From Aquisalimonas lutea (lineage in GTDB: Bacteria; Pseudomonadota; Gammaproteobacteria; Nitrococcales; Aquisalimonadaceae): DNA of 64,000 nucleotides. Made by a program: the position numbers and the translations under genes. Of the stretch, positions 1 through 64,000 are shown piece by piece; the first letter of the stretch is position 1, and every line of letters starts with the position of its first letter. The notes beneath the pieces are model-generated. The model did no database searches. It was not told the DNA's origin and saw nothing but the letters and a program-made list of their open reading frames with translations. The DNA is taken from positions 926,191 through 990,190 of the forward strand of contig NZ_JAUFPK010000001.1 in assembly GCF_030409225.1 (NCBI RefSeq). Direction: 5' to 3'.

Positions 1-428
1 CGCCAGGCGAGCAGGAAGACCAGCCCCATGGACAGGCCGCCGCCGGCCAGGGCGACCCACTCCCGGCCGACGGCCAGCAGACCCGGAGCCATGAGCGTTG
101 CGGCCATGAGCGCCAGGTTGGCGCCGCTGGCCACCCCCAGGGTAGTGGGCGCGGCCAGGGGGTTGCGCAGCACCTGCTGGAACAGGACGCCGGCCAGGGC
201 GAGCCCGGCCCCGCCCAGCAGCGCCACCGCAAGCCGGGGCCACCAGCTGAAATGCAGGGCGGCGCGCAGGGTCGGGTCATCCGGCGGCGCAACCAGCGCC
301 GCCAGCCCCTCGATCAGCCCGGCCTCCCCATGCAGGGAGGTAATGACCAGGCCGAGGAAACCGCCGGCCAGCAGCAGGCAGATCCGTTCCGGCGTCAGGC
401 CAGGCAGACGGACCCGGTGCTCAGGCAT
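1..428 (-). CDS. fhuB: Ferric-hydroxamate ABC permease FhuB, 5' part only
   Basis: This is the N-terminal ~142 residues of a FecCD-type inner-membrane permease; the rest lies beyond the left edge. The run LFQQVLRNPLAAPTTLGVAS after a PRLAVALLGGAGLALAG-like helix is the hallmark of FhuB, the permease that moves iron-siderophore complexes from FhuD into the cytoplasm using FhuC. In E. coli FhuB is a fused double-length permease; whether that holds here cannot be seen. The ATG at 428 overlaps the fhuD stop by 8 bases, so the genes are translationally coupled, and the order C-D-B matches the enteric fhu operon. Several hydrophobic helices are already visible in this fragment. Confidence 0.85.
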   Translation of the reverse strand, partial: MPEHRVRLPGLTPERICLLLAGGFLGLVITSLHGEAGLIEGLAALVAPPDDPTLRAALHFSWWPRLAVALLGGAGLALAGVLFQQVLRNPLAAPTTLGVASGANLALMAATLMAPGLLAVGREWVALAGGGLSMGLVFLLAW

Positions 429-1302
429 CGGCTTCCTCGAGGGCAGTCACCAGTGCCTCCGCGAACCGCCGCGCGGAAGGAAGGGCACCGAAACTCCACA
501 CGGGCGGCAGGGTGATGGTCGTGCCCCGGCGTACGCTGGGCAGCGCCTGCCACAGGCCGCTGGACTCCAGGCGCTCCTCGACACCGGCAGGATAGGGGCG
601 GACCACCACCAGGCGGGCATCGATACCGGCCAGCTCCTCCAGCCCCGCCGTGGCGAAGCCCCAGTAGTTGGTGGTGCCGGGCCAGCCGTTGTCCAGCCCC
701 AGCTGGTCGAGCACGGCCTGGTACAGGCCGTTGTCACCGAATACCCGCACGTGCCGGGCATCCATGAACTGGACCAGCAGCAGCGGGGTCGAGATGTCGT
801 CGACGCGGTCGCCGAGCGCCTCGATGCGTGCCTGCGTGTCCGCGATCAGCTGCTCGGCGGCGGCCTCGCGCCCCGCCAGGCGTCCCAGTTCCCGCGTCAG
901 GGACAGCATCTCGGCCCAGGTATCGGTCTCGGGCGTGTACAGGCTGAGGATGTCGACGGGTGCGATCCGCCGGAGCCGCGGCTCGAGGTTGGCAAACATG
1001 GGCGAGATCAGGATCCGGTCCGGCTCCAGGTCGGCGAGAAGCTCCAGGTTGGGCTGCGTTCGCAGCCCCAGGTCCACGACGTCCGCCGGCAGCTCCGGCT
1101 CGCGGACCCAGGCATCGTAGGCGTCCACCTGGGCCACGGCCGCGGGCGTGACGCCCAGCGCCAGCAGCGTCTCCGCCAGGGTCCAGTCCAGTGTCGCGAT
1201 CCGCGGCGACGAGGCCGGCGCGGCGGCCGGCACGATCAGCCACAGGAAGGCGAGAACGCGAGCGGCCCGCAGGCCCGTGTCCGCTAGCCGGCACGGCGCC
1301 AT
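421..1302 (-). CDS. fhuD: Iron-siderophore periplasmic binding protein (FhuD-like)
   Basis: 293-aa periplasmic substrate-binding protein of the helical-backbone (TroA/FecB/FhuD) class. An N-terminal signal peptide (about residues 1-30, ending near AAAPASS) is followed by the typical opening of these proteins, RIATLDWTLAETLLALGVTP, and a two-lobe domain. It would capture ferric siderophores, probably hydroxamates, and deliver them to FhuB. The start lies one base downstream of the fhuC stop and the 3' end overlaps fhuB, so it is the middle gene of a three-gene operon. The exact ligand cannot be told from sequence. Vitamin B12 (BtuF) is a less likely alternative given the FhuB-like permease and the neighbouring fhuF. 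Confidence 0.85.
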   Translation of the reverse strand: MAPCRLADTGLRAARVLAFLWLIVPAAAPASSPRIATLDWTLAETLLALGVTPAAVAQVDAYDAWVREPELPADVVDLGLRTQPNLELLADLEPDRILISPMFANLEPRLRRIAPVDILSLYTPETDTWAEMLSLTRELGRLAGREAAAEQLIADTQARIEALGDRVDDISTPLLLVQFMDARHVRVFGDNGLYQAVLDQLGLDNGWPGTTNYWGFATAGLEELAGIDARLVVVRPYPAGVEERLESSGLWQALPSVRRGTTITLPPVWSFGALPSARRFAEALVTALEEADA

Positions 1303-1303
1303 G

Positions 1304-2071
1304 CTAATGAACCACTGCCACCCGATGAGCGCCGCAGGGGTGCGGCATCACCTGCATGGGGATGCCGTAGATCTCCTCCAGGGTGGCGTCCTGCATCAAC
1401 TCCGCCGGCGTTCCCTCGGCGAGCACGCGGCCGCCGTGCAGGGCGACCAGCTGATCGCAGTAGCGCGACGCCATGTTGATGTCGTGCAGGACAATGACCA
1501 CGCCGAGCCCGAGCTCCCGGCACAGCCGCCGGATCAGGGCCAGGACCTCCACCTGGTGGGCGATGTCCAGGGCGGCGAGCGGCTCGTCGAGCAGGAGGTA
1601 GCGGCTGCCCTGGGCCAGGAGCATGGCCAGCCAGACGCGCTGGCGCTCGCCGCCGGAGAGGGTGTCCACGAGGCGGTCGGCGAATGCGCCGGTATCCGTG
1701 AGCTCGATGGCGCGGTCGATCTGCGCCCGGTCCTCGGCCGAGGCGCGGCCCAGCATGCCGTGCCACGGGTAGCGGCCGAAGGCCACCAGCTCCCGGCCGG
1801 TGAGATTCTCCGCGGCCGGCAGGCGCTGGGGAAGATAGGCGACCTGGCGGGCGAAGGCGCGCCGGTTCCAGGCATGCAGCGGTTTGCCGTCGAGGAGGAT
1901 CTCGCCGGTGCTCGGCACCTGCTGCTGGGCGAGGAGGTTCAGCAGCGTCGTCTTGCCGGAGCCGTTGTGGCCGATGAGCCCGTGGATGCGGCCCTCGTCG
2001 AAGGCAAGATCCATCGGCTGCAGCAGCTGCGCGCCGTTGATCTCAAGGCTGACCCCACGGACCTCGAACAT
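1304..2071 (-). CDS. fhuC: Ferric-siderophore ABC transporter ATPase (FhuC-like)
   Basis: 255-aa ATP-binding subunit energising the FhuB permease. Walker A is GHNGSGKT near residues 34-41, the signature LSGGERQ lies near 136, and Walker B is LLLDEPLAALD, followed by the switch histidine region. I chose the ATG at 2071 because GGGAG sits 7 bases upstream. A longer reading from 2161 would add 30 residues unlike the family and would place the promoter inside the gene. It is the first gene of fhuCDB, behind a sigma70-like promoter overlapped by a Fur-box-like sequence, so iron repression is expected. Confidence 0.9.
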   Translation of the reverse strand: MFEVRGVSLEINGAQLLQPMDLAFDEGRIHGLIGHNGSGKTTLLNLLAQQQVPSTGEILLDGKPLHAWNRRAFARQVAYLPQRLPAAENLTGRELVAFGRYPWHGMLGRASAEDRAQIDRAIELTDTGAFADRLVDTLSGGERQRVWLAMLLAQGSRYLLLDEPLAALDIAHQVEVLALIRRLCRELGLGVVIVLHDINMASRYCDQLVALHGGRVLAEGTPAELMQDATLEEIYGIPMQVMPHPCGAHRVAVVH

Positions 2072-2145
2072 TTCCGACTCCCCGGTACCGTCCAGCTGAA
2101 GTACGCACGCGCACGCGGCGTATCGAAAATTTCTACCAGAAGAGC

Positions 2146-2174
2146 ATACTAGGGTGAACAAGAATCATTATCAA
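2146..2174 (-). promoter_or_regulatory. fhuC promoter overlapped by Fur box
   Basis: Read on the minus strand, TTGATA (2169-2174) and TAGTAT (2146-2151) are separated by exactly 17 bases, a good sigma70 pair. The sequence TTGATAATGATTCTTGTTC (2156-2174) covers the -35 and most of the spacer. Its first half is an exact GATAATGAT Fur half-site, and the second half is weaker. Binding of Fe-Fur here would block RNA polymerase. The site overlaps the stop codon of fhuF, so fhuCDB has its own start site although fhuF lies directly upstream on the same strand. Confidence 0.75.
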
Positions 2175-2962
2175 CCACATGTACCATCCCGGGACGGCGC
2201 CTCGCCCACCGCCAAGGGGCAGTTGCTGCAGTATCCCAGGCCGGAGGCCAGATACCGCACGCAACACACGCGCCGCACCCGCGCGGAGCTCCCGTCCGGG
2301 CCCGTCAGGTAACGCACCGGCTGATACAGGAAGTTCGACCGCCCGTCCGGCAGGCGCCGCCATGTCAGCAGCTCCCGCACCTGCTCCAGGTCGCCCTCGC
2401 GGGCGGCCGGGTGATCGGCGAGGACGGCGACGCAGTACTCGAGGGTATTCCCGGCATTGCTGGCGAACACCCGCGGAGAGATGCCCGTCAACGTCGAAAG
2501 CGCCTCGGACATCGGCCGCAGGTAGCGGTCCACCAGGGTCGAGAAGCGGGTGTCCGGCGGGGAGGCCGGTAGCGCGTACACGGCCGCCGGAAGGACCAGT
2601 TGCTCGGCGTGCGCCCCGTTCCCGATGACCACCCCCACGTCACCGGGATCCGGTGGCAGGTCGCGGTGCAACAGCAGATTGGCGGCGACAGCGGGTACGA
2701 TGAGGGTGTTGAAGTACCACTTGGACCACTGCGATGCGGCGGCCCGTCGGTCGTCGTAGCCGCTGGCGGCAGCGAACCGCTCGATCACCGGGGCGAGCCA
2801 GTCCCGATCCTGCGTGCGCCGCACGTCAACGGTTGCCGCCGGTGCCTCGTGCTCGTGCAGCGGCGGCGACAGCTGCTGCAGGGGCCCCGTGTAGACATCC
2901 GCCAGCGCGGCCGGGCCGCCGGCCGGCCGGGGATACTGGCTGTCCTGCATGTTTGCCGCCAT
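2171..2962 (-). CDS. fhuF: Siderophore-iron reductase FhuF
   Basis: 263-aa cytoplasmic protein of the FhuF family, which reduces ferric iron in hydroxamate siderophores so that it is released inside the cell. The C-terminus carries the diagnostic [2Fe-2S] ligands in the order C-C-x10-C-x2-C: C233, C234, C245 and C248. An earlier hydrophobic stretch (about residues 84-98) is typical of the family. The start at 2962 has a modest GGCGGAAC upstream; a second ATG lies four codons in (2950). It is upstream of fhuCDB on the same strand but separated from it by the fhuC promoter. Its own candidate iron-regulated promoter is at 2996-3040. Confidence 0.9.
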   Translation of the reverse strand: MAANMQDSQYPRPAGGPAALADVYTGPLQQLSPPLHEHEAPAATVDVRRTQDRDWLAPVIERFAAASGYDDRRAAASQWSKWYFNTLIVPAVAANLLLHRDLPPDPGDVGVVIGNGAHAEQLVLPAAVYALPASPPDTRFSTLVDRYLRPMSEALSTLTGISPRVFASNAGNTLEYCVAVLADHPAAREGDLEQVRELLTWRRLPDGRSNFLYQPVRYLTGPDGSSARVRRVCCVRYLASGLGYCSNCPLAVGEAPSRDGTCG

Positions 2963-2995
2963 GTTCCGCCGCCCTGGTCCGGATATTCAAACCCG

Positions 2996-3040
2996 ACCAT
3001 ATTCCCGTGGCGACGCCGACGCAAATGCGAGTCACTCGCA
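2996..3040 (-). promoter_or_regulatory. Candidate fhuF promoter with Fur-like operator
   Basis: On the minus strand, TTGCGT (3019-3024) and TATGGT (2996-3001) are 17 bases apart. A near-perfect inverted repeat, TGCGAGT-n-ACTCGCA (3026-3040), within gcaaatgcgagtcactcgca (3021-3040), overlaps the -35. It resembles the GAGAATCATT-type Fur boxes of gammaproteobacteria but deviates at several positions, so this is weaker than the fhuC site. The placement immediately upstream of fhuF supports it. Confidence 0.5.
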
Positions 3041-3223
3041 GGCGCACATGCCGGGTGCTGCGAACCTCGCCGCTGCGGTTGTCCCTTGTTCATCAACGCT
3101 CTTTCCGGGAAAGTGTGCACGGGGTAACGCAACTGCTGCCCGTGGCCGTTGTATGGTATGTCTACACGGGCGCAGCCTTCGCCGGGGGCGGAGCCGCGCA
3201 GCAAGAAGAATCGGGAGGCGGGT

Positions 3224-4372
3224 GTGAAGCAACCACGTCGGGTATTGTTCTGGATCGCCTTGTTCCTGCTGGCGGTCGCGGGAGTCGGGGGAGTCCTGCA
3301 CCAGCAGCTCATGGACGCCTTTCTCGCCAATCCGGTCTTCAACGGCCTGATCGTGGGCGTGCTGCTGCTGGGCATCGTCATCAACGTGCGCCAGGTGGTG
3401 GTGCTGGGACCCGACGCCAGCTGGCTGCGGGCCTGGCAGCGGGGTGCCGAATCACTTCCCCCGCCGCCGGCCCGGGGCATGCTCGGCTCCCTCGGCCGCA
3501 CGCTCCAGGAGCGCGGCGACAACCTGCAGCTGTCCACGCTCAGCATGCGCGCGCTGCTGGACGGTATCCGCTCGCGCCTGGACGAGTCGCGGGACCTGTC
3601 GCGGTACTTCATCGGGCTGCTCATCTTCCTCGGGCTGCTGGGCACCTTCTGGGGCCTGCTGGATACGCTCAGCGGCATCGGCCGCGTCATCAGCGGGCTG
3701 AGCGTCGGTGGCGGCGACGCTACCGCGCTGTTCGAGCAGCTGCGTACCGGCCTGGAGGAACCGCTGGACGGCATGGGCACGGCCTTCAGCTCGTCGCTCT
3801 TCGGCCTGGCGGGCTCCCTGATCCTGGGGTTCGTCGACCTGCAGACGGGGCATGCCCAGAACCGCTTCTACAACGATATCGAGGAACAGCTCTCCGGGCT
3901 GACGCGCTTCGGCTCCGGCGCCCTGTCGAACGTGGATACCGAGCACAGTGTCCCGTCCTATATCCAGGCCCTGCTGGAGCAGACCGCCGAGAGCCTCGAC
4001 CGGCTGCAGCGGCTGGTGGCCCGCCGCGAGGAGGAACGTCGCAGCGCTGAGGAGAACGTGGCGACGGTCACCGAGCAGGTCGGGGAGCTGGCCGAGCAGA
4101 TCCGCAGCGAGCATCGGCGCATGCTCAACCAGGCCCGCGGCCAGATGGAGCTCCAGCCCGTACTCCAGCGCCTGGCCGATTCCCTGGGCGAACGCGGCGA
4201 GGACGCGGACGGACTGGACGAGCGGCTGCGCTCCCTGGACCAGACCCTGCACCGGCTGGTCGAGGAGATGCAGACCGAGCGAACGGAGCTCGCCTCCGAG
4301 CTGCGTGACGAGATCCGCCTGCTGACGCGGACGGTGGCCCGCGCCACCGGCACCGATCCCGGCGAACGGTAG
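3224..4372 (+). CDS. MotA/TolQ/ExbB-family proton-channel protein with coiled-coil tail
   Basis: About 382 aa. Four membrane segments (roughly residues 8-27, 38-60, 126-149 and 183-205, counted from the GTG at 3224) have the MotA/ExbB layout; the TM3/TM4 pair frames a glycine- and serine-rich channel region. A long helical, charged C-terminal tail (about 250-375) follows. I prefer the GTG at 3224 because GGGAGG lies 5 bases upstream; the ATGs at 3149 and 3158 have no ribosome site. It is followed 8 bases after its stop by an OmpA/MotB-like partner, and together they should form an ion-driven stator-like complex. No flagellar, tol or ton genes are adjacent. Its job is unknown; the ZorA of Zorya defence is a distant parallel. 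Confidence 0.75.
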   Translation: MKQPRRVLFWIALFLLAVAGVGGVLHQQLMDAFLANPVFNGLIVGVLLLGIVINVRQVVVLGPDASWLRAWQRGAESLPPPPARGMLGSLGRTLQERGDNLQLSTLSMRALLDGIRSRLDESRDLSRYFIGLLIFLGLLGTFWGLLDTLSGIGRVISGLSVGGGDATALFEQLRTGLEEPLDGMGTAFSSSLFGLAGSLILGFVDLQTGHAQNRFYNDIEEQLSGLTRFGSGALSNVDTEHSVPSYIQALLEQTAESLDRLQRLVARREEERRSAEENVATVTEQVGELAEQIRSEHRRMLNQARGQMELQPVLQRLADSLGERGEDADGLDERLRSLDQTLHRLVEEMQTERTELASELRDEIRLLTRTVARATGTDPGER

Positions 4373-4380
4373 GCGACGAC

Positions 4381-5676
4381 GTGTTCCAGGAGCGGCGCAA
4401 TCGCAGCAGCATCAATGTCTGGCCGGGCTACGTGGATGTCCTGGCCACGTTGCTGCTGCTGTTCGTGTTCGTGCTCAGCCTCTTCATGGTAGCCCAGTAC
4501 TACCTCACCGATACCCTGGCGGGGCGCGAGGCGGCCCTGGCACGGCTTGAGGACCGCATCGCCGAGCTGGGCGAAGAGCTCGCCATGGAGCGGCGCGCCC
4601 GGGAGGAAGTGGAGGCCGACCTGGAGGTCTCCATCGCCGAGCGCGAGGCCCTGCGGGAGGAGCTCAGCTCCGTGCAGTCCCGCGCCAGCTCCCTGGAGCA
4701 GCAGCTGCAGGAGGCCGAGGCCCAGACGCAAGAGGACGAGGAGCTCATCGAGCAGCAGACGGCCACCATCGCCAGCCTGCAGCAGGATGTCGCCGCTTTG
4801 CGCGAGCTCCGCGACGAGCTCGAGGCCGAGGTCGGCGAGCTGGCCGCCGCGCGCGAGGAGGCGGAAGAGGAAGTCGGTGCTGCCCGGGACCGCAGCAAGG
4901 CCCTGGAGGCCGAGCTCGCCGAGGCCGAGGAGCGCACGCGGCTGGTGCAGCGGGAGCTGCAGGAGCGCGAGATCCGGGTGCAGGACCTCCAGCGCCTGGT
5001 CGAGGAGCAGCAGCGCGCCCTGGCCCAGGAGGAGCAGCTCACCGAGAGCCAGCAGTCCCGCATCGACCGGCTCAACCGGCAGGTCCAGGCCCTGCGCGAG
5101 CAGCTCGAGCGGGTCTCGGCGGCGCTGGAGCTGTCCGAGGAGACCGTCGCCCAGCAGGAGGCGCAGATCGAGGACCTGGGGCGGCGCCTGAACCTGGCCC
5201 TGATCGAGCGTGTCCAGGAGCTCAGCCGCTATCGCTCGGACTTCTTCGGGCGGCTCCGGGAAGTGCTCGGCGACCGCGAGGACATCCGCATCGAGGGGGA
5301 CCGCTTCCTGTTCCAGTCGGAGCTGTTCTTCGACACGGCCTCCGCGGAGATCGGCGAGCAGGGGCGCGAGCAGCTGGACAATGTCGCCGAGACCATTCTC
5401 GAGCTGCGGGACAATATCCCCGAAGGCATTCCCTGGGTGCTGCAGGTGGAAGGGCACACCGATCAGCGCCCCATCAACACCGAGGAGTTTCCGTCCAACT
5501 GGGAGCTGTCCACGGCCCGCGCCCAGGCCATTGTCGACTACCTCATCGAGCAGGGCGTGCCGCCCGACCGGCTCGCCGCAGCCGGCTTCGGCCAGTACCA
5601 CCCGGTGGCCGAGGGCAACAGCCCGGAGGCCCTGCGCCGCAACCGCCGCATCGAGCTGCGCCTGACGCAGAGGTGA
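4381..5676 (+). CDS. OmpA/MotB-like protein with TM anchor and long coiled coil
   Basis: 431 aa, GTG start. One N-terminal membrane helix (about 17-40) contains an aspartate, D19 in PGYVDVLATLLLL, in the place of the proton-carrying Asp of MotB and TolR. Then comes an unusually long coiled coil (about 45-290) rich in Glu, Gln, Arg and Leu, and a C-terminal OmpA-type peptidoglycan-binding domain (about 305-431) with the GHTD motif, NWELSTARA and the final RRNRRIELRL. It is co-transcribed with the upstream MotA-like gene. The pair should couple ion flow to work on the cell wall or an outer partner. No effector gene follows on the same strand. Confidence 0.8.
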   Translation: MFQERRNRSSINVWPGYVDVLATLLLLFVFVLSLFMVAQYYLTDTLAGREAALARLEDRIAELGEELAMERRAREEVEADLEVSIAEREALREELSSVQSRASSLEQQLQEAEAQTQEDEELIEQQTATIASLQQDVAALRELRDELEAEVGELAAAREEAEEEVGAARDRSKALEAELAEAEERTRLVQRELQEREIRVQDLQRLVEEQQRALAQEEQLTESQQSRIDRLNRQVQALREQLERVSAALELSEETVAQQEAQIEDLGRRLNLALIERVQELSRYRSDFFGRLREVLGDREDIRIEGDRFLFQSELFFDTASAEIGEQGREQLDNVAETILELRDNIPEGIPWVLQVEGHTDQRPINTEEFPSNWELSTARAQAIVDYLIEQGVPPDRLAAAGFGQYHPVAEGNSPEALRRNRRIELRLTQR

Positions 5677-5738
5677 CGCCCGGCGCGCTCGTCGGAACCT
5701 GATACGGCGTCGTGGCGATCGTCATTGCCGGGGCCGAA

Positions 5739-5799
5739 TCGTGGGAGCGTGGCTCTTCGGTCGGAGCTCGGAGCCCCGACCGAATCCCCACGCGCCCAC
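5739..5799. repeat. Nested palindrome, REP-like or bidirectional terminator
   Basis: Between two convergent genes (stops at 5676 and 5822) lies a 9-bp perfect stem, TTCGGTCGG (5756-5764) and CCGACCGAA (5776-5784), with an 11-base loop that can pair further. It is flanked by outward complementary segments around GTGGG (about 5741) and CCCAC (about 5795). There is no T-tract. It may act as a factor-independent-like terminator for both genes or be a repetitive extragenic palindrome; I saw no second copy in this window. Confidence 0.5.
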
Positions 5800-5821
5800 G
5801 GGTCGGGGCGGCGAGCCGCCA

Positions 5822-6322
5822 CTATCCGAAACACTCCTCCAGGAAGGCGTCGAATGCCCGGCAGATCCAGGGAAGCGCACTGGCCAGGGCGTGGTCGCTG
5901 TCCACCAGGTGCAGGCGCGTGCCGTGGCGGCGCGCCCAGCCGACGACCACCTCCGGCGGGATGAGCTCGTCGTGCCAGCCGTGGACCGCGTCCACCACGT
6001 CGGCACGCGGCGTGGTGTCGCCCGGGTAGCCCGGAATGTCCACCGCCGGCGCCAGCAGGAACAGCCCCCGGGGGCGGAGCCGCCCGCTGGCGACGGCGGA
6101 CACGTAGCCGCCCATGCTGGAGCCCACCAGCACCAGCCCGGAGCCTTCGGGCAGATCGCGGGCCAGCAGGTGCTCGACCCGCGCATCGGGGTCCCTGGTG
6201 AACCGGTAGTCCGGGCTGACGACCCCGAGGCCGCGCGCCCGGGCCACCTCGGCCATGGCCGTGATCTTGCGGCCCCAGGGGCCGCTCTCCTTGCCGTGTG
6301 CAAAGCACACCGTCGCCTGCAT
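5822..6322 (-). CDS. Small alpha/beta hydrolase
   Basis: 166-aa single-domain alpha/beta hydrolase. The nucleophile elbow is GSSMGGYVS, an acid candidate is in HGWHDELIPPE, and the catalytic histidine is in VDSDHAL, so the Ser-Asp-His triad is intact. The opening QATVCFAHGKESGPWG resembles the short esterase-type hydrolases related to YqiA and RBBP9. I chose the ATG at 6322 because GGGAGGC lies 6 bases upstream; a longer frame to 6562 lacks family similarity and would run into the divergent MFS gene. Substrate unknown. Cytoplasmic, with no signal peptide. Confidence 0.8.
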   Translation of the reverse strand: MQATVCFAHGKESGPWGRKITAMAEVARARGLGVVSPDYRFTRDPDARVEHLLARDLPEGSGLVLVGSSMGGYVSAVASGRLRPRGLFLLAPAVDIPGYPGDTTPRADVVDAVHGWHDELIPPEVVVGWARRHGTRLHLVDSDHALASALPWICRAFDAFLEECFG

Positions 6323-6485
6323 GAGTGCCTCCCGTGGTTGCCTGATGCCGCGAGCGTCCGGCGGACGCAGGATGCGGACGATGATAGGGTACGTCATCCT
6401 GCTGGCCACGGTTTCGGCCGGCAAGGGGAGCTCGATATGGCGCGGGCCATGGGCCTGCATCCAGGGGCCAGGGCCGGGAGGCCGC

Positions 6486-7880
6486 ATGACGGCGGAGCAG
6501 ACCGCGACCACAGCGAGACCGACGGCGCTCGCACCCCGGCGGGAGATCTTCGGCTGGGCCATGTTCGATTTTGCGAACCAGGCCTACACGCTGCTGATCA
6601 TCACCGTGATCTTCGGCGACCTGTTCACCACCGTCATCGTCGGCGACCGCGGTGACGACTATCGCCTCGGCAACCTGCTCTGGAGCCTGGCCCTGGCGGC
6701 CAGCTATCTCCTGGTGGTGCTCGCCGGCCCCGTGTGCGGGGCGGTCATGGACTACACGGCGACAAAGAAGCGCTTCCTGTTCGCCAGCTACGTGATGACG
6801 GTGGTCGCCACGGCCCTGCTGGTGTTCGTCGAGCCCGGCGACATCCTCCTCGCCATGGTCCTCATCATTGCCTCGAACTTCGCCTACGCCATCGGCGAGA
6901 ACTTCATCGCCGCGTTTCTTCCCGAGCTGGGCCCGCCGCGGTCGCTGGGCCGCATCTCGGGCCTGGGCTGGGCCCTGGGCTACGTCGGCGGGCTGTTCGC
7001 CGCCGCGTTCACGCTCGCCTTCCTGGGCGAGGCCACCGCCGAGAACTACGACCGCATCCGCTGGGTGGGGCCGTTCGCGGCCGGGTTCTTCCTCCTCGCC
7101 GCCCTGCCGACGTTCGCCTGGGTGCGCGAGCGGGGCGCGGCGCAGCCCCGGCCCGCGGGGTACGGGTATGTCACCCTGGGCTTCCGCCGGATCACGGATA
7201 CGCTGCGGAGCATCGCCATGTTCCGGGACCTGGCGCTGTTCCTCGTCTCGGTCCTGTTCTCCATGGGCGGCATCTACATCATCATCACCTTCGCCTTCAT
7301 CTATGGCGCCCAGGTGATCGGGTGGGACCAGGACGTGCGCAACATCATGTTCATCATCGTCCAGATCACCGCCGCCGCCGGCGCCCTGGGGTTCGGTGTG
7401 CTGCAGGACCGCCTCGGCGCCAAGCCGACGTACATCGGCACCCTGGCGCTGTGGGTGGTCGCCATTATCGCCATCTGGGCGACACCGGAGGTGACACGGG
7501 CGCTGAACGCTGCCTTCGGGCTCGCCTGGGAGGCCCAGCACCTGTTTCTCGCCGTGGGGTGTCTCGCGGGGCTCAGCCTGGGCTCCAGCCAATCCGCCAG
7601 CCGCACGCTGGTAGGGTTGTTCGCGCCGGAATCCAAGGCCGCGGAGTTCTTCGGCTTCTGGGGGCTGGCCAACAAGCTGGCCGGCATGTTCGGCATCGTG
7701 GCCCTGGGGCTGCTGCAGACCTGGGTGGGCCTGCGCGGCTCGATCCTGTTCTGCGCGGCGCTGTTTGCCGCCGCCATCGTGCTGTGCCTGCCGGTCAGCC
7801 AGGCGCGCGGCCAGTCCGCGGCGGATGCCTGGGATGCCCGCAGCGCAGGAGCCAGCCGCCCCGCGGATCGGTTACAGTGA
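6486..7880 (+). CDS. MFS transporter, UMF1/Atg22-like
   Basis: 464 aa with about 12 membrane helices. The opening [20 protein letters not shown] is characteristic of the UMF1 (Atg22-like) branch of the major facilitator superfamily, whose bacterial substrates are mostly unknown. The start at 6486 has GGGAGG four bases upstream. It is divergent from the hydrolase gene and followed 31 bases later by a NAD kinase gene on the same strand, possibly as one transcript. No regulatory element is obvious. Confidence 0.85.
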
Positions 7881-7911
7881 ACGCGCCAGCGCCGTGTTCC
7901 AGGGGAGCCCG

Positions 7912-8679
7912 ATGAGCAAGCCACGCATCGCCGTTATCACCAGCACCTCGGAGAATGCCGCGGAGGCCGAGAAGGAGCTGCTGGCCCGCTACGATACCGT
8001 CGCCCCGGAGCAGGCGGACGTGCTCATCGCCTTGGGCGGAGACGGGCTCATGCTCCGGACGCTGCATCGCTACATGAACCTGGGCAAGCCGGTGTTCGGT
8101 CTCAACTGCGGCAGTGTCGGCTTTCTCATGAACCGGCTGGACACGGACGGCCTGTACGAGCGCCTGGAGCAGGCCCAGCCGGTGACCATCAAGCCGCTGC
8201 GCATGAGCGCCCGCACCGCCAGCGGCGAGTGGCGCGAGGCCAGTGCCATCAACGAAGTCTCCCTGCTGCGCGAGACCCGGCAGACGGCCAAGATCCGCAT
8301 CAAGGTCGACGACGTCGTGCGCCTGGAAGAGCTCACCTGCGACGGCGTGCTGGTGGCGACCCCGGCGGGCAGCACCGCCTATAACCTTTCCGCCGATGGC
8401 CCCATCCTGCCGCTGCGCGGCGGCGTGCTCGCGCTGACGTCCATCGTCGCCTTCCGCCCGCGCCGGTGGCGCGGCGCGGTCCTGCTCAATACCGCCCACG
8501 TGGAGTTCGAGATCCTGGACTCGCCCAAGCGACCCGTGAGCGCCGTGGCGGACTTCACCGAGGTGCGCGACGTGCGCTACGTGAGCATCCGCGAGGATCC
8601 CGACCGGGCACTGACCCTGTGGTTCGATCCGGAGCACAACCTGGAGGAGCGCATCGTCAAGGAGCAGTTCCTGCCGTGA
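7912..8679 (+). CDS. nadK: NAD kinase, short (alphaproteobacterial-type)
   Basis: 255-aa NAD kinase, making NADP from NAD with ATP. The catalytic GGDG is at residues 42-45, followed by the NE motif in [10 protein letters not shown] and the conserved glycine-rich [18 protein letters not shown] loop. At 255 aa it is shorter than the ~290-aa NadK usual in gammaproteobacteria and resembles the compact form common in alphaproteobacteria, which lacks the longer N-terminus. AGGGGAGC precedes the ATG by 5 bases. It converges on the EamA gene. Whether the genome also has a long NadK cannot be seen here. Confidence 0.9.
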
Positions 8680-8727
8680 CCCCGGTTCCGGGCCGTCCGC
8701 GAGGCCAGGCCGCCAACGTCGGCACGG

Positions 8728-9681
8728 TCATCGCTGCGCCGGCCCGCCTTCCGGCTCGTCGGTAGCTCCTTTCGGCCGGCGGCCGCGGGCGCCCAGGGTG
8801 GCCAGGTACAGCCCCAGCAGGATCAGCACCGCGCCGACACCGTGATAGCCGTGCAGGCGTTCCCCCAGCAGCGGCAGGGCGAGCGCTGCCGCGAACAGCG
8901 GCATGAGGTACATGAACATGCCCGCGCGGCCGGGCCCGATGACCTGCACGCCGTAGTTCCAGCCGAGATAGGACAGGATCGAGGGAAACACGGCCACGTA
9001 CACCAGCGCCGGGATGTGCCCGGCCCGCGGCGTATAGGTGATGCCCAGGGCGAGCTCCACCAGGTAGCAGGCAAGAATGAACGGCAGCGCCAGGGTAACC
9101 AGCGCCGTCAGCAGCACCAGCGGATGCAGCCCCAGCGGGTGACGGCGCAGCAGCACGGAATAGATCGCCCAGGAGGTGATGGCCAGGAGCATGAGCAGAT
9201 CGCCGGGCGCCAGGCTCAGCGCCGCCAGGCGCTCCAGGGAGCCCTGGGCCACCACGACGATGACGCCGGGCAGCGCGATGCCGAGTCCCAGCGCCTGGCG
9301 ACGGGACAGGGTCTCGGTGGCGGTGAGCCACGCCGTGAGGGCGATGACGATGGGCATGCTCGCGTTGATCAGCGTGATGTTGATGGCCGAGGTGGTCACC
9401 GCGGCGCCGTAGAGCAGCGTGTTGAACAACCCGGCGCTGAGCACCCCGAGTGCTGTGAGCAGGCCCAGGTGCTGGCGGATGGCGGGTAGCGATGGCCGCA
9501 GATGGCGCCAGGACAGGGGCAGGAGCAGTGCCAGGGCCGCGACCCAGCGCCAGAACGACAGGGCCACCGGCGGGATCTCGCCGACCACCCCGCGGCCCAG
9601 TACGGCATTGCCGGCCCAGAAGAGCACGGCGGCGGTGAGTGCGCCACAGGCGAGGAGTTCGCGACGCTGATTGCGGGTCAC
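8728..9681 (-). CDS. DMT-family (EamA) exporter
   Basis: 317 aa built from two EamA repeats of five helices, ten membrane segments in all. The first helix has the family motif FWAGNAVLGRGV, and the second repeat includes WAIYSVLLRR and SYLGWNYGVQVIGPGRA. Such proteins usually export metabolites or amino acids; the substrate here is not predictable. A charged C-terminal tail (RGRRPKGATDE) faces the cytoplasm. It sits alone between a convergent NAD kinase and a divergent peptidase. Confidence 0.85.
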   Translation of the reverse strand: MTRNQRRELLACGALTAAVLFWAGNAVLGRGVVGEIPPVALSFWRWVAALALLLPLSWRHLRPSLPAIRQHLGLLTALGVLSAGLFNTLLYGAAVTTSAINITLINASMPIVIALTAWLTATETLSRRQALGLGIALPGVIVVVAQGSLERLAALSLAPGDLLMLLAITSWAIYSVLLRRHPLGLHPLVLLTALVTLALPFILACYLVELALGITYTPRAGHIPALVYVAVFPSILSYLGWNYGVQVIGPGRAGMFMYLMPLFAAALALPLLGERLHGYHGVGAVLILLGLYLATLGARGRRPKGATDEPEGGPAQR

Positions 9682-9860
9682 TGTGCTGTCGACTCTGCCG
9701 TTGGGTTGCGGGTGGAACCGGCGAGCCTACAGGGTACCGCGGTGGGTCGTCACGCGCGTCGCGGGTGGGACCCGTGCCTCACAGCGCTCGAGGAATCTGT
9801 CAGACTAGGGCGGGATTTGACACGCGGTCCACGACGAAGGCAACGGAAACCAAGAGCACT

Positions 9861-11117
9861 ATGAGCGAATCGAACCAGCCCTGGACCCGGCCCATGCCGG
9901 AGAAGCAGTTCAATCTCATGCGCGAGATCCTGGCGGCGCCGAGCCCCATCGGGCTCGAGGGCGCCATGACCTACGGGGTGCTGAAGCCCTACTTCGACAC
10001 CTTTGCGCCCGAGGACTGGCACGTGCACCAGTTCAAGGGCCACGCGGGGATTGTCCTGGATACCCACCCGGGGCGGGACGACCTGTTCAAGGTGATGATC
10101 ATCGGCCACGCCGACAAGATCCGCCTGCAGGTGCGCAGCATCGGCGACGACGGCAAGATCTGGATCAACAGCGACTCCTTCCTGCCCACCACGCTCATCG
10201 GCCACGAGGTGAAGCTCTTCAGCGAGGACCCGGACCATCCGGGCAGCTATCGCGTCATCGAGGGCGGCACCGTCGAGGCCCTGGGCGCGATCCACTTCGC
10301 CGACAACGCGGTGCGCACCGGGGAGAAGGGCGTGAAGAAGGAGCAGCTCTACCTGGAGCTGCAGATCCACGGCGAGAACAAGAAGCAGCAGGTGGAGAAC
10401 CTGGGCGTGCGCCCGGGCGACGCCATCATCCTCGATCGGCCCATCCGCCGCGGCTTCAGCCCGGACACGTTCTACGGCGCCTACCTGGACAACGGCCTGG
10501 GCTGCTTCGCCACGGCGGAGGTGGCGCGGCTCATCGCCGAGGCGGGTGGCACGAAGCAGGTGCGCGTGCTCTTCGCCATGGCCACCTATGAAGAGATCGG
10601 CCGTCTGGGCAGCCGCGTGCTCGCCGGCGAGCTCAAGCCGGATGCGCTCATCGGCGTGGACGTCAACCACGACTACGTGGCCGCGCCCGGGGTGGGCGAC
10701 CGGCGGCTGCCGCCGCTGGAGATGGGCAAGGGCTTCACCATGTCCGTGGGGGCGATCGCCAGCGAGCAGCTCAACCGCGTCATCGAGAGCACGGCCCGGG
10801 AGCACGACATTCCCCTGCAGCGCGACGTGGTCGGGCCGGACACGGGCACCGACGGCATGGCCGGGGTGCTGGCCAGCGTCGACTGCGCCGCCACGTCCAT
10901 CGGCTTCCCCATCCGCAACATGCACACCATCTCGGAGACGGGGAACACCTCCGATCTGCTGGCGGCCGTGCATGCCCTGACCTATGCCGTGCAGGCCCTG
11001 GATGCGCTGCCCGATCCCCACCGGGAGTTCCTGGACAACCACCCGCGGCTGGACCGCGCGGGGACGCTGGCCCACCAGGGGTCGGCGAAGCCCGACGACG
11101 AGGAGAAGAAGGCATGA
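9861..11117 (+). CDS. M42-family metallo-aminopeptidase
   Basis: 418-aa co-catalytic metallopeptidase of the M42 (TET aminopeptidase / FrvX) family. The expected ligands are all there: His in IIGHADKIR, bridging Asp in YLDNGLGC, catalytic and metal Glu pair in TYEEIGRLGSR, Asp in IGVDVNHDY and His in IRNMHTISE. The usual HxDEIG reads HADKIR, a small departure beside the metal His. Such enzymes form large self-compartmentalised particles that trim peptides in the cytoplasm. I start at 9861 because upstream codons do not match the family. The last bases overlap the next gene by 4. Confidence 0.85.
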   Translation: MSESNQPWTRPMPEKQFNLMREILAAPSPIGLEGAMTYGVLKPYFDTFAPEDWHVHQFKGHAGIVLDTHPGRDDLFKVMIIGHADKIRLQVRSIGDDGKIWINSDSFLPTTLIGHEVKLFSEDPDHPGSYRVIEGGTVEALGAIHFADNAVRTGEKGVKKEQLYLELQIHGENKKQQVENLGVRPGDAIILDRPIRRGFSPDTFYGAYLDNGLGCFATAEVARLIAEAGGTKQVRVLFAMATYEEIGRLGSRVLAGELKPDALIGVDVNHDYVAAPGVGDRRLPPLEMGKGFTMSVGAIASEQLNRVIESTAREHDIPLQRDVVGPDTGTDGMAGVLASVDCAATSIGFPIRNMHTISETGNTSDLLAAVHALTYAVQALDALPDPHREFLDNHPRLDRAGTLAHQGSAKPDDEEKKA

Positions 11118-11689
11118 GCGGCGAGACCATCAGCCGGTTCCCGGTTCCGGATCTGAACACCGTTCCCGGGGACGTGCGCGAGCGCATTCTGGCGGTTCAG
11201 GAGAAATCGGGCTTCGTGCCCAACGTGTTCCTGGCCCTGGCCCACCGCCCGGACGAGTTCCGGGCGTTCTTCGCCTACCATGATGCGCTCATGGAGTCCG
11301 ACAGCGGGCTGACCAAGGCCGAGCGGGAGATGATCGTGGTGGCGACCTCTGGCGCGAACCACTGCCACTACTGCGTCATCGCCCACGGCGCCATCCTGCG
11401 GATCCGGGCCAAGGATCCGCAGGTGGCCGACCAGGTGGCCATCAACCACCGCAAGGCCAATATCACGGAGCGTCAGCGGGCGATGCTGGACTACGCCCTG
11501 AAGGTGTCACTGCGCTCCAGCGAGATCGACGAGAGCGACCGCGAGACCCTCAAGGCGCACGGGTTCACTGAAGCGGACATCTGGGATATCGGCGCCGTAG
11601 CGGCATTCTTCGCCATGAGCAACCGGCTGGCGAACATGGGCGACATGAAGCCCAACGCCGAGTTCTACGACATGGGGCGGGGTTACTGA
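11114..11689 (+). CDS. AhpD-like peroxidase-related protein
   Basis: 191-aa alpha-helical protein of the carboxymuconolactone decarboxylase / AhpD superfamily ('uncharacterised peroxidase-related' subgroup). The redox motif is intact: Cys-x2-Cys followed by His in NHCHYCVIAHGAILR. It would reduce peroxides or be reduced by a thiol partner. It overlaps the upstream peptidase by 4 bases (ATGA), so the two are coupled. Its 3' end overlaps the convergent fur gene by 7 bases. Proximity to Fur fits oxidative and iron stress but is not proof. Confidence 0.85.
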   Translation: MSGETISRFPVPDLNTVPGDVRERILAVQEKSGFVPNVFLALAHRPDEFRAFFAYHDALMESDSGLTKAEREMIVVATSGANHCHYCVIAHGAILRIRAKDPQVADQVAINHRKANITERQRAMLDYALKVSLRSSEIDESDRETLKAHGFTEADIWDIGAVAAFFAMSNRLANMGDMKPNAEFYDMGRGY

Positions 11690-12135
11690 CTCGCCCCGGA
11701 CTCGGCCTCTTCCTGGTCGCAGCGCCGCAGACAGTTGGCGTACAGGACCAGGCTGTACTCGCGCAGGTCGAACTCCCGTTGCTGGGCGATGCGCTTCTGG
11801 CGGTCCTCGATGACGTCGTCGACGAATTCCTCGACCTTGCCGCACTGGACGCACACGATGTGGTCGTGGTGGCCGCCGTCGGCCAGCTCGAAGCGTGCCT
11901 GCCCGCCCTCGAAGTGGTGGCGCTTCACCAGGCCGGCGGATTCGAAGTGCGACAGCACCCGGTACACCGTCGCCAGGCTGAAGTCGGAGCCGGCGTCGGA
12001 CAGGCGCCGGTAGAGCTCTTCCGCGGTCAGGTGGTGGGGCCCGTCTTCCTGCTGCAGCGACTGCAACAGCTCCAGGACGCGGACACGCGGCAGCGTCGTC
12101 TTCAGACCCGCTTTCTTCAACTGAGGATATTCCAT
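11683..12135 (-). CDS. fur: Ferric uptake regulator Fur
   Basis: 150-aa classical Fur repressor. A winged-helix DNA-binding domain (about 1-82, with SLATVYRVLSHFESAGLV) is followed by a dimerisation domain with HHDHIVCVQCGKVEEF. C95 and C98, plus C135 and C139 near the C-terminus, can supply the structural zinc site. With iron it should repress the fhu promoters seen in this window. The gene converges on the AhpD-like gene with a 7-base overlap. Upstream lies a 6-1-6 palindrome (12166-12178) that may be an autoregulatory or paralogue operator. Confidence 0.92.
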   Translation of the reverse strand: MEYPQLKKAGLKTTLPRVRVLELLQSLQQEDGPHHLTAEELYRRLSDAGSDFSLATVYRVLSHFESAGLVKRHHFEGGQARFELADGGHHDHIVCVQCGKVEEFVDDVIEDRQKRIAQQREFDLREYSLVLYANCLRRCDQEEAESGASQ

Positions 12136-12165
12136 AATCCGCCTCCGCCTCGCCGGGATGCAACT

Positions 12166-12178
12166 TAGACTCAGTCTA
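12166..12178. promoter_or_regulatory. Perfect 6-1-6 palindrome upstream of fur
   Basis: TAGACT-C-AGTCTA is a perfect inverted repeat about 31 bases upstream of the fur start. It has the size and spacing of Fur-superfamily boxes (7-1-7 type). The TTAGA...TCTA ends recall the iron-control element bound by Irr more than the GATAAT core of Fur. Because an Irr-like gene ends just upstream, control of fur by Fur itself or by that paralogue is possible. This is inference. Confidence 0.5.
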
Positions 12179-12218
12179 GACCATTTTCATCGCCCTGACG
12201 AGGGGTGCCATGCAATGG

Positions 12219-12668
12219 TCAGCGATTGGCTGCCGGGTCGTGCCCACTGCGCACCCGGACCAGCACTTCCATGCCCTCGATCTCGGTACCCTCGGGCAGC
12301 CCCAGATCGCCCTGGATGGCCAGGCGGCCGGCGGGGATGTCCGACAGTTCCCCGGTATCCATGTTGTAGACATGGTGATGGTCCGAGGTGTTCGAGTCGT
12401 ACAGTGTTCGATCCGGCTCGATCAGCACTTCGTTGATCAGCCCGTAGCGCACGAACAGGTTGAGCGTGTTGTACACCGTCGCCTTGGACACATGACCGTA
12501 CGCGGCGTTCACGCCCTCGAGCACCTGCTCGGCGGAGACGTGCTGCGGGCGCTGGAACAGGAGATGGGCGATGTCGATGCGCTGCTGCGTCGGCTGGATG
12601 CCGAAACGCGTCAGCATTGCCCGCACTTCGCTGCGTTCCACGGGGAATCTGTCGGCACGTTCGTTCAT
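12219..12668 (-). CDS. Cysteine-free Irr/PerR-like Fur-family regulator
   Basis: 149-aa Fur-superfamily regulator, clearly paralogous to the neighbouring fur gene. The DNA-binding half has GIQPTQQRIDIAHLLF and KATVYNTLNLFVRYGLI; the second half has SDHHHVYNMDTGELSDI, very like the HHH segment of rhizobial Irr. It contains no cysteine at all, so the structural zinc site of Fur and PerR is absent, as in Irr. Irr proteins respond to haem and iron and are mostly alphaproteobacterial. The ATG at 12668 has no Shine-Dalgarno sequence, but TGGTATGCT, an extended -10, ends about 6 bases before it, so a leaderless transcript is possible. Irr-like or PerR-like function is inferred. Confidence 0.8.
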   Translation of the reverse strand: MNERADRFPVERSEVRAMLTRFGIQPTQQRIDIAHLLFQRPQHVSAEQVLEGVNAAYGHVSKATVYNTLNLFVRYGLINEVLIEPDRTLYDSNTSDHHHVYNMDTGELSDIPAGRLAIQGDLGLPEGTEIEGMEVLVRVRSGHDPAANR

Positions 12669-12874
12669 ACCGGGAGCATACCATTGTCGTACGCCGGTGG
12701 CGCAATCGTCGCCGGGTATGCGTGCACACCGCCGGGCCCGGAAGCCGCCGGGCGTTGGGCGCTGCCCTGCCGACGGTGCTTTTCTCCGTCCCGCATAGCC
12801 GCTACTGTGGCAGCCATCGGTGGCGCCGCATGCCCCCGGTCGTAACAGCCCGAATCCGAGGATCATGCAACCCG

Positions 12875-15397
12875 ATGCGAACATTGCGGCATCGTCTCGC
12901 CCGTGCCCTGGTACTCGCCTTCCCCGGGATGGCACTGGCCGGCTCGCTCGGTGGCCCGGGCGGGGCCGCCCTGGCCGCCGACGACAATCCCCCGGATGTG
13001 GGCGACCGTCGCGGGGCCCTGGTCGACGAGGTGGTGTTCACGCAGGAATCGGACGTGGGCAAGGTGGCCGGGCTGATCGAGCGCGGCTCGTACCATGTGT
13101 TCGCCCAGGGGGTCACCAATACCACCGTCTATCATCGGCTGCGTGACTCGGACGAGGTCGGCTACGAGCAGGCCTACGGGACCTCCACCGAGCTCACGCT
13201 GAACCCGGCCGGGCCGGAGTTCGCCAACGGCCGGCTGAACCCGTTCGCCGTGCGCGACATCCGCGAGGCGATGAACTGGCTCGTCAACCGCCGCTACGTC
13301 GCCGAGGAGATCTACGGCGGCCTGGCGGTGCCCCGCTTCCTGCCCATCAACACCGCCTTCCCGGACTACGCCCGCCTGGCCGATACCGCCCGGGCGCTGG
13401 AGATCGAGTACGGCCACAACCCGGAGCGGGCGAGCCGGGTCATTCGCGAGAAAATGCAGGCGCTGGGGGCCAGCCGCGACAACGGCACGTGGCACTACGA
13501 CGGCCGGCCGGTGGAGCTGACCATCCTCATCCGTACCGAGGACGCCCGCAAGCGGGTCGGCGACTACGTCGCCAATCTGCTGGAGGATCAGGGGTTCCGG
13601 GTGCGGCGCCAGTATCGGACGGCCGGCGAGGCCTCGCGCATCTGGATCGGCACCGATCCCAACGCCGGCGAGTGGCACATCTATACCGGCAGCTGGGTGT
13701 CCACGGTGGTCAACCGGGACGTCGCCTCCAACCTCAGCTACTACTATACGCCCCGGGGCCGCCCCGACCCCTTGTGGCAGGCATACGATCCGGTCCCCGA
13801 GCTGGACCGGATCGCCGAGCGCCTGCAGCGCCGCGACTACGACACCACCGAGGAGCGCCGGGAGCTCATGGCCCGGGGCATGGAGCTCGCCATGGAGGAC
13901 TCGGCCCGGGTCTGGCTGGTGGACCAGACCAACGTCATTCCCCGCTCCGACGACGTCGCCCTGGCTGCGGACCTCGCCGGCGGCATCGCCGGCTCCCGGC
14001 TCTGGCCGTATACCCTGCGTTTCCGTGACCGGCTCGGGGGCCAGGTCATCTTCGCCGCCCCCAGCCTGCTCACCGAGCCCTGGAATCCCGTGGCGGGCAG
14101 CAACTGGCTGTTCGACACCATGATCACCCGCTCCCTGAGCGACACGCCGGTTATGCCGGACCCGTTCACCGGGCTGTACTGGCCCCAGCGCATCGACAGC
14201 GCCGAGGTCACGGTGCAGGAGGACGTCCCCGTGACGCGCACCCTGGACTGGCTGAGCGTCGAGCGCGTGCCGGAGATCACGGTGCCGGAGGATACCTGGA
14301 TCGACTGGGACACCGAGCGCGGGCGGTTCATCACCGTCGGCGAGAAGCACCCCGACGGCATGACGGCGCGCACGCGCACCCGCGTCCGCTATGAGAACGG
14401 CTACCTGGATCGTCGCTGGCACGACGGCAGCCGGGTATCCATGGCCGACCTGGTGCTGCCCTGGATCCTGACGTTCGCGCGGGCCGACGAGAGCAGCAGC
14501 CTGTTCGACGGCAGCTATCTGCCGGTGTTCGAGGTCTTCCAGCGCCATTTCCGGGGCTGGCGCATCGTCGGCACCGATCCGCTGGTCGTCGAGATCTACA
14601 GCGACCAGATCTACCCGGATGCGGAGACCATTGTCGCCCAGCGGGCGCCGTCGGTGGAGCCGTGGCATACCCTGGCCCTGGGGATCATGGCCGAGCGCAG
14701 CGACGAGCTGGCGTTCTCCGCGGACAAGGCGGACCGCAAGAGAATCCCCTGGATGAGCATGATCTCCGGTCCGAGCCTGGACGTGCTGGAGCGCAAGCTC
14801 GGCAGGGCCCGGGAGCACGGGTTCGTCCCCTATGCCGGGGTGCTCGAGCGCTACCTGCGTGCGGACGAGATCAGCCACCGCTACCAGGCCCTGGCCGACT
14901 GGTACGCCGGGCAGGGCCACTTCTGGGTGGGGGACGGGCCGTTCTACCTGGACGAGGTCCATCCGGTGGAGCGCACCGTGGTCCTGCGGCGCTACGAGGA
15001 CTTCCCGGATCCGGCCGACAAGTGGCTGCGGTTCACCCAGCCCCGCATCCCGGAGGTGCGGCTGGACGGGCCGATGATGGTGCAGATGGGCTCCGGGGCC
15101 CGGTTCGACCTGACGATCACGTTCCAGGGCGAGCCCTACGGCCGGGAAGCCATCAAGGAGGTCCAGTACCTGCTGTTCGACGGTGAGGGGGACCTGGTCC
15201 ACCAGGGGCGGGCGGCCCCCGCATCGGGGGGACGCTGGCGCATCGCCCTGGACGCCGGGCAGCTCGATGCGCTGGGTACCGGTGCCAACAGCCTGGAGGT
15301 GGCCGTGACATCCACGGACGTGGCGCTGCCCACCTTCGCCTCCCACGCCTTCGCCACCGTGCCGCCGGGCACCATGACCCTGGAGGAGACACCGTGA
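12875..15397 (+). CDS. ABC transporter family-5 binding protein, circularly permuted
   Basis: 840-aa exported binding protein; signal peptide about residues 1-35. Motifs of the SBP_bac_5 fold appear in swapped order. The usual second half comes first: a Leu-rich GSYHVFAQG segment near 62-79, DIREAMNWLVNRRYVAEEI at 128-146, NPERASRVIREKMQALG at 182-198 and a GW-like segment near 270. The usual mature N-terminus then starts at about 388 (GGQVIFAAPS...PWNPVAG), followed by WHDGSRVSMADLV at 515-527 and GDGPFYLDEVHPVERTVVL near 686-704. A beta-rich C-terminal domain (about 725-835) is extra. First gene of an overlapping importer operon. Ligand unknown; peptide-like or nickel-like by family. Confidence 0.8.
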   Translation: MRTLRHRLARALVLAFPGMALAGSLGGPGGAALAADDNPPDVGDRRGALVDEVVFTQESDVGKVAGLIERGSYHVFAQGVTNTTVYHRLRDSDEVGYEQAYGTSTELTLNPAGPEFANGRLNPFAVRDIREAMNWLVNRRYVAEEIYGGLAVPRFLPINTAFPDYARLADTARALEIEYGHNPERASRVIREKMQALGASRDNGTWHYDGRPVELTILIRTEDARKRVGDYVANLLEDQGFRVRRQYRTAGEASRIWIGTDPNAGEWHIYTGSWVSTVVNRDVASNLSYYYTPRGRPDPLWQAYDPVPELDRIAERLQRRDYDTTEERRELMARGMELAMEDSARVWLVDQTNVIPRSDDVALAADLAGGIAGSRLWPYTLRFRDRLGGQVIFAAPSLLTEPWNPVAGSNWLFDTMITRSLSDTPVMPDPFTGLYWPQRIDSAEVTVQEDVPVTRTLDWLSVERVPEITVPEDTWIDWDTERGRFITVGEKHPDGMTARTRTRVRYENGYLDRRWHDGSRVSMADLVLPWILTFARADESSSLFDGSYLPVFEVFQRHFRGWRIVGTDPLVVEIYSDQIYPDAETIVAQRAPSVEPWHTLALGIMAERSDELAFSADKADRKRIPWMSMISGPSLDVLERKLGRAREHGFVPYAGVLERYLRADEISHRYQALADWYAGQGHFWVGDGPFYLDEVHPVERTVVLRRYEDFPDPADKWLRFTQPRIPEVRLDGPMMVQMGSGARFDLTITFQGEPYGREAIKEVQYLLFDGEGDLVHQGRAAPASGGRWRIALDAGQLDALGTGANSLEVAVTSTDVALPTFASHAFATVPPGTMTLEETP

Positions 15398-16518
15398 GCA
15401 CCGCCCCGGGCGTCGCTTCGCCGTCGCGGGCCGGCTCGCTCCGGGATCTGCGCCGGATCGCCGCGTTCACCGCCAGGCGCCTGGTGGCGCTGTTCCTCAC
15501 CGTCATGGTCGGGGTCTACCTGACCATCGTGATCGCCAACATGGGCGGCGAGGTGGACGAGCTGCGCAAGCTCCAGATCCGCTCCACCGTCGCCGAGCAG
15601 GTCCGCGCCGACCCGGCGTTCGCCGACATGCCCGCCGAGGAGCGCAACGAGCTCATCCAGCGCCGGGTACAGCAGCAGATCGAGCGGCGGCGCCTGGATG
15701 AGCCGTTCATCCTGCGCAGCATCGACTACCTGCAGCAGGCGGCGGTACTGGATCTGGGGCGTGCCGAGGAGATGCACAGCGACCGCGGCTCCCGGGAGGT
15801 GTACCGGATCATCGTCGAGCGGCTGCCGGCCACGCTGCTGCTGTTCGGCACCGCCAACCTGCTGGTGTTCTTCGTCTCCGTGTTCGCGGCGCTGCGGCTG
15901 TCGCGCCACTACGGCAGCATCAGCGACCGGGCGGTGATCGCCCTGGCGCCCAGCTCCGCCGCGCCGGGCTGGTTCTACGGCATCTTCCTGATCCTGATCT
16001 TCGCGTTCATCGTGCCGGTGCTGCCCGCCGGTGGCATGGTCGACGTGCCGCCCCCGGACGGCGCCTGGGCCTACGCCGTGAGCGTGCTGCGGCACATGGT
16101 CCTGCCGGTGGCGGCCATGTTCATCTCGTCCATCTTCATCTCCATCTATTCCTGGCGCACGTTCTTTCTCATCCATTCCAGCGAGGACTACGTGGAGATG
16201 GCCCGGGCCAAGGGCCTGCCGGCCGGGATGATCGAGCGCCGCTACATCCTGCGGCCGACGCTGTCGCCGATCATCACCAGCTTCGCCCTGATGCTCATCG
16301 GCCTGTGGAGCGGCGCGATCATCCTGGAGCAGGTGTTCAACTGGCCGGGGCTGGGCACGCTGCTGTTCCAGGCCATCGGTCACCGGGATACGCCGGTGAT
16401 CATCGGCTCGGTGGTGATCTTCGCCTACCTCCTGGCGCTGACGGTGTTCCTGCTGGATATCCTCTACGCCATTCTCGATCCGCGGGTGCGGGTGGGCATC
16501 GAGGGGGACAACCAATGA
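15394..16518 (+). CDS. ABC importer permease, DppB-like
   Basis: 374-aa inner-membrane permease of the peptide/nickel (DppB/OppB) family. The first helix (about 30-50) is followed by a long periplasmic helical segment rich in Arg and Glu, then five membrane helices. The cytoplasmic coupling loop EMARAKGLPAGMIERRYILR is the EAA motif that contacts the ATPases, and PGLGTLLFQAI near the C-terminus is typical. GTG start, overlapping the stop of the binding-protein gene by 4 bases; its own stop overlaps the next permease by 4, so translation is coupled throughout. Confidence 0.88.
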   Translation: MSTAPGVASPSRAGSLRDLRRIAAFTARRLVALFLTVMVGVYLTIVIANMGGEVDELRKLQIRSTVAEQVRADPAFADMPAEERNELIQRRVQQQIERRRLDEPFILRSIDYLQQAAVLDLGRAEEMHSDRGSREVYRIIVERLPATLLLFGTANLLVFFVSVFAALRLSRHYGSISDRAVIALAPSSAAPGWFYGIFLILIFAFIVPVLPAGGMVDVPPPDGAWAYAVSVLRHMVLPVAAMFISSIFISIYSWRTFFLIHSSEDYVEMARAKGLPAGMIERRYILRPTLSPIITSFALMLIGLWSGAIILEQVFNWPGLGTLLFQAIGHRDTPVIIGSVVIFAYLLALTVFLLDILYAILDPRVRVGIEGDNQ

Positions 16519-17846
16519 GGCGCTGGCTGGAGGGGTTGCGGGAGCTGCGCCGGTATCCGTCGGCCATCGGCGGGCTGGCGCTGATCGTGTTCCTGATCGC
16601 CGTGTCCGTGTACACGGTGATCGCCATTCCGTACTCCCAGGCCCTGGAGCTGTGGCGGGGCGGCGAGGCATGGCGCATGCACCCCGTGAACGCCGGCCCG
16701 GTGTGGGTGGATCGGCTGCTGGGCGGCGACAAGCCCGATACCACGGTGGTCCGAAGCGAGGACGCCGAGACGCGCTCGGCCGCCTTCGACGGCGGCCGCC
16801 AGGTGCGCATCCCGCTGTCCTTCGACTACCCCCATGACGACTTCCCCAGCGAGATCAACCTGTTCCTGGAGACCCGCGATACCGAGCGCGAGGCCTTCGT
16901 ACGCCTGCGCTGGCAGACCCCAGACGGTGACATCATCCCCCTCGGTGGCCGGCGCGTCGCCCGGGAAGACCGGATCTCCATCTCCCAGAACCAGACCCTG
17001 GAGGGGCGCCTTGGTATGCCGCCCCACGTGGGACTGTTCGCCCGCTCCACCGACGCCGGGCAGCCCGTTCCGGACAACGGCCGCTACCGGCTCATCATCG
17101 ACGCCATCCTGTTCGGCGAGGACGCCTCCCTGGAGGCCGACCTGGTCGTCTACGGCCGGGTCCACGGCATTGCCGGCACCGACCACCAGCGCCGCGATCT
17201 CATGGTGGCGCTGCTCTGGGGCACGCCGGTGGCGCTCGCCTTCGGGCTGCTGGCGGCGGTGGGCACCACGGTGACCACCCTGGTCATCGCCGCCACCGGC
17301 GTGTGGTTCGGCGGCCTGGTGGACGCGACCATCCAGCGCCTCACCGAGGTCAATATCATCCTCCCGGTGCTGCCCGTGCTGGTCATGGTGGGCACGCTGT
17401 ATTCCACCAACATCTGGCTGATGCTGGGGGTGGTGATTGCCCTGGGCATCTTCAGCGCCGGCATCAAGATGTACCGCGCCATGCTGCTGCCCATCCGGCA
17501 GGCACCGTACATCGAGGCGGCCCGGGCCTACGGCGCCGGCAACGCGCGCATCATCCTGCGCTACATGATCCCCCGGATCCTGCCGGTGCTCATCCCGACG
17601 TTCGTGACGCTCATCCCCACCTACGTCTTTCTGGAGGCGTCGCTGGCGGTGCTGGGGCTGGGCGACCCGGTGCTGCCCACCTGGGGCAAGGTGCTCAACG
17701 ACGCCCAGACGCAGAGCGCGCTGTACAACGGCTTCTACTACTGGGTGATCGCGCCGGCGCTGCTGCTCATGCTCACGGGCCTCGGCTTCGCCATGTTCGG
17801 CTTCGCCCTGGACCGGGTATTCAATCCGCGGCTGAGGACACAGTAA
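16515..17846 (+). CDS. ABC importer permease, DppC-like with large periplasmic insert
   Basis: 443-aa second permease. After the first helix (about 17-38) there is an extracytoplasmic domain of roughly 170 residues (about 42-212), mostly beta-like by composition, before the family's GTD..RRD motif at 221-227 (usually GTDelGRD and much closer to helix 1). The remaining five helices, the coupling loop EAARAYGAGNARIILRYMIPR and the VFLEASLAVLGLGDP segment are normal for DppC/OppC. The insert could dock the unusual binding protein. Overlaps the previous gene by 4 bases; the next gene starts 2 bases after its stop. Confidence 0.85.
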   Translation: MRRWLEGLRELRRYPSAIGGLALIVFLIAVSVYTVIAIPYSQALELWRGGEAWRMHPVNAGPVWVDRLLGGDKPDTTVVRSEDAETRSAAFDGGRQVRIPLSFDYPHDDFPSEINLFLETRDTEREAFVRLRWQTPDGDIIPLGGRRVAREDRISISQNQTLEGRLGMPPHVGLFARSTDAGQPVPDNGRYRLIIDAILFGEDASLEADLVVYGRVHGIAGTDHQRRDLMVALLWGTPVALAFGLLAAVGTTVTTLVIAATGVWFGGLVDATIQRLTEVNIILPVLPVLVMVGTLYSTNIWLMLGVVIALGIFSAGIKMYRAMLLPIRQAPYIEAARAYGAGNARIILRYMIPRILPVLIPTFVTLIPTYVFLEASLAVLGLGDPVLPTWGKVLNDAQTQSALYNGFYYWVIAPALLLMLTGLGFAMFGFALDRVFNPRLRTQ

Positions 17847-17848
17847 CC

Positions 17849-18841
17849 ATGGCGGCGAGACCGTTGCTCCGGGTTGAGGACCTCCAGCTCCACTACCGCA
17901 CCCGCCGCGGGATCGCGCGCGCCGTGGACGGCGTGAGCTTCGATATCCGCGCCAACGAGGCCCTGGTGGTGCTGGGCGAGTCGGGCTGCGGCAAGAGCTC
18001 CCTGGCCAAGGCGCTGCTGCGGATCCTGCCGCGCAACGTCCACAGCTTCCGCGGCCAGGTCATGCTCGGCGATACGGATGTCATGGCCCTGGGCGACGAG
18101 GCCTTCCGCCGGGACGTGCAGTGGACCCGGGTCGCCATGGTCATGCAGGCGGCGATGAACGCGCTCAACCCGGTGGTCCGGGTCGGCGAGCAGGTGGCCG
18201 AGCCCCTGCGGGTGCACGCGGGGTGGTCCCGCGAGCGTGCGCGGGAACGGGTGGTGCGCACCTTCGAGCAGGTGGGGGTGGCCACGGATTTCCTGCAGCG
18301 CTACCCGTTCGAGCTCTCCGGCGGCATGCGCCAGCGGGTGGTCCTGGCCATGGCCCTGGTGACCGAGCCGGAGCTGGTGATCCTGGACGAGCCCACCTCC
18401 GCCCTGGATGTGCTCACCCAGGCCAGCATCATGAACGTGCTCAAGCGCATCAAGCGCGAGCAGGGCACCAGCTTCATGCTCATTACCCACGACGTGGCCA
18501 CCTCCAGCGAGATCGCCGACCGCGTGGCGCTGATGTACGCCGGGCAGATGGTGGAAGTGGCGGATGCCGACGCGTTCTTCCACGAGCCCGCGCACCCGTA
18601 CTCGCAGATGCTCATGGCCAGCGTGCCGCGGCTGCGCCAGCAGACGGAGCCGGCCCCCATCCCCGGGCAGCCGCCGGAGCTCATCGAGCCGCCGGCGGGG
18701 TGCCGCTTTGCCGACCGCTGCCCGCGACGCTTCGACCGCTGTGCCCGGGAGCCGGAGCCGCTGCGGGTCGGCGAGCGGCATCACGTGCGCTGCTGGCTGC
18801 ATGCGGGCAGCGGCGGCGCCGGCGGAGGAGGTCGGGCATGA
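17849..18841 (+). CDS. ABC importer ATPase, DppD-like
   Basis: 330-aa ATP-binding subunit. Walker A is GESGCGKSS at about 43-51, the signature is LSGGMRQRV near 157, and Walker B is VILDEPTSALD. The C-terminal oligopeptide-transporter extension contains the cysteine cluster CRFADRCPRRFDRC that is typical of DppD/OppD and in some members binds an iron-sulfur cluster. It pairs with the following ATPase as a heterodimer. The ATG at 17849 lies 2 bases after the permease stop, and its 3' end overlaps the next gene by 4 bases. Confidence 0.9.
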   Translation: MAARPLLRVEDLQLHYRTRRGIARAVDGVSFDIRANEALVVLGESGCGKSSLAKALLRILPRNVHSFRGQVMLGDTDVMALGDEAFRRDVQWTRVAMVMQAAMNALNPVVRVGEQVAEPLRVHAGWSRERARERVVRTFEQVGVATDFLQRYPFELSGGMRQRVVLAMALVTEPELVILDEPTSALDVLTQASIMNVLKRIKREQGTSFMLITHDVATSSEIADRVALMYAGQMVEVADADAFFHEPAHPYSQMLMASVPRLRQQTEPAPIPGQPPELIEPPAGCRFADRCPRRFDRCAREPEPLRVGERHHVRCWLHAGSGGAGGGGRA

Positions 18842-19848
18842 GCACCGAACGGGCAGCGAGTGCTGAATCCACGAGTCCCCTGGTCTCCGTGCGGGATCTG
18901 CGCACCTGGTTCGAGCTGCGCCAGTGGGGGTTCCTGCGCGTCGGCTCCGTGCGCGCGGTGGACGGGGTGAGCTTCGATCTCGGACGCGGCGAGTCGGTGG
19001 CCTTCGTCGGCGAGTCCGGCTGCGGCAAGAGCTCCCTGGCGCGCACCCTCCTGGGGCTGCACCGGCCCACCGGCGGCGAGGTCTCGTTCGACGGCTACCG
19101 TGTCCAGGATCTCGCCGGCAGGGATCTCCAGTGGTACCGCGCCAGCGTCGGCTACGTGCAGCAGGACCCCTACGGCGCCCTGCCGCCGTTCATGGACGTG
19201 CGGCGCATTCTTGCCGAGCCCCTGGTGGTTCACGGCGTGACCGACCGCGCCGAGCGCGAGCGGCGGATCCGCCGGGCCCTGGAGGAGGTGCGCCTGGGGC
19301 CGGGGGACGCCATCCTGGACCAGTTTCCGCACATGCTCAGCGGCGGCCAGCAGCAGCGGGTGGTCATCGCCCGCGCCCTGGTGCTGGAGCCGGCGATGAT
19401 CATCGCCGACGAGCCGGTGTCCATGCTGGATGCCTCGGTGCGGGTGGAAATCCTCAACCTGCTGCGGCGGATCCAGTCCGAGCGCTCCCTGACGCTGGCC
19501 TTCATCACCCACGACCTGTCCACGGTCCGCCACTACGCCGATCGCATCTTCGTCATGTATGCCGGCCGCATTGTCGAGCAGGCGCAGGTGGACGAGCTGC
19601 TGGAGCACCCCCAGCATCCCTACACCCAGGCGCTGCTGGCGGCCATCGCCGACGTGGACGCGGCCAACGCCCGCCGCGTGCGGGATGTGCCCGCCGGGGA
19701 GCCGCCGAGCCTGCTGCACCCGCCGCCGGGCTGCCGTTTCCATCCGCGCTGCCCGCATGCCATGGCGGGGACCTGCGATGTCCGCGATCCCGGCATGTTC
19801 GAGCCCCGCCGGGATCACCTGTCGGCGTGCTGGCTCCACGAGCGCTGA
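18838..19848 (+). CDS. ABC importer ATPase, DppF-like
   Basis: 336-aa partner ATPase. Walker A is GESGCGKSS at about 58-66, the signature is LSGGQQQRV near 167, and Walker B is MIIADEPVSMLD. The C-terminal extension GCRFHPRCPHAMAGTC again carries the cysteine motif of the oligopeptide ATPase family. The stretch FELRQWGFLRVGSVRAVDGVS at the N-terminus is the usual A-loop region. It overlaps DppD-like by 4 bases, so the two subunits should be made in equal amounts. Confidence 0.9.
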   Translation: MSTERAASAESTSPLVSVRDLRTWFELRQWGFLRVGSVRAVDGVSFDLGRGESVAFVGESGCGKSSLARTLLGLHRPTGGEVSFDGYRVQDLAGRDLQWYRASVGYVQQDPYGALPPFMDVRRILAEPLVVHGVTDRAERERRIRRALEEVRLGPGDAILDQFPHMLSGGQQQRVVIARALVLEPAMIIADEPVSMLDASVRVEILNLLRRIQSERSLTLAFITHDLSTVRHYADRIFVMYAGRIVEQAQVDELLEHPQHPYTQALLAAIADVDAANARRVRDVPAGEPPSLLHPPPGCRFHPRCPHAMAGTCDVRDPGMFEPRRDHLSACWLHER

Positions 19849-19865
19849 CCGGGAGGAGCGGTTCC

Positions 19866-20057
19866 ATGGTGCCGGCGATACTGCGCATCGGCCTCGGTGC
19901 CGGGGTCATGCTGGCCGCCCTGGCCGCGCTGCTGGCGATGGTCTCCGGCGCCCTGGCGGTGAGCCTTGTCCTCTCCCTGGCCGCCTACACGGGACTGTTC
20001 GCGGGCATGTTCATTGCCGTCGCCGGAATCCTGCGGCTGGCGCAGCGGCGCCGGTAG
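19866..20057 (+). CDS. Small two-helix membrane protein closing the ABC operon
   Basis: 63 aa, almost entirely two hydrophobic helices (about 4-27 and 30-56) separated by a short turn, ending in RLAQRRR, which should lie in the cytoplasm. A strong GGGAGGAG ribosome site lies 7 bases upstream, and the gene starts 17 bases after the last ATPase, so it is part of the ABC operon. I do not recognise a family. It may be an accessory or stabilising subunit of the importer, or unrelated. GC-rich composition alone could produce a hydrophobic frame, but the ribosome site and spacing support a gene. Confidence 0.65.
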   Translation: MVPAILRIGLGAGVMLAALAALLAMVSGALAVSLVLSLAAYTGLFAGMFIAVAGILRLAQRRR

Positions 20058-20077
20058 GGCCACGCCGCCGGCGCGCT

Positions 20078-21202
20078 TCAGGACTTTGCCACCACCCGGT
20101 TGCGCCCCTGCCCCTTGGCCTCGTACAGCGCACGGTCCGCCAGGATGTAGAGCGTGTTGAAACTGACCGCTTCCCCGGGCGCCGCGGTGGTCACGCCGAA
20201 GCTCGCGGTCAGCCGGCACTCGTGATCGGGCACGGGCAGTGGCAATGTCTCGATGCTGGTGCGCAGCCGTTCGCACAGCTCGCGGGCACCGTCGCCGTCG
20301 GTGGCCGGCATGAGGATCCCGAACTCCTCGCCGCCGATACGGGCCGTGAAGTCGCTGGCGCGCACCAGGCCCTGGAGATGCTGGGCGAACAGGCGCAGCA
20401 CGGCATCGCCCACGGGGTGGCCGTAGTCGTCGTTGACGGCCTTGAAGTAGTCGATGTCCAGAAGTGCCAGACTCACGGGCTCGTTCTCGCGGACGCTGTG
20501 GGGGAGCATCTGCTCCACGTACTGCAGCAGCGCACGCCGGTTGGGCAGGCCCGTGAGCGCGTCGGTGATCGTCAGCCGCTCCAGGCGCGCCTTCTGGCCG
20601 GCGATGTGGCGCAGCGCCCACAGGAGGACGCCGATGAATACCAGCAGCAGCCCCGCGAGCACGATGACCATGGTGGAGAGCCGGTCCATCAGGCGTTGCT
20701 GGTCGGCCGAGCCCTGGTGGTTGAGCTGATGGAGCTCGCTGTAGACGTAGGCGAGGCTGTCCTCGACCCGGAGGCCCAGGTCGCGCAGCTCGGCCCGGGC
20801 CTCGGGATCATTCACTGCGTCCCTGGCCAGCTCCCGCAGGCGGGGAATGTGCGCCATGACGGCGTCGAACTCCTCCAGGAGCCCGGCGTACGCCGACGGT
20901 TCCAGCGGGCTGCGTCGCAGCCCGTTGCGGGTGGTGGACTCGCGGCCCTCGATGGTGGCCAGGGTGCGCAGGATGTGCTGCTGGTGGAACTCCGTCGGGT
21001 GATCCACCAGGGCCCGGATGGCGTGGCGCAGCTCCGCGGTCTCCTGCTGGCCGCGCACCAGGTTGCTGGCATAGGCCGTGTAGTCCGCGCCCACATGCTG
21101 CCCCGCGTTCTGGACGAAGGCAGCGACGGCACCGGCGACCGCCGCGATGATGAGCAGGTAGGATCCGATCAGGAGGGCGGTCAGCCGGCCGCGCCCCCTC
21201 AT
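20078..21202 (-). CDS. Membrane-anchored diguanylate cyclase (GGEEF)
   Basis: 374 aa. A first membrane helix (about 8-30), a helical periplasmic sensor (about 31-175) and a second helix (about 176-198) lead to a GGDEF domain with the active-site GGEEF at 290-294. The inhibitory I-site RASD sits exactly five residues before it, so both c-di-GMP synthesis and product inhibition look intact. The ATG at 21202 overlaps the stop of the upstream SUOX-fold gene by 4 bases (ATGA), coupling the two. The partner probably delivers a periplasmic signal to the helical sensor domain; the signal is unknown. Confidence 0.88.
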   Translation of the reverse strand: MRGRGRLTALLIGSYLLIIAAVAGAVAAFVQNAGQHVGADYTAYASNLVRGQQETAELRHAIRALVDHPTEFHQQHILRTLATIEGRESTTRNGLRRSPLEPSAYAGLLEEFDAVMAHIPRLRELARDAVNDPEARAELRDLGLRVEDSLAYVYSELHQLNHQGSADQQRLMDRLSTMVIVLAGLLLVFIGVLLWALRHIAGQKARLERLTITDALTGLPNRRALLQYVEQMLPHSVRENEPVSLALLDIDYFKAVNDDYGHPVGDAVLRLFAQHLQGLVRASDFTARIGGEEFGILMPATDGDGARELCERLRTSIETLPLPVPDHECRLTASFGVTTAAPGEAVSFNTLYILADRALYEAKGQGRNRVVAKS

Positions 21203-21702
21203 CGCGCGCGGATCTCGACGATGGACCAGACCCACTTGGTCATGGATTGCTCACCGGCGAGCACCGCCTCGGCATCCTCGGGGACCACGAGCATGAGCGG
21301 TCCCAGGTCGTTCATGGGGATCGGCTCGCCGTCGAAGCGTGTCACCAGGAGACGCTCCTTCTCGCGGAGCTCTTCCTGGTCCAGGAAGGCGGTGTAGTCG
21401 TCGGCGCCGATGAAGCGCACCCGGCGCGCGTCATCCATGCCGTGCGCGGCGAGGAACTCCTTCAGGCGCACGCCCGTGAACGTGCCTTCCTTGCCCTCGA
21501 AGTGACGGAATTCGGCTTCGTAGAGGCCCAGGGACTCGATCTCCCGCAGGGAGAGCCGGCGCGTGTCGTCGCCGTTGACCAGCGTAAGAACCGGCCGGTC
21601 GCTCGTGGCGGGTTCCAGGGAGCTGGGCTCCAGCGCCGCGAGCGGGCAGACCAGCGCAGCAAGCACCGCGCCGGCGAGGCATCGCCAGATCACGCCAGTC
21701 AT
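21199..21702 (-). CDS. Exported SUOX-fold (molybdopterin oxidoreductase-like) protein without Mo ligand
   Basis: 167 aa with a signal peptide (about 1-23). The rest matches the sulfite-oxidase / 'oxidoreductase molybdopterin binding' fold: a LREIESLGLYEAEF segment, FTGVRLKEFLAAHG, RFIGADDYTAFLDQEEL and a C-terminal MTKWVWSIVEI. The mature part contains no cysteine, so the residue that ligates molybdenum in true family enzymes is missing. It therefore probably works as a binding or sensor protein rather than a redox enzyme. It is coupled by a 4-base overlap to the diguanylate cyclase. Confidence 0.75.
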   Translation of the reverse strand: MTGVIWRCLAGAVLAALVCPLAALEPSSLEPATSDRPVLTLVNGDDTRRLSLREIESLGLYEAEFRHFEGKEGTFTGVRLKEFLAAHGMDDARRVRFIGADDYTAFLDQEELREKERLLVTRFDGEPIPMNDLGPLMLVVPEDAEAVLAGEQSMTKWVWSIVEIRAR

Positions 21703-21899
21703 GTCGATTGCCTGTCTCCAGAACGTGCCGGACCGGGGCTTCGGTGTCCGCCGACGCTCCCCGCGTGGAACGCCGGCGAACCCGGGTCCTTCATGGAAGG
21801 TTCGTCATCGTTATTCGACCGAAGACCCGTGCGTTTCCTTCAAGATTGCACGTGCGGGGAGTGCTTGTGCAATGCCCGTGCGCCTGCCGCCCTGGGTGG

Positions 21900-23000
21900 T
21901 CAGGCCTCTGCGCCGAGGGTCCGGGCACGCCGCTGCGTTGCCTCGGGATCCCGGAGCCCGCGGGCGGGCCCGCCGGCTTCCGGCCAGCCCTGGGCGTGCT
22001 CCATGATCAGCCCGCTGAGCATGTCCAGGTGATCGGCGCGGTCGTTCAGGCAGCGGATGTAGCGCAGCTCGTCGCCGCCTGCCCGCTCGAAGTACTCGGC
22101 GTTCTCGCCCTCGATCTCCTCGAGGGTCTCCAGGCAGTCGGCGGAGAACCCGGCGCAGATCACGTCCAGGGTCTTCATGCCGCGTGCTGCCAGCCCCTTG
22201 ACGGTCTCGTCGGTGTAGGGCTTGAGCCATTCCTCGTTGCCGAACCGGGACTGGAACGAGACCATCCACTGCTCGTCGGGCAGCGCCAGCTCTTCGGCGA
22301 CCAGCCGCGCGGTCTTGTGGCACTGGCAGTGGTACGGGTCGCCGTCGAGCAGGTAGCGCCTGGGCGTGCCGTGGAACGAGAACAGCAGCTTCTCGCCCCG
22401 GCCGCGGGCGGCCCAGTGCTCGCGGATGCTGTCCGCCAGGCAGCGGATGTAGCGTTCGTCGTCGTGGTATTGGCCGATGAAGCGCAGCTCCGGTATCCAG
22501 CGCCACTGCTTGAGCTCGTCCGCCAGGGCGTCGAAGGTGGAGCCCGTGGTGCTGCCCGAGTACTGCGGGTACAGCGGCAGCACCACCAGGCGCTCGGCGC
22601 CCTGGTCGCGGAGCCGCCGCAGGGCGTCGCCCATGGACGGGCTGCCGTAACGCATGGCCAGCTCCACCGCCACGGGGCCGTCCAGTTGCGCGGCCAGTCG
22701 CTCGCCGATGCCCTGCACCTGCGACCGGCCGGTGACCAGCAACGGCGAGCCTTCGTCGCTCCAGACCTCGCGGTAGGCGGCGGCGGACTTCTTCGGCCGG
22801 GTGCGCAGGACGATGCCGTGGAGGATGGCGCGCCAGTAGAGCCGCGGCAGCTCGATGACCCGCGGGTCGCCGAGGAACTGGGCCAGGTACCTGCGCAGCG
22901 CCGGCGTCGTGGGCGCGTCGGGGGTGCCGAGGTTGGCCACCAGGACGCCCAGCCGCGGCGTGTCGTCGTGCCGGAACCCCTCTTTGGCGGTGTAGCGCAT
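21900..23000 (-). CDS. hemH: Ferrochelatase HemH
   Basis: 366-aa ferrochelatase, inserting Fe2+ into protoporphyrin IX in the last step of protohaem synthesis. Recognisable elements are VLVANLGTPDAPT near the N-terminus, PLYPQYSGSTTGSTFD, the catalytic His in FSFHGTPRRYL, GDPYHCQCHKTARLVAEEL, and the Glu-rich metal region CLETLEEIEGENAEYF. I chose the ATG at 23000, where the family N-terminus begins; upstream codons are unrelated. It stands alone, and no Fur box is visible in the 170 bases upstream. Confidence 0.95.
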   Translation of the reverse strand: MRYTAKEGFRHDDTPRLGVLVANLGTPDAPTTPALRRYLAQFLGDPRVIELPRLYWRAILHGIVLRTRPKKSAAAYREVWSDEGSPLLVTGRSQVQGIGERLAAQLDGPVAVELAMRYGSPSMGDALRRLRDQGAERLVVLPLYPQYSGSTTGSTFDALADELKQWRWIPELRFIGQYHDDERYIRCLADSIREHWAARGRGEKLLFSFHGTPRRYLLDGDPYHCQCHKTARLVAEELALPDEQWMVSFQSRFGNEEWLKPYTDETVKGLAARGMKTLDVICAGFSADCLETLEEIEGENAEYFERAGGDELRYIRCLNDRADHLDMLSGLIMEHAQGWPEAGGPARGLRDPEATQRRARTLGAEA

Positions 23001-23170
23001 GGGTGTCTCCGTCGTCTTGGCGGTTCTGCAACGGGAGCGTGCGATTCCGGGCCGGCACGGACCCCCGTTCAGTCGCCGACACACTAAACGCGGTTGATGC
23101 TCCAGGCAATTCTGATGGATTTCATCTATGAGAAGACAAGACAGGGACGATTCCGTCGAGGACGGGAGCC

Positions 23171-23410
23171 TTACCGGCTGCGGTCATCGATGAGCTTCTC
23201 CAGGGCGCGCTTGCGGGCCTCCTTGCGGGACAGCGGCTGCGACGCCTGGCGGTGCTCCAGGTCCTCCAGGCGCTGGGCCTGGTCGCGGTCCCCGGAGCAG
23301 GCACGCGTCAGGGCGTCGTCGGCGCCGTCCATGCCGGTGCCGCGGTAGCGCAGCCACACCACCAGCGCGGCGATGGCGCCGATGGCCGCAATCAGTAGCA
23401 GTTCGGTCAT
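23171..23410 (-). CDS. Small membrane-anchored hypothetical protein coupled to trpB2
   Basis: 79 aa: one N-terminal membrane helix (about 3-20), then a hydrophilic, charged cytoplasmic tail rich in Arg, Glu and Asp ([16 protein letters not shown]). The ATG at 23410 overlaps the trpB2 stop by 4 bases, strong support for translation. I recognise no family. It might tether a partner at the membrane; no link to tryptophan synthesis can be argued from the sequence. Confidence 0.6.
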
Positions 23411-24789
23411 GGTTGTTCCCCGGCGGGTGGTCCGACCGTCGGCAGGCCGGCAAGCGCCATGCTGGCTTCGTCTTCGGCATACGCCTGGTCCCGGAGCTCG
23501 CCGGCGAGGTAGTCGGTATAGGCCTGCATGTCGAAATTGCCGTGTCCGCACAGATTGAACAGGATGACGCGGCTCTCTCCGCTCTCGCGGCAGCGGACGG
23601 CCTCGTCCATGGCGGCCTTGACGGCGTGGTTGGCCTCGGGGGCCGGGATGATGCCCTCCGCCCGGGCGAACTCCAGGCCGGCCGCAAAGCATTCCAGCTG
23701 ATTGTAGGCGCGCGGGCGGATGTAGCCGAGATGGGTCAGGTGGCTGATCTGCGGGGCCATGCCGTGGTAGCGGAGGCCGCCGGCGTGGAACCCCGGCGGC
23801 ACGAAGGACGAGCCCAGGGTGTGCATGCGCGTGAGCGGTGTCAGGTGCCCGGTGTCGCCGAAATCGTAGGCGAACCGTCCCTTGGTCAGCGTCGGGCACG
23901 CCGCCGGCTCCACGGCGATGAACTGCCGCTGGCGCCCGCCGCGCAGCTGCTCGCCCAGGTACGGGAACGCCAGGCCGGCGAAATTGCTGCCGCCGCCGGT
24001 ACAGCCGATGATCACGTCCGGGTCGTCATCGGCCATGGCCATCTGCTCCCGCGCCTCCAGGCCGGTGACCGTCTGGTGCAGGAGCACATGGTTGAGCACG
24101 CTGCCCAGTGCGTAGCGGGTGTCCTCCCGCTGTGCGGCCATCTCCACGGCCTCGCTGATGGCGATGCCCAGGCTGCCGGTGCTGTCCGGGTGCTCCGCCA
24201 GCACCGCGCGGCCGGCCGCGGTGGTGTCGCTGGGGCTGGCGATGCACTCGGCACCGAAGCTCTCCATGAAGGCGCGCCGGTACGGCTTCTGCCAGAAGCT
24301 GACCTTGACCATGTAGACGCTGATGTCGATGCCGAACATGGCGCCGGCGAGCGCCAGGGAGGAGCCCCACTGGCCGGCGCCGGTCTCGGTGGTGATGCGC
24401 CGCACGCCCTCGCGGTGGTTGTAGAAGGCCTGGGCGACGGCGGTGTTGGGCTTGTGGCTGCCCGCCGGGCTGACGCCCTCGTACTTGTAGTAGATGCGCG
24501 CCGGCGTGCCGAGGGCGTTCTCCAGCCGCCGGGCGCGGTACAGGGGGGACGGCCGCCACTGGCGGTAGGCCGTGCGGACCGGCTCCGGGATGTCGATCTC
24601 TCGTTCCGTGGACATCTCCTGCTCGATCACCCCGTGGGGGAACAGCGGGGCCAGATCGTCGGGCGTCACCGGCCGATGGGTGCCGGGGTGGAGTACCGGC
24701 GCCATGGGCTCGGGCAGATCGGCGTTGATGTTGTACCAGTGACGCGGGAGACGGGATTCGTCGAGCAGGAACTTCACGGTGTCCGTCAT
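23407..24789 (-). CDS. TrpB2-type PLP-dependent tryptophan synthase beta-like protein
   Basis: 460 aa, of the long TrpB2 branch rather than the ~400-aa TrpB1 that pairs with TrpA. The PLP lysine is K113 in [15 protein letters not shown], and the phosphate-binding loop is [10 protein letters not shown]. TrpB2 enzymes condense indole with serine or related donors and often act alone, for indole salvage. No trp operon gene is adjacent, which fits that role. The ATG at 24789 has AGGTGAG 4 bases upstream; an open frame runs further to 25140 but crosses the divergent gene. Confidence 0.88.
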
Positions 24790-24940
24790 TATCTCACCTT
24801 TGCGGACGCTCAGCGGGACGCACGGGCTCATGGTACCCGTGTTGCCCCCTGATGGGCAGCGGTATCCGGTCACGGCTTTCTGTACCGGGCTGTGATTCAG
24901 GTACGGTCGGTCCCCGGCGAGTGCCGGTACAATCCCGGCC

Positions 24941-26395
24941 ATGAACCGAGCGACCGATACCTCCACCGAGGCGCTGGAGCGCTGGCTCGAGCGGCTGGAC
25001 GACCGGGATCTGCCGATCCTCAACCGCACTGTCCAGCGGCTTTGCCAGACCACGGCCGACACCGAGGCTTCGACCCAGGACCTGGCCACCGTCGTGCTCC
25101 AGGACCCGTCGCTGACCTCGGGGGTGCTGCGTGCGGCCAACAGCGCCTATTTCAATCGCTCCGGACAGGAGATCAGCACGGTCAGCCGTGCCGTGGTGCT
25201 GCTCGGCTTCGATACCGTGCACACCATCGGCATCTCCCTGACGGTCCTGGATACCCTGCTGCGTGGTGCGACCCGGGAGCGCCTGGTGCGCATCATGCGC
25301 GAGTCGGTGTTCGCCGCCGCCCAGGCGCGGCTGCTGGCCCGCGAGCAGGGCGCCGGCGGCAGCGAAGAGGTGTTCGTGGCCGCGCTGCTTCTGCGGCTCG
25401 GCGAAATGGCGTTCTGGTGCTTCAGCGACGAGCCGGAGGCCCGTGCCATGGAGCGCGGGCTGGCCAACGAGAGCCGCTCCCAGGGCATGCTGGAGCGGGA
25501 AATCCTGGGGTTCCGGCTGCGGGAGCTCACGGGCTACCTGGCGCGGTCATGGCACCTGGGGGATCTCGTCGAGCGCGCTCTGCAGGCCCGTCAGGATGCC
25601 ACCCAGGGGCAGATCGGCTGCATCCGCATGGGGCACCGCCTCGAAGCGGTGATCCGCGAGCACGGCTGGCGCGGCGCGGAGACCGACGAGGTGCTCCAGC
25701 AGATCGTGCGCCGTACCGGCGTCCCGCAGGCCCGGGCGAAGACGCTGCTCAACCAGGCCAGGGACGAGAGCCAGCGCATCGCCGAAGCCTTCGGGATCCC
25801 GGCGGAATGGGATCAGGGCGGCCGGGCCCGCGCCGGTAGCGAAACCCAGGCCGAGGGGCCGCGGATCCACCGGCCGGCCCCGGTGCTGCAGCTCAAGATC
25901 CTCCGGGAGCTGTCCGTGGTGATGCGCGAGCAGCCCAGCACGCACACGGTGCTGGAGATGATCCTCGAGGGCCTGCACCGGGGGGTGGGCATGGACCGGA
26001 CCGTGATCACCATCTACAACCAGGAGCGTACCGCGCTGCGGGTGAAGTACTCCGTCGGCGACGTGGACGGGAGCCTCGGCGTGGCGCTCGCCGATGAGCT
26101 ATCGGACAGCCGTATGGCCGTTGTGCGCACGGCGCTCCAGCAGCAGCGGCTGGTCCAGCTCATGGACGTCGCCCCGGAAGACCACGAGCGCTGGCAGGTC
26201 GGTGCCTTCCAGCACCGCATCCGGGGCATGGACGCGGTGCTCGTGCCGCTGGTGATCCGGCGCCGCGAGATCGGGCTGATCTATACGGACAGGATTCCCA
26301 GCCAGAGGCTGCTGGATGCCGAGGCCGTGGACAGCGTGCTGCACTTTGCCGACCAGGCCAACCTCGCCCTGGAGCACATCACGGCCTCTTCCTAG
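24941..26395 (+). CDS. HDOD-GAF signalling protein
   Basis: 484 aa. The N-terminal HDOD domain (about 20-230) has [34 protein letters not shown] and the [17 protein letters not shown] helix; like other HDOD domains it lacks a catalytic HD pair. The C-terminal part (about 325-480) is a GAF-like ligand-binding domain, starting at [20 protein letters not shown] and ending in [10 protein letters not shown]. Such proteins act in signalling, often together with c-di-GMP or chemotaxis networks. It is divergent from trpB2. A TACAAT sits 12 bases before the ATG, without a clear -35. Confidence 0.82.
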
Positions 26396-26425
26396 TGTCC
26401 TTAAGCCAGGTTCGCTGGATTCCGA

Positions 26426-26458
26426 GCGTCCGCGCGGCGCCGGGCGATGCGCGGACGC
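26426..26458. terminator. Stem-loop after the HDOD gene
   Basis: GCGTCCGCGC (26426-26435) and GCGCGGACGC (26449-26458) form a perfect 10-bp stem with a 13-base loop, 31 bases after the HDOD-GAF stop. There is no U-tract, so it may be a weak or Rho-assisted terminator, or simply a GC-rich structure at the head of the next gene. Confidence 0.4.
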
Positions 26459-26524
26459 GCGTGACGCGCGCTGCACGGGCGCGTACGCTGGTAGCGATAT
26501 CCCGTGGCGGCAGGAGGCTCGGGC

Positions 26525-27067
26525 GTGCGGATCGGACTCTTGTGCCATGTCGCGCTCGCAGTACTGTTTCTCCCCGGTGTCACCGCGGCGCTGGCCACGG
26601 ATCAGTGGGGTGACGACCAGGCGAGCGTGCGCGCGGCGGCCGGCGGCGAGCTCATCATCGACGGCCCGCGGCGGCTGATCCACCACGGAACCTACGCCGG
26701 CATCCCCGTTACCGTGAATCGTCGTTTCGACGACGGCGGCCTGCGCCAGGTGCGGTACTTCAATCGCGCCGGGCACCGCCGTCCCGCGGGCTATATCGAG
26801 GACTTCGAGCGGCTGCGCCGGCACCTGACCGATGCCTACGGCGAGCCGGACCTGGACCTGCGCGAGTGGCGCAGCGACGCCCTGCGGGAGCAGCCGGGCA
26901 TGGACGGCATGGCCCTGGCCGGCGGTAAACTGGTCCTGGTCGCGGGCTGGGAGACCCCGGAGGCGCGCATCCTCATGACCCTCCAGCGAGAGCACACGGC
27001 CATCGCGCACCAGCTGGTCTTCACGGATCCCGAGGCCGGCCCGGATACCTTCACGACCGGACAATGA
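26525..27067 (+). CDS. Hypothetical exported protein
   Basis: About 180 aa. A GTG at 26525 with GGAGG 7 bases upstream begins a convincing signal peptide (hydrophobic core about 5-20, ending near TAALA). The mature part is soluble and mixed, with LIHHGTYAGIPVTVNRRFDDG and YIEDFERLRRHLTDAYGEPDLD, the latter resembling small periplasmic proteins that compare two inputs. I recognise no family. It lies between the HDOD gene and a dioxygenase on the same strand. Product probably periplasmic; function unknown. Confidence 0.6.
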   Translation: MRIGLLCHVALAVLFLPGVTAALATDQWGDDQASVRAAAGGELIIDGPRRLIHHGTYAGIPVTVNRRFDDGGLRQVRYFNRAGHRRPAGYIEDFERLRRHLTDAYGEPDLDLREWRSDALREQPGMDGMALAGGKLVLVAGWETPEARILMTLQREHTAIAHQLVFTDPEAGPDTFTTGQ

Positions 27068-27122
27068 CGCCGCGTGCGACCGTCTCCGCCGGTTGCATGC
27101 CGCCTGAACGAGGAGCTCGCCC

Positions 27123-28073
27123 ATGCAGATCGAGGGAATTCATCACCTGACGGCGGTGACCGCCGACGCGCCGGCGAACTACGCGTTCTACACCCGGACC
27201 CTCGGCCTGCGGCTGGTGAAGAAGACCGTGAACCAGGACCAGACCGAGGCCTACCACCTGTTCTACGCCGACGCCGTGGGCTCGCCGGGGACGGATATCA
27301 CGTTCTTCGACTTCCCCGCGCCCCCGGAGCAGCGCGGGAGCCAGAGCATCTGCAACACGGCCTTCCGCGTGGCCGGCCGCGAGGCCCTGGAGTGGTGGGC
27401 CGAGCGGTTCGCGGCCCAGGGCGTGCACCACGGCGCCATCCACGAGCGCGACGGCCGGCTGAGCCTGGATTTCGAGGATCCCGAGGGCCAGCGCTTGCGC
27501 CTGGTCGACGACGGCGGGGAAGGGACGGCGCACCCCTGGGAAGGCAGTCCCGTGCCGGCCGGCTACCAGATCCGCGGCCTCGGCCCGATCACCATCAGCG
27601 TGCGCTCCCACGAGCCCACCGATGCGGTGCTGACCCGCATCCTGGGCATGCAGCACGCGCGCTCCTACGACCAGGACGACGTGCAGATCCGGGTCTACGC
27701 CATGGGCGAGGGCGGCGCCGGGGCCGAGCTGCACGTGGCCGTGGAGCCGGGGGTGCCCCAGGCGCAGCCCGGCGCCGGAGGCGTGCACCATGTCGCCTTC
27801 CGGATCGCCGACGCCGCCTATGACGCCTGGACGGAGCACCTGCGGGGTGCCCGCATGCCGTTCAGCGGCCCGGTGGATCGCTACTATTTCCGCAGCCTGT
27901 ACTTCCGTGAGCCCAACGGCATTCTCATGGAGCTGGCCACGGACGGCCCCGGCTTCGCCACCGACGAGCCGGCGGATCGGCTCGGGGAGACGCTGGCGCT
28001 GCCCCCTTTCCTGGAGCCGCAACGCGAGCAGATCGAGCGCCGGCTGAAGCCCCTGGACACCGGCGCGGGGTGA
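27123..28073 (+). CDS. VOC-superfamily ring-cleaving dioxygenase (MhqO-like)
   Basis: 316 aa made of two vicinal-oxygen-chelate modules (about 3-150 and 155-290). Metal ligand candidates are His in GIHHLTAVT, His in GVHHVAFRI and the Glu in [13 protein letters not shown]. The opening matches the 'ring-cleaving dioxygenase' group related to MhqA/MhqO, thought to open hydroquinone or catechol rings with Fe(II) and often linked to quinone stress. GAGGAGC precedes the ATG. No other aromatic-degradation gene is adjacent, so a detoxifying role is more likely than catabolism. Confidence 0.82.
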
Positions 28074-28094
28074 CGCGCGCGGGCCTCTCCCGGG

Positions 28095-28502
28095 TCAGAC
28101 CTCCAGTGGCCGGCGTCCCGCCCGCTGCCGCAGCCAGTTGACCGACCGCAGCACGGCGGGGCGCGTGATGATCCACCGCTCCACCCGGAACTTGCCGGGG
28201 AAGTTGACCAGCGTCAGTCCCACCAGGATGGTCAGCACGCCCTGCCCGGGGAGCACCAGCATGAGCACGCCGGCGACGATCAGCACGGCGCCGACCAGGT
28301 TCTTGGTCACAAGAAGCAATGCCCGCACCACGGGGTGGCGTCGGGTCAGGACCACCGCCTCGCGGCGCCGATGGGCAAAGTAGTCGGCGGGGATGCGGAC
28401 CACGATCCAGGGGACCATGACGACGCCGCCGAGAAGCATCACCACCGAGAAGGCGGCGAGCCACCAGAAGACGACGGGATCAGCGGGCAGCCAGTCAGGC
28501 AT
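28095..28502 (-). CDS. PGPGW-type membrane protein
   Basis: 135-aa inner-membrane protein. An N-terminal helix (about 10-32), a basic cytoplasmic stretch (HRRREAVVLTRRHP) and two close C-terminal helices carry the signature LPGQGVLTILVGLTLVNFPGK of the putative transmembrane PGPGW family. Function unknown. It is followed on the same strand (upstream in transcription) by the TRAP genes, with 33 bases between, so it may be the last gene of that operon. Confidence 0.75.
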   Translation of the reverse strand: MPDWLPADPVVFWWLAAFSVVMLLGGVVMVPWIVVRIPADYFAHRRREAVVLTRRHPVVRALLLVTKNLVGAVLIVAGVLMLVLPGQGVLTILVGLTLVNFPGKFRVERWIITRPAVLRSVNWLRQRAGRRPLEV

Positions 28503-28535
28503 GGTCCGGGCCTTTCTGCAGAAGCATCGGGCTCG

Positions 28536-29843
28536 TCAACCGCGCCGGCTCATCTGTTCCGGCAGCCAGGTGGCGAGCTCCGGGAACAGCGTCAGTATCA
28601 CCACGGCGAGCATCAGCACCAGGAAGAACGGGAACGATGCCCAGGCGATCTGCAGGATGTTCTTGCCGGTCAGGCCCTGAATGACGAACAGGTTGAAGCC
28701 CACCGGCGGCGTGATCTGCGACATCTCCACCACGATCACCAGGAAGATGCCGAACCAGATCAGGTCGAGTCCCGCCGCCTGCACCATGGGCAGCACCACC
28801 GACGTGGTCAGGACGACCACGGAGATGCCGTCGAGAAAGCACCCCAGGATCACGAAGAACACGACCAGTGCCGCCAGCAGGGCATACACGGAAAGGTCCA
28901 TCTGCGCGATCCACGCCGCCAGCTCGCGAGGGATGCCGGTGTAGCCCATGGCCGTGGTCAGCACGGCGGCGCCCGCGAGGATGAAGCAGATCATGCACGA
29001 GGTGCGGGTGGCGGCGGTCAGCCCGTCGACAAAGACCCGCCAGTTGAGGGTCCGGGTGCAGGCCGCCAGAACGAGCGCCCCCAGAACGCCCAGCGCGGCC
29101 GCCTCGTTGGGCGTTGCCACCCCGGCGTAGATGGAGCCGATCACCGTCACGATGAGCACAATGACCGGAATCAGCCGCCCGGAGCCGAGGATCTTGCGGC
29201 GCAGGGATACGGGTGGGTCCGCCGGCGGATTGCGGTGCGGGAAAAGCCACGACCACGCGACCACGTATCCCATGAGAAGCACGACCAGCATCAGGCCCGG
29301 GAGAATGCCGGCGATGAACAGCCGGGCGATGGAGACTTCCGCGCTGACCCCGTAGACGATCAGGATGATGGACGGCGGGATCAGCAGCCCCAGCGTCGCG
29401 GACCCTGCCAGCGTGCCGATGACCATGTTGTCGGCGTACCCGCGGCGGCGCAGCTCGGGAATGGACATGCGCCCGATGGTGGCGGCGGTGGCCGCGGAGG
29501 AGCCGGACACGGCGGCGAACACGCTGCAGCCCAGCACGTTGACGTGCAGGAGCCGGCCCGGGATGCGGCGCAGCCACGGGGCCAGGCCGGCGTACATGTC
29601 CTCGGCCAGACGGGTGCGGAACAGGATCTCGCCCATCCAGATGAACATGGGCAGGGCGGCCAGCGACCAGGAGGAAATCGAGCTGTAGAGGTTGTTGGCC
29701 AGCACCAGGCCGGTGGGCGCGCCGCTGAAAACGGCAATGCCGAGCACCGCTACGCCCACCAGCGCCAGCGCCACCCACAGGCCCAGGCTCAGGAGTCCCA
29801 GCAGCACCGCGAGCAGGACCAGCCCCGTCGCCACGGTCCCCAT
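28536..29843 (-). CDS. dctM: TRAP transporter large permease DctM
   Basis: 435-aa, about 12-helix sodium-dependent carrier of the TRAP family. Typical features are the early MGVALALVG-like helix, LPMFIWMGEILFRT, the PELRRRGYADNMVIGTLAGSATLGLLIPPS segment and the late PPVGFNLFVIQGLTG. It moves the solute delivered by DctP across the inner membrane. The start lies one base after the dctQ stop. The order dctP-dctQ-dctM on the minus strand is the usual one. The substrate is probably an organic acid, by family only. Confidence 0.93.
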   Translation of the reverse strand: MGTVATGLVLLAVLLGLLSLGLWVALALVGVAVLGIAVFSGAPTGLVLANNLYSSISSWSLAALPMFIWMGEILFRTRLAEDMYAGLAPWLRRIPGRLLHVNVLGCSVFAAVSGSSAATAATIGRMSIPELRRRGYADNMVIGTLAGSATLGLLIPPSIILIVYGVSAEVSIARLFIAGILPGLMLVVLLMGYVVAWSWLFPHRNPPADPPVSLRRKILGSGRLIPVIVLIVTVIGSIYAGVATPNEAAALGVLGALVLAACTRTLNWRVFVDGLTAATRTSCMICFILAGAAVLTTAMGYTGIPRELAAWIAQMDLSVYALLAALVVFFVILGCFLDGISVVVLTTSVVLPMVQAAGLDLIWFGIFLVIVVEMSQITPPVGFNLFVIQGLTGKNILQIAWASFPFFLVLMLAVVILTLFPELATWLPEQMSRRG

Positions 29844-29844
29844 G

Positions 29845-30351
29845 TCAGTCCTCCATCATGCCGCGGCCCTGCGCGTACGCCGGCTTGTCGCCGCGGACGA
29901 GTTCCACCAGGCAGTGGCACAGGGCCAGGACGAACACGCCCAGCCCCAGAACCATGCCGGCCTGGGGAACGGCCAGGGGGATGGCCAGCCGGCCCGGGGA
30001 GATGTCGTCATAGTTGATGGAGTCCATCATCAGGTCGAAGCACCACCACGTGGCGTAGCCGGCCAGGGCGATGGCCAGGAGCAGCGCCGCGGCCTCGGTC
30101 AGTCGGCGGATCGGTTCAGGGAAGCGTTCCACCACCAGCGTGACCCGGATGTGGGTGCCGAAGCGCAGGGCCGGCCCCAGCGCCAGAAACGTCGACGCCA
30201 GTACCAGGAAGCCGGACAGCTCGTTGGCGGAGAGAACCCGGAACGGCAGGAAACGCCCGGCGATCTGTGCCAGGATCAGGCCGCAAATGGAGACCAGGCA
30301 CAGCGCGGCCAGGGTGCTGCAGAGCCGGTACAGCCCATCCAGAATGCGCAT
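29845..30351 (-). CDS. dctQ: TRAP transporter small permease DctQ
   Basis: 168 aa with four membrane helices (about 10-32, 43-65, 82-105 and 120-142), the layout of DctQ, which stabilises DctM and docks the binding protein. RFLPFRVLSANELSGFLVLASTFLALG is typical of the second helix. I chose the ATG at 30351; a longer frame to 30432 adds unlike residues. The dctM start follows one base after its stop, so translation is coupled. Confidence 0.88.
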   Translation of the reverse strand: MRILDGLYRLCSTLAALCLVSICGLILAQIAGRFLPFRVLSANELSGFLVLASTFLALGPALRFGTHIRVTLVVERFPEPIRRLTEAAALLLAIALAGYATWWCFDLMMDSINYDDISPGRLAIPLAVPQAGMVLGLGVFVLALCHCLVELVRGDKPAYAQGRGMMED

Positions 30352-30441
30352 CAGGGGTGCCTGCCGCCTTGCTTGCACCGGGTTGATGCCTGGAGACCGC
30401 CGGCCGGCGGCAGGCAGCACGCTGCCTGCCACCGGATGCGC

Positions 30442-31413
30442 TCATTCGCGGTAGGCATCGATGATCGCCCGGCCGTCGGCGCCGGCGTCCTCGATCCACT
30501 CCTCGGTCATCCGCTCGCCGATGGCGTTGAGCTCCTCGACCAGGGTCTCCGAGGGCTCGATCACGTTCATGCCGTTGTCTTCCAGCGCCGCCTTCTGCTT
30601 GTCCGCCTCCTCGCGGCTCATGGCCCAGCCCCGTTCCTCGGCCTCTTCCGCGGCCGTCAGGATGGCGTCTTGGGTGTCCTCGTCGAGCCCGTCCCAGACC
30701 TGCTGGTTGATTACCACCATGTTCTTCGGGATCCACGCGCGGATGTCGTAGAAGTTGTCCACGAAATCCCAGGCCTGGGAGTTCACGCCGGTGGTCGGCG
30801 AGGTCACCATGGCGTTGATGATGCCCGTGGAGAACGCCTGCGGGATCTCCGGGACCTCGACCTGGGTGGCCTGCATGTCCAGCAGCTCGGCCAGCCGCGA
30901 GGTGGTGGCGTTATAGGCGCGGAAGCTCAGGCCCTCGAGATCGTCCACGCTGTCCACCTCGCGGTTGGTGTACAGGCCCTGGGCGGGCCAGGGCACCGCG
31001 TATAGCAGCTTGATGCCGTCCTCCGCCAGGAGCTCCTCGATCTTCGGGCGGGATGCCTCCCAGAGCCGCTCCGCCTCGTCGTAGCTGGTCGCCAGGAACG
31101 GCACCGAGTCCACGGCGAAGACCGGATTCTCGTTGCCCAGCAGGGAGATGAAGATCTCGCCCATCTGCACCTGCTGCGTGCGCACGGCGCGCTTGATCTC
31201 CGGGTGCTCCACCAGCGAGCCGGCACTGTGTACCTGGACCTCGATGGCACCGTCCGTGGCCTCGTTGATGTCCTCGACGAATTCCCGGACGTTCTGGGTG
31301 TGGAAGGTGGCGTCCGGGTAGGGCGTCGCCATGTTCCACGATTGCTGGGCGCCCGCGGCGCCGGCGCCGAAAGTCAGAGCGAGTGCGGCAGCAAAGGTTG
31401 TAAGACGCGTCAT
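30442..31413 (-). CDS. dctP: TRAP transporter solute-binding protein DctP
   Basis: 323-aa periplasmic binding protein with a signal peptide (about 1-22, cleaved near AGAQQ). Family features are SWNMATPYPDATFHTQNVREF near the N-terminus, SLVEHPEIKRAVRTQQVQMGE, the Arg and Asn pair in GLSFRAYNATTSRLAELL that contacts carboxylates, and QAWDFVDNFYDIRAWIPKNM. GGGAGG lies 7 bases upstream of the ATG at 31413. The aromatic and hydrophobic pocket residues do not fix the ligand. First gene of the TRAP operon. Confidence 0.92.
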   Translation of the reverse strand: MTRLTTFAAALALTFGAGAAGAQQSWNMATPYPDATFHTQNVREFVEDINEATDGAIEVQVHSAGSLVEHPEIKRAVRTQQVQMGEIFISLLGNENPVFAVDSVPFLATSYDEAERLWEASRPKIEELLAEDGIKLLYAVPWPAQGLYTNREVDSVDDLEGLSFRAYNATTSRLAELLDMQATQVEVPEIPQAFSTGIINAMVTSPTTGVNSQAWDFVDNFYDIRAWIPKNMVVINQQVWDGLDEDTQDAILTAAEEAEERGWAMSREEADKQKAALEDNGMNVIEPSETLVEELNAIGERMTEEWIEDAGADGRAIIDAYRE

Positions 31414-31539
31414 GACGGTCCCTCCCGGGTAAGCGCACGGTTGCTTGGTGTTGTTGATCGTACTCCAACAGGGAATCACGGCTGGCGCTGCTCGTCCACT
31501 GCTCGCGCGCGCTGGGTGATCCGGCCCCGCGGTGCCGGA

Positions 31540-31947
31540 TCAAAGGTGATCGATGCGCCGCATGTACAGGGGCGAGAAATAGCGCAACCGGGCGGGCGCG
31601 TGGGAGACGACCCCGGAGATCACCAGAACCAGGATGAACAGGTCGGCCCGCACGTCACCCGCAACCATGACCCCGAGCAGCGCCAGCTTGGCGATGACCG
31701 CCAGGCCGCGCACCTGGATGAGCCAGACGCCGTTGCCCCAGATCTGCAGTGCGGCCATGGCAGCGCCGGTGACCACCGTCAGCCACAGGAACGGAAGCCA
31801 GTGCTGGGGAGCCGCTCCCCAGAGAAATCCGCCGCCGATGCCCGCTGTCCCGACCAGGTGGGCCGTACGGAAGCCGGTTTCCAGCCATCGTTTACCGGGG
31901 AAGGTCCGGCTCTCCGGGGGGAAGACACGGGCGCGTAGGTTCGTCAT
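31540..31947 (-). CDS. Hypothetical membrane protein
   Basis: 135 aa. A polar N-terminus (FPPESRTFPGKRWLETG) is followed by four predicted membrane helices (about 24-42, 45-65, 73-92 and 96-115) and the short tail YFSPLYMRRIDHL. I recognise no family. A stem-loop, GATCCGGC (31518-31525) with GCCGGATC (31534-31541), spans the stop codon and could end its transcript. Upstream on the same strand is the YHS gene. Codon use is less GC-rich than in the neighbouring TRAP operon. Confidence 0.6.
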   Translation of the reverse strand: MTNLRARVFPPESRTFPGKRWLETGFRTAHLVGTAGIGGGFLWGAAPQHWLPFLWLTVVTGAAMAALQIWGNGVWLIQVRGLAVIAKLALLGVMVAGDVRADLFILVLVISGVVSHAPARLRYFSPLYMRRIDHL

Positions 31948-32077
31948 GGCGCGCTGCCGCCTCGCTGACGTGGGTACCCGCAGCATGCAACCACAAACGA
32001 ATCGTCCGCGGAAGCGTGGCGCCGCACAGATGCTCCCGGAGGTCAGGCGAAATCCAGCCAACTTGGGTTACAGGGCA

Positions 32078-32575
32078 CTAGGACTGGGGCGCAATCTCCT
32101 GCCAGCGGCGATCACCGCGCCTGATGAAGCCCTGCATGTCCTCTTCCCAGCGCTGCTGGATGGTATCGCTGTAGTTCAGGTACAGCGTGCCGTCGACGAT
32201 TCTCCAGGCGTGCGGGTCCACAGAGTAGAGCTCGCCCTTGGCCGCCACCGCCCAGGCGCAGTATCCGCCGTAGGCCGGTGCGTACGACCCGGGATCGGCG
32301 AGAAAGCGATCGCGGTGCGCCGCGGAGGCAAAACGCCAGGTGGCGCCGTTCCACTGCGCTTCGAATTCGGCCCGCCCTTCCACCGGGCGGCCCTCGGTGA
32401 AGTAGGCCACCGGGTCATAGCCGCGGATGGCGTAGCCATCGTCGGTGAATACCGGGCCGCGTGCGTTCGGTTCCGCCATGAGCGCCGAGGTGGCTACCCC
32501 GATCACGCCGGTAGCCGCGAGCAACAGAACAATCACCAGAAGGGTCGTTGGCCGGACAAGCACATCGGTGTGCAT
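32078..32575 (-). CDS. YHS-domain protein
   Basis: 165 aa. An N-terminal membrane helix or uncleaved signal (about 10-33) is followed by a YHS-type domain (about 40-120): GYAIRGYDPVAYF, WRFASAAHRDRFLADPGSYAPAYGGYCAWAVA. This subgroup ('YHS domain-containing protein') is periplasmic or membrane-attached and thought to bind metal; the conserved GGYCA cysteine is present. The ATG at 32575 begins the recognisable protein. Role unknown; iron or copper handling has been suggested for relatives. Confidence 0.78.
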   Translation of the reverse strand: MHTDVLVRPTTLLVIVLLLAATGVIGVATSALMAEPNARGPVFTDDGYAIRGYDPVAYFTEGRPVEGRAEFEAQWNGATWRFASAAHRDRFLADPGSYAPAYGGYCAWAVAAKGELYSVDPHAWRIVDGTLYLNYSDTIQQRWEEDMQGFIRRGDRRWQEIAPQS

Positions 32576-32848
32576 CGCTGGTGCTCCGTCAGTGCCGATG
32601 ATTCTGCATTCAGGAACACAGCATGCGGCGATTCTGCCGGCAAGGCCATTCGTAGTTCCCCGTAACGGCCGCATTCAGCCGCGCTACCGCGAGCGCGGCT
32701 ACGCCGTGACGGCTTTTGGTATGTGAGGCGCATGGAACCAGGAACCAGGCGCAAGCGTACTTGTAGAGCAGTTCCTTGCCTTTGCGTGGACTTGCCTGCC
32801 GGAAGGGTGATTCCAGCGAGGGCGTGAGCGATCAGCCGGAGGCGGCAT
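32576..32848. other. Divergent intergenic region of low GC
   Basis: 273 bases between the YHS gene (minus) and the DUF883 gene (plus). It holds a stem-loop, AGCCGCGCT (32677-32685) with AGCGCGGCT (32692-32700) and a 6-base loop, and is visibly less GC-rich than the rest of the window. Both genes must start from here. I see no convincing promoter hexamers and no further gene. Confidence 0.5.
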
Positions 32849-33133
32849 ATGGCAACGCAACCCAGCGAGCACAATGTAACGGACCGGGTAGCGGACAAGG
32901 CGCACGAGACCATTGATCGGGCGGCAGAACGGGCCGGCAGGGCCGAGGAGAGCGTACGGGAGCGCTACTCGGAGGCTGAAGAAAGCGTCCGGGAGAAGGC
33001 ACGGCATGGTCAAAGGCGGGCCGGTGACACGGTGACGGCTCTCGGCTCGTACATACGCGAGAATCCACTTACCGCCATGGGCCTGGCGTTCGCCGTAGGC
33101 GCACTGTATTCATCGCTGCGGCGGCACAGGTAG
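32849..33133 (+). CDS. DUF883/ElaB-like membrane-anchored protein
   Basis: 94 aa. A hydrophilic, Ala-, Glu- and Arg-rich helical region (about 1-70) with a repeat-like pattern (RAEESVRERYSEAEESVRE) is followed by a C-terminal membrane helix (about 72-88), GLAFAVGALYSSLRRHR. This is the plan of the ElaB/YqjD/YgaM family, C-tail-anchored inner-membrane proteins that bind ribosomes in stationary phase in E. coli. GGAGG precedes the ATG. A stress or stationary-phase role is inferred from the family. Confidence 0.75.
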   Translation: MATQPSEHNVTDRVADKAHETIDRAAERAGRAEESVRERYSEAEESVREKARHGQRRAGDTVTALGSYIRENPLTAMGLAFAVGALYSSLRRHR

Positions 33134-33262
33134 TGCCGCCGTGACAGAGGCCGTAATGCCCGACGCTGCGGGGCCGGGCCCGCCAACGGTCTCCGGGCGG
33201 GCCATACGGCATGCGCGGGCAGCCGCATGCGGGAACGCGGCCGCCAGGGCACGGGCGTAGCC

Positions 33263-33520
33263 ATGGGCAATCGTCATCTTGCTCGCGACGTTCGGGCGCG
33301 GCGACGCGCCCTGGACGTAAGAGCGGCCGGCATTCGACGCCGCGTGGGGCGGTTGCGCGCGTACGCACGTACCCCGGTTGCTCTTGTTCCGGCCTTTTTC
33401 GCCGGCGTGGTCGTCGGCCGAATGCCCCGATGGGAACGTGCCGTAGGACGACTGCTCTTGCAGTTGCCGAGCATAGGGCGGCAGCTGGACAGGTACTTGC
33501 GACTGATCGCCGGCCCCTGA
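33263..33520 (+). CDS. Small hypothetical protein with one membrane helix
   Basis: About 85 aa from the ATG at 33263 (an upstream ATG at 33227 gives 97). A very basic N-terminal part (Arg and Ala rich, about 1-42) leads to one hydrophobic segment, TPVALVPAFFAGVVVGRM (about 46-63), and an amphipathic tail. Neither start has a good ribosome site. It follows the DUF883 gene by about 130 bases on the same strand, a common place for small envelope proteins. Unrecognised; it could be a chance frame. Confidence 0.4.
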   Translation: MGNRHLARDVRARRRALDVRAAGIRRRVGRLRAYARTPVALVPAFFAGVVVGRMPRWERAVGRLLLQLPSIGRQLDRYLRLIAGP

Positions 33521-33642
33521 GCCCGTCCCCGCTCACTCCGCTCGCGGGTAGGGTGAACCGTGAGCAGACCCTTGCATAGCGCACAGCCACCGGGCCGAAG
33601 CGGCATCCGTTGCCGCGCGACGGCTGAATGAGGAAGAGCTTC

Positions 33643-34794
33643 ATGGATCCGGACTCCGACGACACGCAGAATCCTACTTCCGAGGACTCGAACGGGGAGG
33701 GCGCTTCGGGCTGGCGGGACGTTCCTGCAGTTTGGATTCGCTCGGCGGTCCTTCCCGGCATCCTGTTCCTCATGGTCCTGTACACCATGTACTTTGCCGC
33801 CAGCCTGATCATGCCCATCGCGCTGGCGCTGCTGCTGAGCCTGGTTCTCACGCCGGTTGTCCGGCTCATGGTGCGTGCGGGGCTACCGCAAACGCTCAGC
33901 GCTCTGGTCGTGATGCTCGGGATTGCCGGCACCATGACCGCCGGCATCTACGCGCTGGCAGCACCTGCCTCCCAGTGGCTGGAGCGCGCGCCTTATGAGC
34001 TGCGTCTGCTCGAGTACAAGCTTGCCTGGGTCCAGGAGCCGATCGACAAGGTACGAGAGGCCAAGGAGCGAATCGACGATTTGACGAGCATGGGCGAGGA
34101 TTCCGGGTCGGACGAGGGCGAAGACGAGAACTCGGAGGAACGCTCGGAGGGTGTCTCGTTCAGCCTGGTCGATAACGTGCTCAGTCGAACGCCCAACCTC
34201 GTGTACGGGACGGCGGTCATGCTGATCCTGCTGTACTTTATCCTCGCCTCGGGTGACGCCTTCGTTAACAAGATCGTGCACGTGACCTCAGCCTTCGGGG
34301 ACAAGCGCCGGGTGGTCGAGACCACGCGTACGATCCAGCGACAGGTTGCGCGCTTCCTCGGCATGGTTGCCATCATCAATATCGGCGTCGGCCTGGTCGT
34401 CGCGCTGGCGATGTACGCTCTGGGAGTGCCGAACCCCTTTCTCTGGGGTGCCATGGTGGGGATTCTGAACTTTGTGCCCTACCTGGGCGTCGTCATCAGC
34501 ATGATCGTGGTTACCTTCGTCAGCGTCCTGACGTTCGACGCTCCGCTTCAGATGCTTCTTCCAGCGCTGGTGATACTCGCCGTGAACGTGGTCGAGGGGC
34601 AATTCCTGACGCCCATCCTCGCAGGGCGAACCCTTGACCTGAGTCCCGTCGCCGTGTTTCTCGCGATTGCGACACTCGGCTGGATCTGGGGCCTGATCGG
34701 GGTTCTGATCGCTGTGCCGATGCTCGCAACCGTCAAGCTGGTCTGTGAGCACATCGAGCCCCTGAGAGACGTTGCCGTGTTCCTCGGGCGCTGA
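33643..34794 (+). CDS. AI-2E family transporter
   Basis: 383 aa from the ATG at 33643, chosen because GAGGAAG lies 6 bases before it (an ATG at 33628 is also in frame). It has about eight membrane helices in the AI-2E (TqsA/PerM) arrangement: two N-terminal helices with AALIMPIALALLLSLVLTP-like sequence, a cytoplasmic loop, and the C-terminal PNPFLWGAMVGILNFVPYLG and TPILAGRTLDLSPVAVFLAI segments. An acidic linker (about 138-160, Asp/Glu/Ser) between helices 3 and 4 is unusual. Relatives export autoinducer-2 or other solutes, or act in Na+/H+ exchange. Lower GC than its neighbours. Confidence 0.85.
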   Translation: MDPDSDDTQNPTSEDSNGEGASGWRDVPAVWIRSAVLPGILFLMVLYTMYFAASLIMPIALALLLSLVLTPVVRLMVRAGLPQTLSALVVMLGIAGTMTAGIYALAAPASQWLERAPYELRLLEYKLAWVQEPIDKVREAKERIDDLTSMGEDSGSDEGEDENSEERSEGVSFSLVDNVLSRTPNLVYGTAVMLILLYFILASGDAFVNKIVHVTSAFGDKRRVVETTRTIQRQVARFLGMVAIINIGVGLVVALAMYALGVPNPFLWGAMVGILNFVPYLGVVISMIVVTFVSVLTFDAPLQMLLPALVILAVNVVEGQFLTPILAGRTLDLSPVAVFLAIATLGWIWGLIGVLIAVPMLATVKLVCEHIEPLRDVAVFLGR

Positions 34795-34833
34795 AGCCGA
34801 AAGGCCTACTCTGGGGGATGCTCCGGGAAACAG

Positions 34834-34906
34834 TGGGCCCGGCTGGATTCGAACCAGCGACCAAGGAATTATGAGTTCCCTGCTCTAACCACTGAGCTAC
34901 AGGCCC
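34834..34906 (-). tRNA. ileX: tRNA-Ile2 (CAU anticodon, lysidine type)
   Basis: The 73-nt minus-strand gene folds into a full cloverleaf: 7-bp acceptor stem (GGGCCTG with CGGGCCC, one G-U), D-stem GCTC/GAGC, anticodon stem GGGAA/TTCCT with loop CTCATAA, and T-stem GCTGG/CCAGC with loop TTCGAAT. The anticodon is CAU. The D-loop and the variable region CTTGGTCGCTGG match the minor isoleucine tRNA, whose C34 is modified to lysidine to read AUA, rather than elongator Met. CCA is not encoded. It follows the AI-2E gene and precedes rpoD. Confidence 0.88.
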
Positions 34907-35015
34907 GTCGGGCGGTGATCGCGGGGCGGCTGCGTGCGTAGGGCGCGGACGCAGCCCGCCCTGCGGGCGCAGCCGCAGGGCGGGAGTATAGCGTGCAGGG
35001 GGTAGGGCGTCAGCC

Positions 35016-36830
<1,815 letters not shown>

Positions 36831-36883
36831 ACCACTCGCTACCTGGATGCTTGGCGTTCTGCCCTGCACAAAATGAACCGAAC

Positions 36884-36912
36884 ATTATAGCGGTTCAGGA
36901 ATGATTTGCCAT
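36884..36912 (-). promoter_or_regulatory. rpoD promoter in the dnaG-rpoD gap
   Basis: Minus strand: -35 ATGGCA (36907-36912, 4 of 6) and a perfect -10 TATAAT (36884-36889) are separated by exactly 17 bases. Transcription would start near 36877, giving a leader of about 48 bases to the rpoD ATG. The -10 lies in the loop of a GAACCG/CGGTTC inverted repeat (36876-36897). An internal rpoD promoter in this operon is well known in E. coli, where it lies inside dnaG. Confidence 0.7.
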
Positions 36913-36915
36913 CCC

Positions 36916-38664
36916 TCACCGGGGAGGCGACCCCTTGCGTCGTTGCAGCAGCTCCAGCCACTCCGCCTGCTCGTCGTCGGTCATGCGGCCGCTCTGCCAC
37001 TGCTGATGCAAGTATTGCAGCCGTTGCTCCGTGAGCAACGTGTCCAGGCGCTCCATCGCACCCAGGAACTCGGCTTCCGCGCCGCCCTCAGGGACCAGGT
37101 GGTCCCAGGCGACGAGCTTCCACAGCGCCGCCTCGTGGGGGTCGTCGCGGAAGCGTTCCAGTATCGCCTCAGTCCTTAGATGCGGTTGTTCCTGCAAGAG
37201 TTCAAGGAGGCGCACCAGCAAGTCGGCGCCCGGCTGCTCCAGGTCGCGGAATCGCTCCGGCTCACCGCCGCGGGCGGCCAGCTCCGGGTGCTGGAGCAGC
37301 AGCGCCACGGCCACGCGCACCGCCGTGCGCCGTTGCGGCCGGGATCCGGAGCGGCGCCTGTCGCGCTTGGCCGGCTCCGGCTGGGCCTCGCCGGCGATGG
37401 CGCGCTCGACATGGGCGCGCTCAACACGGGCGTGGCGCGCGAGCTCGTCCACCAGCAGGTCCCGGAAGACGCCCTGCGGTACCCGGCCGATGGCCGGGGC
37501 GGCACGCTCCACGAGGCGTGCGCGACCGTCCACCGTGTGCAGGTCCGCGTCGTTCTCCAGCTCCCGGAACATGAAGGTGGACAGCGGCTCGGCCGCGGCT
37601 ACGTGACTGCGGAACGCATCCGCCCCCTGGGAGCGCACGAGGGAGTCCGGGTCCTCCCCCTCGGGCAGGAACAGGAAGCGGGCCTGGCGGTCGTCCCGCA
37701 GCGCCGGGAGCGTGTTCTCCAGGGCACGCCACGCGGCCTGCCGGCCGGCGTCGTCGCCGTCGAAGCAGAAGACCACGTTGCGCGTGGTCCGGAACAGGCG
37801 CTCCACCTGGTCCGTGGTCGTGGCGGTACCCAGGGTGGCCACGGCGTTGCCGAGGCCCTGCTGGGCCAGCGCCACCACGTCCATGTAGCCTTCCACCACG
37901 AGAATGGGGTCCGGGTGTCGCTCCTGCTGCAGGCACTCGTGGAGCCCGTACAGCTCGCGCCCCTTGTGGAACACGGGCGTCTCCGGCGAGTTCAGGTATT
38001 TCGGCTCGCCGGTATCCAGTACCCGGCCGCCGAAGCCGACCGTGCGGCCCCGGCGGTCCCGGATCGGGAACATGATGCGGTCACGGAAGCGGTCGTAGAC
38101 ACTGCCCGAGTCCTTGCGGATGGCGAGCCCGGCACGTACCAGCTGGTCCTCGTGGCCCAGCTCGCGGAGCAGGTGATCCCAGCCCGGCGGCGCGAAGCCG
38201 ATGCCGTAGCGCGCGGCGATATCGCCGCTGAGCCCGCGCTTGCGCAGGTAGGCGATGGCGCGTTCCCGCTCCGGGTGGCGGCGCAGCCAGCTGCGATAGG
38301 CGGCCTCGGCCTGCTGCAGCAGCGGATACAGCGTCTCGGCTTCGGGATCGCTGCGCGGCTGGGCCTCCCGGGGGATTTCCATGCCCACCTGGCGGGCCAG
38401 GGTCTCCACTGCCTCCGGAAAGCTCATCCGGTCGTATTCCATGAGAAAGCGGATGGCCGTGCCGTGGGCGCCGCAGCCGAAGCAGTGATAGAACTGCTTG
38501 CTCGGGCTGACCGTGAACGACGGGGTCTTCTCGTTGTGGAAAGGGCACAGGGCCTGGTAGTTCGCACCGGCCTTCTTCAGCGCCAGACGCGAGCCGATGA
38601 GCTCGACGATGTCTGCGCGAGCCAGGAGCTCGTCGATGAACTGATCCGGAATGCGTCCGGCCAT
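36916..38664 (-). CDS. dnaG: DNA primase DnaG
   Basis: 582-aa primase making RNA primers at the replication fork. The N-terminal CHC2 zinc ribbon has C40, H43, C61 and C64 (LCPFHNEKTPSF ... FYHCFGCGAHG). The RNA-polymerase/Toprim core follows, with VVEGYMDVVALAQQGLGNAVATLGTA and the FCFDGDDAGRQAAWRA metal-binding motif. The C-terminal helicase-binding domain (about 440-582) interacts with DnaB. Third gene of the macromolecular synthesis operon, so primer synthesis, initiation of transcription and ribosome assembly are co-regulated. Confidence 0.97.
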   Translation of the reverse strand: MAGRIPDQFIDELLARADIVELIGSRLALKKAGANYQALCPFHNEKTPSFTVSPSKQFYHCFGCGAHGTAIRFLMEYDRMSFPEAVETLARQVGMEIPREAQPRSDPEAETLYPLLQQAEAAYRSWLRRHPERERAIAYLRKRGLSGDIAARYGIGFAPPGWDHLLRELGHEDQLVRAGLAIRKDSGSVYDRFRDRIMFPIRDRRGRTVGFGGRVLDTGEPKYLNSPETPVFHKGRELYGLHECLQQERHPDPILVVEGYMDVVALAQQGLGNAVATLGTATTTDQVERLFRTTRNVVFCFDGDDAGRQAAWRALENTLPALRDDRQARFLFLPEGEDPDSLVRSQGADAFRSHVAAAEPLSTFMFRELENDADLHTVDGRARLVERAAPAIGRVPQGVFRDLLVDELARHARVERAHVERAIAGEAQPEPAKRDRRRSGSRPQRRTAVRVAVALLLQHPELAARGGEPERFRDLEQPGADLLVRLLELLQEQPHLRTEAILERFRDDPHEAALWKLVAWDHLVPEGGAEAEFLGAMERLDTLLTEQRLQYLHQQWQSGRMTDDEQAEWLELLQRRKGSPPR

Positions 38665-38749
38665 GGCGGGGTACTCCCGGGCAGCAACCCTGGGAAGGCT
38701 AGCAGGGGCGAACGGGGAGCGGCCGCCGCGCCCTCCGGCGACAGCCGGG

Positions 38750-39205
38750 TCAGCCGTTCAGCCGCGCCTTCAGCCGGGCGCTGGCCTGGCTCATGTCGGC
38801 GCGCCCCTGCAGGCGCGGCTTGAGCTGCCCCATGACCTTGCCCATGTCGCGAATGGACGTCGCGCCGGTGGCGGTGATGGCCTCGTCGATCAGCGCATCC
38901 ACCTCGTCATCGCTCAGGGGCTCGGGCAGGAACTCGCGCAGGACCGCGAGCTCGTATTCCTCCTGCTCGGCGAGCTCGGCGCGCCCGGCGGCCCGGTACT
39001 GCTCGATGGACTCGTTGCGCTGCTTGACCATCTTGTCGAGCAGGCTGATGACCTCGGCGTCACCCGCCTCGGTGCGCTGATCCACCTCGTGCTGCTTGAT
39101 GGCGGCCGTCGCCAGGCGCAACGTGCCGAGGCGCCGGCGGTCGCCCGCGCGCATTGCCTCTTTCACCGCGGTCAGAAGGCGGTCCTTCAGGGCAGTCTCT
39201 GTCAT
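38750..39205 (-). CDS. yqeY: GatB/YqeY-domain protein
   Basis: 151 aa, with the C-terminal helical domain of GatB as a stand-alone protein: LKDRLLTAVKEAMRAGDRRRLGTLRLATAAIKQHEVD, a helical YEAAGR-like stretch and the end ATSIRDMGKVMGQLKPRLQGRADMS. Function uncertain; it is thought to bind tRNA or assist an amidase. In many gammaproteobacteria it sits between rpsU and dnaG, exactly as here (15 bases after rpsU, 85 before dnaG). Confidence 0.9.
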   Translation of the reverse strand: MTETALKDRLLTAVKEAMRAGDRRRLGTLRLATAAIKQHEVDQRTEAGDAEVISLLDKMVKQRNESIEQYRAAGRAELAEQEEYELAVLREFLPEPLSDDEVDALIDEAITATGATSIRDMGKVMGQLKPRLQGRADMSQASARLKARLNG

Positions 39206-39220
39206 GACAGGAGTCCGGTC

Positions 39221-39436
39221 TCAGTACATGCGCTCGCGGCGCTGCTGCTCGCGCTGGAGCTTCTTGGCATGCCGCTTGATGGCGGCCGCCTGCTTGCGCT
39301 TGCGCACCTGCGTGGGCTTTTCGTAATGCTCGCGACGGCGCACCTCGGAGAGGATGCCCGCCTTCTCGCAGGAGCGCTTGAAACGGCGCAGGGCGACCTC
39401 GAAATGTTCGTTTTCACGTACCTTGACGATCGGCAT
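39221..39436 (-). CDS. rpsU: 30S ribosomal protein S21
   Basis: 71-aa basic protein, the standard length for S21, with [20 protein letters not shown] and a C-terminal Arg/Lys/Gln helix ending RRERMY. It helps base-pairing of the Shine-Dalgarno sequence at initiation. I chose the ATG at 39436, which gives the family N-terminus MPIVKVRE; an in-frame start four codons earlier is not needed. First gene of the operon, behind the promoter at 39506-39534. Confidence 0.96.
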
Positions 39437-39505
39437 GCAGCGACTCACCTTCCTTCAACGCAAGAATGATCCGGTCGTGGAGCATGATTCCACAACGGGC
39501 GCGGT

Positions 39506-39534
39506 ATTCTATCCAGCACCTCGGCGGAACACAA
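39506..39534 (-). promoter_or_regulatory. rpsU operon promoter
   Basis: Minus strand: -35 TTGTGT (39529-39534) and -10 TAGAAT (39506-39511), spacer exactly 17 bases. Transcription would begin near 39499, a leader of about 63 bases. The start for tsaD in the opposite direction must lie within the same 178-base gap. Confidence 0.6.
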
Positions 39535-39548
39535 GTCGGGGCGGTGGT

Positions 39549-39566
39549 GTATGGCGATCGCCATAC
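39549..39566. promoter_or_regulatory. 18-bp perfect palindrome between rpsU and tsaD
   Basis: GTATGGCGATCGCCATAC reads the same on both strands, centred on GCGATCGC. It lies 15 bases beyond the rpsU -35 and 49 bases before tsaD. It could be an operator controlling the divergent genes or a cruciform-prone site; no known regulator matches it with confidence. Confidence 0.45.
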
Positions 39567-39614
39567 CGCAGGCAGTACACTGCGCCACGGCTCCCAATCC
39601 GGATCGACCCGCTC

Positions 39615-40631
39615 ATGCGCGTGCTCGGAATCGAAACCTCCTGCGATGAAACCGGCGTGGCCGTCTACGACGGCGACACCGGGCTGCTGGCCCATGCCGT
39701 GCACAGCCAGGTGGACCTGCACGCCACCTACGGCGGCGTGGTGCCGGAGCTGGCGTCCCGGGACCACGTGCGTCGCGTCCTGCCGCTGACGGAGCAGGTG
39801 CTGGCGGAGGCCGGCCTGGAGCGCGAGGCGCTGGACGCGGTCGCTTACACGCGCGGGCCCGGCCTGGTGGGCGCGCTCCTGGTGGGCGCGTCGGTGGCGC
39901 GCAGCCTGGCCTGGGCCCGCGGCCTGCCGGCCCTGGGGGTGCACCACATGGAGGCGCACCTGCTGGCACCGCTGCTGGAGGACGACCCGCCGGCGTTCCC
40001 GTTCGTCGCACTGCTGATCTCCGGCGGCCACACGCTGCTGGTGCAGGTGGCCGGGGTGGGCCGCTACCGCGCCCTGGGTGAATCCGTGGACGACGCCGTG
40101 GGCGAGGCCTTCGACAAGACGGCGAAGCTGCTGGATCTGCCGTACCCGGGCGGGCCGCAGCTGGAACGGCTGGCCGCCGAGGGGGCGCCGGATCGCTATC
40201 GCTTCCCCCGCCCGATGACGGACCGGCCCGGGCTGGATTTCAGCTTCAGCGGCCTGAAGACGTTCACGCGCAACCTGGTCCGCGACGCCGGCGACGAGCC
40301 GGGCGCCCGCGCCGACATCGCGCGCGGTTTCCAGGATGCCGTCGCCGATACGCTCGCCATCAAGTGCCGCCGCGCCCTGCAGCATACGGGGGCGCAGCGG
40401 CTGGTGGTCGCCGGCGGGGTCAGCGCCAATCGCGCCCTGCGCCGGCGGATCGACGCCGTCGCCGCCGAGCTCGGGGCCACCGTGCACTATCCGCGCCCGG
40501 CGCTGTGCACGGACAACGGCGCCATGATCGCCTACTGCGGCTATCGCCGCCTGGCGGCGGGAGAGCGCGGGGACATCGCGTTCGACGTCACCGCCCGCTG
40601 GCCGCTGGAGACCCTGCGCGAGCCGGGGTGA
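39615..40631 (+). CDS. tsaD: tRNA N6-threonylcarbamoyladenosine transferase TsaD
   Basis: 338-aa ASKHA-fold enzyme that transfers threonylcarbamoyl to A37 of tRNAs reading ANN codons, with TsaB, TsaC and TsaE. Markers are the N-terminal [17 protein letters not shown], the metal histidines H111 and H115 in [30 protein letters not shown], and [16 protein letters not shown] start at the ATG at 39615 from the family N-terminus. It is divergent from rpsU, the classical arrangement, and converges on plsY with only 3 bases between the stops. Confidence 0.96.
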
Positions 40632-40634
40632 GCC

Positions 40635-41228
40635 TCAGCTGCGCTCGCCGATCCGGCTCTCGGTGCCGTTGAGCAGGCCGCGGAGATTGCCCCGGTGCCG
40701 CCAGAAGGTGCACACGGTGACCGCGAGCATGCCGAGCAGCAGCGCCCGGGGCTCGCCGAAATAGGCCAGGTAGTACGGTGCCAGCAGGAACGACACCAGC
40801 GCCGCCAGGGAGGAGTAGCGGAACAGCGCCGCGATCACCACCCAGGTCGTCACCGTCACCAGCAGCGCCGGCCAGGACCAGCCCAGCAGCACGCCCAGGC
40901 CCGTGGCCACGCCCTTGCCTCCGTGGAAGCCGAAGAACACCGGGTACAGGTGTCCCAGGAAGGCGGCGAATCCGGTGAGCGCCAGGGTCACCGGGTCCAC
41001 GGCCGCGATCAGGGCCGCCGCCACCGGCAGCGCCCCCTTGAGGAAGTCACCCGCGAGCGTCAGTCCCGCCGCCGTGCGATTGCCCACGCGCAGCACGTTG
41101 GTCGCCCCCGGGTTGCGGGAGCCCTCGCTGCGGGGGTCCGGCAGGCCCATGACCCGGCACACCAGGATGGCCGTGGAGATGGAGCCGAACAGGTAGGCCC
41201 CCAGGACGATGGCGACATCGATGATCAT
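40635..41228 (-). CDS. plsY: Glycerol-3-phosphate acyltransferase PlsY
   Basis: 197-aa inner-membrane acyltransferase using acyl-phosphate to make lysophosphatidic acid, the first step of phospholipid synthesis. Recognisable motifs are AYLFGSISTAILVCR, DPRSEGSRNPGATNVLRVG (substrate loop) and FFGFHGGKGVATGLGVLL (phosphate-binding), with about five helices. The ATG at 41228 gives the typical start. It converges with tsaD and is divergent from folB. Confidence 0.95.
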   Translation of the reverse strand: MIIDVAIVLGAYLFGSISTAILVCRVMGLPDPRSEGSRNPGATNVLRVGNRTAAGLTLAGDFLKGALPVAAALIAAVDPVTLALTGFAAFLGHLYPVFFGFHGGKGVATGLGVLLGWSWPALLVTVTTWVVIAALFRYSSLAALVSFLLAPYYLAYFGEPRALLLGMLAVTVCTFWRHRGNLRGLLNGTESRIGERS

Positions 41229-41351
41229 GGCGCGTATTGAATGGCTTTCCCGGAACGGGGTCAAGCCGCCGGTGGCCGGATTGCCGGCGGGAGCGCTATC
41301 ATCCCGGTTCGGCACGGGTCGAGGCGGCATGGATCCAGCAGGAGCGGCGCA

Positions 41352-41714
41352 ATGGACACGGTCTACATCCAGGAGCTCAAGGCGGACGCCGTCATCGGCG
41401 TGCGCGCCTGGGAGCGCCGCGTGCGCCAGACCCTGGTGCTGGATCTGGAGCTCGGTGCGGACATCCCCGCGGCAGCCGCCACGGACGCGGTGGCGGATGC
41501 GCTCGACTACGATGCGGTCAGCCGGCACGTGGTGGCGTGGGTCCGCGACAGCGACTATCACCTGGTGGAGACCCTGGCCGAGGGGCTGGCTGCGGAGCTC
41601 CAGCGGCAGTTCGCGATCCCCTGGCTGCGCCTGCAGGTCGCCAAGCCGGGTGCCGTGCCCGGCGCCCGGGCGGTGGGTGTCCGGCTGGAGCGCGGCCGTC
41701 CGCCCGGCGCTTGA
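41352..41714 (+). CDS. folB: Dihydroneopterin aldolase FolB
   Basis: 120-aa subunit of the octameric aldolase that converts 7,8-dihydroneopterin to 6-hydroxymethyl-dihydropterin in folate synthesis. Family features are VYIQELKADAVIGVRAWERRVRQTLVLDLEL, DALDYDAVSRHV and the active-site Glu in HLVETLAEGLA. AGGAGC lies before the ATG at 41352. It is followed 26 bases later by folK, which uses its product. Confidence 0.93.
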   Translation: MDTVYIQELKADAVIGVRAWERRVRQTLVLDLELGADIPAAAATDAVADALDYDAVSRHVVAWVRDSDYHLVETLAEGLAAELQRQFAIPWLRLQVAKPGAVPGARAVGVRLERGRPPGA

Positions 41715-41740
41715 ACGGGGCAAGCAGCAGGAAGGTTGTC

Positions 41741-42238
41741 ATGGTGCGTGTCTACGTCAGCATCGGCTCGAACATCGAACCGGCCCGGCACGTGCGCCAG
41801 GCCCTGGCGGATCTGCGCCGGGAGTTCGGCCCGCTGATCGTCTCCCCCGTCTACGCCAGTGCCGCCGTCGGGTTTGACGGTGACGATTTCCTCAACCTCG
41901 TGGTGGGCATGGATACCGTGGATACGCCCGAGGGCGTGGCTGAGCGCCTGCACCGCATCGAGGATGCCAACGGCCGCGTGCGCGGCCCGGAACGGTACGC
42001 CGCGCGCACCCTGGACCTGGATGCCCTCACCTACGGGGCGGAAAGCATCCGCTCCGGGCGCCTGGTCCTGCCGCGCCGGGAGATTACGCGCTACGCTTTT
42101 GTTCTTCGCCCCCTTGCCGATATCGCGGGAGAGGAGTTGCACCCCGAGCTGGGCACGACGTATGCCCGGCTCTGGCAGGAATTCGACGCCAGCGACCAGC
42201 CGCTGCACGCTGTGTCCCTGGACGACCCGGAGCTGTAA
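41741..42238 (+). CDS. folK: HPPK FolK
   Basis: 165-aa 6-hydroxymethyl-dihydropterin pyrophosphokinase, the next step after FolB. The start VYVSIGSNIEPARHV, the pterin-binding SPVYAS...GFDGDDFLN region, and the signature RYAARTLDLDALTYG (the family's R-x2-RT-x-D-x-D, binding ATP and Mg) are all present, followed by LVLPRREITRYAFVLRPLADI. Its TAA shares the A with the ATG of the methyltransferase gene (1-base overlap). Confidence 0.94.
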   Translation: MVRVYVSIGSNIEPARHVRQALADLRREFGPLIVSPVYASAAVGFDGDDFLNLVVGMDTVDTPEGVAERLHRIEDANGRVRGPERYAARTLDLDALTYGAESIRSGRLVLPRREITRYAFVLRPLADIAGEELHPELGTTYARLWQEFDASDQPLHAVSLDDPEL

Positions 42239-43452
42239 TGGGTGATTACGAGGCGGCGTCAACCGGGCCATTGACGGGCCTGCCCGCCGACTGGCCCGCA
42301 CCGGACCCCGATGCCCTGGCCCTGAGCCGGGAGCTGGTGCAGCGGCTGCACCAGCGCATCGCGGAGCAGGGGGCGTTGCCGTTCGATGCCTGGATGGAGA
42401 GCGTTCTCTACGAGCCGGGTCTGGGCTACTACAGCGCCGGCCAGGAGAAGTTCGGCGAGGCCGGGGACTATGTCACGGCTCCCGGGATTTCGCCGCTTTT
42501 CGCCTGGACGCTGGCCGGCGAGTGCGCCGATGCGCTGCAGGCGTGCGGCGGCGACACCATCCTGGAGCTCGGGCCCGGGGACGGCGGGCTCGCTGCCGAG
42601 CTTCTTGCGGAGCTGGAACGCCGGGGCCGCCTGCCGGCGCGCTACTGCCTGCTGGAGCGCAGCGCCAGCCTGCGGGCGCGCCAGCACGAGCGCCTGGAGC
42701 GCAGCGTCCCCCACCTGCTCGACCGCGTGCACTGGCTCGACACGCTGCCGCCGAGCCCGATGCGCGGTGTCATCCTGGGCAACGAGGTGCTGGATGCCCT
42801 GCCCGTGGCTCGGTTCCGCCGCGACAGCGACCGCGTCGAGGAGCTGCTGGTCACCGCCGCCGGCGACGGTTTCGCGTGGACGCGCGCGCCGGCGCGGCCG
42901 GCCGTCGCCGAGGCGGTGACCGCCATCGAGGCCGAGCTGGGGCAGGTCCTGCCGCCGGGATATGTCTCCGAGGTCTGCCTGCAGCTGCCCGCGTTCATGG
43001 CCTCCCTGGCGGACAGCCTGGAGCGGGGCCTGGTGTTGCTGGTGGACTACGGCTACCCGCGGCGGGAGTACTACCGGGCCGATCGCGATGAAGGCACGCT
43101 GGTGTGCCACTATCGTCATCGCGCACACTGGGATCCATTGCTGGTCCCGGGCCTGCAGGACGTGACCGCGTTCGTGGATTTCACGGCGGCGGCCGCAGGG
43201 GCCCAGGATGCGGGGCTGGACGTGCTGGGATTCACCACCCAGGCCCACTATCTCATGGGCGCCGGGATCACCGGATTGCTGGAGGCGCGCCAGGGGGATG
43301 ACCCGCTCGAGAGCACCCGCCTGGCGCAGCAGGCCAAGACCCTGCTGCTTCCGGGCGGCATGGGCGAGCGCTTCCGGGTGCTGGCGGCGGCGACAGCGGG
43401 CATACCCACGCCGGCAGGGTTTTCGCTTTATAATCACCTGGCAAGTCTGTGA
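42238..43452 (+). CDS. MidA/NDUFAF7-family SAM-dependent methyltransferase
   Basis: 404-aa class I methyltransferase of the MidA/NDUFAF7 (COG1565) group. The opening has QGALPFDAWMESVLYEPGLGYYSAG and FGEAGDYVTAPGISPLFAWTLA; the SAM-binding loop is LELGPGDGGLAAELL; later come LGNEVLDALPVARF and LVDYGYPRREYYR. In mitochondria the homologue methylates an arginine of complex I; the bacterial substrate is unknown. Overlaps folK by 1 base, so it is the third gene of the fol operon. Confidence 0.88.
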   Translation: MGDYEAASTGPLTGLPADWPAPDPDALALSRELVQRLHQRIAEQGALPFDAWMESVLYEPGLGYYSAGQEKFGEAGDYVTAPGISPLFAWTLAGECADALQACGGDTILELGPGDGGLAAELLAELERRGRLPARYCLLERSASLRARQHERLERSVPHLLDRVHWLDTLPPSPMRGVILGNEVLDALPVARFRRDSDRVEELLVTAAGDGFAWTRAPARPAVAEAVTAIEAELGQVLPPGYVSEVCLQLPAFMASLADSLERGLVLLVDYGYPRREYYRADRDEGTLVCHYRHRAHWDPLLVPGLQDVTAFVDFTAAAAGAQDAGLDVLGFTTQAHYLMGAGITGLLEARQGDDPLESTRLAQQAKTLLLPGGMGERFRVLAAATAGIPTPAGFSLYNHLASL

Positions 43453-43510
43453 GAGACTGTCGCCGTGAGGCGGCAGGCGGCGGGCGCAAGCAGGCGAAGG
43501 GGCAGATAGC

Positions 43511-44605
43511 ATGACGGCAGCGACGCCGCAGCGTCGAGTACTGGTCCTGGGCGGTGATGCCGGCGAGGAAGGACCCACCGCGCGGGAGATCCTGGAGCCG
43601 TCCGGCTTTCTCGTGGACCAGGCAGCCGATCCCGACGCTGCGCTGGACCTGGCGCGGCGGGAAGCCTATGACGCCTTCCTGCTGGATGTCGAAAGCCACG
43701 GTGACGCCGGCATGGGCCTTTGCCGGCAGCTGCGTGACGAGCCCGGGTACTATCTCTCCCCCATCCTGCTGACCGCCGCGGTGGACGACCGGGCCGTGTG
43801 GCAGAAGGCGTTCGCCGCCGGCTGTGACGATCTGCTGCGCATTCCCCTGGAGCCGGTGGTGGTGCGCGCCCGACTGGTGAACCTGCTGGAGAAGGCCGAC
43901 TACGCCCAGGAGCTCGAGCGCGTGCGCGCCAACCTGGCGCGCTACGTCTCCCCGCGGCTGCGCCAGATCGTGCAGAACGCGGCGCCCGGTGACGGTTTCC
44001 CGCCGCCGGAACAGCAGCACGTGTGCATTCTCTTCTCCGACATCCGCGGCTTCACGGCGCTGGCGCAGAGCATTCCGCCGGGGCACCTGTTCGCCTCCGT
44101 CAGCCGGCACCTGGGCAGTCAGGTGGAGGCGGTCTATGCCCATGGCGGCTATGTGGACAAGTTCGGCGGCGACGGCATCATGGCCGTGTTCGACGGTGAG
44201 GCCATGGCCCGGGACGCCTGCGCCTGCGCCCTGGAGATGATCGAGGCCAATCAGGCCATGCAGGGGGATGCGCTGGAGATCCCGCTGGGCATCGGCATTC
44301 ACGAGGGCACGGTGGTGGCCGGCAATATCGGGTCCGGCGAGCACCTGGACTACACCGTCATCGGCAACACCGTGAACCTGGCCGCCCGCCTGTGCGGCTG
44401 GGCCAGCCCGGGCGATATCGTGGTCTCGGAAGCGGTGCGCAGCGCCATCGCCGACAGCCCCGGCCTGACCTGCGTGGAGCCGCGCACCGCCCAGATCCGC
44501 GGCGTCAGCGATGCCATCACCCTGTACCGGCTCCAGGGCGAGGTGCCCGGCAGGACGCCGGCCGCTCAGTCGTCCCGGGCCACGGGCCGTTCCGCCGGAT
44601 CGTAG
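43511..44605 (+). CDS. REC-linked class III adenylyl/guanylyl cyclase
   Basis: 364 aa. A response-regulator receiver domain (about 8-128) precedes a class III nucleotide cyclase domain (about 165-335). In the receiver the phosphoacceptor Asp is present (FLLDVESHG) and so is the Thr (ILLTAAVDD), but the conserved Lys is Arg (DLLRIPLEP), so phospho-signalling may be altered. In the cyclase the metal Asps (FSDIRGFTAL, FGGDGIMAVF), the purine-binding Lys (VDKFGG) and the Asn/Arg of NTVNLAARL are intact. It probably makes cAMP. The last 40 bases overlap the convergent cca gene. No histidine kinase is adjacent. Confidence 0.85.
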   Translation: MTAATPQRRVLVLGGDAGEEGPTAREILEPSGFLVDQAADPDAALDLARREAYDAFLLDVESHGDAGMGLCRQLRDEPGYYLSPILLTAAVDDRAVWQKAFAAGCDDLLRIPLEPVVVRARLVNLLEKADYAQELERVRANLARYVSPRLRQIVQNAAPGDGFPPPEQQHVCILFSDIRGFTALAQSIPPGHLFASVSRHLGSQVEAVYAHGGYVDKFGGDGIMAVFDGEAMARDACACALEMIEANQAMQGDALEIPLGIGIHEGTVVAGNIGSGEHLDYTVIGNTVNLAARLCGWASPGDIVVSEAVRSAIADSPGLTCVEPRTAQIRGVSDAITLYRLQGEVPGRTPAAQSSRATGRSAGS

Positions 44606-45813
44606 GCAACGCCGGCGATCGCTTCCAGCCGCTCCCGGTGCACCCGCTCGCCGATGGCCGCGCCGCGCAGTCCCTCGCGGGCGAAGTCACCGCCGGTGAT
44701 GGCGGCGGCGGTCTGCAGGCAGGCATCCAGGTACCGCCCCGGCGCATAGCCGGTTTCCGGAACGGTACAGCCGCTGGCCCGGGCATCCAGCTCCGCCGCC
44801 TGCAGCAGTGCGCGGAAGCGATCCGGCTGCCGGAAGCCGTCCGCCCTCTCCAGCAGCGCGAGCACGCCGGCGGCATCCAGCCGGTCCGCGGCGTGGACGG
44901 TGGTCAGGTCGCGGACCGTGAGGCGGACCAGGCCCCGGTACTCGTTGGGCAGCCGCAGGCGCTCCGCCAGGGCGTGGACCGTGGCGTCGTCCTCCGGCCG
45001 GTCGCCGTCCTGCGGGGTGAACTGCAGGGCCAGCGCCAGGCGCACGGCGCGCTCCGCCTCCGCGTCGGCCGCCGTGTCCAGGGCCGCCAGCGCGTGCTCG
45101 GCGGCGTCGACCTCCGCGCCGGCGGCGTTGTGCCGGCGGCATCCGAACTGCCCGTCCAGCTCCGGGAAGAGCCGCGCCAGGGCGCCGCAATCGCGGAGCA
45201 CCCGGAAGAAGGCCGACGGCCGCGGCTCGTCCAGCGCCTTCTCCAGCTCCTGCCAGACCCGCTCGGGGACCAGGTGGTCGACCTCGCCCGCGGCCGTCAT
45301 GCTGCGGCAAAGCGCCATGGTGTCGTCCGCCGGGGTGAATCCCAGCGGGGCGTAGCGGGCCGTGAAGCGCGCCAGGCGGAGGATCCGGACCGGGTCTTCC
45401 TGGAACGCCGCCGAGACATGGCGCAGCCGCCGGGCTTCCAGGTCCGAGCGCCCGTCGAAGGGGTCCACCAGCGTGCCGTCGGGTCGCTGGGCCATGGCGT
45501 TGACGGTGAGATCGCGGCGCGCGAGATCCTGCTCCAGCGGCACGTCCGGCGCCGCGTGGAAGCGGAAGCCGTGATAGCCGCGCCCGGTCTTGCGCTCGGT
45601 GCGGGCCAGGGCGTATTCCTCGTGGGTCTGCGGGTGGAGGAACACGGGAAAGTCCCGGCCGACGGGACGGAAGCCCCGGCGCTCCATGTCGTCGGGCGTG
45701 GCGCCGACCACCACCCAGTCGCGCTCGGTGACCGGGCGGCCCAGCAGTGCGTCGCGGACGGCGCCGCCCACCAGGTAGACCTCCAGGCCGTGGGTGTACG
45801 GATCCTCGTTCAT
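44566..45813 (-). CDS. cca: CCA-adding enzyme with lost HD domain motif
   Basis: 415-aa tRNA nucleotidyltransferase that completes the CCA end; needed here because the tRNA gene in this window lacks CCA. The class II core is intact: [51 protein letters not shown]. In E. coli the C-terminal domain is an HD phosphohydrolase with HDLGK. Here the first His (AEHALAAL) remains, but the HDLGK position reads [11 protein letters not shown], so the phosphatase and phosphodiesterase activities should be lost. It ends 40 bases inside the convergent cyclase gene. ATG at 45813 chosen from the family N-terminus. Confidence 0.9.
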
Positions 45814-45827
45814 GGTGTCGCAGGACA

Positions 45828-46790
45828 CTAGCGCCGCGCTTCCTGCCGGAACTGGTTGTATCGGGCGCGCTCGGTCTTGTTGGCGAGGTAGCCCGGGACC
45901 ACCGCGTCGATGGCCGTGGGGTGGATGCCCAGCTGCGGCAGGTGATTGCACTCGCAGACGTTGTCCACCGTCGCCGACAGGTAGTTGTCCCAGGAGTAGG
46001 GCTTGCCGGGGAGCCGCTGCAGGACCCGGGCCTGGAGGCGGGAGAAGCGGTCGCCCAGCGGCCATACGCAGCGCCTCAGCCCCGCCTGGCGGGCGGTGTA
46101 GCGGACCAGCTCGTCAAGGGTGCACGTCTCCGGGCCGCAGAGGTCGTAGCGCTGGCCGAAGGTCTCGCGATCCCGCAGCGCCCGGGTGAAGGCCTCGGCC
46201 ACGTCGCCCACGAACACCGGGCTGAAGCGCGCCCGCGGCGTGGGCAGGGGGAAGACGCCCGGGGACAGCCGGAGCAGGGTGGCGAACTGGTTGAAGAAGC
46301 TGTCCTCGGGGCCGAAGATGACCGACGGCCGGAAGATGGTCACGTCCAGGGTGTCCGCGTAGGCCATGACCCGCTGCTCGGCCTCGCCCTTGGTGCGCTG
46401 GTAGTGGCTCGGCCCGCTGTCGGCGTCCGCGCCCAGGGCGCTCATGTGGAGAAGCCGCGGCACGCCCGTGGCGCGGCACGCCTCCAGCACCTTGTCGGTC
46501 AGCTCGACGTGGGCCCGGCGGAAGCCGCTGCCGTCGAAGCCCTTCTCGTTGAGGATGCCCACCAGGTTGACCACCGCATCGCACTCCCGGAACAGCCGTT
46601 GCAGGGTCTCCGGGTCGTGGATATCGGCCTGCATCAGCTCCAGCCCCGGCACGACCAGGATCTGCTTGGCCCGTTCCCGGTGGCGCGTGGGAACGCGCGA
46701 GTGGATGCCTTCGTCGTGCAGGCGGTTGACCAGGTGGCGGCCGACGAATCCGCTGCCGCCCAGGATGCAGACCCGTTGCATGCGCCTCAT
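45828..46790 (-). CDS. NDUFA9-like SDR-type NAD(P)-binding protein
   Basis: 320-aa atypical short-chain dehydrogenase/reductase. The nucleotide-binding loop is VCILGGSGFVGRHLVNRL, followed by the NLVGIL motif, Tyr/Lys in SHYQRTKGEAE (the SDR catalytic pair) and FRPSVIFGPEDSFFNQFA. This matches the complex I NDUFA9-like group, often seen in proteobacteria away from nuo genes. Function unknown; perhaps a quinone- or nucleotide-sugar-linked enzyme. It is 14 bases upstream of cca, so cotranscribed. Confidence 0.88.
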   Translation of the reverse strand: MRRMQRVCILGGSGFVGRHLVNRLHDEGIHSRVPTRHRERAKQILVVPGLELMQADIHDPETLQRLFRECDAVVNLVGILNEKGFDGSGFRRAHVELTDKVLEACRATGVPRLLHMSALGADADSGPSHYQRTKGEAEQRVMAYADTLDVTIFRPSVIFGPEDSFFNQFATLLRLSPGVFPLPTPRARFSPVFVGDVAEAFTRALRDRETFGQRYDLCGPETCTLDELVRYTARQAGLRRCVWPLGDRFSRLQARVLQRLPGKPYSWDNYLSATVDNVCECNHLPQLGIHPTAIDAVVPGYLANKTERARYNQFRQEARR

Positions 46791-46909
46791 GAATCGCGGC
46801 TCCTTGTTCGGGACGTGGAAATGACCCTGTCAGTCTATCAATTCCGGCTCGCCGACGCGGGGCGGAAGACAGTACCCTGTGCGCTTTGCTTGGCGGCGGC
46901 GGGCGTGCA

Positions 46910-47698
46910 ATGACCACACTGCTGATCTACCTCCTGGCCGGGGCGGGCGCCGGGCTCATCGGCGGGCTGTTCGGGCTGGGCGGGGGCGTGATCATGGTCC
47001 CGGTCCTGCTGTTCGTGTTCACGGCCCAGGGCCTGCCGGAGACGGTGATGATGCACATGGCCGTGGGCAGCTCCCTGGCCGTGATCATCGTCACCTCCTT
47101 GTCCTCGGTGCGGGCCCATCACCGCCTGGGCGGGGTTCGCTGGCCGGTGTTCGGGCGCATGGCCGGCGGCATCGCGGCCGGCGCCTTCGCCGGCTCCTGG
47201 ATCGCCGACAGCCTGTCTTCCGCGGCGCTGCAGAATGTCTTCGCCACGTTCATCATGGTGGTGGCGGTGAAGATGGCGCTGGGGCGCAACCCGTCGTCAT
47301 CACGGGGGCTGCCCGGCCTGCCCCTGCTGTCGCTGGCAGGGGCCGTTATCGGCAGCCTGTCGGCCCTGGTGGGGATCGGCGGCGGCACGCTCAGCGTGCC
47401 GTTTCTGTCCTGGCGGGGGCTGTCCATGCGCCATGCCGTGGGCACGTCCGCGGCCTGCGGACTGCCCATCGCCGTGGCCGGGGCCGCGGGGTTCATGGTG
47501 ACCGGCTGGGACAACCCGGCGGTGCCGCCCATGAGCACGGGCTACGTCCACTGGCCGGCGGTGGCCAGCCTGGCCCTGGCGAGCGTCGTCATCGCCCCGT
47601 ACGGAGCACGGCTGGCCCACCGCCTTCCGGGGGGCGTGCTGCAGCGGCTGTTCGCCGCTCTCCTGGTGCTGGTGGCGCTGCGCCTGCTCCTGGGGTGA
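46910..47698 (+). CDS. TauE/SafE sulfite exporter family protein
   Basis: 262-aa inner-membrane protein with about eight helices in two repeats. Each repeat has the TauE motif: GLIGGLFGLGGGVIMVPVLLF and SLSALVGIGGGTLSVPFL. Relatives export sulfite, sulfoacetate or other anions; the substrate here cannot be told. The start at 46910 begins the family sequence. It converges on the beta-barrel gene (13 bases between the stops). Confidence 0.85.
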   Translation: MTTLLIYLLAGAGAGLIGGLFGLGGGVIMVPVLLFVFTAQGLPETVMMHMAVGSSLAVIIVTSLSSVRAHHRLGGVRWPVFGRMAGGIAAGAFAGSWIADSLSSAALQNVFATFIMVVAVKMALGRNPSSSRGLPGLPLLSLAGAVIGSLSALVGIGGGTLSVPFLSWRGLSMRHAVGTSAACGLPIAVAGAAGFMVTGWDNPAVPPMSTGYVHWPAVASLALASVVIAPYGARLAHRLPGGVLQRLFAALLVLVALRLLLG

Positions 47699-47711
47699 CG
47701 GAGACAGGACA

Positions 47712-48335
47712 CTAGAAGCGGTATCCGCCGGCGACCGTGAACCGGTGGGCGATGGGCTCGTAATGATGCGAGCCGGCGTTGCCCTCGATATCGTCATACC
47801 GGGTGATGCTGTACTCGAACCGGGCGAAGTTGCGGTTGCGGTTCATCAGCTCGATGCCACCGCCGAGCTGGACACCGCTGGTGGTTTCATCCTCTGCCAC
47901 CGTTGTTCCGGATACGGTGACCTCGTCATCGAACCGTGCGCCCTGGTAGCCGGCCGTGGCGTACAGCAGCGTCCCCTCGTCGATGACGCGCCCGAGTCGT
48001 ACCGATGCGCCCCAGCTGCTTTCGGCGGACAAGCGGACGTCATTGCCCGCGAACGTGGACCGGTGCTCGGCGTCCCCGAAACCGGCCTGGAGCTCGAGGC
48101 CGAAATAGACCCTGTCGCGCACCAGGCCCGTGCCGATGATGACGCCCGCATAGGGGCCGCTGAGGCTGAGGCCGTCGGCGGTGCCGGTGCTGTCCTCGTA
48201 GTCCGCGTCGATGCTTGTCCAGCCGCCCTGGGCGCCGACATGGATGCCCTCGTAGCGGTCCGCCGCCTGGGCCGGGCCCGCCGCGGCAAGGAGGAACAGG
48301 AGGGTTGCGGTGGAGCCTGGAAGTCCCTTCTGCAT
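47712..48335 (-). CDS. Outer-membrane beta-barrel protein
   Basis: 207 aa with a signal peptide (about 1-24, cleaved after AQA). The mature chain is a run of alternating-residue amphipathic strands with Gly and aromatic girdle positions (GIHVGAQGGWTSI, YFGLELQAGFG, GASVRLGRVIDEGTLLYATAGY, RFEYSITRYDD), ending in Phe (FTVAGGYRF), the C-terminal signal for the Bam complex. It resembles the small OmpA/OmpX/OmpW-type 8-stranded barrels. Role unknown. Confidence 0.8.
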   Translation of the reverse strand: MQKGLPGSTATLLFLLAAAGPAQAADRYEGIHVGAQGGWTSIDADYEDSTGTADGLSLSGPYAGVIIGTGLVRDRVYFGLELQAGFGDAEHRSTFAGNDVRLSAESSWGASVRLGRVIDEGTLLYATAGYQGARFDDEVTVSGTTVAEDETTSGVQLGGGIELMNRNRNFARFEYSITRYDDIEGNAGSHHYEPIAHRFTVAGGYRF

Positions 48336-48372
48336 GGTCGTTCTCCGTCAAGGTGGCTCTTGCGGTGGAGGA

Positions 48373-49539
48373 TCACGTGAGATGCCTGGGGTTGAACAGC
48401 CGTTCATGCTCTTCGATGGCGAAGCGGTCCGTCATGCCGGCGATGTAGTCGGCAACCCCCCGGGCACGCCCGGCATCGCCGGCCTCGGCCGCCAGACGGT
48501 GGGTGTGGCTGCTGTGCTGGGGCGGCATCAGGTCGGGGTCGTCCATGAAGGTCTCGAACAGCTGGCGGACCGTGCGCTTCGCCTTCTCGGCCATGCGGTA
48601 GACGCGGTAGTGCCGGTACAGGGCGCGGAACAGGAACTGCTTGAGCTCCCGGTGCTGGCGCTGCATGGCATCGCTGAAGCGCAGCAGCGGCACACCGTGC
48701 GTGCGCACGGCATCGATGTCCGCCGGTGCGGTCTCGCCCAGCGCCGTCCGGGTCGTCTCGATGATATCGCCGACCTGCTCGGCGATCATGCGGCGCACCG
48801 TCTCGTAGATGAGGCGGCGGCGGGAGATCCCCGGATGGCTGGCACGGACGTCCGCGAACAGCCGCCCCAGCAGCTCCACCCCCTCCAGCTCCTCAAGGGT
48901 CAGCAGGCCCGCCCGCAGGCCGTCGTCGACGTCGTGGCTGTTGTAGGCGACCTCGTCGGCGAGATTGGCCAGCTGGGCTTCCAGGCCCGGCTGGGTGCGA
49001 TCCAGGAAGCGCCGGCCGACGGCGCCGAGCTCCCGGGCCCGGGCCGCCGAGCAGTGCTTGAGAATGCCCTCGCGGGTCTCGAAGCTGAGGTTGAGCCCGT
49101 CGAACGCTGCATAGCGCTGTTCCAGCGTGTCCACCACGCGTAGTGACTGCAGGTTGTGCTCGAAGCCGCCGTAGTCGGCCATGCAGGCGTTCAGCGCATC
49201 CTGGCCGGCGTGGCCGAAAGGGGTATGCCCGAGATCGTGCGCCAGGGTGACCGCCTCGGTGAGATCCTCGTTGAGGTCCAGGGCGCGGGCGATGGTGCGG
49301 GCGATCTGGCAGACCTCCAGGGTGTGGGTCAGGCGCGTGCGGAACAGGTCCCCCTCGTGATTGACGAACACCTGGGTCTTGTACTCCAGCCGCCGGAACG
49401 CCGCGGCATGGATGATGCGGTCCCGGTCGCGCTGGAAGGCGTTGCGGTAGACGGCTTCGTCTTCCGGCACCAGGCGGCCGCGGCTGCGGGCCGGGTCGGC
49501 GGCGTAGGGGGCCAGCGGGCGGGCGTCGGCGATGGCCAT
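48373..49539 (-). CDS. dgt: dGTPase-family deoxynucleotide triphosphohydrolase
   Basis: 388-aa HD-domain enzyme of the dGTPase-like group that hydrolyses dNTPs to nucleoside and triphosphate. The HD motif is complete: TRLTHTLEVCQIARTIAR (His), AHDLGHTPFGHAGQDAL (His-Asp), and a later Asp in DEVAYNSHDVDD. The N-terminus RNAFQRDRDRIIHAAAFRRLEYKTQVF is characteristic. Start shares one base with the aroB stop, so it is the last gene of the pilMNOPQ-aroK-aroB-dgt cluster. Likely balances the dNTP pool. Confidence 0.92.
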   Translation of the reverse strand: MAIADARPLAPYAADPARSRGRLVPEDEAVYRNAFQRDRDRIIHAAAFRRLEYKTQVFVNHEGDLFRTRLTHTLEVCQIARTIARALDLNEDLTEAVTLAHDLGHTPFGHAGQDALNACMADYGGFEHNLQSLRVVDTLEQRYAAFDGLNLSFETREGILKHCSAARARELGAVGRRFLDRTQPGLEAQLANLADEVAYNSHDVDDGLRAGLLTLEELEGVELLGRLFADVRASHPGISRRRLIYETVRRMIAEQVGDIIETTRTALGETAPADIDAVRTHGVPLLRFSDAMQRQHRELKQFLFRALYRHYRVYRMAEKAKRTVRQLFETFMDDPDLMPPQHSSHTHRLAAEAGDAGRARGVADYIAGMTDRFAIEEHERLFNPRHLT

Positions 49540-50642
49540 TAGGCCTCCCCGGTGAAGTGACGCAGCGTCGCCCCCAGCGTGTCCGCCGGGACGGCGTCGG
49601 TGACCACGGCAGAGCCGATGCCCTGCTGCAGTACCAGGCGGATGCGGCCGTCCCGGGCCTTCTTGTCCACGGCCATGAGCTCCAGGAAGCGTTCCGGCGT
49701 CATGGACGCCGGTGGCATGACCGGCAGCCCGGCACGCTCCAGCAGGCGGACGACCCGGTCGCGCTCGTGCGCGGCCAGCCAGCCCATGGCCACGGACACG
49801 TGGGCGGCCATGGCGATGCCCGCGCCCACGGCCTCGCCGTGCAGCCAGCTGCTGTAGCCCGTGGCCGTCTCGATGGCATGGCCGAAGGTATGGCCCAGGT
49901 TCAGGGTGGCGCGAACCCCCTGCTCGCGCTCGTCGGCGGCCACAACGTCGGCCTTGTTGGCACAGGAGCGCTCCACGGCGAACGCCAGGGCGGCGCTGTC
50001 GCGGCGGAGCAGGGCGTCCATGTTGTCTTCCAGCCAGGCGAAGAACTCCGCGTCGCGGATCAGGCCGTACTTGATGACCTCGGCGACCCCGGCCGCCATC
50101 TCCCGGGCCGGCAGCGTGTCGAGCACCCGGGTGTCGGCGACGACGCCCACGGGCTGGTGGAAGGCGCCGATCATGTTCTTGCCGAGCGGGTGGTTGACGC
50201 CGGTCTTGCCGCCCACCGAGGAGTCGACCTGGGCCAGCAGCGTGGTCGGTACCTGGACGAAGGCGACACCGCGCTGGTAGGCGGCGGCCGCGAAACCCGC
50301 GAGATCACCGACCACGCCGCCGCCCAGGGCGATCACGGTGCAGCTGCGGTCGAAGCGGCGCTCCAGCAGCCGGTCCCATACGCGCTCGCAGCTGGCGACG
50401 GTCTTGTGTGCCTCGCCGTCGGGAAGCACCAGCGTGTCGGCGTCGATGCCCTCGAGGCCCGCCTGCAGCGGCTCCAGGTACAGCGGGGCGACCGTCTCGT
50501 TGGTGACGACAAGGGCCTGGCGGCCGGGCAGCCAGCTGCGCAGCAGCTCCCCCTGCCGCAATTGCCCGGGGCCGATGACAATGGGGTAGCTGCGGGAGCC
50601 GAGCTGCACATCGAGCCGGTGCGGCGTGTGGGCATCATGCAT
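49539..50642 (-). CDS. aroB: 3-dehydroquinate synthase AroB
   Basis: 367-aa second enzyme of the shikimate pathway, making 3-dehydroquinate from DAHP with NAD and a metal ion. Family motifs are [48 protein letters not shown], and [11 protein letters not shown] with H in the metal site. Start at 50642 (MHDAHTPH) overlaps the aroK stop by 8 bases; in-frame ATGs at 50654 and 50666 are alternatives. Downstream in the operon is dgt. Confidence 0.95.
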
Positions 50643-51174
50643 GCTGGCGGTCATTGCCGGATTCATCCAGGGCGGCCAGGATCCGGTGCACCATCTGGCC
50701 GATGGTACCGCGATCGGTGTCCACGGTGACGTGCGCGGCTTCCTCATAGAGCGGGTGGCGCTCGGCCATCAATGCCTCCAGGCGCGCGCGCGGATCGTCG
50801 GTCTGCAGCAGCGGCCGGCGCTTGTCCTTGCCGGTACGGCGCAGCTGCTCATCCACGGATGTCCGCAGGTAGACCACCGTGCCGTGCTCCCGGAGCAGGC
50901 GGCGATTGTCCGCGTCCAGGACGGCGCCGCCGCCGGTGGCGAGCACGCCCGGCGGCTCATCCAGGAGCTCCCGGAGCATGGCCTTCTCCCGGCGCCGGAA
51001 ACCGGTCTCACCCTCGATATCGAAGATATGGGCGATCTCCACCCCGGTGCGCTCGCGGATCGCCTGATCGCTGTCCCGGAAGGGCGCTTCCAGCGCCCTG
51101 GCCAGCCGGCGGCCGATGGTGGACTTGCCGGCCCCCATGGGGCCGATCAGGACCAGGTGTCGGGCTAGGTGCAT
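50635..51174 (-). CDS. aroK: Shikimate kinase AroK
   Basis: 179-aa kinase phosphorylating shikimate at the 3-position. The P-loop is GPMGAGKST at 11-19, with the substrate-binding [11 protein letters not shown] and RRREKAML, then ATGGGAVL. Overlaps aroB by 8 bases. Its upstream gap to pilQ is 121 bases, so aroKB may have its own promoter, although the order pilQ-aroK-aroB is conserved in gammaproteobacteria. Confidence 0.95.
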
Positions 51175-51295
51175 GAGTGATCGATCCGCAACCAGTGTTG
51201 CGCAAGGATAACGCCGGCGGGCGCCCGGATGAAGGCTGTCTGCACAGGATGCGCCCGACCCCGCGTCACGGCGGGCCGGGGCATCATCGCGGTGA

Positions 51296-53473
51296 TCAGC
51301 GCGCGGAGTCGCTGGTCAGGCTTTCCTGCAGGATCCGCGGGGTCACGAAGATCAGCAGCTCGCTGTTCTCGTCCACGGATTCGCGGTTGCGGAACAGCCA
51401 GCCGATGCCCGGCAGCGAGCCGAAGAACGGAATGCGGGACTCCTGCTCCCGCTGCTCGCGCTCGTAGATGCCGCCGAGCACTACGGTCTCGCCGTTGTCC
51501 ACCAGGACCTGCGTGGTCACCGACTGGGTGTCGATGCTGGGGACGCCGTTGAACACCTCGCCGACGGTGTCCTGGCTGACCTCCAGGTCCATGATGATGC
51601 GGTCATCCGGGGTGATCTGCGGCGTCACGTCCAGGGCCAACAGGGCCTCCTGGAAGGAGACGTTGGTGGCCCCGCTGGAGGTGGCCTCCTGGTACGGGAT
51701 CTCCACGCCCTGGCGGATGCTGGCCGTCTTCTGGTTGGAGGTGATCACCCGCGGGCTGGAGACGATCTCGCCGCGGCCCTCGGTCTCCATGGCCGACAGC
51801 TCCAGCTGCAGCAGGCGGTCGCCGATGCGGCCCACGGCCAGCCCCACCGAGCCGGCGGCGCCCTCGACCGGCAGGTCCACCATCAGACCCTCCCGGCCGC
51901 TGCCCTCGGGGACCTCGTATCCCGTGGTGCCGGTGTTGCCGGCCTGGTTCTGGTACTGGAATCGTCCGTCCCGCGTGCCGCCGATGAGATAGCCGTCGCT
52001 GCCGACCTCGCCGTTGACGCTGGCGCCGAAGCGCACGCCCAGATCGCGGCTGAAGTCGTCGTTGGCGATGACGATGCGGGACTCGATCAGCACCTGGCGT
52101 ACCGGCACGTCCAGGCGGTTGACCAGGGAGCGAACGCTGGAGAGATTCTCGTCGGTGTCACGCACGATCAGGGTGTTGGTCCGCTCGTCGATGGACACCT
52201 GGCCGCGCTCGGACAGCATGGAGGTCTCCTCCGAGCGGATCAGGCCTGCCAGCTCCCCCGCGGTGGCATAGTTGATCTCGAAGAACTCGGTGCGCAGGGG
52301 GGCCATCTGCTCCAGCTGCTGCTCCGCCTCGAGCTGCTGCTGCTCGCGCTGGGCGATCTGCTCCGCCGGGGCGACCAGCATGACGTTGCCGTTGACCCGC
52401 TTGTCCAGGCCCTTGGTGCGCAGGATGATGTCCAGGGCCTGATCCCAGGGCACGTTCTGCAGGCGCAGCGTGATGTTGCCGGTGACGGAGTCGCTCACCA
52501 CGATGTTCATGCCGGTGAAATCGGCAATCAGCTGCAGGACGGAGCGGACCTCGATGTCCTGGAAGCTCAGCGACAGGCGCTCGCCGGTGTACTCCGGCTC
52601 CTCGCGCTCGCGCTCCTCCTCGGTGACCGGACGGAACTCCACCGTGAACTGGTTTCCGGTCTGGTAGCCCATGTACTCGTAGTCCGCGTCCTCCACGGGC
52701 TGGATCTGCATGCGCGTATGGTTGCCGTCCTGGCGGGTCTCGATGGTGTGCACCGGCGTGGCGAAGTCCACCACGTTCAGGCGCCGCTGCAGCTCCTCCG
52801 GCACGTCCGTGTCGCGGAAGATCGCTTCGATGCGGCGCCCGCTGCGCTGGAGGTCCACGGGGATGCCGGAATCGTTCATCTGCACGATGACCCGCCCGCT
52901 GCCATCGGGGCCGCGCTGGAAGTCGATCTCTTCCAGGGCACTGCCGTCCGGCGCCTGGTCCGGGGCGCCATCGCCGCCGACGCGTGTGGGGCTTCCCCCG
53001 GTCCGGCCGGTGCTGGCGGCCTGGTCGGGCCGGCCGCCCAGGAACACGTGGAACGTACTGCCGTCGAGCTCGGTCTCGTAGTCCGTCATCTCGGAGAGGT
53101 TCAGCACCACCCGCGTGCGGCCGCTGGCCTCGGCGATGGAGACCCCCTCGACCACGCCGACGCCGATATGGACATTCCGCTCCGCCAGGCGATTGCGCGT
53201 GCCCGCGAAATCGAAGGTAATACGGGCCGGGTTGTCGATGGTGAAGCTGCTGGGGCCCTCGGGCGCTTCCTCCAGCTCCATGGAGATCTGAACGCGGTTG
53301 CCCGGCAGGGTGGAGTAGCTGATGTCACGCAGCGCATTCTGCGCGATCGCCTGGGTGGTCATCAGCAGACCCGCGGCCATGGCCAGCAGCGCCCAGGCAT
53401 GTCGGACCGCCCTGCGCTGCCTGCCCGCCACGGCCGTGTCCCTGCGTGCCGTGTCCTCTGCCAACATCGTCAT
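51296..53473 (-). CDS. pilQ: Type IV pilus secretin PilQ
   Basis: 725-aa outer-membrane secretin through which the pilus passes. A signal peptide (about 25-45, cleaved near AIAQ) is followed by two AMIN domains that bind peptidoglycan (about 48-150 and 190-300), an STN/N0 domain (SLSFQDIEVRSVLQLIADFTGMNIVV), N1, and the secretin pore domain (about 480-725) with VPRQVLIESRIVI-like sequence, GEIVSSPRVITSN and the end VPFFGSLPGIGWLF, LLIFVTPRIL. ATG at 53473 overlaps pilP by 4 bases. Confidence 0.95.
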   Translation of the reverse strand: MTMLAEDTARRDTAVAGRQRRAVRHAWALLAMAAGLLMTTQAIAQNALRDISYSTLPGNRVQISMELEEAPEGPSSFTIDNPARITFDFAGTRNRLAERNVHIGVGVVEGVSIAEASGRTRVVLNLSEMTDYETELDGSTFHVFLGGRPDQAASTGRTGGSPTRVGGDGAPDQAPDGSALEEIDFQRGPDGSGRVIVQMNDSGIPVDLQRSGRRIEAIFRDTDVPEELQRRLNVVDFATPVHTIETRQDGNHTRMQIQPVEDADYEYMGYQTGNQFTVEFRPVTEEEREREEPEYTGERLSLSFQDIEVRSVLQLIADFTGMNIVVSDSVTGNITLRLQNVPWDQALDIILRTKGLDKRVNGNVMLVAPAEQIAQREQQQLEAEQQLEQMAPLRTEFFEINYATAGELAGLIRSEETSMLSERGQVSIDERTNTLIVRDTDENLSSVRSLVNRLDVPVRQVLIESRIVIANDDFSRDLGVRFGASVNGEVGSDGYLIGGTRDGRFQYQNQAGNTGTTGYEVPEGSGREGLMVDLPVEGAAGSVGLAVGRIGDRLLQLELSAMETEGRGEIVSSPRVITSNQKTASIRQGVEIPYQEATSSGATNVSFQEALLALDVTPQITPDDRIIMDLEVSQDTVGEVFNGVPSIDTQSVTTQVLVDNGETVVLGGIYEREQREQESRIPFFGSLPGIGWLFRNRESVDENSELLIFVTPRILQESLTSDSAR

Positions 53474-54042
53474 GGTGCTCGACTCCCTCTGCCTTGTTCT
53501 CGTGTCGTCAGCGACGCTTCCCGTTCGCGCCATCTGCCGCCCTGTCCCTGCACCAGTTCCAGGATCTCGACCCGCTGCTCGGTGATGTCCAGGATTTCGC
53601 CGTGGTTCTGGCCCAGGTAGTTGCCTTCCTGGACGCGGTGTATGGTCCCGTCCGGATCGCGGATCAGCGCCCAGCGCTGCCCGTCCTGCTCAAGAATCCC
53701 CGCCATTTTCAGGGAATCCAGCGGGAACTCTTCCAGGGGCTCGCGCGGCCGGTCGGGGTCCGGTGACGGACCGCCGGACGCTTCCGCCTGCTGGGGTTCG
53801 GGCTCCGCGAAACTGAGCTCGGCGAACGGATCCCGGATATCCATCTCGGGATAGCGGTGACTGCGCGCCGGCTCGGGCTCCGGTACGGGTTCCAGCTGCC
53901 GTGCCGGCCGGGCGTGGACTTCCTCGATATAGGCTTGCAGGTCCTCGGTGTCCCGGGAGCAGCCGCTGAGGAAAAGCCCCGCTGCAGCCAGCAGGGTGAC
54001 GGCCATCACGGCGGGGGCTCGAGTGGAGGTGTGTGGAGCCAT
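53470..54042 (-). CDS. pilP: Type IV pilus lipoprotein PilP
   Basis: 190-aa inner-membrane lipoprotein. The lipobox LFLSGC ends a hydrophobic leader (about 13-28), so the acylated Cys is C28. A proline- and glutamate-rich linker leads to the beta-domain (about 105-190) with FPLDSLKMAGILEQDGQRWALIRDPDGTIHRVQEGNYLG, the family core that contacts PilQ N0 domains. It bridges PilNO and the secretin. Overlaps pilO (1 base) and pilQ (4 bases). Confidence 0.93.
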   Translation of the reverse strand: MAPHTSTRAPAVMAVTLLAAAGLFLSGCSRDTEDLQAYIEEVHARPARQLEPVPEPEPARSHRYPEMDIRDPFAELSFAEPEPQQAEASGGPSPDPDRPREPLEEFPLDSLKMAGILEQDGQRWALIRDPDGTIHRVQEGNYLGQNHGEILDITEQRVEILELVQGQGGRWREREASLTTREQGRGSRAP

Positions 54043-54635
54043 TATTCACCTCCCTCGTCCAGGTACCAGTAGGTCCGCGCCGTCGCCTGCATGGCCAGCC
54101 CGCCGCCGTCCTCGGTCCGGCTGATGCTTACGTCGTGCAGGGTGACGATGCGCGGGAGATTGGCGACGCCGCTGACGAAGCGCCCGAACTGGTGATAGCC
54201 GCCGCGTACCTCGATGTCGATGGGCATCTCGGCGTAGAACTCCTGCTCCTGGGTCTGCTGCGGACGGAAGAGCTCGAACTCCAGCCCGGCCGACAGCCCG
54301 GTCTGCGAGATGTCCACGAGCAGGCCGGCGACCTCCACGCGGCTGGGCAGCTGACGCAGCATGGCGCCGAAGGATTCCTCCATTTCCGCCAGCTGCTCCT
54401 TGTAGTCGTCCAGGGCGGCGGCGCGCCGCTGCTTGGTCTCGAACTCCGTGCGCAGCTGCTGCTCCTGTGCCTGGACTTCCTCGAGCTCCTCCTGGAGGTT
54501 CTGCCAGTCGAAGTACCAGCCGGCGGCGACCACCAGCGCGAAGACGACGATGATCACCGCCGCCTTGGCCGGCCACGGCCAGACGCCGATTTCGTTGATG
54601 TCCAGTTCGCTGAGATTGATCTCGGAGAGATTCAT
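54042..54635 (-). CDS. pilO: Type IV pilus inner-membrane protein PilO
   Basis: 197 aa. A short cytoplasmic start (INLSELDINEIGVWPWPAK), one membrane helix (about 25-45), a coiled coil (about 48-95) and a ferredoxin-like periplasmic domain with VEVAGLLVDISQTGLSAGLEFELFRP and PIDIEVRGGYHQFGRFVSGVANLPRIV are all standard for PilO, the partner of PilN in the alignment subcomplex. ATG at 54635 overlaps the pilN stop by 4 bases. Confidence 0.94.
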   Translation of the reverse strand: MNLSEINLSELDINEIGVWPWPAKAAVIIVVFALVVAAGWYFDWQNLQEELEEVQAQEQQLRTEFETKQRRAAALDDYKEQLAEMEESFGAMLRQLPSRVEVAGLLVDISQTGLSAGLEFELFRPQQTQEQEFYAEMPIDIEVRGGYHQFGRFVSGVANLPRIVTLHDVSISRTEDGGGLAMQATARTYWYLDEGGE

Positions 54636-55207
54636 TCCGTGTCCTCCCCGTCATCCGGACCCTGGCTGGGATCGGTCTGCTGGACGCTCAGGGAGAAGTC
54701 GCTCAGGCGTCCGCTTTCCCGGTCCTGGACCTCGATGACCTCCAGGTCCGGGTCGGTAAGCCACTCGGACCCGTCCAGGCGTTCCATGTAGTTGGAGATG
54801 CGTGCGTTGGACTCGGCGACCCCCGCGAGGCTGAGCGAATCGCCGTTCTGCTCGAGCTCCTCCAGGTACACGCCCTCGGGGATGGTCGTGGCGATCTCCT
54901 CGAACAAGTGGACGATCTGGGGCCGCCCCGCCTGCAGCTCCTCGATGATGTTCATGCGCGCGAGCAGCTGCTCGCGGACGGTCTCGAGCTTCTCGATTTC
55001 CTCGATCTGCCGCTCCAGCCGGGAGATCTCTTCCTCCAGTATGCTGTTGCGGTGCTCGTGGTAGTCCACCAGGCCCGTGATGTGCCACCGGCCCGCGTAC
55101 CACACGCCCGCCCCGAGGGCGACGGCGATAACGAGAATGACGTAGAACTCGACCGTACGCTGCTTTTTCAGCTCCTCGCGCCACGGCAGCAGGTTGATCC
55201 GTGTCAT
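54632..55207 (-). CDS. pilN: Type IV pilus inner-membrane protein PilN
   Basis: 191 aa. The N-terminal cytoplasmic INLLPWREELKKQRTVEF is the conserved PilM-binding motif; a membrane helix follows (about 22-42), then a coiled coil and a periplasmic ferredoxin-like domain with VYLEELEQNGDSLSLAGVAESNARISNYMERL. It links cytoplasmic PilM to periplasmic PilO and PilP. Overlaps pilM by 4 bases. Confidence 0.94.
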   Translation of the reverse strand: MTRINLLPWREELKKQRTVEFYVILVIAVALGAGVWYAGRWHITGLVDYHEHRNSILEEEISRLERQIEEIEKLETVREQLLARMNIIEELQAGRPQIVHLFEEIATTIPEGVYLEELEQNGDSLSLAGVAESNARISNYMERLDGSEWLTDPDLEVIEVQDRESGRLSDFSLSVQQTDPSQGPDDGEDTE

Positions 55208-56265
55208 GCGTCGAAACTCCTCATGGCCAGGCCGCAGGCGACCATCAGCGCCGGGGCGTCTTCGCTCAGGCGCTCCGGCTTGATCCGCGAGGAGACCGCC
55301 ATGTTCACGAACGGGTTGGCGACTCGCGTCGCAACGCCGGATTCTTCCTGAATCAGTTGCTCGACGCCGGGAATGCTGGCGCAGCCGCCCGCGAGAACCA
55401 GGGCATCCACGGTGTTGTGCTGACTGGCGCCGTAGAAGAACTGCAGCGACCGGACCACCTGCTGGGCCATGGCATACCGGAACGGATCCAGGACCTCTTC
55501 CTCGTAGCTGTCCGGAAGGCCGCCCTGGCGCTTCGCCCGCCCGGCCTCCTCGAAGGACAGGCCGTACCGGCGCTGGATCTCCTCGGTGAGCTGGCGGCCG
55601 CCGAAGACCTGCTCACGGGTGTAGATGATCCGGCGGTCGTTCAGAACCGTGAGGGTGGTCATGGTGGCGCCCACGTCGACCACGGCCACGGCCTGCTCCC
55701 GGCCGCCGCCGGCAAGGTCGTCGGCGACCAGCGAGAACGCGGTTTCGGTCGCGTAGCTCTCGACGTCCATGATCCGGGGTGTCAGGCCGGCGGCCTCGCA
55801 GGCGTCCACCCGTGTCTCGACGTTGTCGGACCGCGAGGCCACCAGCAGCACGTCCACGTTGCTGGCGTCCTCGGACGGCCCCATGACCTGGAAATCCAGG
55901 TTGACCTCGTCCAGCGGGTAGGGGACGTACTGATCCGCCTGCAGCTCGATCTGGGCCTGCAGCTCCTGCTCGCCCAGGTTCGCCGGCATGGCGATGGTCT
56001 TGCTGATGGCCGCCGAGCCGGGGACCGCCAGCGCCGCGGACCGCAGGCGCGTGCGGGAGCGCTTGACGGCCCCCTTGATAGCCTCGGAGACGGCGTCGAT
56101 GTCGGAGATGCTTTTCTCCACCACCGCGTTCGGGGGCAGGGGTTCGACCGCATAGCTTTCGACGCGGAAGCGACCGTCCTGGTGCTTGAGCTCCAGCAGC
56201 TTCACCGCCGTGGAGCTGATGTCGATGCCCAGCAGCGGTGGGCTTTTCTTGCGAAAGAGTCCCAC
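55204..56265 (-). CDS. pilM: Type IV pilus ATPase-like protein PilM
   Basis: 353-aa actin-fold (FtsA-like) cytoplasmic protein that binds ATP and the PilN N-terminus. The start LLGIDISSTAVKLLELK, VAVPGSAAISKTI, AVVDVGATMTTLTVLND (phosphate loop) and LVLAGGCASIPGVEQLI are typical. It uses a GTG start at 56265 with AAGGGA 6 bases upstream. First gene of pilMNOPQ, divergent from mrcA, the usual arrangement. Confidence 0.95.
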   Translation of the reverse strand: MGLFRKKSPPLLGIDISSTAVKLLELKHQDGRFRVESYAVEPLPPNAVVEKSISDIDAVSEAIKGAVKRSRTRLRSAALAVPGSAAISKTIAMPANLGEQELQAQIELQADQYVPYPLDEVNLDFQVMGPSEDASNVDVLLVASRSDNVETRVDACEAAGLTPRIMDVESYATETAFSLVADDLAGGGREQAVAVVDVGATMTTLTVLNDRRIIYTREQVFGGRQLTEEIQRRYGLSFEEAGRAKRQGGLPDSYEEEVLDPFRYAMAQQVVRSLQFFYGASQHNTVDALVLAGGCASIPGVEQLIQEESGVATRVANPFVNMAVSSRIKPERLSEDAPALMVACGLAMRSFDA

Positions 56266-56332
56266 GAAAAATCCCTTGTCGTTATGTGGTTTATGCTGAA
56301 AACGTGCCCTGATACATGCAGAATCAGTGCTA

Positions 56333-56402
56333 ACTATAGATCAAGCGGCAGGAAAGCGAAAACCATGTCCTTCGTTTCCATGCTCGTCGCCATGGTTATA
56401 AC
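56333..56402. promoter_or_regulatory. Divergent pilM / mrcA promoter region
   Basis: The 184-base gap is AT-rich compared with its surroundings. For pilM (minus strand) a TATAGT -10 lies at 56333-56338, without a good -35. For mrcA (plus strand) TTTCCA (56375-56380) and TATAAC (56397-56402) are 16 bases apart, and a second TATACT follows at 56407-56412. Assignments are tentative. Confidence 0.4.
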
Positions 56403-56449
56403 GCTTTATACTCTGCGAAACCGAGATCACGTAGACACTATTGGAACTC

Positions 56450-58885
56450 ATGCGACGAATCCCCCGCTTCCTTGTGTATGGTCTGGCGACCATGCTTTCC
56501 CTCGCCCTGGTGGCAGCTGTCGGAGCCGCCGGCGTGTATCTGTACCTGTCCCCTCAGCTGCCGTCCGTCGAATCGCTGCGCGATGTCCGCTACCAGGAGC
56601 CGCTGCGTGTCCATGCGGCGGACGGCCAGCTGATCGCCGAGTTCGGCGAGAACCGGCGAGAGCCGGTTCGCTTCGATGAAATCCCCGAGGCCATGCGTCA
56701 TGCCTTCATCGCCGCCGAGGACCAGCGATTCTATGAGCACCCCGGGGTCGATTACCAGGGGATCGCTCGCGCCGTGCTGTACCTGATCCGCCACCAGGAG
56801 ATCGGCCCCGGCGGCAGCACCATCACCATGCAGGTGGCGCGGAACTTCTTCCTCACCCGCGAGCAGACGTACCTGCGTAAACTGAACGAAATCCTGCTTG
56901 CGTTCAAGATCGAGGGGGAGCTGAGCAAGGAGCAGATCCTCGAGCTCTATCTCAACAAGATCTACCTGGGCCAGCGCGCCTACGGTGTCGGTGCGGCGGC
57001 GCAGATCTACTACGGCGCCGACCCCGGCGAGCTCACCCTGGCGCAGACGGCCATGATCGCCGGGTTGCCCAAGGCACCGTCGGCGTGGAATCCCATCGCC
57101 GACCCGGAGCGGGCGCTGGAGCGCCGGGCGTACGTCCTGCGGCGCATGCACGAGTCGGGCTACATCACCGAGGAGCAGCTCGCCGAGGCGAGCACGCAGC
57201 CGATCACCGCCCACCTGCGGCGGGTGCGCCCGACGGTGGAGGCCCCCTTCGTGGCCGAGATGGCCCGCAAGCACATGGTCGACATGGTCGGCGAGCGCGC
57301 CTATACGGGCGGTTATCACGTCTACACCACCATCGACAGCGAGCGCCAGCCGCTGGCCAATGAGGCGCTGCGACAGAACCTGCTCGCCTACACCCGGCGC
57401 CACGGCTATCGCGGCCCCGAGGCGCAGGTGGACCTGGAGGCACACGAAGGCAGCGACGCGCTCGACGAGGTGCTCGACGACTACGAGACGCTCGGCGGGC
57501 TGCGCGCCGGCATCGTCACCGAGGTCGGCGACAGCGCCCGAGTCTACCTCGGCGACGGCGAGTCCGTGGAGCTGGCTCTCGAGGCCATGGAGTGGGCGCG
57601 GCCGTGGATCTCGCAATCCCGCATCGGCGATCCGCCCGAGACGGTCGCCGATGTCGTCTCCGTCGGTGACGTGGTGCGCGTGGAAGAGACGGAGGGCGGC
57701 CCGAGGCTGGCCCAGGTGCCGGAGGTCGAAGGAGCGGTGGTCAGCATCGCGCCGCGCAGCGGGGCGCTTCAGGCCCTCGCCGGCGGCTTCGATTTCGACC
57801 GCAGCAAGTTCAACCGCGCCGTCCAGGCCGTGCGCCAGCCCGGCTCCGCATTCAAGCCGTTCATCTACGCCGCGGCGCTGGAGAATGGCTACACGCCGGC
57901 GACCGTGGTCAACGATGCCCCGGTGGTGTTCGAGGACTCGGCCCTGGAGAGCACGTGGCGTCCCGAGAACTATTCGGGGCGCTTCTATGGTCCGACGCGC
58001 CTGCGGGAGGCGTTGATCCATTCCCGGAATCTGGTCTCCATCCGCGTGCTCCGGGACATCGGTGCCGGTACCGCCCTGGACTTCCTGGAGCGCGTCGGCT
58101 TCGATGCCGAGCGCATGCCCAGCAATCTCTCCCTGGCGCTAGGCAGTGCCGGCGTGACGCCCTGGGAGCTGACCGCCGGCTATGCCGTGTTCGCCAACGG
58201 CGGCTACCGCGTGGAACCGTACTTCATCGAGCGCATCGAGGACGGCAACGGCGAGGTGATCCACGCCGCCGAGCCGACCCTGGCCTGCGAGCGGTGCGGC
58301 GCCCTGGAGCCCGGCAGCGGCGGGCAGTACGAGGAACGGGCGGTGATCACGGAGGCCGCCGAGGAGAAAGCCCGGCTCGTTCCTTCCTTCCGGCCGGCGG
58401 AGCGGGTCATGTCCCCGCAGAACGCCTATTTGATCACCAGCATGCTCCAGGACGTGATCCGCCAGGGCACCGGGCGTGCGGCCCGGCGCCTGGGCCGGGA
58501 CGATCTGGCGGGCAAGACGGGGAGCACCAACGAGCTCCAGGATGCCTGGTTCGCCGGTTACAACGCGCACCTGGTGACCACGGCCTGGGTCGGCTTCGAT
58601 CAGTCGCGCAGCATGGGCCCCGGTGAAACCGGCGCCCGCGCGGCGCTGCCCATATGGATGGATTACATGGGTCCGGCGCTGGAAGGCCTCCCCGAGGAGA
58701 GTGTCTCGCGGCCGTCGGGGCTGGTAACCGTGCGGATCGACCCCGAGTCCGGGCTGGTGACCGATGCCAGCAATCCGGATGCCATTTTCGAGACATTCCG
58801 CTCCGGGGAGGTGCCCGAGGAGGAGACGGGTGCCTCCGGCAGCGGCGGGGGTGACGGCGACGCGGACGGATCACCCCTGTTCTGA
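56450..58885 (+). CDS. mrcA: Penicillin-binding protein 1A
   Basis: 811-aa bifunctional murein synthase. After a short cytoplasmic start and a membrane anchor (about 8-30) the glycosyltransferase domain has the catalytic Glu in AAEDQRFYEHPGVDYQGIARA and GGSTITMQVARNFFL. An OB-like region follows (about 315-425). The transpeptidase motifs are PGSAFKPFIYAAAL (SxxK), HSRNLVS (SxN) and AGKTGSTNELQDAWF (KTG). The Gly/Ser/Asp tail (about 790-811) is variable. ATG at 56450 chosen; a TTG three codons upstream is unlikely. Confidence 0.95.
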   Translation: MRRIPRFLVYGLATMLSLALVAAVGAAGVYLYLSPQLPSVESLRDVRYQEPLRVHAADGQLIAEFGENRREPVRFDEIPEAMRHAFIAAEDQRFYEHPGVDYQGIARAVLYLIRHQEIGPGGSTITMQVARNFFLTREQTYLRKLNEILLAFKIEGELSKEQILELYLNKIYLGQRAYGVGAAAQIYYGADPGELTLAQTAMIAGLPKAPSAWNPIADPERALERRAYVLRRMHESGYITEEQLAEASTQPITAHLRRVRPTVEAPFVAEMARKHMVDMVGERAYTGGYHVYTTIDSERQPLANEALRQNLLAYTRRHGYRGPEAQVDLEAHEGSDALDEVLDDYETLGGLRAGIVTEVGDSARVYLGDGESVELALEAMEWARPWISQSRIGDPPETVADVVSVGDVVRVEETEGGPRLAQVPEVEGAVVSIAPRSGALQALAGGFDFDRSKFNRAVQAVRQPGSAFKPFIYAAALENGYTPATVVNDAPVVFEDSALESTWRPENYSGRFYGPTRLREALIHSRNLVSIRVLRDIGAGTALDFLERVGFDAERMPSNLSLALGSAGVTPWELTAGYAVFANGGYRVEPYFIERIEDGNGEVIHAAEPTLACERCGALEPGSGGQYEERAVITEAAEEKARLVPSFRPAERVMSPQNAYLITSMLQDVIRQGTGRAARRLGRDDLAGKTGSTNELQDAWFAGYNAHLVTTAWVGFDQSRSMGPGETGARAALPIWMDYMGPALEGLPEESVSRPSGLVTVRIDPESGLVTDASNPDAIFETFRSGEVPEEETGASGSGGGDGDADGSPLF

Positions 58886-58911
58886 ACACGACGCTACGGC
58901 AGGAGGCGGTC

Positions 58912-59559
58912 ATGGCCAAGCAGGGGACACCCCGGGATCAGCGCATGAGGCAGCGGCTCACCCTGGAGGCGGCCCGCATCATGGTCGACGAGGGGGTTCG
59001 CGACTACTTCCAGGCCAAGCGCAAGGCCGCGGATCGGCTGGGGGCGCCGTCAACCCAGAACATGCCCCGCAATCGTGAGATCCAGGAAGCGGTCGCCGAC
59101 TACCAACGGCTGTTCCAGGGCGAGGCCCAGGTGGCGCGGCTGCGGGAGCTCCGGGAGACCGCCCGGGACGCCATGCACTTCTTCGCGCGTTTCCGGCCGC
59201 GCCTGGTGGGGGCGGTGCTCGACGGCACTGCCGGGGAGTGGTCGGAGGTCAGCCTGCACGTGTTCGCGGACACGCCCGAGGAGCTCGATGTCTTCTTCAT
59301 GGACCACGGCATTCCCTTCGAGCCGACGGAACGCCGCCTGCGCTTCCGGCGCGATGCCTGGGTCACGCTGCCGGTGTACCGCTTCCTCGCCGGCGGCAAC
59401 CGCGTGGACATGACCGTGTTCACCGTCGCCGGCCTGCGCCAGCCGCCACTGAGCCACGTGGACGGCCAGCCCATGGCGCGGGCCAACGTGCAGGCGGTGG
59501 AGGCGCTGCTCGTCGGCGACGTGGATGACGATCTGGCGATTCCGGTGGCCGGAGGCTGA
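58912..59559 (+). CDS. Conserved hypothetical, nucleotidyltransferase-like
   Basis: 215-aa soluble protein. The N-terminal helix region (LTLEAARIMVDEGVRDYFQAKRKAADRLG) and the pattern FRPRLVGAVLDGTAGEWSEVSLHVFADTPEELDVFF resemble a proteobacterial family with a predicted nucleotidyltransferase fold; the usual GS-D-x-D signature is not clear, so activity is uncertain. AGGAGG precedes the ATG at 58912. It follows mrcA by 26 bases on the same strand and converges on gltA. Confidence 0.65.
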   Translation: MAKQGTPRDQRMRQRLTLEAARIMVDEGVRDYFQAKRKAADRLGAPSTQNMPRNREIQEAVADYQRLFQGEAQVARLRELRETARDAMHFFARFRPRLVGAVLDGTAGEWSEVSLHVFADTPEELDVFFMDHGIPFEPTERRLRFRRDAWVTLPVYRFLAGGNRVDMTVFTVAGLRQPPLSHVDGQPMARANVQAVEALLVGDVDDDLAIPVAGG

Positions 59560-59577
59560 CCCCTCCGCGGCTGCGCC

Positions 59578-60873
59578 TCAGCGCTGGTCCAGCGGCACGT
59601 AGTCCCGCTTGGCGGCGCCGGTGTACAGCTGGCGCGGCCGGCCGATGCGCTGTTCCGGGTCCGAGACCATCTCCATCCACTGGGCCACCCAGCCCGGGGT
59701 GCGGCCCAGGGCGAAGAGTACGGTGAAGAACGACATGGGAATGCCCAGGGCCCGGTAGATCAGCCCGGAGTAGAAGTCCACGTTCGGGTACAGCTTGCGC
59801 TCGACGAAGTACTCGTCCTGCAGGGCGATCTCTTCCAGCTTGACCGCCAGCTCCAGCTGCGGATCGTTGGCCATGCCCATCTCCTGGAGCACCTCGTGAC
59901 AGGTGTCCCGGATGATGGTGGCGCGGGGATCGTAGTTCTTGTAGACGCGGTGGCCGAAGCCCATCAGGCGGAAGGGGTCGTCCTTGTCCTTGGCCTTCTG
60001 GATGAACTTGTTCACGTTCCGTACGTCGCCGATTTCCTCGAGCATGCGCAGCACGGCCTCGTTGGCGCCCCCGTGCGCCGGCCCCCAGAGCGCTGCGCAG
60101 CCGGCGGAGACGGCGGCGAACGGGTTGGTCCCGGTGCTGCCGGCGAGGCGCACGGTGGACGTGCTGGCGTTCTGCTCGTGGTCGGCGTGGAGGATCAGCA
60201 GCTGGTCCAGCGCCTTCTCCGCCACCGGATTGACCTTGTACTCCTCCGACGGGCGGGAGAAGAGCATGTTCAGCAGGTTGCCGCTGTAGCTCAGGTGGTT
60301 CTTGGGGTACACGAACGGCTCGCCGACAAAGTGCTTGAACGCCGCCCCGGCGATGGTGGGCATCTTGGCGATGATCCGCTGCGCGCACAGGTCGCGGCTG
60401 GCGGGATCGTTGATGTCGATGCTGTCGTGGTAGAAGGCGGACAGCGAGCCGACCACCGCGGTCAGCATGGCCATGGGGTGGGCGTTGTAGTGAAAGCCGT
60501 TGAAGAAGTTCTTCAGGCTCTCGTTGACCATGGTGTGCCGGGTGATGGAATCGGTGAAGGTGTCCAGCTCCCCGGTGTTCGGCAGCTCGCCGTACAGGAG
60601 CAGATAGGACACCTCCAGGAAGCTGCTCTTGTCCGCGAGCTGCTCGATGGGGTAGCCGCGGTAGAGCAGCGTGCCCTGGTCGCCATCGATGAAGGTGATG
60701 TCGCTGCGGCAGCTGGCCGTGGAAGTGAAGCCGGCGTCATAGGTGAACTGCCCGAGCTCCCCGTAGAGAGACTTGATGTCTATTGCTGTGGGGCCGTGCG
60801 TGCCCTCGCGGACCGGAAGCTCCAGGCTCTTTCCGGTGGCGTTGTCCGTGAGCGTCACAGTGTGCTTCGACAT
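59578..60873 (-). CDS. gltA: Citrate synthase GltA (type II)
   Basis: 431-aa hexameric-type citrate synthase, condensing acetyl-CoA and oxaloacetate. The N-terminal beta domain (about 1-50) typical of NADH-sensitive gram-negative enzymes precedes the core. Catalytic residues lie in [20 protein letters not shown] (His), [15 protein letters not shown] (His) and [17 protein letters not shown] (Asp). It stands alone, with a long upstream region (60874-61253) that carries a direct repeat. Confidence 0.97.
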
Positions 60874-61253
60874 TCGATGTACTCCTCGTCTCTACGGGCG
60901 GCCGTGGCGCTGCCCGTGCCGTCGGCGCGGACGCCGCACTGTCGCATCGGTTGCCGGGTCAAGGGACGAGGGCTCCAGCGGGCGGAGAACGGGCTTCCGC
61001 CGTCTGCAGACCTGGGTCCCGCGTTTTCGTTGCCGTCACCAGGCAGCTGATGCGCCGTTCGCGCATGCGCACAGACCTGGGTCCTGCGACTGAATCGCGC
61101 CGATAGTAACAGCAAAGCAGGAGCCGGGGAAGAATGCGGGGAGAAACGGGATAAGTTAGGGAAAATCGGAGAAAATATAAAAACTAGAAGCGATCATGAG
61201 GCCATCTCCGTTTCCGCGACATCCACGGCAGGCGATTGTGTTGCTGCAACGCA
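60874..61253. other. Long gltA upstream region with direct repeat
   Basis: 380 bases without a gene. A 17-base direct repeat, cagacctgggtccYgcg, occurs at 61007-61023 and 61072-61088 (one mismatch), 65 bases apart start to start, 134-215 bases before the gltA start. A possible gltA promoter on the minus strand is TTCCCC / TACTAT with a 17-base spacer (-10 at 61103-61108). An unusually A-rich stretch lies at about 61135-61195. Confidence 0.5.
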
Positions 61254-61282
61254 AAAGACCCGCGTCGCAGACGCGGGTCTTT
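61254..61282 (-). terminator. Strong intrinsic terminator after rpmE2
   Basis: A perfect 13-bp stem, AAAGACCCGCGTC (61254-61266) with GACGCGGGTCTTT (61270-61282), has a 3-base loop. On the minus strand, the direction of rpmE, it ends in TTTTGC, which fits a Rho-independent terminator 39 bases after the rpmE stop. Being symmetrical, it may also stop transcription entering from the other side. Confidence 0.85.
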
Positions 61283-61320
61283 CGGGGCAAACGGGCTCCG
61301 GACGCCGGTGCTGCCGGCGG

Positions 61321-61581
61321 TTACTGCCGGGTCTTGCCGAGCCGGCCGTACTTCTGCTTGAACCGGTCCACGCGGCCGCCGCTGGTGAGCACGCGCTGCT
61401 TGCCGGTGTAGAAGGGGTGGCTGTTGCTGGAGACTTCCACCTTGACCAGCGGATATTCCTTGCCGTCCTCCCAGGTGATGGTCTCGTCCGTGCGCACGGT
61501 GGACCGCGTCACGAACGAGAAATCGGAGGCGATGTCCTGGAACACGACTTCCCGATAGTTCGGATGGATGTCCTTTTTCAT
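61321..61581 (-). CDS. rpmE2: 50S ribosomal protein L31 type B
   Basis: 86-aa L31 of the type B (zinc-free) form: [47 protein letters not shown]. It contains no cysteine, so the zinc-binding CxxC of type A is absent, and it is longer than type A (~70 aa). Such paralogues normally replace the zinc form when zinc is scarce; whether this is the only L31 in the genome cannot be seen. It has its own promoter and a strong terminator, so it is a single-gene unit. Confidence 0.95.
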
Positions 61582-61650
61582 GACCGCATGACCTGCCTTG
61601 ATGGGCGCCGAGACCGAGGGATGCCGGCGCGGGTGTCAGTAAGGTGGCGG

Positions 61651-61679
61651 ATCATACCGTTCGTCCCGGCGGATGACAA
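61651..61679 (-). promoter_or_regulatory. rpmE2 promoter
   Basis: Minus strand: -35 TTGTCA (61674-61679, 5 of 6) and -10 TATGAT (61651-61656, 5 of 6), spacer exactly 17 bases. The start would be near 61644, with a leader of about 63 bases. No Zur-box-like palindrome is evident around it. Confidence 0.75.
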
Positions 61680-61695
61680 GCTTGTCCCGGGAAAC

Positions 61696-62079
61696 CTACG
61701 GGCGACTGCCGTCGCGGCTCGCGGCGCGCTGTCGCCCCGGGAACGGCAGCAGCCGGGCGGTGGGCAGGTCCCGCGTGCTGCGTCCGGACCAGCGTGCATC
61801 CAGGTGACGGATGTGCTCCACCAGGCCGCCGGGCCCGTGCACGCTCTCCCACATCATGCACGACAGTCGTGCACACGCGGCGAGCGGGTCGCGGTAGCGC
61901 TCCCGTTCCCGGTCGATGCGCCACTGCAGGCGCTCCAGGCGCTGGCGGCGATCCGCCGGCGCCAGGGCGATGGCCTCGGCGACGGCCGCCCGCCGACGGG
62001 CCTCGAAGGCCTCCGGGTCCGTCCGTGCGAGATCCCGCCATTCGTCAAAGGAAACCTCGGCATTGCGGTTGTGCGTCAT
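61696..62079 (-). CDS. DUF3135-like protein
   Basis: 127-aa small soluble protein. The N-terminal part matches the DUF3135 family: FDEWRDLARTDPEAFEARRRAAVAEAI followed by RRQRLERLQWRIDRERERYRDPLAACARLSCMMWESV. The last ~35 residues (from DARWSGRSTRD) are low-complexity and Arg rich. Function unknown. It ends 17 bases before the rpmE2 -35, so it is a separate unit. Confidence 0.7.
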   Translation of the reverse strand: MTHNRNAEVSFDEWRDLARTDPEAFEARRRAAVAEAIALAPADRRQRLERLQWRIDRERERYRDPLAACARLSCMMWESVHGPGGLVEHIRHLDARWSGRSTRDLPTARLLPFPGRQRAASRDGSRP

Positions 62080-62170
62080 GGCGACCCGTCTCCGTCCCCC
62101 ACTCTTCCAAGCATAGTGCAGGCGGCCAGGGTCTGCCCGCTGCCGGCGCCCTTGGCGGGGCGGCTCCGCG

Positions 62171-63595
62171 TCAGCGCAGGACCTTCCCCGGATTGAGGAT
62201 GCCGCGGGGATCCAGCGCGCCCTTGACGCCGCGCATGAGCTCCAGCTCCACCGGGTCCTTGAGCCGCTCCAGCTCCGCCACCTTGAGCTGGCCGACCCCG
62301 TGCTCGGCGGCGATGGAGCCGTTCATGGCGGTGACCACGTCGTGCACGACGCGATTGCATTCATCCCAGCGGGCCCGGAAGGCCTCCGCCGGCATGTCGG
62401 GGGGCTGGGACAGGTTGAAATGGATATTGCCGTCGCCCAGGTGGCCGAACGGGCACACGCGCACGCCGGGCACCAGGGCTTCCACCCGGGCGGTCGCCTG
62501 CTGCAGGAATTCCGGTACCCGGGCGACGGCTACCGAGATGTCGTGCTTGATGCTGGCACCGTCCCGGGTCTGGCCTTCGGGGATGCTCTCGCGCAGATGC
62601 CACAGGGCGCGGGCCTGTTCCAGCGACTCGGCGAGTACCGCATCCCGGAGGCGCCCCGCCTCCAGCTCGGTCGCCAGCATCGCCTCCAGGGCCGTGCGCA
62701 GGTCGTCGCCGGCCCGCGGCGTGGTGAGCTCCACCAGCAGGTACCAGGGGTGGGCCTCGGCGAACGGATCCCGGCAGCCGGGGACATTGTCCGTGGCCAT
62801 GGACAGGCTGGTGCGGCTCATGATCTCGCAGGCCGTGACGGTGTCGCCGCTGGCCTGCCGGAGGATCGGTAGCAGGCGGGTCGCGGCCTCGGGGTCGTCC
62901 AGTGCCAGCAGCGCGGTCACGGCCTGCTGCGGCCGGGGGAACAGGCGCAGGACCGCGGCCGTGATGATGCCCAGCGTCCCCTCGGAGCCGATGAACAGGT
63001 CGCGCAGGTCGTAGCGGCTGTTGTCCTTGCGCAGCCCGGAGAGGCCGTGCCATACGCGGCCGTCCGCCAGGACCACCTCCAGCCCCAGGCAGAGGTCGCG
63101 GGCGTTGCCGTATCGCAGGACGTTGATGCCGCCGGCGTTGGTGGCCAGATTGCCGCCCAGCATGCAGCTGCCCTCGGCCGCCAGGCTGAGCGGGAACAGC
63201 CGGTCCACGCCGGCTGCCGCCCGCTGGACATCCGCGAGAATGCAGCCCGCCTCGGCGGTGAGCGTGTCGTCGCGGGTGTCCACGGCCCGGATGCGCCGCA
63301 TGCGGCGCATGCTGAGCAGGACCTGCGTGCCCGCGGCGTCCGGCGCCGCACCCCCGCACAGGCCGGTGTTGCCGCTCTGCGGGACGACCCCGATCCCCGC
63401 TGCATGACAGATGGCCATGACCCGGGCGACCTCGTCGGTGGACGCCGGCGCCAGCACGGCGGCGGCCTCGCCGCGGTACAGGCCGCGCCACTCCCGCAGG
63501 TACGGCGATCGCGCCTCGCCGGCAATCCAGCCGCCGTCGCCGACCACGTCGTGGAGCCGGGCGAGGGCATCGGCATGCGCTCGTGGTGATTCCAT
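62171..63595 (-). CDS. FAD-linked oxidase, GlcD/D-lactate dehydrogenase-like
   Basis: 474-aa flavoprotein of the FAD-binding type 4 (VAO/GlcD) family. The FAD domain has [53 protein letters not shown] and [16 protein letters not shown]. The cap domain ends with [14 protein letters not shown] (active-site His) and AEHGVGQLK. It oxidises a 2-hydroxyacid such as D-2-hydroxyglutarate, glycolate or D-lactate; which one is not fixed. ATG at 63595 chosen. Divergent from dinB, with 71 bases between. Confidence 0.88.
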
Positions 63596-63666
63596 GCCCG
63601 CATTCTGCCACGGTTGCCGCACTCGACGGGCCCCGTGCAATGCCGCGGCGCGGTAGAATCACCACC

Positions 63667-64000
63667 ATGACGGCGACGGTGCGCAAGATCATCCACGTGG
63701 ACATGGACGCCTTCTACGCGTCCGTGGAGCAGCGGGACGACCCCGCGCTGCGCGGGCTGCCGGTGCTGGTGGGCGGCTCGCCCCAGGGGCGGGGCGTCGT
63801 GGCGGCGGCGAGCTACGAGGCCCGCCGTTTCGGCATCCACTCCGCCATGCCCGCGGCCCGGGCGGTGCGCCTGTGCCCGGATGCCGTGTTCATGCGCCCG
63901 CGCTTCGAGGTCTATCGCGCCGTCTCCCGGGAGATCCGTGCCATCCTCGCCGAGTACACCGACCTGGTGGAGCCCCTGTCCCTGGACGAGGCCTACCTGG
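63667..64000 (+). CDS. dinB: DNA polymerase IV DinB, N-terminal part
   Basis: First 111 residues of a Y-family translesion polymerase, cut off by the right edge. The catalytic core is visible: [19 protein letters not shown] with the metal Asp, the [19 protein letters not shown] finger region, and SLDEAYL with the Asp-Glu pair at the very end. The ATG at 63667 follows TAGAAT by 7 bases with no ribosome-binding site, so a leaderless or weakly initiated message is possible. No LexA box was seen in the 71-base gap. Confidence 0.93.

Follow-up and report, generated by a model that had tools for sequence, protein, structure and literature searches.

The 64,000-nucleotide stretch of Aquisalimonas lutea DNA analyzed here (the window) encodes a family-5 ABC substrate-binding protein, P0001, in which the motifs that normally open the chain follow those that normally close it. 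The locus raises the question of whether this order is a natural circular permutation and whether the product still serves a transporter. We present here a comparative analysis of the gene, its relatives, and its operon, and we give a probability of about 0.88 to the reading that P0001 is a circularly permuted substrate-binding protein of an Opp/Dpp-type peptide ABC importer. The gene and its parts are as follows.

12875..15397, + strand: whole permuted family-5 ABC substrate-binding protein P0001, 840 amino acids (open reading frame; SBP_bac_5 score of 57.6 bits against a cut-off of 32.4; relatives)
12875..13003, + strand: residues 1-43, N-terminal hydrophobic segment and variable linker (hydrophobicity; mean major-residue frequency of 0.36)
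13004..14029, + strand: residues 44-385, old C-half of a family-5 binding protein (Pfam profile positions 146-361; 7fi3 residues 402-584; canonical SBP profile)
13958..14104, + strand: residues 362-410, old C-end fused to old N-end (frequency of 0.84, gap fraction of 0.00)
14030..15046, + strand: residues 386-724, old N-half with GGQV, WHDGSRVSMADLV, and GDGPFYL (7fi3 residues 66-310; un-permuted colinear match; model matches to family-5 binding proteins)
15047..15388, + strand: residues 725-838, Ig-like beta domain (predicted strands; Foldseek; without a family match)

The open frame of P0001 is intact, and the ORF, strand, and coordinates agree with those of an earlier note on this DNA. The opening SBP_bac_5 motifs, which that note had placed only from residue 388 on, were found there (GGQV at 388-391, WHDGSRVSMADLV at 515-527, and GDGPFYL at 686-692). 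The closing motifs DIREAMNWLVNRR (128-140) and NPERASRVIREK (182-193) lie in the first half, as it had also claimed, with the limits of that half better set at 44-385. The extra beta-rich domain that it described at the C-terminal end is located at residues 725-838 and has predicted Ig-like strands.

The order of the halves was determined against 7fi3, the solved OppA protein of the archaeon Thermococcus kodakaraensis (chain A, 732 amino acids), and against family profiles. In single-sequence PDB searches, P0001 residues 121-292 align with 7fi3_A 402-584 (5.5e-17) and residues 465-714 with 7fi3_A 66-310 (1.7e-7); a family profile returns the same protein in two pieces at 1.5e-23 and 1.1e-13. 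Neither protein shows any overlap between the two pieces, which come in exchanged order. Pfam SBP_bac_5 covers only profile positions 146-361 on native P0001, at residues 48-289, with a score above the gathering score, and the old C-half matches positions 275-502 of 519 in a canonical SBP profile (iE, 1.6e-19). Judged against 7fi3 and the canonical profiles, P0001 departs from the canonical linear order, in which the N-half precedes the C-half, and it is therefore filed as a permuted family-5 variant. The similarity to canonical proteins is unequal, being strong for the C-half and weak for the N-half, which stands at a distance from the bacterial canonical proteins and has 7fi3 as its principal anchor. 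Residues 386-461, the first 75 of the old N-half, matched neither 7fi3 nor canonical proteins significantly in sequence and resemble the usual family-5 start (GG.V..A.PS..TEPWNP) by eye only. Chimeric queries directed at 7fi3 1-62 and beyond 585 gave no extension. PknB and nanobody matches in the PDB searches were set aside as weak chance matches.

The halves were also re-joined in silico in the canonical order, as residues 386-724 followed by 44-385, for five members and without the Ig-like domain. This construct gives a single alignment to 7fi3 63-584 (522 residues, 135.5 bits) that takes in 7fi3 311-399, the gap between the two native pieces. The native pieces sum to 85.8 + 53.2 = 139.0 bits, with no rise in score for the construct; un-permuting improves contiguity and coverage against 7fi3, not summed bits. 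Against SBP_bac_5, the un-permuted construct covers 28-361 of 368 positions at 69.2 bits, compared with 146-361 at 57.6 bits for the native chain. Re-joined in the canonical order, the protein thus forms one colinear alignment with a homologue, and in its native order it does not, as expected of a circular permutation. Profile-profile comparison of all rotations with E. coli DppA, haloarchaeal, rhizobial, Deinococcus-Thermus, and Rhodococcus proteins and 7fi3 gave scores of 192.8 for the canonical rotation and 156.6 for the native order, the score being ~193 wherever the cut fell within residues 364-504. This gain is contributed by the final portion of the N-half (the GPFYL region) together with the point at which the C-half is attached to it. 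It disappears when the N-half is shuffled (20 column-shuffled N-halves, 156.4-158.4), and a reversed N-half scores 156.6.

The fused old ends (362-410) contain no linker, insertion, or indel in 34 sequences, with a mean major-residue frequency of 0.84, compared with 0.36 for the variable N-terminal anchor and linker. This conserved, linker-free join fits one closed fold. Together with the exchanged match to 7fi3 and the single colinear match after un-permuting, it supports the circular permutation proposed in the earlier note, as judged at the level of sequence. AF2 models of full P0001 (pLDDT, 55.7) and of the two lobes of one relative without the Ig-like domain (pLDDT, 55.6) are below 50 in the join region; confidence is low because only 12 similar rows were usable. 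Foldseek searches with the Ig-less model returned 7fi3 first (E value, 9.1e-10; 327 columns), with YntA, NikA, and AppA next in rank, an outcome that supports family-5 identity for the well-modelled part, as distinct from a whole-chain superposition.

Every relative found has the same order of halves; the relatives share 55-79% identity, all belong to the Gammaproteobacteria, and include named members from Aquisalimonas, Halospina, Halovibrio, Vreelandella, Thioalkalivibrio, Halomonadaceae, and Alcanivorax. The permuted order is present in all 12 loci from a genome collection (12/12) and in 27 of 54 genomes of the host's own order, with further cases in a class sample (5 genomes) and a phylum sample (2 genomes); single-contig genomes are among those with this order. 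These named groups are largely salt-loving. No relatives were found in viral contigs. Close relatives in the canonical order were sought by tblastn of plasmids, with none at 1e-5 and only distant canonical proteins at high E values, and in samples of Pseudomonadota, where at most two candidates per genome were scored, with no close relative and only two short, weak matches.

The P0001 gene heads an operon with two Opp-type permeases and two oligo_HPY ATPases, as follows.

15394..16518, + strand: OppB-type permease (BPD_transp_1, 1.1e-27; best NCBIfam model Opp4B, below cut-off; linked in relatives)
16515..17846, + strand: OppC-type permease that carries a long insertion ahead of the permease domain (BPD_transp_1 at 258-441 of 443; kept in relatives)
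17849..18841, + strand: OppD-type ATPase (ABC_tran and oligo_HPY)
18838..19848, + strand: OppF-type ATPase (ABC_tran and oligo_HPY)

P0001 is thus encoded with permeases and ATPases of the Opp/Dpp type. Among relatives, OppB follows the permuted gene in nearly all loci that are long enough, and OppC, OppD, and OppF follow where the locus reaches. At locus L035 (84-1124 and 1576-3972), OppB is instead upstream of the permuted gene on the opposite strand. The insertion in the OppC-type permease (16515-17846, + strand) adds ~150-200 residues, is conserved in relatives, and is uncovered by NCBIfam OppC models. P0001 is the only SBP_bac_5 protein over threshold in the host genome, which leaves the permeases with no obvious other partner. 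Two adjacent Fur-family regulators, at 11683-12135 and 12219-12935 (both − strand), are divergent from the binding-protein gene; one is a ferric uptake regulator over the NCBIfam cut-off, and the other is closest to Irr/PerR but below cut-off. An M42-family aminopeptidase (9639-11117, + strand) upstream of the transporter could process imported peptides. The Fur-type regulators and the M42 peptidase are found upstream in own-genus loci only.

The first hydrophobic stretch of 18 residues averages >2 on the Kyte-Doolittle scale in most relatives; neither a cleavage site nor a lipobox is obvious there, and the variable linker comes next. A few relatives, e.g., L048 and L036, have a cleavable-looking N terminus. 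From this hydrophobicity profile, an uncleaved N-terminal membrane anchor, and with it tethering, is predicted for most members. The segment of P0001 itself is weaker and possibly cleavable; this protein may be tethered. At the other end, residues 725-838 form beta strands in the AF2 model (pLDDT mostly 80-90), with Foldseek matches to macroglobulin, CARDB, and Ig domains; no Pfam family was found at 1e-3, and no PDB family was assigned. A "Flagellin hook IN motif" match consists of four repeats of ~10-12 bits each and was not taken as homology. The domain (15047-15388, + strand) is well conserved among the permuted proteins.

Other explanations of the exchanged order and of the function were weighed against these data. 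The protein could be a fusion of a C-half-like and an N-half-like module, drawn from different proteins and acting as two domains that together make no complete bilobed fold. The unequal similarity of the halves to canonical proteins and the low confidence of the complete AF2 model point that way, and the authors who described the permuted Treponema pallidum protein TpMglB-2 also allowed another gene as the source of its permuted part (PMC4990184). However, the two halves both lead to 7fi3, where they cover complementary stretches that do not overlap, the re-joined halves align in one pass with 7fi3 311-399 included, and the join, unlike the N-terminal linker, is conserved without linker or indels, so we consider such a fusion unlikely. 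Scrambling of a canonical gene by an assembly, frameshift, or annotation artefact has a negligible probability: no supporting point was found, the frame is intact, and the same order recurs at 55-79% identity in many independent assemblies, single-contig genomes included. Dozens of related bacteria carry the same swapped gene at the head of the same operon, so the arrangement is natural and stable rather than an error.

It is very improbable that the permuted protein has left transport to become a sensor or membrane-bound scaffold. Such a role would suit the N-terminal anchor of most relatives and the additional Ig-like domain, but OppB and OppC almost always come immediately after the gene, with OppD-OppF next in loci that extend far enough, and the genome holds no other SBP_bac_5 protein over threshold to partner the permeases.

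We therefore return to the permuted transport receptor. Its ligands are likely peptides, on indirect evidence: 7fi3 was solved with an endogenous pentapeptide (PDB title), the permeases score best with oligopeptide models (all NCBIfam permease models being below cut-off), and the M42 aminopeptidase is encoded upstream in the own genus. The counterpart in P0001 of the amine-anchoring Asp408 of DppA is uncertain; an invariant NRD (280-282) is close by. In the proposed rearrangement, the old N- and C-ends were fused directly, and the new ends opened in the loop between the N-half "GPF.L...V.LRR" strand and the C-half "LVDEVVF" strand, with a hydrophobic anchor at the new N-end and the Ig-like domain at the new C-end. 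The chain most likely still forms one bilobed, Venus-flytrap-like fold, whose lobes would enclose a ligand, probably a peptide, on the outer side of the inner membrane and pass it to OppB-OppC, with OppD-OppF as the drive.

This order may have arisen by tandem duplication and trimming. No tandem repeats that could represent a scar were found in 12000-20000. Since 7fi3 has no Ig-like domain between its halves, either the new C-end acquired this domain or an unseen ancestor carried it between the halves. If it did lie there, a trimmed tandem N-Ig-C pair would yield exactly the present order. In a domain search for such an ancestor, the hits were limited to permuted members and to weak segments of other proteins, most of them very long.

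Both halves of P0001 are homologous to 7fi3, a large family-5 peptide-binding protein and its nearest solved relative by sequence and by predicted fold. The halves of 7fi3, in contrast, are in canonical order and leave no room between them for an Ig-like domain, since 7fi3 311-399 is matched by the start of the old C-half. With the SBP_bac_5 (cluster C) proteins DppA, NikA, OppA, and AppA, P0001 shares the Pfam match above cut-off, the C-half motifs, and an operon that combines two BPD_transp_1 permeases with two oligo_HPY ATPases. The permuted proteins differ from these in their exchanged halves, added Ig-like domain, predicted membrane anchoring in most members, and length (~840 residues, compared with 520-610 in the canonical proteins examined). 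A more speculative proposal, which we hold as possible but rather doubtful, is that they form an inner-membrane-tethered cluster C lineage in which new ends near the lobe crossover moved the anchor and the Ig-like domain to a new face and altered docking on OppB-OppC (OppC having its long insertion), under selection in salt-loving bacteria.

No permuted family-5 binding protein was described in the literature searched, in which subscription journals were little covered. Among ABC binding proteins, natural permutation is a rarity in that literature, with one case, from a different structural cluster: TpMglB-2 (Tp0684) of T. pallidum, in which the first three N-lobe strands have moved to the C terminus, glucose binding is retained, and homologues are probably tethered (PMC4990184). 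Domain models match only half of proteins such as P0001, which are thus hidden in annotation. The family described here keeps its permuted order and its transporter across many genera, and with natural proteins on both sides, the effect of permutation on ligand binding, tethering, and permease docking can be addressed. Like P0001, TpMglB-2 is a natural permutation of an ABC binding protein; it has, however, the type I (cluster B) sugar-binding fold of an unrelated family. P0001 has no detected homology to MglB or type I binding proteins, SBP_bac_5 being the only family above its Pfam cut-off, and in P0001 an entire half of a cluster C protein has moved.
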